In this document: positions 1-33,442 of the stretch, piece by piece
Layout: each line of letters begins with the position of its first letter
Position numbering within the stretch: the stretch's first letter is position 1
Source of the DNA: a virus
Virus record (IMG/VR): IMGVR_UViG_3300042326_000834
Span: 1-33,442 of that record
Reading direction: 5' to 3' (one strand)
DNA: 33,442 bases
Made by a program: the position numbers and the translations under genes
The notes under the pieces: generated by a model
What the model saw: the letters and a program-made list of their open reading frames with translations, nothing else
The model's database searches: none
What the model was told of the DNA's origin: nothing

Positions 1-118
1 TAGCGGGTCAGGCAAGGCGTAGCGGGTCAGGCAAGGCGTAGCGGGTCAGGCAAGGCGTAGCGGGTCAGGCAAGGCGTAGCGGGTCAGGCAAGGCGTAGCG
101 GGTCAGGCAAGGCGTAGC
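1..118. repeat. 19-bp tandem repeat array at the left edge
   Basis: Six full head-to-tail copies of a 19-bp unit (TAGCGGGTCAGGCAAGGCG) run from base 1 to 114, followed by the start of a seventh. The copies are identical by eye. The array touches the window edge, so its true copy number is unknown. Open frames across it give only Pro/Asp or Arg/Leu/Thr repeats and are not credible genes. Confidence 0.97.
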
Positions 119-199
119 GGGTCAGGCGGGTCAGGCGGGTCAGGCGGGTCAGGCGGGTCAGGCGGGTCAGGCGGGTCAGGCGGGTCAGGCGGGTCAGGC
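119..199. repeat. 9-bp tandem repeat array (GGGTCAGGC)n
   Basis: Nine perfect copies of GGGTCAGGC follow the 19-bp array directly. The 9-mer is contained in the 19-bp unit, so the array probably arose from it by deletion of the AAGGCGTAGC part followed by slippage expansion. No coding function is supported. Confidence 0.97.
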
Positions 200-771
200 G
201 GGGCGCGGTTTCGATCGATTCCACCCCTGTTCCGGCCTTGTCCCGGCCTTGTGTCAGCGTATTTCTTTGGTTGGGACACGCAAGTGCTTGATTCACAAAG
301 TAAAAACACGGTTTGTGTCGGTGTGTCAGCAAAAACGGGACAAGGCGCGGGAAATGCAGCGCAAAAATGGGGAGCAAGGCAGAGACGCGGCAAGTGCCGA
401 AAAAGCTCTAAAAACTTTTGCCGCCCGTCCGTTTTGCTCTTTTTTCTCTTTTCTCTCTTTTTTCTATTTACTTATTCTATAACTATCTAATAGAAATCAA
501 TAACTTACACACCCCCTATCCCCTAAAATCCCGTGTCATATGTAAACTTTCCCCACACAAAACCTGACACAAACTTTCCGTAACCCATTGTTTTTATTAA
601 ACTTTTTTTGTGTCAGCATTTCCGACCCCCTGACACAAGCGACACACCGGCCTGACACAAGCCGCACCCCGCCCCGCGTAGCTCTAAAAAATATTTCGCC
701 GAAGGGGTTCCATTAAATAAAGAAAGGTTGTCTAATACTCGCGTCCCCTATCTACACCGGAGCAAACGAAC
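200..771. other. Non-coding, origin-like or operator-like region
   Basis: There is no credible gene here. The segment holds a pyrimidine-rich and AT-rich tract (about 421-530), a cluster of CTGACACAA/TTGTGTCAG nonamers (249-257, 564-572, 608-616, 630-638, 652-660), and AAACTTT repeated at 544-550, 571-577 and 599-605, about 27-28 bp apart. Repeated protein-binding sites beside easily melted DNA are typical of iteron-type origins, but also of multi-site operators upstream of an early operon. A TAATAC at 733-738 could be a -10 element for the gene at 772, but no convincing -35 accompanies it. The function is inferred; the repeats are directly visible. Confidence 0.6.
564..660. repeat. Phased CTGACACAA iteron-like array
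   Basis: Exact nonamers CTGACACAA start at 564, 630 and 652 on the + strand, and the reverse complement TTGTGTCAG starts at 608. The starts are 44, 22 and 22 bp apart, so all four lie on one 22-bp register (about two helical turns). A further exact reverse copy lies at 249-257. Near matches occur at 313-321, 321-329, 531-539 and 641-648. Such phasing implies one protein binding the same DNA face repeatedly, as a replication initiator or a repressor would. The partner is not identified; HTH proteins encoded further right are candidates. Confidence 0.8.
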
Positions 772-975
772 ATGACTAGAAACGAGACCCGCGAAGCGAC
801 CCGCGCCGAAGCCGTCGCCCCCATCAATCCTGCAATGGCGGCTCGAATGCTAGCCAACCTTCACCGTGCCGCATCCCCGCGTAGCCAAGAGCACATTGAG
901 CAGCGTATCGGGCAGCTTGGATTGTGGGGTCGCATCGTCAACATCAACGGCGCATTGGTCGCCGTGGAGGGCTGA
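772..975 (+). CDS. Small hypothetical protein, 67 aa
   Basis: I do not recognise this protein. It is the first gene after the repeat-rich region, with GGAGC as a plausible ribosome site before the ATG. The N-terminus contains REATRA, encoded by an 18-bp block (790-807) repeated with one mismatch in the gene at 1369 (1390-1407), so the two genes share a mobile or duplicated start segment. The middle is probably helical and the C-terminus has a short hydrophobic stretch. It ends in GGAGGGCTGAACCGTG, which holds the ribosome site, stop and GTG start of the next gene. That 16-bp junction recurs at 1356-1371. Confidence 0.75.
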   Translation: MTRNETREATRAEAVAPINPAMAARMLANLHRAASPRSQEHIEQRIGQLGLWGRIVNINGALVAVEG

Positions 976-978
976 ACC

Positions 979-1365
979 GTGGACAACCTCAGCAAAACGG
1001 AAGCGGCATTCAAGGCGGCGCAGCGTGGGCGCGACGATGCCATGCACCGGTACGAAACCATCCTAGACCTGTTGGACGAGCCGCAGCGAATCTGCGACGA
1101 GTGTCGCTCGACCATGTCGGAGGGCTACTGCGTCGATAGCGGCTGCGAGTACTACTGCTCCGACGCGTGTCTGCATAAGCACTACACGCCGAAGGAGTGG
1201 GAGGCCATATACCGGGACGGCGACGGCGATTCGTACTGGACTGAGTGGGAAACCGCCGACTATGAGGAATTGGACGATGCGGAAGCCGCGCTCGAAAAGG
1301 CGGAACAGGCACTAACCGCCGCCCGGCTCGAATTGGGTCGGTCGCGTCTTGCAGGGGAGGGCTGA
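979..1365 (+). CDS. Cysteine-rich zinc-binding-type phage protein, 128 aa
   Basis: GTG start 3 bp after the previous stop, with GGAGGG as ribosome site. Residues 1-37 look like a coiled coil. Residues 39-68 carry six cysteines and two histidines (C39, C42, C51, C56, C60, C64, H66, H68), which resembles a treble-clef or MYND-like zinc site. The middle is acidic and rich in Trp and Tyr, and the tail (about 95-122) is a second Ala/Glu-rich helix. Similar small cysteine-cluster proteins are frequent in early regions of phages, usually without assigned function. Protein or nucleic-acid binding is plausible but not shown. Confidence 0.85.
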   Translation: MDNLSKTEAAFKAAQRGRDDAMHRYETILDLLDEPQRICDECRSTMSEGYCVDSGCEYYCSDACLHKHYTPKEWEAIYRDGDGDSYWTEWETADYEELDDAEAALEKAEQALTAARLELGRSRLAGEG

Positions 1366-1368
1366 ACC

Positions 1369-1542
1369 GTGAAAAATAAAAGCCTTACCCGCGAAGCAAC
1401 CCGCGCCCGTCTAATTGCCGCCGCGCCTGACTTGCTCGAAGCCTTACGGAGTATAGTTTCATGCTATGACGCGACCGACGATAACGAGCTAGTAACAGCG
1501 GCACGGGCTGCAATCCAAAAGGCCACGGGGGGCGAACGATGA
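1369..1542 (+). CDS. Small phage protein with LIAAAPDLLEAL...AIQKATGG core, 57 aa
   Basis: GTG start placed by the repeated junction GGAGGGCTGAACCGTG. The product has the pattern LIAAAPDLLEALR, a short spacer, then AARAAIQKATGG. This matches the C-terminal half of the larger protein at 2436-2744, and the two genes also share the 15-bp string AAGGCCACGGGGGGC at 1519-1533 and 2727-2741. This family is very common in phages of Proteobacteria and has no known function. Here it lacks the usual HTPGPW N-terminal part, so it may be a truncated paralogue. Its stop overlaps the next start (ATGA). Confidence 0.8.
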   Translation: MKNKSLTREATRARLIAAAPDLLEALRSIVSCYDATDDNELVTAARAAIQKATGGER

Positions 1543-1718
1543 AACCACGCAACCCCGCCCTATTCCGATTCAACCCAATCACGGGATATTGGCAACGGAT
1601 TAAAACGGTAGACCCCGACCGCGCCGCCGATTGGCTGCGAGTGTTCCGCGAAGATGAGCCTAGCTGTTATTTCGTCGTCGCTCACCGTCGCCCGAATGCC
1701 TCACCCGTTCCACGCTGA
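1539..1718 (+). CDS. Small hypothetical protein, 59 aa
   Basis: ATG overlaps the upstream TGA (ATGA at 1539-1542), implying translational coupling. The product begins MKPRNPALFRFNPITGYWQR and is basic, with several aromatic residues (two Trp, one of them in TGYW). I do not recognise it. The ATGA coupling and same-strand context support it as real despite its size. Confidence 0.65.
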   Translation: MKPRNPALFRFNPITGYWQRIKTVDPDRAADWLRVFREDEPSCYFVVAHRRPNASPVPR

Positions 1719-1747
1719 ACCTCACAACCACACCGGAGAAAACGAAA

Positions 1748-2422
1748 ATGGACACGACATACGGCACCCCCGACCCCCTCAAAACTAACATCCTCGACGC
1801 CTTGCATACCTTCATCCGGTCGCGCCCCGGCCTAGAGTACTGCAATTACGGCGACCCCGTGGCCTACCGTGCGGAGATGCGGGGAATCACGCGAGACTTG
1901 CATGATGCCCGGACGCTGCTGCATTCGATCGAAAGGGCGCACGGCATCACGGGGCGCAAGCTGGCGGACGCTGCACATAGCGCCTTTTCCGGGCGGTTAA
2001 ACATTCAAACGCTAGACGATAACAAGGTACGCATCCACTACACCACGGGGCAGTATTACCCGACGGAGTACCGCCGCGCCGTCGCTGCGGTCGCTGCTAG
2101 CGCCTTATGGGATTATGTGCGGGAGCATTGTATGCCGTCGCCGGTCTATTATGTTGAGTGGCAAAACGAGCGCGGCGAGTATGTCCGGGCGACGCGGGAG
2201 CCAATCAAGCACCGGGACGCGACAGAATTTCAGGAAGCAATCACGCGCCGCATAAAAGAGCGGGAAAAAGCCGCGTTTGATACGCCCCCGCACGGCTACG
2301 GCTTAACATCGATACGCGAATACTACAAAACCCCGAAGGGCTACATTTCGGGCGGCGATTGGCTCCGGCGGTACTTCCGCCGCGAATTCGGGCGCGGTAT
2401 CGCGTCGCGGTTTTTTAACTAA
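1748..2422 (+). CDS. Hypothetical protein, 224 aa
   Basis: I do not recognise this protein. Its ATG follows a purine-rich stretch (GGAGAAAACGAAA) 29 bp after the previous stop. The product is charged and rich in Arg and Tyr. It begins with a helical segment (about residues 11-80, including a possible coiled coil around RDLHDARTLLHSIERAHG), followed by an YYPTEYRRAVAAVAASAL helix. The last 40 residues are strongly basic (YFRREFGRGIASRFFN), which would suit nucleic-acid or membrane-surface binding, though this is only inference. No signal peptide or catalytic motif is visible. Confidence 0.8.
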   Translation: MDTTYGTPDPLKTNILDALHTFIRSRPGLEYCNYGDPVAYRAEMRGITRDLHDARTLLHSIERAHGITGRKLADAAHSAFSGRLNIQTLDDNKVRIHYTTGQYYPTEYRRAVAAVAASALWDYVREHCMPSPVYYVEWQNERGEYVRATREPIKHRDATEFQEAITRRIKEREKAAFDTPPHGYGLTSIREYYKTPKGYISGGDWLRRYFRREFGRGIASRFFN

Positions 2423-2435
2423 GGGGGGCGGGACG

Positions 2436-2744
2436 ATGACAAACGAAACGAAACACACGCCGGGGCCGTGGCATATAGGGATGAAACCCGGCCCGATTAT
2501 TTACGAATTACGCGGGGCGCAAGTGGCGGACCTATCCGCCCGAATGGTGCCGGATGATGAAACGCGGGGGAATGTCCGACTAATCGCCGCCGCGCCGGAG
2601 TTACTCGATGCCCTGTTTAACGCCCTGCCGTATGTTGAGGATGTTTTAGACAATCCTGAACAGTTGGCGTGCTTTAAAGCGGGCGTAGTCGAGCGTCACG
2701 CCAAGGCCATTCGAGCCGCGATTGCTAAGGCCACGGGGGGCTAG
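2436..2744 (+). CDS. HTPGPW-type conserved phage protein, 102 aa
   Basis: Strong ribosome site (GGGGGGCGGG) before the ATG. The protein has the two hallmarks of a widespread phage family: HTPGPWHIG near the N-terminus (residues 7-15) and, later, NVRLIAAAPELLDALFNAL followed by AIRAAIAKATGG at the end. Members sit in early or accessory regions of proteobacterial phages and have no known function. The 57-aa protein at 1369-1542 repeats its C-terminal half. It is the last gene of the first operon and is followed 17 bp later by a terminator. Confidence 0.88.
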   Translation: MTNETKHTPGPWHIGMKPGPIIYELRGAQVADLSARMVPDDETRGNVRLIAAAPELLDALFNALPYVEDVLDNPEQLACFKAGVVERHAKAIRAAIAKATGG

Positions 2745-2761
2745 GGTTTCCGGTGAGACTT

Positions 2762-2790
2762 GGGGCGGGACTGACACCGCCCCCTTTTTT
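2762..2790 (+). terminator. Rho-independent terminator after the first operon
   Basis: GGGGCGG (2762-2768) pairs perfectly with CCGCCCC (2777-2783) around an 8-nt loop and is followed by a run of six T (2785-2790). It lies 17 bp after the stop at 2744, on the + strand. Confidence 0.9.
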
Positions 2791-2809
2791 CGCCCCTACG
2801 CCTAGTCCC

Positions 2810-2901
2810 GGTGCGACCGCTCCGCCCCATTCCGCCCCTTTCGATCCCGTTCCCCCTATAGCCCCGGTGCGAGCGGACTTGACGGGTGCGACCGCTCCGC
2901 C
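2810..2901. repeat. 17-bp direct repeat between terminator and promoter
   Basis: GGTGCGACCGCTCCGCC occurs at 2810-2826 and again at 2885-2901, 75 bp apart, with a partial copy (GGTGCGAGCGG) around 2867. The 274-bp gap between genes (2745-3018) otherwise holds the terminator and promoter. The repeats lie upstream of the promoter at 2933 and could be regulator sites. Confidence 0.7.
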
Positions 2902-2932
2902 AAAAAAGATTAAAAAAAGTGAGTTTGGCGTA

Positions 2933-2961
2933 TTGACAGGATGCGAACGCGCTGATAGTGT
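2933..2961 (+). promoter_or_regulatory. Sigma70-type promoter for the small-gene array
   Basis: TTGACA at 2933-2938 is a perfect -35. After a 17-bp spacer TAGTGT (2956-2961) serves as a weak -10, preceded by TG one base upstream (extended -10). The next gene starts at 3019. The position after a terminator supports a new transcription unit. Confidence 0.7.
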
Positions 2962-2970
2962 GTGAACCAT

Positions 2971-2985
2971 TGTAAAGAAACATTG
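2971..2985 (+). promoter_or_regulatory. TGTAAAGAAACATTG box, copy 1
   Basis: This 15-bp string lies just downstream of the -10 at 2956-2961. An identical copy lies inside the second promoter (5007-5021). It contains TGT-N6-ACA, a weak palindrome, so it is a candidate operator or shared regulatory box. Function is inferred from recurrence and position only. Confidence 0.55.
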
Positions 2986-3018
2986 ACTTACTGACTAACC
3001 AAACGAGGAGGACAAGGC

Positions 3019-3210
3019 ATGAACGAGATGGACGATAAAAAATATTGGTATGCCCGTGGCTATTACGACGGTCGTACCGTAGGCGTGGAAGACAGCCTAG
3101 GGGAACTTGATGGCGACAAAGACGCGGCGAGTCGTCTGGCCTACAAACGAGGTTATGACCAAGGCGTAGCCGATTACTGCGAAATGGACATTGAGGAGGA
3201 CAAGTCATGA
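3019..3210 (+). CDS. Small acidic hypothetical protein, 63 aa
   Basis: First gene after the promoter at 2933, with a very strong ribosome site (GAGGAGG). The product has two similar segments, YWYARGYYDGRTVG and LAYKRGYDQGVADY, a G-Y-x-D/x-G pattern seen in many small phage proteins of unknown function. It is acidic and ends in IEEDKS, encoded by the repeated junction. The stop overlaps the next ATG (ATGA). Confidence 0.8.
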   Translation: MNEMDDKKYWYARGYYDGRTVGVEDSLGELDGDKDAASRLAYKRGYDQGVADYCEMDIEEDKS

Positions 3211-3362
3211 GCGAACAAGAACGACTCAACCGCATCGCGGTCGCCTTGAGAATGGCGTATGAGTTAGTCGAAGAATGCAGCGAGGCGCATGGCTACATTG
3301 CTGAGGCGTTGGCCTACGCTGATAACGACTTGGCTAGTTTCGATGAGGAGGACAAGGCATGA
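3207..3362 (+). CDS. Small helical hypothetical protein, 51 aa
   Basis: ATGA overlap with the upstream gene and a GAGGAGG ribosome site inside its end. The product is acidic and predicted mostly helical (MSEQERLNRIAVALRMAYEL...), ending in FDEEDKA. Not recognised. Supported by the strong coupling at both ends. Confidence 0.7.
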   Translation: MSEQERLNRIAVALRMAYELVEECSEAHGYIAEALAYADNDLASFDEEDKA

Positions 3363-3526
3363 GCAACGAAGAGTTGACTGCTGAGATCGAGCGGCTGCGA
3401 GAGGTCAACACAGAATTGTTGGGGTGCGTTCTCGATGTTCTCGACGCAGACGGCGACCTCTACGCTATGGACTTCAACCGATACCGCGCCGCCATCGCCA
3501 AGGCAACAGAGGAGGACAAGGCATGA
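3359..3526 (+). CDS. Small hypothetical protein, 55 aa
   Basis: Begins at the third junction copy. The N-terminus (MSNEELTAEIERLREVNTEL) is a short coiled coil. The C-terminus YRAAIAKATEEDKA resembles the AIRAAIAKATGG end of the phage family at 2436-2744, so part of the gene may be a remnant of that family fused to the EEDKA junction. Function unknown. Confidence 0.7.
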   Translation: MSNEELTAEIERLREVNTELLGCVLDVLDADGDLYAMDFNRYRAAIAKATEEDKA

Positions 3527-3960
3527 AAAATGAAATTGTGCGAAACGACGAGCGTTTCGGTGATTGGGGCCACGAGTCGCAGGAAACGGAGCGCGACTAC
3601 GAGCAGCAAATTCGTGATCGCGTGGAGACCTACAGCGGCTACGCAACCCAGGTCCACGGCGGGTGGGTCTGGGTCGTCGGCTGCAACGAGCAGCGATGGT
3701 CGCGGCGTGCGACGCGGCACGCTTGTGAGCGCGTGGTGTATCAAGTGGTCGAGCTTCTTGGAGAAGAGGACGCTTTCGACGACTGCGGCGTAGCGGACGA
3801 CTGCGGCGTAGCGGACACCTACGAAGCGTGGATCGATGGCGCGCGCGACGATAGCGTGATTTTCAGCGTCTATCCGGGAGAAGACATAGTAGAAGCCGGG
3901 GCAAGCGCACTAGGCGTTTGCGTTTCAGAGGCTTTGAACACTAAGCAGGTGACAGCATGA
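3523..3960 (+). CDS. Hypothetical acidic protein, 145 aa
   Basis: Start set at the ATG of the junction at 3509-3526; the frame stays open upstream but those codons overlap the previous gene. The N-terminus is charged (NDERFGDWGHESQETERDYE), the centre has GGWVWVVGC and a basic RRATRHACERVVYQVV helix. A perfect 18-bp tandem duplication (3778-3795 and 3796-3813) repeats the residues DDCGVA. It is not recognised. The duplication falls in an acidic, probably flexible linker and may vary between relatives. Confidence 0.75.
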   Translation: MKNEIVRNDERFGDWGHESQETERDYEQQIRDRVETYSGYATQVHGGWVWVVGCNEQRWSRRATRHACERVVYQVVELLGEEDAFDDCGVADDCGVADTYEAWIDGARDDSVIFSVYPGEDIVEAGASALGVCVSEALNTKQVTA

Positions 3961-4238
3961 ACATTCAAGTCGAGCAGCGCATCGGCCTCATCGAGGACGC
4001 TGTTTATGAATACGCGATGAGCAGCGACTATTCATACGAAAAGGAAGAGGGCCGGTATCAAGCCAATCGTCTGATTAGCGAACTGCAAAGCAATTGCTTT
4101 TCTGCGGACGAGTTGCCGGATCGCATGGAGCGTGTACGCGCTAACTTTAAAAAAGGCTTGGGCGATCCACAGTCTTTCGATGAATGGGATAGTCATTTTA
4201 CAGCTGCAATCAACAAAGCAATGGAGGATAAGGCATGA
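3957..4238 (+). CDS. Hypothetical protein, 93 aa
   Basis: ATGA overlap with the upstream stop. The product begins MNIQVEQRIGLIEDAVYEYA and is acidic and helical throughout, with no visible catalytic motif. It ends MEDKA through a diverged copy of the repeated junction (4221-4238). Not recognised. Confidence 0.75.
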   Translation: MNIQVEQRIGLIEDAVYEYAMSSDYSYEKEEGRYQANRLISELQSNCFSADELPDRMERVRANFKKGLGDPQSFDEWDSHFTAAINKAMEDKA

Positions 4239-4312
4239 GCAAGAGTATGGCGCGGTTCAACCACGCATTCAGTTTCGGTTTTTCGTTGGAGAACGAGGGG
4301 GACAAGGCATGA
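4235..4312 (+). CDS. Very small peptide, 25 aa
   Basis: A 25-aa frame exactly fills the space between two junction copies: ATG at 4235 overlaps the upstream TGA, and its TGA overlaps the next ATG. The product has a central FNHAFSFGFSLEN stretch and ends EGDKA. It may be a real micropeptide, or the remnant of a deleted gene whose flanking junctions were kept. Function unknown. Confidence 0.45.
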   Translation: MSKSMARFNHAFSFGFSLENEGDKA

Positions 4313-4449
4313 ACGACGCAGACCTGCAGATTCTGACGATGTACTACAAGGACGGCATGAAGGAGAAGGAGATAGCCGACTCCCTAAAACTTTCGCTGTT
4401 TGTTGTCTACGAGGTGCTAGCCGCATTTGATTGGCAGGACAACGCATGA
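4309..4449 (+). CDS. Small HTH-like protein, 46 aa
   Basis: Starts at the junction copy at 4295-4312. Residues 9-40 (MYYKDGMKEKEIADSLKLSL and onward) look like a single helix-turn-helix of the sigma-region-4 or resolvase type: a short helix, K/E-rich EIADSL helix, turn, then a second helix. Such minimal HTH proteins can be DNA-binding regulators, but no partner domain is present. Ends QDNA with a diverged junction. Confidence 0.65.
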   Translation: MNDADLQILTMYYKDGMKEKEIADSLKLSLFVVYEVLAAFDWQDNA

Positions 4450-4655
4450 ACGCGCCCCCGCCGAAAACCCGACAAGATGCTTTGGTGCTTGCGTTGGTAC
4501 TTGCGATCACGGCTCCATCAGACGCGCATTCGAGGGTGGTTACAGAACTCGCAGAACAGCTTTCGGTCGGCATGACCGAGCTTGAGGTTGAACGGTGCAA
4601 GAAACGCGCATTGAAAGAGTTGAAAGAGTTGAAAGAGTTGAGGATGCAAGCATGA
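4446..4655 (+). CDS. Small hypothetical protein with KEL repeat, 69 aa
   Basis: ATGA overlap with the previous gene. Residues 1-25 contain a hydrophobic segment (ALVLALVLAITAP) followed by SRVVTELAEQLSVGMTELEVERCKKRA, which has HTH-like spacing. The tail repeats LKE through a 9-bp tandem repeat (TTGAAAGAG three times at 4611-4637), extending a helix by whole turns. Function unknown. Confidence 0.65.
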   Translation: MNAPPPKTRQDALVLALVLAITAPSDAHSRVVTELAEQLSVGMTELEVERCKKRALKELKELKELRMQA

Positions 4656-4768
4656 ACGAGTCCGATCTTGACTACATCGTTGCGTTGCAAGCGGTGATTG
4701 CAGCACAGGCCAACATCATCCGTGCGATGAATGAGCAGTTACAAATTTTAATGGAGCTACAGCGATGA
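4652..4768 (+). CDS. Small helical peptide, 38 aa
   Basis: Starts by ATGA overlap and ends by ATGA overlap with the next gene. The product is one predicted amphipathic helix (LDYIVALQAVIAAQANIIRA...), suited to a coiled coil. Not recognised. Support comes only from the double coupling. Confidence 0.55.
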   Translation: MNESDLDYIVALQAVIAAQANIIRAMNEQLQILMELQR

Positions 4769-4992
4769 ACGAGACGAACGAGACGAACGAGACGAACGAG
4801 ACGAACGAGATCCCGAAAGATTGGTGGGTTCCGATCGACAGCGACGAGGCGTGGATTCGCCAACAGGTATTCGACTACGAGCGCGAGTTGTACGAGCTGC
4901 GTGAGTGGTGGGTGCGACCGCAACAGTTGACCCGACAGCTTGAATTGCCGTTCGACGAGCCGAAGCAACCGCGCCCCTACGCGCCGTTCTGA
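4765..4992 (+). CDS. Hypothetical protein with N-terminal (NET)n, 75 aa
   Basis: The start codon runs straight into a 9-bp tandem repeat (AACGAGACG, four copies plus a part, 4768-4810) that encodes repeated NET triplets. The rest is Trp- and Glu-rich (KDWWVPIDSDEAW..., YELREWWVRPQQLTRQLELPFD). The LELPFDEP motif near the C-terminus resembles a beta-clamp binding motif (QLxLF-type), a speculative link to replication. It is the last gene before the promoter at 4999. Confidence 0.7.
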   Translation: MNETNETNETNETNEIPKDWWVPIDSDEAWIRQQVFDYERELYELREWWVRPQQLTRQLELPFDEPKQPRPYAPF

Positions 4993-4998
4993 CGGTGC

Positions 4999-5027
4999 TT
5001 GACAAGTGTAAAGAAACATTGTTATAT
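4999..5027 (+). promoter_or_regulatory. Strong sigma70-type promoter with embedded regulatory box
   Basis: TTGACA (4999-5004), a 17-bp spacer and TTATAT (5022-5027) give a near-consensus promoter. The spacer contains TGTAAAGAAACATTG (5007-5021), identical to 2971-2985 beside the other promoter. A protein bound there would directly block or bend this promoter. The next gene begins at 5048 with AGGAGG before it. Confidence 0.82.
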
Positions 5028-5047
5028 GTAAACAGGAGGATACAGAA

Positions 5048-5335
5048 ATGTCTTACGACACGGTTTTTGAAACGATGCTGTCGGGCATCAAGGTTGAGGT
5101 TGGCGCAGAGTGCGAACGAGGTGGCGAGGAGGTTGACATCGAGCAGGTTTTTCTGCTTGCCGTGTGGACGCCGAAAACTGAAAAGGCTCCGGCAGGGTTT
5201 TGCGAACTCGACACGCCGGTTCTGCTACCGTTTGATGCGAACTGCGACATATACGATGAGGCACTAGCCATCGTCAAGGAGAACAACGCGCTGCGACCAC
5301 ATTTTGATCAGTTGGACTACGCAGGGCGGTACTGA
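5048..5335 (+). CDS. Hypothetical protein, 95 aa
   Basis: First gene of the promoter at 4999, with a perfect AGGAGG ribosome site. The acidic product contains VFLLAVWTPKTEKAPAGFCE and ends ALRPHFDQLDYAGRY; several strands followed by a helix are likely. Not recognised. Its stop overlaps the VRR-NUC start (TGATG), so it may be made together with that nuclease. Confidence 0.8.
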   Translation: MSYDTVFETMLSGIKVEVGAECERGGEEVDIEQVFLLAVWTPKTEKAPAGFCELDTPVLLPFDANCDIYDEALAIVKENNALRPHFDQLDYAGRY

Positions 5336-5616
5336 TGACCCCTGAGGCAAAGGTCAAAGCGAAGGTAAAGAAAGTTTTGAACGACATCGGTGCGTACTAC
5401 GCCATGCCTGCGACCGGCGGGTATGGTTCGAGCGGCGTACCGGATTTTCTGATCTGTCACCACGGCAAGTTCGTGGCGGTGGAGTGTAAGGCAAACGGTG
5501 GGAAGCCCACCGCGCTTCAATTGAAGCATCTCGATGACATCCGCAAAGCAGGTGGCATCGCATTGTTGATTGATGAAACAACCGTAGAGACCCTACGCAA
5601 GGAGTTAGAGACATGA
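5335..5616 (+). CDS. VRR-NUC domain nuclease, 93 aa
   Basis: A stand-alone VRR-NUC nuclease of the PD-(D/E)XK superfamily. The motif order is visible: helix with E4 near the start, SSGVPDFLI giving D37, then VAVECKANGGKPT giving E50-x-K52, and Q62 in the following helix. In this family these residues bind the metal and cut DNA; phage members resolve branched DNA, like the nuclease domain of FAN1. The length is typical for a phage single-domain version. The ATG overlaps the upstream stop (TGATG). Confidence 0.92.
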   Translation: MTPEAKVKAKVKKVLNDIGAYYAMPATGGYGSSGVPDFLICHHGKFVAVECKANGGKPTALQLKHLDDIRKAGGIALLIDETTVETLRKELET

Positions 5617-6263
5617 CTATTAGTGCAAAGATTCGCCGTTATCTGGCAAACGGCGCGAGTCCCGAGTACATCGCCAAGCAACTTGGCATCAGCAAGAACC
5701 GCGTCTACACGGTGCGTTGGAAGGACGCGAATAAGACGGTCAAGCCTAAGAAAGTTAAGTCGGTTGAGAAGCAGGTGCATGACATCAAGGCGGAGGCGTG
5801 GAAGGAGCGCAATCCGTGGTTTGGCGTCAACGAGCAGAAGACCGCTGCGGCACTTGCCTATCACGATGAACTTTTGAATGACGGGATTGACCCGACGTCC
5901 GACGAGTATTGGGACAAGGTGGACGCGAAGTTTGGCTCGAAGTCCAATAAGAGACAGGCCCGCCTGACACCGACTCAAGTTGAGCTTGCCAAGAAGCTTG
6001 GCATCAGTAATAAGCAGTACGCACGTGAAATCACCGCGCTGCTCGACTGTTCCAAGACCGACCCCGTGAATCACCCTGAGCACTACAAGGCCGGTGGCAT
6101 CGAGACCATCGACTTCATCGAGTCCAAAGATTTGAACTATCGTCTGGGCAACGTGGTGAAGTATGTGAGTCGTGCGGGTAAGAAGGACTCCGATCCCGTG
6201 CAGGACTTGGAGAAGGCTGCGTGGTACCTGAAGCGCGAGATCGACGCGAGGAAGGGCGCATGA
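5613..6263 (+). CDS. HTH protein with C-terminal DUF3310 domain, 216 aa
   Basis: Residues 12-36 form a helix-turn-helix ([20 protein letters not shown]), followed by a Lys-rich linker. Residues 119-145 ([20 protein letters not shown]) look like a second HTH. The C-terminus (about 150-212) is a DUF3310 domain: [20 protein letters not shown], then [14 protein letters not shown] and [17 protein letters not shown]3310 is widespread in phages and has been called a nucleotide-kinase-like protein, without a firm function. Fusion to two HTH-like segments suggests a regulatory role, which is inference. The ATG overlaps the VRR-NUC stop, and the stop overlaps the next start. Confidence 0.88.
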
Positions 6264-6712
6264 ATTCTTTAGTAAAAGATTTACAAGACAAACATAAGGA
6301 TATTCTGCTTGCTCCCGTAGACGAACTTTACCTCACGTTCCGCACTACAAATTGTTTGGTGGGAGAAAAAATTAAGTACGTTGGAGATCTTGTACAGCGA
6401 ACTGAAAGAGAATTGTTATTGATCCCAAACTTGGGTAAGAAGTCTTTAGATGAGATAAAACAAGTATTGGCGGCTTTCAATTTGAGTCTAAACATGAAGA
6501 TGTCGGAGTGGCCTCCAAAGGAAATGGAGTCATCACAGGTTGATCCTAATATAAAAGGTCAGGTTAAGAGCAGTCTTAACTACGCGCTGCGCGTTGCTGC
6601 TGATAAAGCACACGCTAATTGCGTGAGCAATGACCCTGATAAAGCACAGGTATACGTCAGTATCATCTCAGACATTTTGTATTTGTTGGGAGAGGAGCTG
6701 CCGAAGCCATGA
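6260..6712 (+). CDS. Stand-alone RNA polymerase alpha C-terminal domain homologue, 150 aa
   Basis: Residues 16-86 match the C-terminal domain of bacterial RpoA along its length: [58 protein letters not shown], then EWPP. The N-terminal assembly domain is absent. The residues that contact UP-element DNA in E. coli (R265, N268, C269, G296, K298, S299) correspond to R28, N31, C32, G59, K61 and S62, all kept. The sigma-contact residue E261 corresponds to Y24. A helical extension of about 60 residues follows. The ATG at 6260 overlaps the upstream TGA; an in-frame ATG at 6221 lies inside the previous gene. The gene looks more AT-rich than its neighbours, hinting at separate acquisition. Possible roles are decoy for promoters or activators, or a co-regulator working with the phage sigma-like protein at 11727. 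Confidence 0.9.
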
Positions 6713-7365
6713 TACGCCCCATCCAGTTAAGTCGCCGTCGCTTGAGCGAGATAGTCTGGCAAATCATCGACGAGAAGGTTGAGATGGACTGGAGCAAAAT
6801 CCAAGACATCGTGCAGGGGCAGCAACATCTCAGGGAACAGGCTGACTACAACACAGGGTCGTTGGGTGAGAACGATGCGGGGGACTTGTACAAGATAGTC
6901 AAGTTCTTTCAGCCCGAGGTCATTGCCGAGGTAGGTACATTCATTGGTGTATCTACTTTGGTGATGGATTTGGCGACAGGAACTACCGCGCAGATTCGCA
7001 CGTGTGACGTATCAAATAGGATTGATCTTGCTCTGTATCCAGAACAAGCCAAACTGATTGAGCAGTATTTTCACACACCTTCTCATGAAATGTTTGCTGA
7101 CATGGCAGAGGAAGGATTGAAGGTCGATCTGGTCTATCTCGACGGTCGCTTGAGTCAGCAGGATGAAGAGCCGCTCAACAAAATCTTGGCTCCGCACACG
7201 GTCTTTGTGCTTGATGACTTTGAGGGTATCGAGAAGGGTGTCGCCAACGCGATGATGTTGGAGTCACCGGGGCGTGTGCTCATCTATCCGCGCCATTATG
7301 GCGGGAAGACTGCTATGTCCATCCCGTTGTCCCTGCTACAAGTCGTAGCACAGGAGGCCGTATGA
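6709..7365 (+). CDS. Class I SAM-dependent methyltransferase (Methyltransf_24-like), 218 aa
   Basis: Residues 72-90 carry the SAM-binding motif I ([15 protein letters not shown]), residues 138-147 VDLVYLDGR corresponds to the IDGxH motif of CmcI and Methyltransf_24 type O-methyltransferases, and [11 protein letters not shown] is the next strand. The N-terminal 60 residues are helical and specific to this protein. The group is often found beside glycosyltransferases and methylates sugars or small molecules, which fits the two glycosyltransferases downstream. Histidine of the IDGxH motif is replaced by Arg-Leu here, so the substrate or activity may differ. ATGA overlap at both ends. Confidence 0.82.
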
Positions 7366-7490
7366 TCCGTGCATTGATCAACTGGTGGAAGCGTCGTGAG
7401 TACGAGGCTCACTACGCATGGAGCCGGGTGCCGCCACCTAATTGGCGGTGCAGTCGGGGCAGTATCGGACGAGGGGGGAACTACTGGTGA
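7362..7490 (+). CDS. Small basic peptide, 42 aa
   Basis: Begins at ATG overlapping the methyltransferase stop and ends with TGA overlapping the GTG start of the glycosyltransferase. The product is basic and aromatic ([20 protein letters not shown]...), with the look of a peripheral membrane helix. Function unknown; the double overlap suggests it is translated. Confidence 0.6.
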   Translation: MIRALINWWKRREYEAHYAWSRVPPPNWRCSRGSIGRGGNYW

Positions 7491-9355
7491 GCGAAGAAAC
7501 GAAACAACGCACGCTGCCTGAGTTCGCTCAGGACATCTACAAGCGAGGACTCGATGCCGCCAACACAGGTCGGTATGACGAGGCCATAGGTCTGCTTAGT
7601 AACATCCACAATGTACTTCCAGTTCTTACAGCAGCTGAGCTACAGATCGGTCGTTGCCACTGGGAGATGCACCGTTGGCAGTCGGCACGGCAGCACTTTG
7701 AGATCGCCGTCAACCTTGAGCCGAACAATGCAGATGCGGCGTGGACGATGGGTCTGCTCTCGCTGCAGATGGGTGACTTCAAGAAGGGTTGGCAGGGCTA
7801 CGAGCGACGGTGGCAGAGCAAGACGTTCAAGTCTCCGAAGCTGCACACCAAGCACCCTCAGTGGGAGCGTGGCAAGGGCTTGAAGCGACCGCTCATCTGG
7901 TGTGAACAAGGCATCGGGGATCAACTGCTCTATGCATCGCTCATCGAGGCTCTTGCCAAGGAAGTGGATGAGGTCACGGTCATGGTAGACCTGCGCCTGA
8001 CGAACCTGTTGCAGCGGGGGTGCAAAGCCGACAACGTCAAGTTCTTGACGCACAACTCTCGTGTAAAGATGTCCGAGCATGACTCGCATATCCCCATAGC
8101 CTCACTGGGTAAATACTTCATTAACTCAGTCGGGGATATCTCGACTTACACATGGGGGCATTCCTACGTCAAGGCCGACCCTGAGCGCGTGGCGAGGTTG
8201 CGTAAAGAGTATGGGTTGGGAGAGGACGATGTCGTTGTTGGACTGTCTTGGACGAGCACCGCTCCTGTCATCGGGCCACACAAGTCTGTCCCCTTGGCTG
8301 ACTTCAAGCACATCCTTGATGAGCCGGGGGTTAAGTTCATCAACCTGCAGTACGGTCAGGCGCAAGAGGAAGGGCGGGACTTTCACCCGAGCCTCATCAC
8401 CACACATATCGACACGTTCTTTGACTTGGAGAACGTCGCTGCGCTCATGGAGATATGTAACGTCATCATCTCGCCATCTTGCGCCACGGTGCATCTGGCA
8501 GGGGCGATGGGCAAGGAGGTCTTGCTGCTTGATGCCAACAAACTGTGGTATTGGAACAACCGTGCGGGTAATCAGAGTTTGTGGTACCCCGGCGTACGGA
8601 TATATCAGCGCGAGAACATGAACGCGCCGTGGGACTTGCAGTTGAAGCAGGTCAAGGAGGCACTAGAGTATGTGATGCACCGTCGAGGCTACGTAGAACC
8701 GCCGGTCGTTGTGTTCTTCCATGTGGGTGATGACATCTCTCATCCGCAGAAGATGGTCAAGTCTGTCCTGCGATACAACCCCAACGCGTACATCGTCATG
8801 TGTACAGATACAGATACACCGGATGTCATGGGGGTGTCGGACAGGTTTGAGATTGAGATAGACCGGGACGAGCTAATCCACGGTCGGATCAAGGCTTACG
8901 CTAGATTGGCGATGGAAGGTCCGGCGATATTCTTGGACACGGACATGCTTGTGCAGGGCGAGATAGACCCCGCGATGATGCTTGCCGATGCCGAGGTTGC
9001 CGTTTGTCGTAGGTCGTTCAACTGTGACGGCGGGTTCAACACAGAGTTGCGCGGGTTGGTTTTTGACGAGCACAAGGGAAAGACGATGGATCAAGTGTAT
9101 CCGTATGTCTTCTGTGCTTTGGTGACTGATGGCCCGAAGTTCTGGGAGGACTTGTTAGCGGTTTACGACACGCTCGACCCGAAGTACCGCAAGTGGTACG
9201 GCGACCAAGAGGCTCTGCGTGTCTACGCTGAGTCGAACGAAGTGGCGACGTTCCCTGAGTCCATCTACGGATGTCTGCCCGAGCACAAGACCGACGATGC
9301 GAAGATACTGCACTACAAGGGCGCAGCGCGTAAGCAGTTGTTTGAGGTGTCGTGA
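7487..9355 (+). CDS. Three-part glycosyltransferase: TPR, GT9-like, GT-A domain, 622 aa
   Basis: Residues 10-125 are TPR repeats (YKRGLDAANTGRYDEAIGLL, ARQHFEIAVNLEPNNADAAW, and GWQGYERRW). Residues 135-415 resemble the GT-B fold of heptosyltransferase-type GT9 enzymes, with CEQGIGDQLLYASLIEAL and the donor-side SPSCATVHLAGAMGKEVLLL. Residues 420-622 form a GT-A domain with FLDTDM (D484, D486) as metal-binding DxD, plus a basic HYKGAARKQ end. Two catalytic modules on one chain suggest consecutive sugar transfers. GTG at 7487 is chosen because GAGGGGGG precedes it and it overlaps the upstream stop; the frame is open back to a TTG at 7442. Targets could be host surface glycans, virion glycans or modified DNA bases; the sequence does not decide. 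Confidence 0.87.
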   Translation: MSEETKQRTLPEFAQDIYKRGLDAANTGRYDEAIGLLSNIHNVLPVLTAAELQIGRCHWEMHRWQSARQHFEIAVNLEPNNADAAWTMGLLSLQMGDFKKGWQGYERRWQSKTFKSPKLHTKHPQWERGKGLKRPLIWCEQGIGDQLLYASLIEALAKEVDEVTVMVDLRLTNLLQRGCKADNVKFLTHNSRVKMSEHDSHIPIASLGKYFINSVGDISTYTWGHSYVKADPERVARLRKEYGLGEDDVVVGLSWTSTAPVIGPHKSVPLADFKHILDEPGVKFINLQYGQAQEEGRDFHPSLITTHIDTFFDLENVAALMEICNVIISPSCATVHLAGAMGKEVLLLDANKLWYWNNRAGNQSLWYPGVRIYQRENMNAPWDLQLKQVKEALEYVMHRRGYVEPPVVVFFHVGDDISHPQKMVKSVLRYNPNAYIVMCTDTDTPDVMGVSDRFEIEIDRDELIHGRIKAYARLAMEGPAIFLDTDMLVQGEIDPAMMLADAEVAVCRRSFNCDGGFNTELRGLVFDEHKGKTMDQVYPYVFCALVTDGPKFWEDLLAVYDTLDPKYRKWYGDQEALRVYAESNEVATFPESIYGCLPEHKTDDAKILHYKGAARKQLFEVS

Positions 9356-10032
9356 TGAAAATCTTCATCGGTTGGGATAGCCGCGAGGACATCGCGTATC
9401 AAGTCTGCAAGCGGTCGTTGGAGAAGCACACGTCTGTGCCGCTCGACATCCAACCCATCAAGCAGCAGGAGATGCGTGAGAAGAACTTGTACTGGCGTGA
9501 GCATGACCCGCTTTCGTCCACGGAGTTCTCCTTCACACGCTTCTTGGTGCCGCATCTTGCAGGGTACAAAGGGTGGGCGGTGTTCATGGACTGCGACTTC
9601 TTGTGGCGAGGTGATGTCGCTGCGCTGCAGGACTACATGAACCCGTACTATGGTGCAGTTGTAGTCAAGCATGACTACAAGCCGAAGGAAGCCACCAAGA
9701 TGGACGGCAAGTTTCAGCACCAGTATCCGCGCAAGAATTGGTCGAGCATGATTCTGTGGAACTGTGAGCACCTGCACGTGAAGGCGCTGACCCCCGAGGT
9801 CGTGAACCGTGAGTCCGGTATGTACTTACATCAGTTCAGGTTCTTGTGGGACGCATGCATCGGTGAGTTGCCGGTTGCATATAACTATTTGGAAGGGTGG
9901 CACACCAAGGATGACTGCCCGAACCCGCAAGCGGTGCACTTCACGCGAGGTGGACCGTGGTTCAAGGACTGGACTGAACTTGAATACGGTAAAGAGTGGA
10001 TGAACGTAGCCAAAGAGGTGACCTATGAGTGA
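9355..10032 (+). CDS. GT8-like glycosyltransferase, 225 aa
   Basis: A compact GT-A glycosyltransferase. It starts MKIFIGWDSREDIAYQVC, the nucleotide-sugar binding start of many phage and bacterial GT8-like enzymes, and has AVFMDCDFLW (D79-C-D81) as DxD motif. Further family signatures are SSTEFSFTRFLVP, and a C-terminal AVHFTRGGPWFKDW giving the metal-binding HxxxGxxxxW pattern. It overlaps the TPR glycosyltransferase by one base (TGATG), so both are likely made together and act in one pathway. The acceptor is unknown. Confidence 0.88.
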   Translation: MKIFIGWDSREDIAYQVCKRSLEKHTSVPLDIQPIKQQEMREKNLYWREHDPLSSTEFSFTRFLVPHLAGYKGWAVFMDCDFLWRGDVAALQDYMNPYYGAVVVKHDYKPKEATKMDGKFQHQYPRKNWSSMILWNCEHLHVKALTPEVVNRESGMYLHQFRFLWDACIGELPVAYNYLEGWHTKDDCPNPQAVHFTRGGPWFKDWTELEYGKEWMNVAKEVTYE

Positions 10033-10303
10033 GATCAAAGATGACGATGATGCGTATCTCATCATCCCGCAGGAACATACAAAGGTTATAGCGAACCCCG
10101 AGACGGTGTGGGCCAAGATCGGTGACGATGGTCAGTTGGAGGTGCTGCGGTGGGACATCGTTGATATGTACGCGACTGAGTTCGACTCGCTCTTGCGTGC
10201 AGGTAAAGACAAACCGCAGACGCATGTACTGTGTAAGCTGCTCGTGCTTGTCCGCGAACAAGTGAAGAAGGAGGTGGAACATGGATACCGAAGTAAAGAG
10301 TGA
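10025..10303 (+). CDS. Hypothetical acidic protein, 92 aa
   Basis: ATG lies 8 bp inside the end of the glycosyltransferase. The product starts with an acidic run (SEIKDDDDAYLIIPQEHTKV), then WAKIGDDGQLEVLRWDIVDM, and a C-terminal helix. Not recognised. Its end overlaps the next gene by 23 bp, and its last codons include that gene's ribosome site AAGGAGGTGG. Confidence 0.75.
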   Translation: MSEIKDDDDAYLIIPQEHTKVIANPETVWAKIGDDGQLEVLRWDIVDMYATEFDSLLRAGKDKPQTHVLCKLLVLVREQVKKEVEHGYRSKE

Positions 10304-10526
10304 GTACAACAAAGACAGGTTGAACAAACAGATACGGGACCTTGTGCGAGAGAACGGCCACCTCAAAGATTTGCTCTTTCGTAAGGACTACGAGTTAAAC
10401 CAACTGCGCCGTCAGATGGAAGACGCAGACAAGATGAGTAACTTCTTGAGCATCACGATGGGCATCATCCTCGTGGCGTTCATCGTCTTTGCGCTGTACG
10501 CAGTCAAATTGGCATCAGGAGCGTAG
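10281..10526 (+). CDS. Coiled-coil protein with C-terminal membrane helix, 81 aa
   Basis: A strong ribosome site (AAGGAGGTGG) precedes the ATG. Residues 10-52 form a charged coiled coil (LNKQIRDLVRENGHLKDLL..., YELNQLRRQMEDA). Residues 54-76 are one hydrophobic helix (FLSITMGIILVAFIVFALYAV). This tail-anchored layout would place the coiled coil in the cytoplasm or, in the other orientation, the periplasm. Size and topology recall small spanin or holin-accessory proteins, but position among early genes argues against lysis. Function unknown. Confidence 0.78.
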   Translation: MDTEVKSEYNKDRLNKQIRDLVRENGHLKDLLFRKDYELNQLRRQMEDADKMSNFLSITMGIILVAFIVFALYAVKLASGA

Positions 10527-10528
10527 CC

Positions 10529-10720
10529 ATGACCATTCAATATCAACCTGATTTGTTCGACGATGAGTGGGACAAACTGGCACACACTCCGGATGAGTAC
10601 CGCAGGGAGATTCGTCAACTGCGTGAGCGGTGCTACAAGTACGCCAAGGAGTTGGAAGGACTTCGCGCTGACTTGGAAGCCCTGAGCAGCGAGATGGAAC
10701 GGATGGAGAGGCAGCGATGA
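10529..10720 (+). CDS. Small coiled-coil protein, 63 aa
   Basis: Begins 2 bp after the previous stop with GGAG upstream. Residues 1-20 contain YQPDLFDDEWDKLAH, a possible clamp-like or peptide-binding motif, and residues 24-63 are a heptad-rich coiled coil (YRREIRQLRERCYKYAKEL and on). It could pair with the coiled coil of the upstream membrane protein. Function unknown. Stop overlaps the next ATG. Confidence 0.7.
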   Translation: MTIQYQPDLFDDEWDKLAHTPDEYRREIRQLRERCYKYAKELEGLRADLEALSSEMERMERQR

Positions 10721-11157
10721 GCAACATCACTTTGCCCCGCGATGTGGTTGAGCAGGTGCGGGAGGCGTTGAAATTAGTTCACGGTGCGGTTACGGAAACT
10801 GATTGGGAGTATGACTTCCACAGTGAAATTGCCGCCCTTGACGCCGCGCTTGAAGCGCAGGAGGACGAGGCTCTGCTGAACGAGCCTGTTGCGATGCGCT
10901 ATGACGGCGACGGCTACGGATATCTGTATATCGATTCCGGCAGTGGCAGCGATTGGCAGAGACGACACAAGGACGCCGAGCCGCTGTACCTCGCACCACC
11001 GAAGCCGGACGCCAAGCGGGAGCCTGCGACGGATGAGCAGATTGTCAAAGCGGGCGGCGAGTGTGCGGTCGTTGACAATGAGTACCTGCTTGATTTTCGC
11101 GACGGCTTCCGCGCCGCCGAGCGGTTCCACGGGATCATGAAGGAGGACGAGACATGA
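10717..11157 (+). CDS. Hypothetical phage protein with EPLYLAPP motif, 146 aa
   Basis: The central part has DAEPLYLAPPKPDAKREPATDEQI, a pattern repeated in many small early proteins of proteobacterial phages. An N-terminal helix (ALKLVHGAV, ALDAALEAQE) precedes it, and the C-terminus is LLDFRDGFRAAERFHGIMKEDET. Such proteins seem built from exchangeable segments; the function is unknown. Its end (AAGGAGGACGAGACATGA) resembles the 18-bp junction of the 3019-4312 array. Confidence 0.8.
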   Translation: MSNITLPRDVVEQVREALKLVHGAVTETDWEYDFHSEIAALDAALEAQEDEALLNEPVAMRYDGDGYGYLYIDSGSGSDWQRRHKDAEPLYLAPPKPDAKREPATDEQIVKAGGECAVVDNEYLLDFRDGFRAAERFHGIMKEDET

Positions 11158-11489
11158 CACGCGAGGACATCATCAGGATGGCGCGGGAGGCGGAGGATTA
11201 CGTTGATACCATTTATCAAAAAGGCGAGTATCACCCCGGATGGTTGGAAGTCTTTAATGTTCGCTTCGCCGCCCTCGTTGCTACAGCAGAGAAGCAGAAA
11301 GTCGTGGAATATATGAATTCTCGCGCTTTCGCTACAGGCCACGGCGACACCATTGAAGACTTGCTTAAAGAGATGGAGTGGCAGGTTGCCGAGCGAGAGC
11401 GTGAGGCGTGTGCGAAGTTGTGCGATGGTTGGACACACGCCGATGGGGATAGATGCGCCGCCGCCATCCGGGCAAGGGGGAGCAAATGA
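11154..11489 (+). CDS. Hypothetical phage protein, 111 aa
   Basis: ATGA overlap at the start. Mostly helical; the N-terminal MTREDIIRMAREAE and the C-terminal EREREACAKLCDGWTHADGD...CAAAIRARG are typical of a common group of short phage proteins without assigned function. The C-terminal pair of cysteines and histidine might form a metal site, though this is not certain. Its end overlaps the next gene (ATGA). Confidence 0.8.
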   Translation: MTREDIIRMAREAEDYVDTIYQKGEYHPGWLEVFNVRFAALVATAEKQKVVEYMNSRAFATGHGDTIEDLLKEMEWQVAEREREACAKLCDGWTHADGDRCAAAIRARGSK

Positions 11490-11734
11490 CCGACGAACCA
11501 CTTGACCCGAACACGCTGTACGCTGACGGCTTTGAGGACGCATTGATCGGTCTTGGGTGGCAACACACCAAACTGCTAGCCGTTTACGACTACAAAAAGT
11601 GCGTAGAGATACTGATGACACGCGAAGAGATGACGCACGAAGAGGCTATCGAGTGGATGGAGTACAACGTGGTCGGCTCATATGTCGGTGAGTACACGCC
11701 GATCTTTGTTATAGGAGGAGACGAACATGAGTGA
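11486..11734 (+). CDS. Hypothetical acidic protein, 82 aa
   Basis: Start taken at ATG 11486, which overlaps the upstream TGA and follows GGGGGAGC; the frame is open back to 11453, inside the upstream gene. The product has NTLYADGFEDALIGLGW and CVEILMTREEMTHEEAIEWM, predicted helices, and a YTPIFVIGG strand near the end. It is likely a conserved phage protein without known function. It overlaps the sigma-like gene by 8 bp, so the two may be coupled. Confidence 0.78.
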   Translation: MTDEPLDPNTLYADGFEDALIGLGWQHTKLLAVYDYKKCVEILMTREEMTHEEAIEWMEYNVVGSYVGEYTPIFVIGGDEHE

Positions 11735-12395
11735 CTATAGAGTAAAGATTTCGGTGTCGAACGCTCGCATTCGTAGGGCTGTTGAAGCGGCGGGGTATCG
11801 TTCAGTGCTTCAGATGTGCAAGTTGAATGGGTTGCAGATTACGCCCACATTCAATCTCGTGAACATGAAGCAGTCCCCGCTCACCAAGAACGGTAAGTGG
11901 CGCAAGACGGTGCTTGATCTGGCAGATACGTTAAATGTGTTGCCGGACGACTTGTTCAACGAGCGGCAGAAAGTGCTCACGCTTGGCAAGAACACCAGCA
12001 GCAGGGATGTGACTGAAAGCGAGATGCTGGCGATTGCGGAACAGTATGTGCAAGACGACAGACTTGAAGATTTACAGGACAACAGCGCGGTGCGTGAGAT
12101 TGCCGAAGAGCAAGTTACAAAACTGTTGAACAGCGAAATTCTTGATGTATTGTCTCCGCGACAACGAGAAGTGTTGGAGATGCGTTTCGGGTTTGACGGT
12201 TCTCCCGGACGTACCTTGGAAGAGATAGGTCTAAAGTTAGGTGTACATCGTGAGCGCGTTCGGCAGATTGAAGGCAAGGCTCTTCGTAGGATTCGAGCAG
12301 TTGGTGGCCACGCTGAAGAAGCGTCTCGCCGAGGTTTTGGCGAGAGATCCAAACGAATACGAGAACTTAAAGAGTTGGTATTGGAGCATGATTAA
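11727..12395 (+). CDS. Sigma-70 region 4 protein with N-terminal HTH, 222 aa
   Basis: Residues 131-191 match region 4 of primary sigma factors: ILDVLSPRQREVLEMRFGFD (4.1), TLEEIGLKLGVHRERVRQIE and GKALRRIR (4.2, the -35 reading HTH). Region 2, which binds the -10 element and melts DNA, is missing, so it is not a full sigma factor. Residues 10-80 form an XRE-like HTH (RIRRAVEAAGYRSVLQMCKL, then LADTLNVLPDDLF). The tail after 191 diverges from host sigma: where E. coli sigma70 has R603, which contacts alpha-CTD, this protein has Gly by ungapped alignment. AGGAGG precedes the ATG. It probably binds -35-type DNA or the beta-flap of host polymerase, either redirecting or blocking it. Confidence 0.9.
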   Translation: MSDYRVKISVSNARIRRAVEAAGYRSVLQMCKLNGLQITPTFNLVNMKQSPLTKNGKWRKTVLDLADTLNVLPDDLFNERQKVLTLGKNTSSRDVTESEMLAIAEQYVQDDRLEDLQDNSAVREIAEEQVTKLLNSEILDVLSPRQREVLEMRFGFDGSPGRTLEEIGLKLGVHRERVRQIEGKALRRIRAVGGHAEEASRRGFGERSKRIRELKELVLEHD

Positions 12396-12418
12396 AACAG
12401 TAAAAGGTGGGGAAGACA

Positions 12419-12610
12419 GTGGGCACTGAAGAAGACATCCTTGACTTGATCCGTGAGTTACCGGGTGAGATCAACAACTCCGGGACCACGACCGAGTTCA
12501 AGTTCTTGACCGTAGGCAGCGTGCTTTGGGCGTGCCATGACGAGATTAAGCGGCTACGTGCAGAGAACCAGAGGTTGAAGAGTGAAACAAAAACGCGAAA
12601 GAAGGTGTAG
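12419..12610 (+). CDS. Small hypothetical protein, 63 aa
   Basis: GTG at 12419 is preceded by GGTGGGG at good spacing; another GTG at 12407 in the same frame lacks one. The product has EEDILDLIRELPGEIN, then FLTVGSVLWACHDEI and a coiled-coil basic tail (RLRAENQRLKSETKTRKKV). Not recognised. It overlaps the next gene by 29 bp. Confidence 0.65.
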   Translation: MGTEEDILDLIRELPGEINNSGTTTEFKFLTVGSVLWACHDEIKRLRAENQRLKSETKTRKKV

Positions 12611-12767
12611 CGAGTGTTGGCATTTGTTTGCTAGTCCTGAGTCCATAAGGCTGCATCGCCTGATAGGTGGTCGGTGCCGCACTGAAGAAGAGTTGAAAGC
12701 CGCAGGGTATACGCTGACTCCCAAGGGATGGCTGCACAGCATGAACAAACCGAAGGAGGCAGTATGA
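12582..12767 (+). CDS. Small zinc-finger-like phage protein, 61 aa
   Basis: GTG start inside the end of the upstream gene. Residues 9-32 read CSECWHLFASPESIRLHR followed by C, so C9, C12, H25 and C32 form a C2HC arrangement. This resembles the FDXHR family of putative zinc-binding phage proteins, whose members are about this size. Such a fold usually binds DNA or protein; its role here is unknown. It ends at the ATGA start of the next gene. Confidence 0.75.
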   Translation: MKQKRERRCSECWHLFASPESIRLHRLIGGRCRTEEELKAAGYTLTPKGWLHSMNKPKEAV

Positions 12768-13315
12768 GTTTTTGGGTAGACACACCGTATACACCGGCCT
12801 ATGTCCGTGATGAATTCTTGTATGACAAGCAGAGTGGTCAGGGAGACTTCACTGAAGTGACCGTGTTTGGCTTTCGTGCAGAGCCTATGCGTGTACCTAT
12901 GTTTCAACTTATGACTTCATCCGGCGCTCAATGGGCGCGTATTCCTATACATGCGCTGTGCAGCAAACCTTGTGATGCCATGGACTTAAAGATCGCGTGT
13001 TGGTGGGATTCATTCAGCAGGTTTTGCGAAGTACGCGAGGTCCAGTTTTTGCGTAACCATCGTGTCAAAGCGATTGGGCGTGATGGCATACAGCGCCCCG
13101 GCGTGTACCTGTTTACAGCGTTCTGGGCTAACGGCGGTTGGTCAGAAGTCAGCGACCAAAGCAAGGACCATCACATCATCGCGCTAGACAGTGGGCACTG
13201 GATCGCATACCCGAACAACAGATTGCTGTGGACTGACCCGTCTTGGATAAGTAACGAAGTGCCGAAGGGATGGAAGTCGCCCTCGCAATCTTATTCTGTA
13301 GAGGCATTGCCATGA
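12764..13315 (+). CDS. Hypothetical protein upstream of DNA polymerase, 183 aa
   Basis: ATG at 12764 is chosen because AGGAGG precedes it and it overlaps the upstream TGA; the frame is open to 12728 but without support. The product is rich in Trp and aromatic residues (CWWDSFSRFCEV, FWANGGWSEV, HIIALDSGHWIAYPNN, LLWTDPSWIS), probably beta-rich. I do not recognise it. The overlap with the polymerase start makes a replication-linked role plausible. Confidence 0.8.
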   Translation: MSFWVDTPYTPAYVRDEFLYDKQSGQGDFTEVTVFGFRAEPMRVPMFQLMTSSGAQWARIPIHALCSKPCDAMDLKIACWWDSFSRFCEVREVQFLRNHRVKAIGRDGIQRPGVYLFTAFWANGGWSEVSDQSKDHHIIALDSGHWIAYPNNRLLWTDPSWISNEVPKGWKSPSQSYSVEALP

Positions 13316-15165
13316 GTTTTATCACGCTTGATTTCGAGACGTACTATGCCAACGACCTTGGGTTTCGTACTCAGACCAACGAGGAGTACCTGAACGACCC
13401 GCGCTTTGAGGTGATTGGTGTTGGCATCAAGGTCGATGACAACCCGACCAAGTGGGTCACGGAGAACATCGCAGAAGAATTTGCCATGCTTGACTGGGGC
13501 AACTCAGCCCTGCTCTGTCACAACATGATGTTCGATGGCGCGATCCTTGCGTGGAAGTACGGGATTGTTCCGGCGATGTATTACGACACGCTGTGCATGG
13601 CACGAGCGATTCATGGCGTTGATGCAGGTGGCTCACTCAAGGCTTTGGCTGAGCGGTACAACCTAGGCGTGAAGGGTACCGAGGTGGTCGATGCTCTGGG
13701 CAAGCGACAGGCAGACTTCACTCCTGAACAACTCGCAGCCTACGGGCGTTACTGCGTCAATGACGTAGACCTTACCTTTAAGTTGTTTGGCTCCCTGCTG
13801 TCAGGGCACTTCCCGAACGATGAACTTAAGCTGATTGACATGACGCTGCGGATGTATACCCAACCCATACTCCACGTGGACGATGCCCTCTTGGTTGACC
13901 GACTGGAGCAGGTCAGGGCGCAGAAGAAGGAATTACTCAGTGGCCTGATGGACGCGATGGGTGTCACGACCGTCGAGGAAGTCCGTGCGCGGCTTGCAAG
14001 CAACCCTCAGTTTGCCGCTGAACTTGAGAAGCACGGTGTCACCCCGCCTAAGAAGGTCAGCCTGACGACAGGTAAGGAGACGTTCGCCCTTGCCAAGAAC
14101 GACGAGGCGTTCATCGAGTTATCGGAACACGATAATCCACTTATCCAACAACTATGCGCTGTCCGTCTGGGTACTAAGTCCACCATCGAGGAGTCGCGTA
14201 TCGAGCGGTTCATTGGGATCGGTGCTAGGAACAAGGGGCGACTGCCTATCCCGCTTAAGTATTACGGGGCACACACAGGCCGTTGGTCAGGGCAGGACTC
14301 CGTGAACCTTCAGAACCTGCCGAGCCGGGACAAGAACAAGAAGGCGCTTAAGAACGCGCTGCTTGCACCGCTTGGGCACTACATAATCAACTGCGACAGC
14401 AGCCAGATCGAGGCGCGTGTCTTGGCGTGGCTTGCCGGACAGGATGAAGTTGTTTCGCAATTTGCGAATGGCGAAGATGTGTACTCGATCTTTGCATCCA
14501 AGATCTATAAGAAGCCTATCAGCAAGGCCAATCCGGTCGAACGCTTTGTCGGTAAGACTTGCATCCTTGGACTTGGGTACGGCACCGGGGCAAAGAAGTT
14601 GCAGCATACCCTCAAGACGCAGCCCCCCGGCGCTGACCTGAGCGAGGACGAATGCAAACGCATTGTCGATCTTTACCGGCAGGAGAACGACAAGATCCCT
14701 GCGCTCTGGCGCGAGTGTGAGTTAGCACTTAACCATCTGATGTCGTGGCCGCCGGGTACCCGTGAGTACTCCTTGGGACAGCATGAGGCTGTATGGGTCA
14801 CACCGAACGGTCTGCGCTTGCCGAATGGTCTGTACATCAAGTATCCGAAACTGCAGCGCGGCGAGAAGGGCTTTATCTACACCTCGCGCAAAGGGGTCCA
14901 ATCATTGTGGGGCGGAGCCGTCGTGGAGAACATCGTGCAGGCACTTGCCCGGATCATTGTCGGTCAACAAATGATAGAGTTGGCGAAGCAAGGGCTGCGT
15001 CCGGTACTGACCGTGCATGACGCGGCTGTAGTTGTAACCCCGCAGGACGAGTTGGAACAAGCGATGAAGTTGATGATTGGGGTCATGTCCGCACCTCCTG
15101 AGTGGGCACCGGGCCTGCCTGTAGCGTGCGAAGCGAAGTATGGTAGATCGTACGGGGACTGTTGA
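13312..15165 (+). CDS. Family A DNA polymerase with 3'-5' exonuclease, 617 aa
   Basis: Replicative polymerase of the Pol I/T7 type, without a 5'-3' nuclease domain. The exonuclease (1-165) has Exo I LDFET (D7, E9), Exo II HNMMFD (D75) and Exo III YCVND (Y147, D151). Polymerase motif A is CDSSQIEARV (D362), motif B is RFVGKTCILGLGYG (R411, K415, Y423, G424) and motif C is TVHDAAVVV (H569, D570). Motif C has Ala where Pol I has Glu (HDE), a substitution also known from some phage enzymes. Length fits compact phage polymerases. The ATG overlaps the previous stop; a TTG-type extension to 13270 is not needed. Confidence 0.95.
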   Translation: MSFITLDFETYYANDLGFRTQTNEEYLNDPRFEVIGVGIKVDDNPTKWVTENIAEEFAMLDWGNSALLCHNMMFDGAILAWKYGIVPAMYYDTLCMARAIHGVDAGGSLKALAERYNLGVKGTEVVDALGKRQADFTPEQLAAYGRYCVNDVDLTFKLFGSLLSGHFPNDELKLIDMTLRMYTQPILHVDDALLVDRLEQVRAQKKELLSGLMDAMGVTTVEEVRARLASNPQFAAELEKHGVTPPKKVSLTTGKETFALAKNDEAFIELSEHDNPLIQQLCAVRLGTKSTIEESRIERFIGIGARNKGRLPIPLKYYGAHTGRWSGQDSVNLQNLPSRDKNKKALKNALLAPLGHYIINCDSSQIEARVLAWLAGQDEVVSQFANGEDVYSIFASKIYKKPISKANPVERFVGKTCILGLGYGTGAKKLQHTLKTQPPGADLSEDECKRIVDLYRQENDKIPALWRECELALNHLMSWPPGTREYSLGQHEAVWVTPNGLRLPNGLYIKYPKLQRGEKGFIYTSRKGVQSLWGGAVVENIVQALARIIVGQQMIELAKQGLRPVLTVHDAAVVVTPQDELEQAMKLMIGVMSAPPEWAPGLPVACEAKYGRSYGDC

Positions 15166-15251
15166 TGGGAGGCAACTCTCGCGGGCAGAACGGTGACTTT
15201 GAGCCGGTGATGCACATACCTATCAGCGAGTTCACAGAGGTAAAACTATGA
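15165..15251 (+). CDS. Tiny coupled ORF, 28 aa
   Basis: ATG overlaps the polymerase stop (TGATG) and its TGA overlaps the next ATG (ATGA). GGGAGG lies just inside it. The product MGGNSRGQNGDFEPVMHIPI... has no known motif. It may exist mainly to carry ribosomes from the polymerase to the nuclease gene. Confidence 0.4.
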   Translation: MGGNSRGQNGDFEPVMHIPISEFTEVKL

Positions 15252-15904
15252 CGATCAAGTGGTCATTCAGTGGTCTTAAAGACTTTGACAACTGCCCTAA
15301 GCAGTACTATGAAGTCAAGATCCGGCGGAACTTTGTGAAGAAAGTTACGGAGCAGATGCTGTACGGCACGGCTGTCCACAAAGCTTGCGAGGATTACGTC
15401 AAGGACGGCACGCCGCTTGCGAAGAACTACGAACGGTTCAAGCCTATGCTTGACGTGCTGCGCGAGACGCCGGGCACTCAGTACCCTGAATACAAGATGG
15501 CGCTGACTGCAGAGAAGGTGCCGTGTGAGTTTGACGCGCCGGACTATTGGGTTCGGGGCATCGTGGACTTGCTTGTGGTTGACGGCACGCAGGCATACAT
15601 CGTGGACTACAAGACCGGGAGCAACCGGTACCCGGACCCAAAGCAGCTGAAGCTGATGGCGCTGATGACGTTCATGCACTTCCCCGAAGTAGAGCACATC
15701 AAAGCGGGGCTGCTGTTCGTCGCACACAATTCATTCGTGTCTGAAGAGTATGAACGAGAAGACATCCCGAAACTGTGGCAAGCATTTGCTCCGACACTGA
15801 AGCGGCTTGAGCTGTCATTCATTAATGACTCTTGGCCCGCTCGGGCTACGCCGCTCTGCGGATGGTGCCCGGTAAACAGCTGCGAGTTTTACAAGGAAAG
15901 ATGA
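15248..15904 (+). CDS. Cas4/RecB-like PD-(D/E)XK exonuclease with likely Fe-S site, 218 aa
   Basis: Motifs in order: FSGLKDFDNCPKQYY (C16), GTAVH (H44), RGIVDLLVV (D107), IVDYKTGS (D120-x-K122) and QLKLMAL (Q133). These are the metal-binding residues of RecB/AddB/Cas4 type nucleases. C16 together with C204, C207 and C212 (LCGWCPVNSC) reproduces the four-cysteine pattern that holds a 4Fe-4S cluster in Cas4 and AddB. In phages such enzymes resect DNA ends for recombination. No CRISPR array is nearby, so a role in replication or repair with the SNF2 helicase is more likely. ATGA overlap with the upstream tiny ORF. Confidence 0.9.
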   Translation: MTIKWSFSGLKDFDNCPKQYYEVKIRRNFVKKVTEQMLYGTAVHKACEDYVKDGTPLAKNYERFKPMLDVLRETPGTQYPEYKMALTAEKVPCEFDAPDYWVRGIVDLLVVDGTQAYIVDYKTGSNRYPDPKQLKLMALMTFMHFPEVEHIKAGLLFVAHNSFVSEEYEREDIPKLWQAFAPTLKRLELSFINDSWPARATPLCGWCPVNSCEFYKER

Positions 15905-16075
15905 TGATCCGTACAAGGCATGAGTGTACAGGATAGGGGGCTTTTACCTCCTCCCCGTGCTGAATGATAGAAGCACTAACCATGTCAGCGTAGGGCGGCC
16001 TAAACACCTCGTTTTCTCCGGCTGAGCCTACGCCGTCTAGCCCACGAGACGGGCCTTACATAGTGAGAACCAGTT
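15905..16075 (+). other. Structured intergenic region
   Basis: 171 bp without a credible gene inside an otherwise gap-free operon. GCGTAGG (15988-15994) pairs with CCTACGC (16027-16033), and directly after it CCGTCT (16033-16038) pairs with AGACGG (16047-16052) around an 8-nt loop. GGGGGCTTTTACCTCCTCCCC around 15937 could form another weak hairpin. There is no T-run after the stems, so they are not simple terminators. A regulatory RNA leader for the helicase, an RNA processing site or a small RNA are possible. Confidence 0.5.
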
Positions 16076-17665
16076 ATGCAAGTGATAGACAACACAGCGA
16101 TCCGTGCCATGCTCCCCGCAAGGGTGGCCGATATGACGCTTGGCGTAGTTGAGAAGAGTCAGCTCGTCGAAAGTCGCGGCGATTGGAAAGACATCCTACT
16201 GTACTGGGGGTATAACGAAGCGGCAACGCTCGCGGCGTTCCTCGATGCAGAGGGTCCGAAGTTAGACGTACCTAGCGTGCCATCTCCGATGCTGCGTGAC
16301 TACACGTGGCCCGGTATACACAAGCCTTTCGAGCACCAACGAGACACGGCGTCGTTCCTGTCGCTCAGGCAACGGGCGTTCTGCTTTAACGAGGCAGGCA
16401 CAGGCAAGACTTCTGCCGCCATTTGGGCTGCGGATTACTTGATGGAGATCGGCCTTATCAAGCGTGTGCTTGTCATCTGCCCTTTGTCGATCATGTACTC
16501 GGCTTGGCAGGACGACATCTTCAAAACTGCGATGCATAGAACGTGCGGTATCGCTCACGGCTCCGTGTCGAAGCGCGTCAAGGTGATCAACAACGACTAC
16601 GATTTTGTCGCCATCAACTTCGACGGCGTGAGCACGGTTGCAAACGAACTGCACGGCAAGTTCGATCTGATCATCGTAGACGAGGCCAACGCCTACAAGT
16701 CCGCAACGACTAAACGTTGGAAGACGCTAGCCAAACTGCTTCAACCGAGCACCCGGCTGTGGATGATGACCGGCACCCCTGCGGCGCAGTCCCCTGTGGA
16801 TGCGTTTGGACTAGCTAAATTGGTCAGTCCGCAGCGGGTCCCAAAATTTACGGGCGCATGGCGGGACCGCGTGATGTATCAGGCTAGCCGGTTTCGTTGG
16901 CTCCCTAGACTACGCGCACAGGAAGTTGTGCATGAGGCGCTGCAGCCTGCCATCCGCTACACCAAAAAAGACTGCCTTGACCTGCCGCCTGTCGTATATC
17001 AGACACGCGACGTTGCCCTCACGCCACAGGTGCAGGCGCTCTATAAGCATTTGAAATCACAGCTATTGATCGAGACCGCAGGCGAGCAGATCAGTGCAGT
17101 CAATGCAGCCTCTGCCCTCAACAAGCTGCTTCAGATCAGCGGCGGTGCCGTGTACACGGACGGCGGGCAGACCTTGGAGCTCGACGTATCCCCTCGGCTG
17201 AATGCCTTGAAGGAAGCACTAGACGAAACGTTAAACAAGGTTGTAGTATTCGTGTCGTACCTGCACACTATCGGTGTAGTCACCAAGTTCCTAAACAGTG
17301 AGCATATCAGTTGTGAAGTCATACAAGGTTCAGTCTCCGCTCGTGAACGGTCGCAGATCATCGACCGGTTCCAGACACAAGAGTCCCCCCGCGTCTTGGT
17401 TGTTCAACCGCAATCGGCTGCACACGGCATCACGCTGACGGCAGCGGACACGGTAGTCTTTTGGTCCCCCGTAATGAGTGTAGAGACGTACCTGCAGTGC
17501 ATCGCACGCATCGACCGTGTTGGACAGAAGAACAACATGACCGTCGTGCATTTGCAAGGCTCGGAAGTAGAACGGAAGATGTACCGGATGCTTCAGGGCA
17601 AAGTCGATAACCATCAAAAACTAGTTGATCTGTACAAACAGGAGTTGGATGAAGCTTATGAGTAA
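16076..17665 (+). CDS. SNF2-type superfamily 2 helicase/translocase, 529 aa
   Basis: ATP-driven DNA translocase. After an N-terminal 85 residues, motif Q-like FEHQRDTASFL leads to Walker A NEAGTGKTSAA (K111), motif Ia VLVICPLSI, motif II VDEAN (D202, E203), motif III TGTPAAQ (about 232), and C-terminal motifs V (QPQSAAHGITLTAADTVVFW) and VI (QCIARIDRVGQ). The Asn in DEAN and the IDRVGQ end are usual for phage SNF2-like helicases. It likely remodels replication forks or recombination intermediates with the adjacent Cas4-like nuclease. The ribosome site is weak, which matches a possible control by the structured region upstream. Confidence 0.93.
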   Translation: MQVIDNTAIRAMLPARVADMTLGVVEKSQLVESRGDWKDILLYWGYNEAATLAAFLDAEGPKLDVPSVPSPMLRDYTWPGIHKPFEHQRDTASFLSLRQRAFCFNEAGTGKTSAAIWAADYLMEIGLIKRVLVICPLSIMYSAWQDDIFKTAMHRTCGIAHGSVSKRVKVINNDYDFVAINFDGVSTVANELHGKFDLIIVDEANAYKSATTKRWKTLAKLLQPSTRLWMMTGTPAAQSPVDAFGLAKLVSPQRVPKFTGAWRDRVMYQASRFRWLPRLRAQEVVHEALQPAIRYTKKDCLDLPPVVYQTRDVALTPQVQALYKHLKSQLLIETAGEQISAVNAASALNKLLQISGGAVYTDGGQTLELDVSPRLNALKEALDETLNKVVVFVSYLHTIGVVTKFLNSEHISCEVIQGSVSARERSQIIDRFQTQESPRVLVVQPQSAAHGITLTAADTVVFWSPVMSVETYLQCIARIDRVGQKNNMTVVHLQGSEVERKMYRMLQGKVDNHQKLVDLYKQELDEAYE

Positions 17666-18059
17666 CGTCAATACAGAAGAGGTAGTCAACGCTTACTTGG
17701 CGATCCGTACGGAGCGAGACAAGATCTTGCGTGAGTACGAAGCCAAAGACGCGAAGCTGAAGGAGGACTTGGCCAAGCTTGAGGCGGTGTTGCTCGACGT
17801 GTGCAATACCATCAGCGCAGACAGCATCCGTACAACGAACGGGACCGTCATGCGGAAGCTTAACGAGCGGTACTTCTGCCAAGATTGGGATAACTTCAGG
17901 AAGTTCGTGTTCGATAACGAGGCACTTGAACTTCTTGAGAAACGGATTCATCAGGGCAACTTTAAGCAGTTCATGGCTGACAATGAAAGCGATGGTCTGC
18001 CGCCCGGTGTTAGCGTGATGCGCGAGTACGGCATCACAGTCAGAAAGGCCAGTAACTAG
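17658..18059 (+). CDS. Coiled-coil protein, Gam-like or Gp157-like layout, 133 aa
   Basis: ATG at 17658 lies 8 bp inside the helicase end; a longer frame from 17625 is less likely. Residues 5-55 form a charged coiled coil (YLAIRTERDKILREYEAKDA and on), followed by a compact domain (ISADSIRTTNGTVMRKLNER, then DWDNFRKFVFDNEALELLEK) and GVSVMREYGITVRK at the end. The layout resembles nuclease-inhibitor proteins of the Mu Gam type, which protect linear DNA ends, but the match is by architecture only. Position between helicase and ssDNA-binding protein supports a role in DNA metabolism. Confidence 0.7.
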   Translation: MSNVNTEEVVNAYLAIRTERDKILREYEAKDAKLKEDLAKLEAVLLDVCNTISADSIRTTNGTVMRKLNERYFCQDWDNFRKFVFDNEALELLEKRIHQGNFKQFMADNESDGLPPGVSVMREYGITVRKASN

Positions 18060-18070
18060 GAGTTAGTTTT

Positions 18071-18925
18071 ATGAGCAACGATATTATCAACAATATCAAG
18101 ACCGAACTCGCGGGCATTCAGCTTGGAGTAGATGACGCAACCCGTGCCTTGATGGGCGGCAGCGGCAACACCAACAAACGCATCTCGATCAAAGGTGGCG
18201 TGTTCCGCAAGATGGTGGGCGGTAAGGAGATCGGGGCCATCGAAGACCGTCACATGAACGTGATCTTCGTGAAGTGGTCCGAGACCCCGAGCCGCACTTA
18301 CTATACCGGCGCATACAAGGAAGGCGAGAAGATCAGCCCGACCTGTTGGTCGAGCGACAGCAAGATCCCTAGCCCGGAGGTCAAGAACCCGCAGTCGTCC
18401 AAGTGCGAGACCTGTCAGTGGTCCGTGAAAGGCTCGGGACCGAGTGGCACGGGCGCGGCTTGTCGGTTGTCGTGGCGCACCGCTGTTGTCCTGCCGCAAG
18501 ATCCGAGCGGCGATGTCATGCAGTTGGTCCTCCCTGCTACGTCGTCGTTTGGCGAGGAAGAGAACGGTCGTTGGCCATTCAAGGCGTACGGTCGTATGTT
18601 GGGCAACCACAACATCAGCCTCGGTAACGTGGTCAGCCGCATGCAGTTTGACACGAAGGCTACGGCTCCACGCGTTCTGTTCTCGCCTGCGTCAGCAGTG
18701 CCGCCCGAAGTGATCGCTATCGTGCAGGAACAGGGCAAGAAGCCCGCTGCTGAGAACGCGGTGAAGCTCACGGTGTATCAGTTGGACGAAGCCGATGCTC
18801 CGGCGCAGGCCCCGTCACAGGCTGTGGCACAGACTCCGGCTGAACCCGTAGTGGTCAGGAAGAAGGCTCCGGCGGCGGCTACGGCTGACGTGTCGGATGT
18901 CCTCAAGGAATGGACCAAGAAGTGA
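18071..18925 (+). CDS. Putative single-stranded DNA-binding protein, 284 aa
   Basis: I infer this role from size, context and layout. Residues 1-210 are a folded domain with GGVFRKMVGGKEIGAIEDRH, MNVIFVKWSETPSRTYY and a cysteine cluster SSKCETCQWSVKGSGPSGTG...CRLSWR, which suggests a zinc site within a beta-rich (OB-like) fold. The last 65 residues are a flexible Ala/Pro linker ending in DVSDVLKEWTKK, a tail like those through which SSBs bind partners, although here it is not strongly acidic. Such proteins sit beside polymerase and primase in many proteobacterial phages. AGGAG precedes the ATG. Confidence 0.72.
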   Translation: MSNDIINNIKTELAGIQLGVDDATRALMGGSGNTNKRISIKGGVFRKMVGGKEIGAIEDRHMNVIFVKWSETPSRTYYTGAYKEGEKISPTCWSSDSKIPSPEVKNPQSSKCETCQWSVKGSGPSGTGAACRLSWRTAVVLPQDPSGDVMQLVLPATSSFGEEENGRWPFKAYGRMLGNHNISLGNVVSRMQFDTKATAPRVLFSPASAVPPEVIAIVQEQGKKPAAENAVKLTVYQLDEADAPAQAPSQAVAQTPAEPVVVRKKAPAAATADVSDVLKEWTKK

Positions 18926-18933
18926 GGTAGCCC

Positions 18934-19245
18934 GTGGCTCGTCCATACAGTCAAAAATTCCTACTAAATCTGCAGAAGGCAGACCCGACGATGTTGGGTG
19001 TGCAGCTTGGCAGACTCTGTGTGGAGGCTAACCTTCCGGCGGCCTATGTTGCTAAAGCGTTGGAGACTTCACGTATCAGCGTATACAACTGGTTCCGAGG
19101 GGGTGGCATACGCGAGGGCAAGCGTAAGACCATCGAGGTATTCATGGATCTAGTACGACAAGACATGAAGTCAGGTTACTTGCCCGCTCAAACTGTCATC
19201 GACGCCAAGGCGTACATAGAAAGCATGATAGGGGTAAAGATTTGA
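18934..19245 (+). CDS. HTH DNA-binding protein, 103 aa
   Basis: GTG start 8 bp after the SSB-like gene. Residues 20-60 form an XRE-type HTH (LGRLCVEANLPAAYVAKALE, then TSRISVYNWFRGGGI), followed by RKTIEVFMDLVRQDM. Such short regulators in phage replication operons often control the adjoining genes. It is directly followed by a terminator, so it closes this transcription segment and could repress or attenuate it. Target sites unknown; the nonamer array at 564-660 is one candidate. Confidence 0.85.
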   Translation: MARPYSQKFLLNLQKADPTMLGVQLGRLCVEANLPAAYVAKALETSRISVYNWFRGGGIREGKRKTIEVFMDLVRQDMKSGYLPAQTVIDAKAYIESMIGVKI

Positions 19246-19263
19246 TTTGAGTCTTGTGATTTG

Positions 19264-19290
19264 GCGGGGGGTCCGCCCCCCGCTTTTTTT
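19264..19290 (+). terminator. Strong rho-independent terminator before the primase gene
   Basis: GCGGGGGG (19264-19271), loop TCCG, CCCCCCGC (19276-19283), then seven T (19284-19290): an 8-bp GC stem with tetraloop and U-tract. It lies 18 bp after the HTH gene and 18 bp before the primase-helicase ATG. Confidence 0.95.
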
Positions 19291-19308
19291 GTCTCTGCGA
19301 GATTTGAA

Positions 19309-22137
19309 ATGTTAGAACAATTTTACAGAAAGGCATTGCCATCGCAGGGCGTTTACTGTGCAACCGGCATCAAAGAGGGCCGCGCTCAGAACCGGTTTGC
19401 TGAAACGCTCGAAGAGCTGTTAGAGATTGTTGATGAGCTGAAGTCACAGGAGCAGAACGTATTCGTTGCGATGAGTACGTTCAAAAACTTCAGCCGCAAA
19501 GCGGACAACGCACTGTACTCAAGGTCTTTGTTCATCGACCTTGATGTGGATCCGGACAATCCGAAGAAGTACAACAGCAAAGAGGCTGCTCTTGCTGCAT
19601 TGGATGACTTCATCACGATATCTAAGTTTGCCCCGCCTGTCCGTGTAGATTCGGGCGGCGGCATCCATGCGTATTGGTTGCTTGACCAAGACATCCCGAT
19701 TGATGAGTGGAAGCGATACGCAGATAAATTCAAAAAGTTTTGCGCCGATCATATCAAGATCGACATGGCGGTCACGGCGGACGCCGCACGCGTCCTTCGC
19801 TGCCCCGAGACCCTGAACTACAAGACCGATCTGCCGCGTGAAACGAAGCTGCTTGACAGTGAGTTTGGGCAGTACAGCTTTCATCAGATACAAGATTTCT
19901 TGGGCGTGATCCCTCCGTCTATCGAGGAGATCCTTGCGTCGATTGAACCTGACCTGCCCGCCAAGCCCGACAACTTCGAGTATGTCTTTAACGATATCGT
20001 CGTCAAGAGTTTGACGGGGCAGGGATGCGGCCAGATCAATAACATCGTGACCAATCAGGCCACGTTGGAAGAACCGTTGTGGCGGGCAGGGCTGTCCGTC
20101 GCGGTGCGTTGTGTGGATGGCAAGGAAGCCATCCATTTGATGTCACAAAAACATCCGGGGTACACCCCGGCAGCAACAGAGGCTAAGGCTAATGAAACCC
20201 TTAACGCAGAGTGGGCCTACGGATGCAGCAAGTTTGAAGAACTCAACCCTGCAGGATGCAACGGATGCGTATTCAAAGGCAAGTTCGGCAAGTCCGGACC
20301 CATCCAGCTTGGACGACAGCTCAAGGAAGCCCCGTCAACCGAGACGATTAGTGAAGAGGACGCAGTTCGGATCGCTGAGAATCCCGAAGAAGTTCCGCTA
20401 TTTCCTGTCTCGATCAGTCCCTATGTACGAGGAGCCAACGGAGGAGTTTGGTACAAGCCAAAGGCCGAAGTAGACGAAGAGGGGAACGTCGAACAGCCGC
20501 GTCCCTTTCAGTTGATTGCAAATGACTTCTTCCCCATCAAGCGGATGCACAGTCCGACTGATGGCGAGAGCATGCTGCTGCGTTACATCATGCCCAAGGA
20601 CCCCACAAAGGAGTTCTTGTTCCCGATGAAGTATGCCTACGCATACGACAAGATGAAGGAGATACTGTCGTCTAACAGCATCAACTTCCCACCCGAGATG
20701 GCTAAGTTCGTCTCGGAGTACCTGCGTAAGTGGAACGAATTTTTACAGAACATCAAGTCAGCGGAGATCATACGTATGCAAATGGGTTGGACAGAAAACC
20801 ACGAGGCGTTCATAACGGGCACCTTGGAGATACAGCGGGACGGCGAAGAACGTACGGCGGCGACATCGCCGTTGGTCAAGAACGTGTCCAAGCTCTTCCG
20901 GCCCACCGGCACGCTAGAGAAGTGGCAGGAGTCGGCCAATGCGCTCAACACACCGAGCCTTGAGCTTCATGCGCTTGGCCTTCTGGCAGGATTTGGCTCG
21001 CCCTTGATGCGCATGACATCCACGCCGGGCGCGGTCATCTGCTTCATGAGTCCTGAAACGGGCGTTGGCAAGACGGGCTCCATGTACGCCGGGCTTAGCG
21101 TGTTTTGTGACCCCTACTACATCAGCTTGGCGGACGGTTCAGCCACGGACAACGCGCTGACCGGTAGGTATCTTGCCCTCAAGAACCTGCTCTTTGGGTT
21201 GGACGAGGTGTCCAACATCGACAGCGAGATCCTTTCGCGGCTAATTCACCGCATCTCACAAGGCCGGGCCAAGGCACGCATGCAGTCATCGGTCAACGCC
21301 GAGCGCGAGATCGAGATGGGCGCATCGCTGATCTCTGTCATGACCACCAATCAGTCTCTCTACGACAAGTTGAAGCAGGTTAAGAAGAGCCCTGATGGTG
21401 AGATTGCCCGCACGATTGAGTTCCGGCTTGAGATGCCACAGGCATTTATCGACGATCCGAAGCTGAGTAAGCGTATTGTGGATCCGTTTAGGTTCAACTA
21501 TGGCCACGCCGGTCCGATGTTCATCCGCCATATCTACACGAAGGGCGAGACAGAGGTCCGGCTGCTGATCGACAAGTGGGTTGAGCGGTTCCGGGAAGAC
21601 TACGGCATGAGCGCGGCCTACCGTTTTTACGAGAACGTCATCGCGTGTTGCTTTGCAGGCGGCCAACTTGCGGTCGAAGCGGGTATCATCAACATAGACA
21701 TCGAGCGGGTGTACAAGGTCGTCATCAAGACGATGGTTGACATAAAGAAGCAAGTCTTTACGCTCAACGAGACCGATTACAAGGGGCTTGTTGCTGACTT
21801 CTTCAACAAGTACCACACAGGGTTCTTGATCTTTAACGACGCCCGAGTGATTAGCGAGCCACGCACCGCTATCGTGGGCCGCATTGAGGTGCATACTGGA
21901 TTGCAGTACGTCAGTAAAACTGAGTTCCAGAAATACTTGGCACAGCCGGGGCTACAGATCAGCGCCGTTGCTGCTGAGAAGGCTTGGACCAAACAAGGCA
22001 TCCTCAAGGAAGTGCGCCGTCAGCGGTTGACGACAGGATGGAAGCAAGGCACGCATCAGTCTGCCGTATCCTGCTACGTCTTCAACACCGATCTGCCTGA
22101 TGACTTCTATGACAAACCTAAAGATGACGGAGCCTGA
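19309..22137 (+). CDS. AEP-type primase-helicase, 942 aa
   Basis: Bifunctional replication protein. Residues 1-175 form a primase domain of the archaeo-eukaryotic type: FIDLDVD (D77, D79), RVDSGGGIHAYWLL (SGxGxH), then DAARVLRCPETLNYK. After a linker with a cysteine-rich patch (C-x2-C pattern in NPAGCNGCVFKG), the C-terminal half is a DUF927/SF3-like helicase: Walker A ETGVGKTGS (K588), Walker B LLFGLDE (D632, E633) and sensor-like ISVMTTNQ. The ATG at 19309 is used; a TTG extension to 19261 would run through the terminator. The ribosome site is weak. Together with the polymerase, SSB-like protein and helicase it completes a replisome. Confidence 0.92.
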   Translation: MLEQFYRKALPSQGVYCATGIKEGRAQNRFAETLEELLEIVDELKSQEQNVFVAMSTFKNFSRKADNALYSRSLFIDLDVDPDNPKKYNSKEAALAALDDFITISKFAPPVRVDSGGGIHAYWLLDQDIPIDEWKRYADKFKKFCADHIKIDMAVTADAARVLRCPETLNYKTDLPRETKLLDSEFGQYSFHQIQDFLGVIPPSIEEILASIEPDLPAKPDNFEYVFNDIVVKSLTGQGCGQINNIVTNQATLEEPLWRAGLSVAVRCVDGKEAIHLMSQKHPGYTPAATEAKANETLNAEWAYGCSKFEELNPAGCNGCVFKGKFGKSGPIQLGRQLKEAPSTETISEEDAVRIAENPEEVPLFPVSISPYVRGANGGVWYKPKAEVDEEGNVEQPRPFQLIANDFFPIKRMHSPTDGESMLLRYIMPKDPTKEFLFPMKYAYAYDKMKEILSSNSINFPPEMAKFVSEYLRKWNEFLQNIKSAEIIRMQMGWTENHEAFITGTLEIQRDGEERTAATSPLVKNVSKLFRPTGTLEKWQESANALNTPSLELHALGLLAGFGSPLMRMTSTPGAVICFMSPETGVGKTGSMYAGLSVFCDPYYISLADGSATDNALTGRYLALKNLLFGLDEVSNIDSEILSRLIHRISQGRAKARMQSSVNAEREIEMGASLISVMTTNQSLYDKLKQVKKSPDGEIARTIEFRLEMPQAFIDDPKLSKRIVDPFRFNYGHAGPMFIRHIYTKGETEVRLLIDKWVERFREDYGMSAAYRFYENVIACCFAGGQLAVEAGIINIDIERVYKVVIKTMVDIKKQVFTLNETDYKGLVADFFNKYHTGFLIFNDARVISEPRTAIVGRIEVHTGLQYVSKTEFQKYLAQPGLQISAVAAEKAWTKQGILKEVRRQRLTTGWKQGTHQSAVSCYVFNTDLPDDFYDKPKDDGA

Positions 22138-22315
22138 GTGGTGGCTTCCGTTCGAGGCTATGGAAGTAGGGGACAGCTTCTTTATCCCTACGCTTAAGCC
22201 AGCCGAGATGAGCTACATCCTCGATACACGGGCCAAAGTAGCCGGTATAAAGGTGAAGTCGTACGCAATGACCAAGGACGGTCTGCTTGGCGTACGTTGC
22301 TGGCGGATGCGTTAG
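22124..22315 (+). CDS. Small conserved-looking phage protein, 63 aa
   Basis: Start chosen at ATG 22124, overlapping the primase-helicase end by 14 bp; ATGs at 22109 and 22100 are also in frame. No clear ribosome site is seen. The product has the pattern VGDSFFIPTLKP, ILDTRAKVAGIKVKSYAM and GVRCWRM, found in many short phage proteins next to replication genes; function unknown. Its stop TAG shares four bases with the stop of the opposing giant gene (TTAG, 22312-22315). Confidence 0.78.
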   Translation: MTEPEWWLPFEAMEVGDSFFIPTLKPAEMSYILDTRAKVAGIKVKSYAMTKDGLLGVRCWRMR

Positions 22316-25300
22316 TTGTCGCTGTAAGCCTTGAAGTCTTCGACCAAGAGCTTCTTGAGGTAGTTTATCTCTATCTGGACGCTCTGTACGAAGTCTTCGC
22401 GCTGCTTCGGGGTCAGGCTCCTGTCCAACAGGATCTGCTTGCGCTCAGCCTGCAATTTGCTGAGCTGTCCCCGGCCCTTGTTGTAAGTGTCTACAAGGAT
22501 GTCGGCGTTCGGGTTCTTACGGTAGAACTTGTTAACTTGCTCCGGTGTGCCCAGATCCTCGAACGTCTTGAGCTGCTGTGAGAGCTTCTTGATGCCCTTC
22601 TCTGCCTCTGCAAACTGGCGGGCATCGTAGTTGGAGTTGCGCCCAATGAAGCTGCGCAGGAGAAACGTGTCCTTCTTGGCATCGAAGTTCTTGTCGCCCA
22701 TCAAAGTAAGAGACAGATTAAAACTGTTCTCCGCCAGATGATTCGGGGCATCAGCGTAATTGTTCAGGAGGAACGCAATAGTGTCCGGCGAAATACTAAC
22801 TTCTCCATCTGTAGTATTAAAGATTAACTCCGAAATTTCACGATGGATTTCAGAAGGCCGCGTGCTGCCTGAGAAGGCATCCGCATACTTGCCTGCACGG
22901 GAGTTGTAGATAGGGTTACCCATCGCATCGACGTTCAGGACAAGCTCAACCCATGGTCGTGCCACAGACGGCGCGGCACTATCAAGCAACCACGCACCGA
23001 AGTTCTCGGCGCTTTCAAACGGGCTGATACGCGAGGTAGGAATAGGCAGGAACGAGTCCATGCCGATCTCGACCATGTTGCCCGCAAAGTCTTTAAAGGA
23101 TGATTGTCCGTTTGCTAATGCCGCAACCTGAGCCCCGGCTGATGCCAAAGCACTGACGCCAAAGCCCCACGGGATCTGGAAGAACCCTTTATCGCCGATC
23201 ACGGGCATACGCAGATACCGCGTCCATCGGGACATATCATCCGTCGTGACCCGGTTGCGCCCCTCGTCGTCATCGCCTGCAACAGCTGCGGCCATACCAT
23301 AAAGCGCCGCACCCATCGCTACCGTGAACATAGCAGTATTACGGGCGGTCTTGGCGCGGGTCAACTGGCGCTTTTCAAACGCATCAAAAGCCTTTTCCCG
23401 GTCAACGATCTCCTGCTCCAATGCAGCGATCTTCTTTTTGTCAGGCCGCTTGTTGCCCTTGATACGCTCGATCTCTTGCGCTAAGCCCTGAGCTTCAAAC
23501 AGCTCTTGTACTTCTGGCTCAAGCCGAGCAAAGGCTTTCTGGGGCGTGGTAAAGCCCGGACGCAGAGCATCAATCGCGTCCACTGCGCCAGTAGCCGCAG
23601 GGCGGATGAACATGAACCAAGCACCCATCTCACGCCCATACTTACCGATCTTGCGGAAGTCCATCAGGCTCAGCGCAAACGCAGCAGCTTCTTTGTTGAT
23701 GTCCTCCATGACCTTGGGGTCGTTGACGTTCAGCCCCTTGTTCTTGGCTTCAGCGATGTTCTGGTTTTTGCGGACAGTGTAAGCGGCGACGCGGCTTGTC
23801 AATTCAAATGCGTCGTTATAGGCATCAACCAACCGCGTGAACAAGCTGGGGTCGTTGATGATCTTCTTGGGGCCGACCTGTGCTTTCAGCTCCTCCATCG
23901 TGTCGCTGATGTTGAACGACATGCGATACATCGTACGACCGCCGTACTTCATCATCTCCAAAGCGTCACGGTAGAACGGGCTTTCTTTAGCCAACTTGTC
24001 CAACTCTTCGTTCTTGTTATTTGACAGCAGGAACGACAACTTACCCGATTTCCACAAGCCGTTGCGGGCTACATTAGCCGCCACTGCAGTCAGGTACTCC
24101 CGAGCCTCCTTGCCACCCTCGCGGGCGCTGATCAACCCCGCGTTCGTGATGCTGTTACGGATAAAGTCCATCGGCGGGAACGCCGGGTTGTAGCGGGTGT
24201 GCAGCTGCCCAAAGAGGCTCGTCAGATTGTTACCGATCTTGACCGCCAGATTCATCTCCTTGAACGGCGTCTTGATAGCCTCAAGCACGTCAGGATTCTC
24301 GATCTTGAAGACCTCGACCGAGCCGTCCTCGTTGTAGTGCAGTACCTTGTCGCGGCCCTGCACTTGGCTGTAGTCAAAATCAGGCGCGTTACGCTCTTCA
24401 AACGAGAAGACCACAGGGCGCTTGTTCTTGGTCTTGATAACACCAAGTTTGGTCAGGTTCTTAATCGTTTGAGTTACGTCTGTACCGCGCCCCGCTCGGC
24501 TGGCGGCGAAGTAAGACTCCGCGATGCTCTGCAGTATCGGGCTGTCAAACTCTGTACGGCGTCCCTCGAAGGACTGCGGTGCCTCAGACAACTCGCCGCT
24601 CAGGTACTCGGTGTCAGTGTCAAGGGTCTTGTCAGCCCTCGGGTTGCCCTTGAACGGAGCATAGTATTTCCACCCGTAAGACTCGACGACGCGATCTACC
24701 TTGTCCGTCCAGTAGTTAGCTCGGCGGTTCAGGTTCTTGTTAAGTTCATGCAGCGCATCAAGGTCCGCAAAGACCTGATCCACGGCAGCCCTAGTTTCGG
24801 CATCAAGCTCCTCGTATTCTTCCCGAGTAGCGTCTAGTTCTTCTTGCGTATACTCAGCGCCTATGACGTTGTAGATGTCGTCATAAAAGTCCGTCGCCAT
24901 CTCAAGCGGTACTTCTTTACCCTTGGCTTCCAGCTGAGCCTTGACCGGGCTATAGCCAAGCGGGTCGGTATAGTTGGCAACAAGATACCGGATCATGCCC
25001 TGAATGGCTTCGGCTTGCTCTTTATCCTTGGCAAGGCTACGGCGCGTCTCCAATGCAGCACGGGCATCCGCCGCTGTCATAGCAGGCTCGCCCGGCAGGA
25101 ACTCCATTTTCGTGGTGTTGTTCAGCGGGACGTTGCGAAGGTACTTGGTCTCGCGGCGCTCTTGTTCGTGCAGCGCAATACGGTAGCCATCCGCCTTCTC
25201 AAGCGCATCCTTGATAGTGCCTTCCATCACGCGGGCATAAGACACTAAAGACTCGCGCAGCCGCTTGGCAACTGGCTCAACTTCCGTTGCTACGATGTAT

Positions 25301-28300
25301 GACCCACGATTAGCTGCGGCGCTAAGCTGATCATCAATGTTGTTCTTGTCATCCCCAACATACACGAGCTTGCCTATCGCCTTCAGATCGTTCTGAATCT
25401 TCTTGACCTTGCGATTAACGTTCTGGAAGTTTTTAGCAACTGTTTCGTAGTTGGTCTCAGGCGAAGTCAGTTTGTTGATGACCTGCCGAATGACGCCCGG
25501 CTGCATCATCTTGGCGCTAGCTTCCCGGCGAAGCTCACCAAGGCTCTTCTTGGGCTTCGTGGGCTTGGGCTTCTTGGGCTTGCCCGTCTTGATAGGTTCA
25601 ACAGACCGGTAGCCGGGAACTTCCACAAGCATCCGATCAGTTTGATACTTGCCATCTGCCTTGGCGAGGCTGTCCAACGCACGGATGATAGCCGCGTCAG
25701 ACTTCAGGCCAAAGACGTCCTTAACCTTCTCAAGGAAGTCACGAAGCCAACGCTTGATCTGGCCGACAATGCCCGGCGGGATACCGTAACGCCCTTGCAC
25801 GATCCGAGCACCGTTGACTGCCCAGAACTCAGACGGGTTGACGTACTGATAGAACGACTTGGGAACTTTGCCCTTCTGAATGGCGTCCAAGGCCATACCA
25901 TAAAGCGCTGCGCCCGCTTTTTTATATTCGGCGTTCTTAGCTTCGCTTGTAAAATAGTGGTAGTTCGTGATGGCGCTGAAGAAGGTTTTTTCAGCATCGG
26001 TCTTCGCGTTCTTCTTTGCTTTGGTCAGCTGCTTGACGTATGCCTTGAGGATACCCGAGCGGATATTGGCAGGCATCAACCGTTCAAGATGGTGCAGGAT
26101 CTCGTGGGTAGCGGTTTGACTATCCCCCGCACCCTTGAACAAATTGATGACGCGGCTGATGTCGTTATAAAAACCTGCCGTGCCCTCCATTTCCTTGGGT
26201 TGGTTACGGATTGAGATGCCCAAGTCTGCAACAAGCAACGGGTTCTGCCGTATGAACCACTCGGCAAGATCTATGCCTTCTTTCGATATAAAGCCGTTGC
26301 GTCGGGCATTCATGAGCCGCTCGCGGATGTAGTCCGCACCACGCTTGCGCGGCTGAACGATGCGCTGCTTCTGGGTCTTGAGCAGCAGATTACCCGTGGT
26401 CTCAGCCAACTGATCGCCGGTCAATACACCATCGTCGTAATCCCGCTTGGCCTTCCTCAACTCAACACGCAACGACGGGGCGCGTTCGCCCGCCTGCTCC
26501 GACAGAACAGGAGCGTTCTCGTTGAGTTGGGCAATGCTGAAAAACAGCTGCTGCTGTTGAGGCTCTAGTGCAGCTGTTCCCGCTCCTTCTCTCTCATCAA
26601 CCCGCTCAGCAACACCGCGAGCAGGCTCCACTCCTGCACCTTCAGGTCTTGCAGCTTCTTGTCCTGCGGGGGCTCCTCGTTGTACAGGCAGTGCAGCGCC
26701 TCTTGGAGCTGCTCCAACGTCAACTTCTCCAGCACGGGTTGATATAGGTTCACTTGTGGTCTCCGTGGTGGGAGTGGTGGGGGGCGCAGCTTTAGGTTTA
26801 ACTTGTATTGGAGTGACGCGCATATCACCAAGGATTGAATTAATCTCATTGATAACACGACGCTGTTCTTTAGAGCGAGGATTTAGTTCGTTTTTGTAAT
26901 CTCGAACAGCAGATATATATTTGCTAAATGTTTGATCAATGTCATCTTTGTTTTTCTTTATTTGTTCATTGGCTATATATGCCCACTTCCGTTCTTCAGA
27001 TCTATAGACGCTACTTGAAATGTCGTTCCAGCGATTTAAAGCATAGCTAACACCTAATTGATTAGCTTCGTAGCCTACATAACCAAGTTCTTGTAACTTA
27101 GAGATAACATTAGCCTGCTTTTCCGTTTTCCTCAGCCAATCTTTATTCTTAATAATATAGTCAAGATTTTCCTGATAGAGCAGCGCAGGACCAACATCGC
27201 CATATTGTTTTGCAAATGCCTCTTCCTCGGCAAATAACTGAGCATCTCTGCGCTTAGTCATGTCAGTCGGTGCGGAAGTTTCAAACGCAGCGGCTGGAGC
27301 AACAACAGGGGCAGTCTCAACCGCAGCCGCTTCTTTAGCCTCGACCGTCTCCGCTGCCTTCGAGGGCGTGGTAAGAGTGGTGGGGGTAGCAGTATAAGGA
27401 GCTAGCGCCTGATCACGTGAGACAGGCATAGGAATAGTTTTGGTGCCATCTTCTGACACTATTGCCGTAGGCCATTCGGCCACATAATCAAACTTTTTAG
27501 GGTCAGTTTGCTCTGACCATCGTATATCTGTTTTTAAAACTACAGGCATGGTTTCATAACCAGCCTTTTTCAACGCTAGTGCTCGGTGTCTGCCTTCATG
27601 CCCTTCTACTTTAAGCGCCCCGTCTTTCCCTGCGTAGGCCATCAAAAACGGGATAGAACTAAACTTAGTTCCTTTTTTAAGAAGTTTAGAAGTTTCAACT
27701 TCTTTAGCTTTCATGTGTCCCGGCTTAGCCATAGCCAAGAAGTCATCAATCGGTAGCTCGATCAACTTTTCCCGAGACTTGTATTCTGGTACACGCCGGG
27801 TTTCTAATTCTGAAGCGTCAAACGCAACTGAACCTGACTTAGATGAGGCAGATACTTTAGGCGCAGCCGCTTCCTTCGCCGGAGCAACAGGGGCAACAGC
27901 AGGGGCAACCTCTACCGCAGCCTTCGCCTCAATCGTCTCCGCTGCCTCCGGGGGCGTAATGGGGGGCGCAGCTTTACCTTGCTCAGGCTCGATAACATTC
28001 AACGCTGCGCGATAGCCCTTCTGAAAACCGGGGATCTGAAACGCATACGCGCCCTGCACGCTACCGGTTTCGGCTATGGTGTCCATAACTTGTTTCACAA
28101 TCTGTGAGGCTTGCTCATCTCGCATCGGCTGCGCCTTCTGTACCGCAGCTTCCATCTTCGTGACCGGGAACGTCTCGCTCATATCCTCGATCTTGTAGAC
28201 CGGGACTTCCTTAGCACCTAACTGGCGCAATGCTTCGAGGCGATGCTGCCCTTCAACGACGTTGTTGTCTTGGTCAACGATGATCCGGCTGATGTAACCT

Positions 28301-29892
28301 TCATCGCTTGCAATTTGATTAGCAAGGTTGTCAACACGTTTTACTTCATTACCTTGATCAAGAGCCACGCCGCCCTTTAACTCTTCGATTGGCACGATCT
28401 GATTGCCAACCATGCGCGGATAGCTGAAGTTAGAGTTCGCCACTTCATAAACATCATCAGACGGCGGGCGAACTTCTTTACCGGCCAACACATCAACAGT
28501 TGGGGCCGCTTCAGGTACAGCAGCTTCAGGCAATCTAATGGGTTCAGTCTGTGCCAACGCCTCGGGCGTCAAGAACGGATTGACGAGCTTAGGCCGTGCC
28601 GTCTCAACAACGGGAACCGCTTCGGGCGCAGGAGTAGGCTGCACCGCACTACGCAGCAACGGCTCGATATCTACCCGGCCCACGCCCTTCTGCGGGATGT
28701 TCTCATAGCCAAGCTTCTTGGCGATGGACTTGGCCTTGAACAGATTGAAGTTCTTGCTGCCCTCAGGGAACTGCGTGACAAACTCAGCCGCTTCCTGCAG
28801 CGCCTCCGGCGTCGGCTCCTTGGTACGCTCAAACACCATCGGCTCACGCAGGACTTTTTCTTCTTCCTTTGCCTTCGGCGCAGGCGGCGCAGCGGGTATC
28901 TGCCCGCGCAGCTCATCCAACGTCTTGGCACGGACAGGCGAAGGCCGAGCAGCACGACCCGTCTTGGGAGCCAACTGCTCCGGCGTAAGATCTTCTTCAG
29001 TATCCGGAGCCTCTTCAGTACCCGGAGCCTCAGCCTCAGGACCACGCAACCTACGGCCCAATGCAAGCTCGGCAATGGCACTGACTACGGCACCAGCGCC
29101 GCCACCCACGGTAGCAGCCTCGCCCACACCACCGAACACGGCTTCGTCAGGTGCATACACACCCTTGGCAATAAGGTTCTGAAGGACTTGGCTGCTAGCT
29201 TCCTGCAGTGCTTCTTCACCGCCCGCCTTGGCAATCCGACCCAAAGCCGGAGCAAGCCCTGCAACTTCTTTGATGGCCTCATCGCCAAAGCCAAAGCGCC
29301 GCAGGATTTTTATTGGTGCATATAGTTCAAGTGCACCGGGGATCGTACCTAGCGCGGTAGCAACACCGCGTTGACCCTCAGTAGCACCGGCTTCTTCTGC
29401 TTTCTGCCGAGCCTCACCTGCACCTGATGCAACAGTAGTAGCCGCTGCACCTGCTACACCAAGCGGACCCAAAGCTAACATGCCAAGAGTAGGTAGAGTG
29501 GAGCCAACGCCTTCGCTGATCTTGCGTACAAGCGTATCTTCATAGCCCGGCGCAGGGGCAAACGTCTCACGTACGCCGGTAGCAAATTCTTCAACAGGCT
29601 TACGCACCGCCTGCTCAGCCCCTTCAGGCAACAGCGAAGCCGCGCCAGTAATAACGGTCTCGCCCATACCGACAAGGCCGGGGATCAAGCCCTTGAAGGC
29701 TTCCTTCGTGTAGCCGCCTAGAGTGCGCTCGGGTTCAGCCGCAGCAGGGGCACGCTCAAGATGCCGGATCTGCTTGCCCTGAAAGTCACGATTAGCCCGA
29801 GCAGCAATCTGCTCAGGCGAAGCATCGTCGGGCACGCCTTGATATTCGTGCCTTGAACCGTCTGCAAAATAGACGGTTACATTTCTAGGCAT
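22312..29892 (-). CDS. Giant polyvalent virion protein, 2526 aa
   Basis: Modules in order: Ala/Gly-rich hydrophobic helices (about 60-270), possibly membrane-active; Pro/Ala-rich linkers; a ParB/sulfiredoxin-like module (495-575, IIVDQDNNVVEGQHRLEALR); a second such module (700-825, VEGHEGRHRALALKKAGY); an AT-rich-encoded helical segment (878-1030); a zinc metallopeptidase with HEILHH (H1263, E1264, H1267) and a likely third ligand E1355 in NPSEFW; long helical regions (1480-1800); an LPD38-like region (about 1885-2120, FPPMDFIRNSITNAGL...FMFIRP); and a hydrophobic helix near 2184-2206. This fits polyvalent proteins, large multi-enzyme chains packed in phage or conjugative particles and injected with DNA. 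It overlaps the upstream stop by one base (TAATG). Confidence 0.88.
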   Translation of the reverse strand: MPRNVTVYFADGSRHEYQGVPDDASPEQIAARANRDFQGKQIRHLERAPAAAEPERTLGGYTKEAFKGLIPGLVGMGETVITGAASLLPEGAEQAVRKPVEEFATGVRETFAPAPGYEDTLVRKISEGVGSTLPTLGMLALGPLGVAGAAATTVASGAGEARQKAEEAGATEGQRGVATALGTIPGALELYAPIKILRRFGFGDEAIKEVAGLAPALGRIAKAGGEEALQEASSQVLQNLIAKGVYAPDEAVFGGVGEAATVGGGAGAVVSAIAELALGRRLRGPEAEAPGTEEAPDTEEDLTPEQLAPKTGRAARPSPVRAKTLDELRGQIPAAPPAPKAKEEEKVLREPMVFERTKEPTPEALQEAAEFVTQFPEGSKNFNLFKAKSIAKKLGYENIPQKGVGRVDIEPLLRSAVQPTPAPEAVPVVETARPKLVNPFLTPEALAQTEPIRLPEAAVPEAAPTVDVLAGKEVRPPSDDVYEVANSNFSYPRMVGNQIVPIEELKGGVALDQGNEVKRVDNLANQIASDEGYISRIIVDQDNNVVEGQHRLEALRQLGAKEVPVYKIEDMSETFPVTKMEAAVQKAQPMRDEQASQIVKQVMDTIAETGSVQGAYAFQIPGFQKGYRAALNVIEPEQGKAAPPITPPEAAETIEAKAAVEVAPAVAPVAPAKEAAAPKVSASSKSGSVAFDASELETRRVPEYKSREKLIELPIDDFLAMAKPGHMKAKEVETSKLLKKGTKFSSIPFLMAYAGKDGALKVEGHEGRHRALALKKAGYETMPVVLKTDIRWSEQTDPKKFDYVAEWPTAIVSEDGTKTIPMPVSRDQALAPYTATPTTLTTPSKAAETVEAKEAAAVETAPVVAPAAAFETSAPTDMTKRRDAQLFAEEEAFAKQYGDVGPALLYQENLDYIIKNKDWLRKTEKQANVISKLQELGYVGYEANQLGVSYALNRWNDISSSVYRSEERKWAYIANEQIKKNKDDIDQTFSKYISAVRDYKNELNPRSKEQRRVINEINSILGDMRVTPIQVKPKAAPPTTPTTETTSEPISTRAGEVDVGAAPRGAALPVQRGAPAGQEAARPEGAGVEPARGVAERVDEREGAGTAALEPQQQQLFFSIAQLNENAPVLSEQAGERAPSLRVELRKAKRDYDDGVLTGDQLAETTGNLLLKTQKQRIVQPRKRGADYIRERLMNARRNGFISKEGIDLAEWFIRQNPLLVADLGISIRNQPKEMEGTAGFYNDISRVINLFKGAGDSQTATHEILHHLERLMPANIRSGILKAYVKQLTKAKKNAKTDAEKTFFSAITNYHYFTSEAKNAEYKKAGAALYGMALDAIQKGKVPKSFYQYVNPSEFWAVNGARIVQGRYGIPPGIVGQIKRWLRDFLEKVKDVFGLKSDAAIIRALDSLAKADGKYQTDRMLVEVPGYRSVEPIKTGKPKKPKPTKPKKSLGELRREASAKMMQPGVIRQVINKLTSPETNYETVAKNFQNVNRKVKKIQNDLKAIGKLVYVGDDKNNIDDQLSAAANRGSYIVATEVEPVAKRLRESLVSYARVMEGTIKDALEKADGYRIALHEQERRETKYLRNVPLNNTTKMEFLPGEPAMTAADARAALETRRSLAKDKEQAEAIQGMIRYLVANYTDPLGYSPVKAQLEAKGKEVPLEMATDFYDDIYNVIGAEYTQEELDATREEYEELDAETRAAVDQVFADLDALHELNKNLNRRANYWTDKVDRVVESYGWKYYAPFKGNPRADKTLDTDTEYLSGELSEAPQSFEGRRTEFDSPILQSIAESYFAASRAGRGTDVTQTIKNLTKLGVIKTKNKRPVVFSFEERNAPDFDYSQVQGRDKVLHYNEDGSVEVFKIENPDVLEAIKTPFKEMNLAVKIGNNLTSLFGQLHTRYNPAFPPMDFIRNSITNAGLISAREGGKEAREYLTAVAANVARNGLWKSGKLSFLLSNNKNEELDKLAKESPFYRDALEMMKYGGRTMYRMSFNISDTMEELKAQVGPKKIINDPSLFTRLVDAYNDAFELTSRVAAYTVRKNQNIAEAKNKGLNVNDPKVMEDINKEAAAFALSLMDFRKIGKYGREMGAWFMFIRPAATGAVDAIDALRPGFTTPQKAFARLEPEVQELFEAQGLAQEIERIKGNKRPDKKKIAALEQEIVDREKAFDAFEKRQLTRAKTARNTAMFTVAMGAALYGMAAAVAGDDDEGRNRVTTDDMSRWTRYLRMPVIGDKGFFQIPWGFGVSALASAGAQVAALANGQSSFKDFAGNMVEIGMDSFLPIPTSRISPFESAENFGAWLLDSAAPSVARPWVELVLNVDAMGNPIYNSRAGKYADAFSGSTRPSEIHREISELIFNTTDGEVSISPDTIAFLLNNYADAPNHLAENSFNLSLTLMGDKNFDAKKDTFLLRSFIGRNSNYDARQFAEAEKGIKKLSQQLKTFEDLGTPEQVNKFYRKNPNADILVDTYNKGRGQLSKLQAERKQILLDRSLTPKQREDFVQSVQIEINYLKKLLVEDFKAYSDN
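26758..27990. repeat. Repeated linker DNA flanking AT-rich modules in the giant gene
   Basis: Linker segments at 26758-26794, 27292-27390 and 27879-27976 resemble one another. The first and third share GGGGGGCGCAGCTTTA exactly (26779-26794, 27961-27976); the second and third both encode variants of AAETxEAK...VAPA. Between them lie two visibly AT-richer stretches (about 26795-27270 and 27400-27850), encoding the helical segment and the second ParB-like module. Confidence 0.75.
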
Positions 29893-31589
29893 TACTGGTT
29901 CCAGCCGCTAGTCGAGTACGGTCCAGTATACGCTCCACCTGACATTCCTACATCTCCTGACATCCCAACATCTACACTTAATGCCTGTCGTTCTTTATCA
30001 CGCAGAATTTGTTGCGCTCTAGCACGTTCTTCAGGATCCGTAGTATTTAGCGCTATGTTAAAAGCCCGTCTGTACACAGGGTCGTTCACACTAAGTTTAG
30101 CAAAACGCTCCTGCGCTGCGGTTTGTGCTCTTGTAGCTGCTGCTGAGCCTGTTGCAGTCGCAACACGAGTAATGTTTTCCACCGCCTCCATCCGCTTTTC
30201 ATAAGCATCCTGCATAATCTGCCGTTTGGCCGGATCAGGTTGTATCTGTATGGCGTCATACATATCTATTAACTGCTGAGCCATGCTCCGGTCCTGCGGC
30301 CTGTTTGAAGCACGCAGCCTTTCCAAAGCTATGTCATGGCGGTGGTCAAGCGCTTTTTGTTCGATATCAGCCCGCTTGCTTGTAATAGCAAAATTAGTAG
30401 CGTCGGCCTTTTCATTCAGCCTGTCTACGCGATCTTGATCCGCTGTAGATCCGGACTCCATCGCCTGTTCCTGAGCACGACGAAGCTGAATCTCCTGCAG
30501 CCGAAGCGACTTAGTGTTGTCCTTAAGCTGCTTAAGGTCGTTGACAAGACCCCCGTAGTTGTCCCTGATGCTTTCACCAAGGGCTTGCATGAAGTACGGG
30601 CTCTTGTTCGCCATCAGCGAAGCACCGGTCATGACCCAGAAGTTGCGATAAGCTTCCTTGGTATCGCCGCCCTGCGCCTTTTGCTCCTTGATGTACGCAG
30701 CAAGGTCCGCATCCGCCTGACTGAATTCGCCGGTCTTGGCCGCACGCTGCCGCTCAATACGCGCAGCACGCTCTGTCTCCACGTCAGTCTTAGAACGCTC
30801 AAACTGCGTGAACATGTCGCCCTTAGGCGCAGCAGGTGCAGCCACACGGGGCACGACAGGACCCTGATTTTGACGCTCCGGTGCAGCGGGCTTGACATCC
30901 GGAGCAGTAGTCGCACGTTCCTGAATACGTCTAAGATCCTGTACCTGTTCAAAGACGTTCTCGGGGCCCCGCCTGAAAGCGTTTGGATCAAACGCCGCAG
31001 TAGAGTCTTCAGCAGGGGTAATGGCAGAAGCAGGAGCAGCGTCACGAGCTTTCAACGTCTGCAACGATCTATATGCTTTCTTATAAGCGGGGTCAAACCG
31101 CTTCAAGACTTCTTGTTTTTCAGCAAAGCTGAGTTTGTCATAGTCCGGCATTTGCTTGCGCACGAAAGATTCGATGTCGGTCGTATCAGTCATGAAGCTC
31201 GGTATATTTTTTAGCAAGTCGTCGGTGAACTCGTAGGGATTTGTCCCGCCGCCTTCCGCAAACGCCACGATGCCACCACCCGCGAACTGAGCCTGCTCCA
31301 TAGACGGAGCCGGGAGGCCGCCAAGCCCCTGCTGCATCGCCATCTGCTGCTGTTCAGCCATGTTGAGCTGATCACGGATGGTGGGCGGGGTCTGCGGAGC
31401 CTGCACGGGCTGCTGCTTCAAACGCTGAAACTGATTCATCATGGCGTAGAGATCAGTCAGCGGAGCCACGCCCTGCGTAGCCATGCTCTTAACGTATTGA
31501 ACCGCCTGATCAGGCGGCATACCCTTTGACATCGCCTGCTGCAGCGAAGCCATCATGGCACGACCCGTGCCGCTGACTGGACCAAGCAT
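29892..31589 (-). CDS. Virion-associated coiled-coil protein, 565 aa
   Basis: The N-terminus is Gln/Met-rich (LQQAMSKGMPPDQAVQYV, then MNQFQRLKQQ), followed by QFAGGGIVAFAEGG, a Gly-rich strand motif that recurs in phage structural or ejection proteins. The middle is Pro/Ala-rich, and residues about 290-500 form long coiled coils (LVNDLKQLKDNTKSLRLQEI and on). It has no enzyme motif. Placement directly before the giant polyvalent gene, with a TAATG overlap on each side, suggests an internal virion or tail-tube protein made with it. Function by name is not established. Confidence 0.75.
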   Translation of the reverse strand: MLGPVSGTGRAMMASLQQAMSKGMPPDQAVQYVKSMATQGVAPLTDLYAMMNQFQRLKQQPVQAPQTPPTIRDQLNMAEQQQMAMQQGLGGLPAPSMEQAQFAGGGIVAFAEGGGTNPYEFTDDLLKNIPSFMTDTTDIESFVRKQMPDYDKLSFAEKQEVLKRFDPAYKKAYRSLQTLKARDAAPASAITPAEDSTAAFDPNAFRRGPENVFEQVQDLRRIQERATTAPDVKPAAPERQNQGPVVPRVAAPAAPKGDMFTQFERSKTDVETERAARIERQRAAKTGEFSQADADLAAYIKEQKAQGGDTKEAYRNFWVMTGASLMANKSPYFMQALGESIRDNYGGLVNDLKQLKDNTKSLRLQEIQLRRAQEQAMESGSTADQDRVDRLNEKADATNFAITSKRADIEQKALDHRHDIALERLRASNRPQDRSMAQQLIDMYDAIQIQPDPAKRQIMQDAYEKRMEAVENITRVATATGSAAATRAQTAAQERFAKLSVNDPVYRRAFNIALNTTDPEERARAQQILRDKERQALSVDVGMSGDVGMSGGAYTGPYSTSGWNQ

Positions 31590-32839
31590 TACTTGCTACC
31601 TCCAAGGCCACCAAAGAGACTACCCATACCCATCATGCCCGCGCCAAGAATTGAGTTAAACATACTAGGCGACTGTTGATAGAGTGTACTAACTTGCCCC
31701 GTCGCCGGGATACCCCGTAGTATGCCCATACCGAACTCAGCCTGCTTGTACGGGAACTGCTGCTGGTTGATGAAATCTTGATACTGCTGATTAAGCAGCT
31801 CCTGCTCCATAGCCTGACCCTGAGCACCCGCGCCCAACTGAGCCTGACCGATGCCCATGCGCTGCTGATAGCCCTGCATGCCAAGCCCGCCCAAGGCACC
31901 CGCTGCAGCCAATTGCTGCTGAAGACCCTGCAAGCCGAAGTTGGCACCAAACTGCCGGGACTGCTCCATCAACTGTTGCGCGGTCTGGTTCTGACCAAGT
32001 GCCTGCTGCTGAGCCTGCAACTGCGCGGCCTGATTAAGCTGCTGCGACTGAAGCCCCGTCTGAGCACCCAACTGCTGAACACCGAGTAGTGCAGCAAGAT
32101 TCTGCTGACCTGTGGTGAGTCCGGCCTGCTGATTGGCTAGAGCTGCCTGCATCTGAGCCGCACGGTCAGCGCCGAACTGCTGCTGAGCCTGCTGGAACGC
32201 GTTCTGAAGTCCCGTCGCCTCGATACCCTGCAACTGGCCCTGCAGATTTCGCTGGGCTTCGCTTCGCATCAGAGCTTCACGTGTACCACCAAGCGCACCA
32301 GAGCGGGCCGCCGACGCACGCAGCCCCGGCATCTGACGAGCATAGTCTTGCATTGCGCCGCGCTTCTGCTGCGCGACCACACCGCTCATATAAGGCGACA
32401 TGTAGTCCTGCATTGCCTGACTACCGAACCGGTCAGCACCGACACGCTCCGCCGGACCCATCTGGTACTGCTGCAACTGCGGGGCTTGGGTGCCCATGTA
32501 CGACACGTTGGTCGGCTGATACTGCATCGGCTGATAGGACATACCAAGCTGCCCTGACTGCCTACCCGCCAGACTAGCCAACCCCGCCGCTTCTCTTAAT
32601 TCGGGAGAGACCTGCATCCCCGCGATGCCTTCCATCGCTTGCTGCTGAAGCGGGCTGAACCCTGCGGTGCGCTGCTTGCCGTAGGGCTGATAACCCTGCC
32701 CAACAAGACCGGGTATAAACTGCCCCGTGGTCGGGTCCTGCCCACCGAACACGCTGCCTAGCAACTGCTGTGCATAAGGCTTCGCATATCCGGGAATGGT
32801 CGTAGTGGTCTGTTCAGTTGCAGTCGGTTGAGTAGCCAT
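31589..32839 (-). CDS. Gln/Ala-rich virion protein, 416 aa
   Basis: Good ribosome site (AAGGAG) before the ATG. The protein begins with a Thr/Gln stretch and GYAKPYAQQLLGSVFGGQ, then PFxPLQQQAMEG-type segments, GYQPYGKQRTAGFSPLQQQA. Most of residues 130-340 consist of Gln/Ala/Leu helices (LQGIEATGLQNAFQQAQQQF, AAQMQAALANQQAGLTTGQQ), which look like a long fibrous or internal core protein. The C-terminus is Gly/Met-rich. This type occurs among podovirus-like structural genes. Exact role unknown. Confidence 0.75.
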   Translation of the reverse strand: MATQPTATEQTTTTIPGYAKPYAQQLLGSVFGGQDPTTGQFIPGLVGQGYQPYGKQRTAGFSPLQQQAMEGIAGMQVSPELREAAGLASLAGRQSGQLGMSYQPMQYQPTNVSYMGTQAPQLQQYQMGPAERVGADRFGSQAMQDYMSPYMSGVVAQQKRGAMQDYARQMPGLRASAARSGALGGTREALMRSEAQRNLQGQLQGIEATGLQNAFQQAQQQFGADRAAQMQAALANQQAGLTTGQQNLAALLGVQQLGAQTGLQSQQLNQAAQLQAQQQALGQNQTAQQLMEQSRQFGANFGLQGLQQQLAAAGALGGLGMQGYQQRMGIGQAQLGAGAQGQAMEQELLNQQYQDFINQQQFPYKQAEFGMGILRGIPATGQVSTLYQQSPSMFNSILGAGMMGMGSLFGGLGGSK

Positions 32840-32848
32840 GTTCGCTCC

Positions 32849-33442
32849 TTAAGCGGGGAGAAGGCGGCCAGTCTTCACAGCGGGGGCTTGCCTAGCCTTG
32901 CCCGTCCGTGCCTGTCGCACTCGCGCCATCATATCGTAAAGTTTCTTCGCTCCAGCCTTGGTGGAGCCATTGCCAAGATGCGACACCACATCGGCAGGGA
33001 CGACAAACTCGCCATCAGCCAAAGCAGCGCGTTGCACACCCTTGCCACGGATCACGGCAGGGATGTCGTCGGACATGCCATCACCCGGCCCGTCAAGCAG
33101 TTTACCACCTGCCTGATACTCGTTAGGCATACCGCCACGAGCGAAGCCAAAGTTGTAATCCTCGCCCACGGCACCGCCGTAGTTAAATCTGGCGGTCCCC
33201 GCCCCTCGTCTATCACCACCCCCACGAATACGCGGAAGCTCTTCGCTCTCAATCTCGCTGAACGGAGTCATGATGGGCTGGATGTATTCACGCTCAAACT
33301 CTCGCTCACGCTCAGATTGACGAGCTGTTTCCTGACGCGCCAATTCCTGTTGACGAACCATTTCCTGTTGACGCGCCGCTTGTGCCGCAGCTTGCTCCTG
33401 TGCAGCACGAGCCAATTCCTGTTGACGAACCATTTCCTGTTG
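32849..33442 (-). CDS. Repeat-rich virion protein, 5'-truncated by the window
   Basis: The frame stays open to the window edge; the ATG at 33433 is an internal Met of QQEMVRQQELAR-type repeats, so the true start lies outside. The visible N-part is a charged Gln/Arg/Glu helix with repeats, then YIQPIMTPFSEIE, a Gly-rich segment with RFNYGGAVGED and GGMPNEYQAGG. The C-part GPGDGMSDDIPAVIRGKG, AALADGEFVVPADVVSHLGN and GAKKLYDMMARVRQARTG is a recurrent phage structural domain. Likely a virion protein of the same late operon. Confidence 0.82.
   Translation of the reverse strand, partial: QQEMVRQQELARAAQEQAAAQAARQQEMVRQQELARQETARQSEREREFEREYIQPIMTPFSEIESEELPRIRGGGDRRGAGTARFNYGGAVGEDYNFGFARGGMPNEYQAGGKLLDGPGDGMSDDIPAVIRGKGVQRAALADGEFVVPADVVSHLGNGSTKAGAKKLYDMMARVRQARTGKARQAPAVKTGRLLPA
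33339..33442. repeat. 32-bp direct repeat at the right edge
   Basis: An identical 32-bp block occurs at 33339-33370 and 33411-33442, 72 bp apart; the second copy ends exactly at the last base of the window. It encodes the QQEMVRQQELA unit of the truncated protein, with a diverged AARQ/EQAAAQ segment between the copies. Confidence 0.95.

Follow-up and report, generated by a model that had tools for sequence, protein, structure and literature searches.

The C-terminal domain of the RNA polymerase alpha subunit (alpha-CTD) carries the 261 and 287 determinants, which form the surface for contacts with sigma and a number of activators. In the E. coli domain, R265 and N294 enter the minor groove of the DNA, while the backbone contacts are made by K291 and K298 (PMC7822876). 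The phage T4 enzymes Alt and ModA both modify Arg265, and polymerase that has been modified by ModA does not interact with UP elements, whilst Alt raises some T4 early promoters and leaves host growth unaffected (PMC2988021), so that loss of the contact between Arg265 and UP elements need not mean shut-off. In Bordetella, an excess of RpoA lowers activator-dependent genes, for which sequestering of the activator BvgA is the proposed cause (PMC7742992). The databases already contain phage proteins that carry the label RNA polymerase alpha C-terminal domain, and a genome paper mentions one of them as an annotation (PMC9127768), but no functional study of any phage alpha-CTD was found in the open-access literature.

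The window analysed in this study is the whole of a virus record of 33,442 bases, in which an ORF running from ATG to TGA and surrounded by phage genes encodes a protein of 150 amino acids (Table 1). Its start codon overlaps the stop of the preceding gene, and the following gene starts at position 6709, overlapping its stop. Residues 9–71 match the Pfam family RNA_pol_A_CTD (PF03118; E 9.4e-22, 77 bits against a cut-off of 23.8), and the sequence matches in the PDB are all RNA polymerase alpha subunits, with the E. coli alpha-CTD placed first (1coo, 1.3e-25, residues 5–89). These E-values exclude a chance match, and residues 9–90 are a true alpha-CTD standing alone in a phage protein. The NCBIfam RpoA models are matched only in their C-terminal third, far below cut-off; the N-terminal assembly domain is thus absent as judged by these models, and the protein is not an RpoA alpha subunit. 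A stand-alone domain of this kind had been proposed in a sequence-only reading of the window, and the profile search agrees with that proposal, placing the protein in RNA_pol_A_CTD and not in another helix-hairpin-helix family.

Table 1. Coordinates of the alpha-CTD gene, its parts and the other features of the window considered in the text.
Feature	Position	Strand	Basis or remark
Stand-alone alpha-CTD protein, 150 aa	6260..6712	+	ORF, Pfam and PDB matches; tail-bearing orthologues L001–L005
alpha-CTD (residues 15–87) with R265/N268/C269/N294/G296/K298/S299 equivalents	6302..6520	+	Alignment and AlphaFold model
Predicted helical hairpin tail, lineage-specific (residues 96–143)	6545..6688	+	AlphaFold model; relatives within the lineage only
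Recently exchanged cassette, 89% DNA identity to L004/L005, including the last part of the preceding gene	6054..6723	+	Block limits, dS
Upstream gene, HTH-like N-terminus and DUF3310; stop overlaps alpha-CTD start	5613..6263	+	Domain matches
Small nuclease, phrog_93 type	5335..5616	+	Lies beside the alpha-CTD gene of L006 and of L167 as well
Sigma-70 region 4 protein without regions 2 and 3; possible, non-obligate partner	11727..12395	+	Pfam/profile matches

Bacterial contamination was ruled out for the window. The two "phage" matches opened for this check, L018 (MT839913) and L019 (MT835508), are filed as bacteriophage and hold a bacterial ribosomal-protein and rpoA operon, and are therefore contamination themselves. 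Padloc assigned the alpha-CTD protein to no defence family.

The AlphaFold model of the protein lies 0.8 Å (rmsd) from E. coli alpha-CTD chains, with TM scores of 0.93–0.95 when normalised by those chains, and this fit includes 3n97, in which the E. coli domain is seen with sigma region 4 on UP/-35 DNA; the Caulobacter alpha-CTD on AT-rich DNA (9zum) is also matched at 0.8 Å. In alignment to E. coli, the residues previously read as intact (R265, N268, C269, G296, K298 and S299) are all kept, as is N294, and the equivalent of R265 is R28. Other positions have changed, with K291 replaced by Leu, K271 by Val (Ala in the relatives), E261 by Tyr, D259 by Glu, V287 by Arg and R317 by Lys. With R265, N294 and K298 kept and K291 lost, the main groove contacts are retained and one backbone contact is lost, whilst the face for sigma and several activators is altered, the 261 determinant by Tyr for E261 and Glu for D259. 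The 261 determinant is a functional surface, and belonging to the alpha-CTD domain does not depend on it. The changes at positions 261, 271 and 291 mean that DNA binding is better supported than activator mimicry. The suggestion made from the sequence alone, that a free domain could compete both for UP elements and for activators, therefore fares unevenly: the protein could plausibly compete with the host polymerase for UP elements, but competition for activators is weakened by the Tyr at E261 and by the partial change in the 287 determinant.

A related explanation is that the free alpha-CTD would serve as a decoy, soaking up activators or alpha-targeting enzymes, for instance those with which rival phages modify Arg265. 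The target residue and the fold are intact, and both the T4 enzymes and the proposed sequestering of BvgA offer precedents, but the 261 and 287 faces are altered in this protein and variable across phages, and fusions with sigma region 4, described below, would be left unexplained. A decoy is therefore considered improbable.

Stand-alone alpha-CTD proteins are common in IMG/VR, where motif scans found 78 contigs with an alpha-CTD motif and full RpoA in none of them; the ORFs range from 69 to 271 amino acids, a few being cut by contig ends, and one contig (L155) is a chance match. The Pfam profile cut-off was passed by all 50 of the comparison records. Since the search motif fixes P293, N294, L/F295, G296, K298, L/F300, E302 and I303 and narrows position 299, conservation at these positions is uninformative, but positions 265 and 261 lie outside it. 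Of 48 non-redundant phage rows, 46 keep R265; the remaining two are the chance match L155 and one truncated where its contig ends. Glu or Asp stands at position 261 in 28 of the 48, versus all of the 33 rows in a bacterial set which is biased by its own search pattern, although 261 and 265 lie outside that pattern also. As R265 is kept while 261 varies, the DNA face is what phage alpha-CTDs keep, and the presence of R265 in every interpretable phage alpha-CTD indirectly supports retained DNA binding in the window protein.

The phage proteins also differ in what is joined to the domain. In L135, L140, L147 and L152 (also L165), a helix-turn-helix of the sigma region 4 type and an alpha-CTD are found in one chain, with both Pfam domains above their cut-offs in the L135 family. 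A 230-amino acid phage protein in L006 and L007 has two tandem alpha-CTDs, and other helix-turn-helix parts have been added to some of the alpha-CTDs in the motif contigs. For these proteins as a group, the simplest view is that the domain would bind A/T-rich minor grooves ahead of promoters while separate from polymerase, and that whatever is joined to it would supply another grip or a partner.

Beyond its alpha-CTD, the window protein had been claimed to carry a new helical tail, and the model gives a confident two-helix hairpin there, with helices at residues 96–122 and 126–143 (pLDDT 80–86 in the whole-protein model); when the tail was folded alone from the single sequence, the hairpin was retained with a mean pLDDT of 87. 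A search for relatives, suggested at the same time, recovered the tail in the ORFs of five further IMG/VR contigs of the lineage (100, 99, 99, 86 and 86% identity), but phage alpha-CTDs do not carry it in general. Pfam, PHROGs, INPHARED phages, IMG/VR and PDB folds yielded no relative from beyond the lineage: the profile search gave no convincing match (best PHROG E 0.24), and the fold search of the PDB gave no significant one. On these comparisons, the tail is limited to this lineage. An added stretch, helical by eye, is seen in several unrelated phage alpha-CTD proteins (e.g., L034, L037 and L133).

The GC content of the alpha-CTD gene is 0.41, against 0.545 for the window. Relative to L004/L005, dS is 0.14 for this gene, compared with 0.86 and 1.70 for the two preceding genes and 0.94 for the DNA polymerase, and this difference, together with the high-identity block listed in Table 1, indicates recent exchange between phage lineages; the gene is thus an AT-rich cassette that has moved between phages along with the end of the preceding gene. 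The overall dN/dS ratio, from 34 differences, is 0.47; the tail alone gives 0.27 and the domain 0.73, the latter from only 11 differences, which suggests, but does not prove, that the gene is under constraint. As for its ultimate donor, a scan of genome_contigs for peptides such as KKSLDEIK was uninformative, beta- and gamma-proteobacterial RpoA being mostly without such peptides, and the comparison was instead taken from 399 sampled Pseudomonadota genomes, in which the closest alpha-CTDs share at most 65% identity with the protein. The gene is therefore not a fresh host copy. In the tree, the window protein and its close relatives are placed beside phage L171 and one bacterial row from these genomes (supports 83 and 90), most of this short tree being unresolved, and a single clade for phage alpha-CTDs was not rejected (p-AU 0.20 on 74 columns).

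The foreign base composition, and the few substitutions available for the selection test, leave some room for the gene being a passenger, that is, a recently acquired host fragment without function. However, the reading frame is intact over its whole length in six contigs, which fall into two sub-lineages, and the dN/dS values and the distance from the sampled bacterial genomes also argue against this; it is regarded as very unlikely.

The alpha-CTD gene sits among early and replication-type genes. DUF3310 and the nuclease are both found near alpha-CTD genes in L006, where they adjoin the tandem alpha-CTD gene, and in L149 and L143, and the nuclease alone in L167. They lie nearer to the alpha-CTD than uniform placement would give (p about 0.01), which is only moderately above chance. 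A fixed operon of the three genes was considered, and is only partial, with DUF3310 in 8 of 50 comparison records with an alpha-CTD and the nuclease in 15 of 50. This setting, and the fusion of the domain to a MazG-type enzyme in Ruegeria phage V16, would suit a generic DNA-binding module, engaged for example in replication or repair and without a role in transcription. Yet early phage genes cluster anyway, most of the records lack these neighbours, and the protein shares more identity with RpoA than would be expected of a repurposed generic module, so that such a role is thought rather unlikely.

Elsewhere in the window, a protein of 222 amino acids has sigma-70 region 4 at its C-terminus and is without regions 2 and 3; a further match is to the C-terminus of MzaA, which is sigma-like and belongs to the MZA anti-phage system. 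An obligate partnership with the alpha-CTD protein was ruled out because L003 and L005 keep the alpha-CTD but have no such gene at the corresponding place, and because, in the stretches retrieved from other contigs with an alpha-CTD, the sigma-4 helix motif that was searched for occurs only inside the alpha-CTD ORF itself.

UP-like matches number 13 in the window, against 6.7 ± 3.8 expected, and seven of the 13 lie at 585–703 within a leader (451–770) that is conserved in relatives. UP elements spread across the whole phage genome were rejected, the excess being weak and clustered in the leader, and a promoter scan of the window found fewer sites than in shuffles. The sequence CTGACACAA is present in five exact copies (249-, 564+, 608-, 630+ and 652+; window 249–660) and absent from the rest of the window; the copies lie in and beside the A/T-rich leader (451–600, GC 0.33), in a region conserved in relatives, and look like an iteron or operator cluster. 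Other repeats include tandem arrays at the left end (window 1–202; a 19-bp unit × 6.7 and a 9-bp unit × 9.6) and 9-bp in-frame repeats at 4611–4641 and 4767–4810, which encode (KEL)n and (NET)n tracts within small ORFs.

The leader matches, its conservation, the sigma-4 protein in the same window, and the fusions of sigma region 4 to alpha-CTD in other viruses could indicate a phage promoter regulator. Such a docking or activating factor would work chiefly at A/T-rich control DNA of the phage itself, partnered by host polymerase or by the sigma-4 protein, and would not act mainly as a competitor at host promoters. The clustering in the leader may, however, only reflect A/T content, the sigma-4 gene does not lie at this place in L003 and L005, and the sigma-touching residue E261 is Tyr. 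This explanation is possible, though on the whole doubtful.

The explanation favoured here, tentatively and with slightly less than even confidence, is that the protein is a transcription-takeover factor which binds A/T minor grooves upstream of promoters and counters the polymerase's own alpha-CTDs. A proteobacterial-type alpha-CTD would have been cut free of polymerase and joined to a phage-specific helical hairpin; the domain would grip narrow, UP-element-like A/T minor grooves upstream of strong promoters via R265, N294 and K298, whilst the hairpin would pair two copies or hold a phage or host partner, and at host promoters the free domain would displace the polymerase's own alpha-CTDs, lowering UP-dependent transcription. 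In favour of takeover are the identity and fold of the domain, its retained minor-groove residues, the R265 pattern across phages, the recurrence of bivalent forms (the tandem alpha-CTD, and sigma region 4 with alpha-CTD), the early gene setting, the position of the Bacillus phage Goe8 alpha-CTD as fifth gene, and the T4 and excess-RpoA precedents. Against it, two lysines that assist DNA contact in E. coli, K291 and K271, have been lost, the domain dN/dS is based on 11 differences, T4 Alt acts on the same residue with no simple shut-off of host promoters, and the tail helices are not clearly amphipathic. A single free alpha-CTD binds UP DNA weakly, and the takeover model therefore needs high dosage or a dimer, the latter being only putative.

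A broader and more speculative proposal, which we hold to be possible but unlikely, is that phages have repeatedly taken the alpha-CTD, together with sigma region 4 in some cases, from host RNA polymerase and turned these parts into proteins that read the DNA upstream of promoters, either free or fused and in many cases bivalent. These would form a widespread class of takeover factors, in which the window protein would be dimeric, its hairpin pairing two alpha-CTDs like the two arms of the polymerase. If the free domain binds UP elements, a function would be given to a large set of annotated, unstudied phage proteins, and capture of the polymerase's upstream contacts in trans would become testable.

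In comparison with known systems, the window protein is like the bacterial RpoA C-terminal domain (PF03118; E. coli 3n4m, 3n97) in sequence (about 61–67% identity), fold and main DNA contacts, but is without the assembly domain or polymerase linker, has the E261Y, K271V and K291L changes and carries its own helical tail. A stand-alone alpha-CTD is shared with uncultured Caudovirales entries, Rhodococcus phage Finch, Mycobacterium phage Mithril and ORF 40 of Erythrobacter phage vB_EliS-L02, but these have different added parts and 17–36% identity (in the fold search, where listed), and none was found with a tested function. Annotated phage alpha-CTDs are therefore already known, and what is new in the window protein is its tail; of greater interest are the variety of forms, the R265 pattern and the fusions with sigma region 4. 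Two cultured phages also carry the domain. In Goe8 it lies at the C-terminus of a 210-amino acid protein (gp005), with two matching places in the record, in what would be, by analogy with the terminal repeats of SPO1, a host-takeover region. In V16 it is fused to a MazG-type pyrophosphatase in gp23 (L017:5932-6798), which is annotated only as a pyrophosphatase. T4 Alt and ModA hit the same contact, that of alpha Arg265 with UP DNA, during takeover (PMC2988021), but are enzymes that modify host alpha and share no homology with the window protein; if the free domain does bind UP elements, phages would have a means of promoter control in which they provide a duplicate of one piece of polymerase and leave the enzyme itself unmodified.

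Follow-up and report, generated by a model that had tools for sequence, protein, structure and literature searches.

XRE-sigma4, an unnamed family of phage regulators that joins a Cro/C1-type domain to primary-sigma region 4

A protein encoded by a virus record of IMG/VR (33,442 bases, analysed over its full length and hereafter called the window) carries region 4 of a primary sigma factor behind a helix-turn-helix (HTH) domain of the XRE type, and belongs to a widespread yet unnamed family of phage regulators, XRE-sigma4. As part of that family, the fusion is a real feature and not a one-off. Nor is it a product of chance: searches with the N-terminal half brought up 52 distinct proteins, region 4 was present in all of them, and most close pairs of family members conserve their amino acids while silent positions change. 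In most close pairs dN is lower than dS in all three parts of the protein, which is therefore under purifying selection in those pairs; the exceptions are a few close pairs (L062/L063) in which dN exceeds dS in region 4. The features of the gene are listed in Table 1; its start overlaps the upstream ORF (11453-11734) by 8 bases.

Table 1. Features of the XRE-sigma4 gene and of its insertion site in the window
Feature	Position	Strand	Basis
XRE-sigma4 gene, 222 aa, ATG start	11727-12395	+	ORF, Pfam, family comparison
Ribosome-binding site AGGAGGA, strong	11713-11719	+	Sequence; located within the upstream ORF, at its end
Variable insertion site	11716-12408		Comparison: empty or GNAT-bearing in close relatives
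Beta-strand 1, residues 4-9 (YRVKIS), in the conserved xDYRVxI start	11736-11753	+	AlphaFold
Cro/C1 (XRE)-type helical HTH, residues 13-76	11763-11954	+	AlphaFold, Foldseek
Putative XRE recognition helix, residues 38-45	11838-11861	+	AlphaFold; alignment: varies across the family
Beta-strand 2, residues 90-95, which completes the N-terminal domain	11994-12011	+	AlphaFold
Linker, residues 97-136	12015-12134	+	AlphaFold: residues 109-119 pLDDT<50
Sigma-70 region 4, primary-sigma type, residues 137-192	12135-12302	+	PF04545; PDB SigA/RpoD
Recognition helix of region 4, residues 175-189, RERVRQIEGKALRRI, bearing the counterparts of sigma70 R584, E585, R586, R588, Q589 and K593	12249-12293	+	Sigma70 alignment
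Basic C-terminal tail, residues 193-222, replacing sigma70 H5	12303-12392	+	Alignment, AlphaFold

A scan with the single whole protein returned no relative. The family was recovered by using the first 103 residues alone, a codon pattern composed by hand and, later, a query shortened by the first eight residues; the 52 proteins obtained with the N-terminal half fall into three clades and come from phages and proteobacterial prophage-like loci. The family architecture is a single chain with the xDYRVxI strand, the XRE fold and region 4, and the window protein fits it. A scan of bacterial genomes gave 14 family loci, the isolates including Stenotrophomonas acidaminiphila, Caldimonas manganoxidans, Tepidicella xavieri and Mizugakiibacter sediminis. 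In the tree, the window groups with 13 other virus sequences (support 99/96), nine bacterial genome loci and one virus contig make up a prophage clade of ten sequences (100/100), and 14 other virus sequences form a third group; one long-branch row stands apart from all of them. The family is rare in genomes: of those sampled, 1 among 368 further members of the class and 0 among 398 further members of the order had it. No isolated phage of the phage collection carried it when searched by tblastn with four members and with the N-terminal half. Several apparent matches were discarded: the human-gut ones that were opened are ordinary RpoD, those on plasmids are either normal sigma factors or a protein of 437 aa with region 4 alone in common, and the likeness to the MzaA defence sigma is confined to region 4. 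The architecture is covered by no Pfam, PHROG, NCBIfam or PADLOC model and is described nowhere in the literature searched. The best-named structural match over the length of the protein (E=5.6e-9), the 200-aa A0A0F7L6V6 of an uncultured marine virus, is probably a family member as judged from the models; its name, 'Sigma-70 region 3 domain protein', is an annotation label only.

Virus records mostly have the gene in their early/replication part, close to a DNA polymerase or a PD-(D/E)XK nuclease, and the order at the bacterial loci is PD-(D/E)XK nuclease gene, XRE-sigma4, D5-type primase/helicase gene, with a ParB/methylase gene near. Directly upstream of the gene in several related phages stand homologues of a small HTH + DUF3310 protein that the window encodes at 5613-6263.

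Region 4 is indeed of the primary-sigma type, as the earlier note had proposed. Pfam Sigma70_r4 (PF04545) matches residues 139-191 with 63.5 bits (E=1.2e-17, cut-off 24.1), the sole match above threshold in the Pfam search of the window protein. Among solved structures SigA/RpoD chains come closest, and among NCBIfam models those of RpoD type, with scores far under their whole-protein cut-offs. The sigma70 contacts R554, R562, R584, E585, R586, R588, Q589 and K593 (E. coli numbering) are all kept in the window protein. Across the family, the trio that reads the -35 element (R586/R588/Q589) is intact in 45 of 53 aligned members. The region 4 recognition helix is nearly identical to that of sigma70 in 45 of the 53, over three clades, and the XRE helix varies freely. 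The remaining eight, mostly of one subclade, have lost R588 and/or Q589, which indicates that -35 reading is not universal in the family. A sigma 3.2 finger sought in the linker (DDRLEDLQDN against DSHLGDFIED) did not score above shuffles for most of the 11 sequences scored and was rejected. In the relatives L027, L029, L032, L033 and L034, ORFs of 65-87 aa match only the recognition-helix part of sigma region 4 (for example MTKRFEPIPFAGMVEVDDEPEIPTDRKLFNKTQQEVADELGVSRTAVGDVEKRAMKKF); by sequence these are a possible second sigma4-like mini-regulator.

Sigma70 region 4 contacts the beta-flap through H1, H2 and H5 (PMC2988021). H1 and H2 are recognisable in the window protein, but H5 is not recognisably conserved: clade-specific tails stand in its place across the family, in the window protein a basic stretch of 30 residues. 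The proposal that the protein keeps the flap-binding part of sigma is therefore only half right, holding for H1/H2 and failing for H5, and reading of -35 DNA is better supported than flap binding.

The N-terminal domain lies under the Pfam threshold in the window protein, and weak HTH_26/HTH_3 matches were obtained in 2-3 of 16 sister proteins. AlphaFold models the domain at pLDDT 93, with helices at residues 13-21, 27-34, 38-45, 60-69 and 73-76 and strands at 4-9 and 90-95. Since the Foldseek matches of this model are mainly Cro/C1 proteins (C.AhdI, SinR, P22 c2 and 434 Cro; TM-scores by target of ~0.6-0.7, with E above 0.1), the term 'XRE-like' given to the domain beforehand is right at the fold level, the five-helix Cro/C1 fold being present in a predicted model with weak Foldseek E-values. 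The XRE-type fold also lends support to the idea that the domain may supply a separate DNA address. Some local alignments cross the domain, but its fold matches are Cro/C1, and a remnant of sigma region 3 was rejected. As to the xDYRVxI start, its D, Y, R and I are invariant in a 29-row alignment, DYR[VIL] occurs in every member of a further family alignment, and the start is kept even in members recovered with queries devoid of that stretch.

The model tentatively preferred here, built on sequence, is that of a two-headed promoter-binding phage regulator, whose XRE domain would read an operator and whose region 4 would read the -35 element, competing with or replacing the host sigma4. The XRE domain, probably dimeric with the help of the flanking strands, would find a phage-specific operator, and the tethered region 4 would read a -35-type hexamer adjoining it. 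Sitting at the -35, the protein would either compete with the sigma4 of the holoenzyme, so that the promoter is shut or switched, or replace the sigma4 contact. That the protein binds DNA, forms dimers and competes with host sigma4 is inferred in this scheme, as is the direction in which it regulates. A point against it is that isolated sigma4 binds DNA weakly, so the XRE tether would have to supply the affinity. A region 4 helix with its -35-reading residues intact in most members, combined with a varying XRE helix, is as expected for a fixed -35 target and a changing operator; the primary-sigma kinship of region 4, the XRE fold, dN below dS in most close pairs, the usual location in the early/replication module, the presence of the fusion in 52 of 52 proteins and the absence of region 2 also support the two-headed regulator. 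Counted against it are the loss of R588/Q589, the pairs with dN > dS in region 4, and the scarcity of sigma70-like sites, which are fewer in the window than in shuffles (3 vs 8.9; 6 vs 9.0). Promoter and repeat scans of the window yielded no operator candidate and no enriched -35 site.

One alternative is that the protein is a plain DNA-binding regulator, whose region 4 would have become an HTH like any other, directed at an operator of its own and unconnected with the -35 element or RNA polymerase. Two HTHs in a small protein, the eight members that lack R588 and/or Q589 and the replacement of H5 would suit such a regulator, but the near-identity of the recognition helix with that of sigma70 in 45 of 53 members, unlike the XRE helix, makes it unlikely. 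Another, which follows the earlier note, is that a single chain acts as a sigma appropriator, with its region 4 in the place of sigma4 on the beta-flap of the host RNA polymerase. Host sigma2 and sigma3 would stay and the XRE domain would swap the -35 box for a phage operator, as though AsiA and MotA were combined in one chain. The primary-sigma type of region 4 with its recognisable H1/H2 and the absence of region 2 are consistent with such an appropriator, and phage proteins that sit in the sigma4 slot are known: AsiA, P7 and gp39 (PMC7403470) and gp33 (PMC2988020). Some clade-2 members without R588 retain the fold together with a conserved extension at the C-terminus, as if protein contact outweighed -35 reading there. 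Yet the flap-contact helix H5 (PMC2988021) is not kept in the window protein, and the -35-reading residues, needless if the operator differs, are. The comparison with AsiA/MotA is an analogy, and a DNA-only regulator accounts for these sequence facts too. The appropriator is the strongest rival of the two-headed regulator, though on balance unlikely; the DNA-only regulator, and also the split sigma considered below, are less likely than it.

Region 2 (PF04542) was found neither in the protein nor in the window nor in the 32 further gene-carrying virus records, most of which are fragments and in all of which a diverged sigma2 could be missed; the same search was positive in 10 of 14 control genomes. 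Pfam and NCBIfam searches detected no region 2 inside the protein, which bears out the expectation that it has no -10-reading part, and, going by its sequence, the protein cannot be a complete sigma factor. In B. subtilis, SigO/RsoA is a split sigma. The protein might similarly supply one part of such a sigma and depend on a second, sigma2-like protein for the other, in the style of SigO/RsoA or of T4 gp55/gp33. Its missing region 2 and the T4 precedent (PMC2988020) are in keeping with this, but PF04542 was hit in 0 of 33 gene-carrying records, given that most are fragments in which a diverged sigma2 is missable. No recognisable sigma2 partner was found near the XRE-sigma4 gene, and a split sigma is highly improbable.

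In several relatives (L018, L028, L043 and L058) the positions corresponding to 11715 and 12409 of the window are directly joined, and in L008, L009, L010, L012 and L013 a 144-aa GNAT acetyltransferase gene fills the site, which thus appears to be a swap site for accessory genes. The family was absent from 37 of 37 whole records of related phages, records that may be fragments and were searched with no internal positive control. Carriers of the same group have XRE-sigma4 elsewhere, just upstream of a homologue of window 7442-9352. Because the site is empty or GNAT-bearing in relatives and the gene has another position in carriers, XRE-sigma4 is not essential for the window phage type, in which it looks like a dispensable cassette swapped in and out. 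Its absence from close relatives would also fit a decayed sigma factor or a functionless fragment; the open frames, the conserved architecture and dN mostly below dS over three clades argue against decay, the least credible of the readings considered.

Elsewhere in the window, the left end of the contig (1-211) consists of 19-nt tandem repeats that grade into 9-nt repeats (GCGGGTCAG), and the right end (33335-33442) bears a 36-nt direct repeat, 72 nt apart. Between 3007 and 4316 a ribosome-binding-site/start block, GGAGGACAAGGCATGA, is repeated at six places, before small ORFs. A 2526-aa ORF on the minus strand (22312-29892) contains a large polyvalent protein domain, LPD38.

XRE-sigma4 can be set against several known systems. 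With RpoD/SigA (PF04545) it has in common the region 4 sequence and the -35-reading residues, but it is devoid of regions 1, 2 and 3, has an XRE domain instead, and has H5 replaced. The five-helix fold of Cro/C1 regulators (C.AhdI, SinR, P22 c2) is predicted for it as well; it differs from them by the flanking beta-strands and the fusion to sigma region 4, and the window sequence is too distant for Pfam. The logic of T4 AsiA and MotA, a new address at the sigma4 position, is possibly alike. These are however two proteins, of which AsiA remodels sigma4 (PMC7403470, PMC2988021), whereas the XRE-sigma4 gene encodes sigma4 itself; none of AsiA, P7, gp39 and gp33 is built from sigma4 itself. The flap-binding sigma4 mimic gp33 of T4 likewise combines a sigma4-like part with the lack of region 2 but, unlike XRE-sigma4, has no sequence similarity to sigma and no DNA sequence recognition (PMC2988020). 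Ltr/RinA of Gram-positive phages are small phage transcription regulators too; they are of ~130 aa and are reported to resemble no known bacterial transcription factor (PMC13123087), whereas members of the XRE-sigma4 family have 190-240 aa and contain sigma4.

XRE-sigma4 is thus a coherent unnamed family of three clades, from phages and from prophage-like loci of Pseudomonadota, whose members put part of sigma itself to new use as a regulator. Should the protein occupy the -35 element or the beta-flap, phages would have in it a minimal and portable means to redirect or block host transcription, and it would offer a direct test of whether sigma4 acts apart from sigma2.
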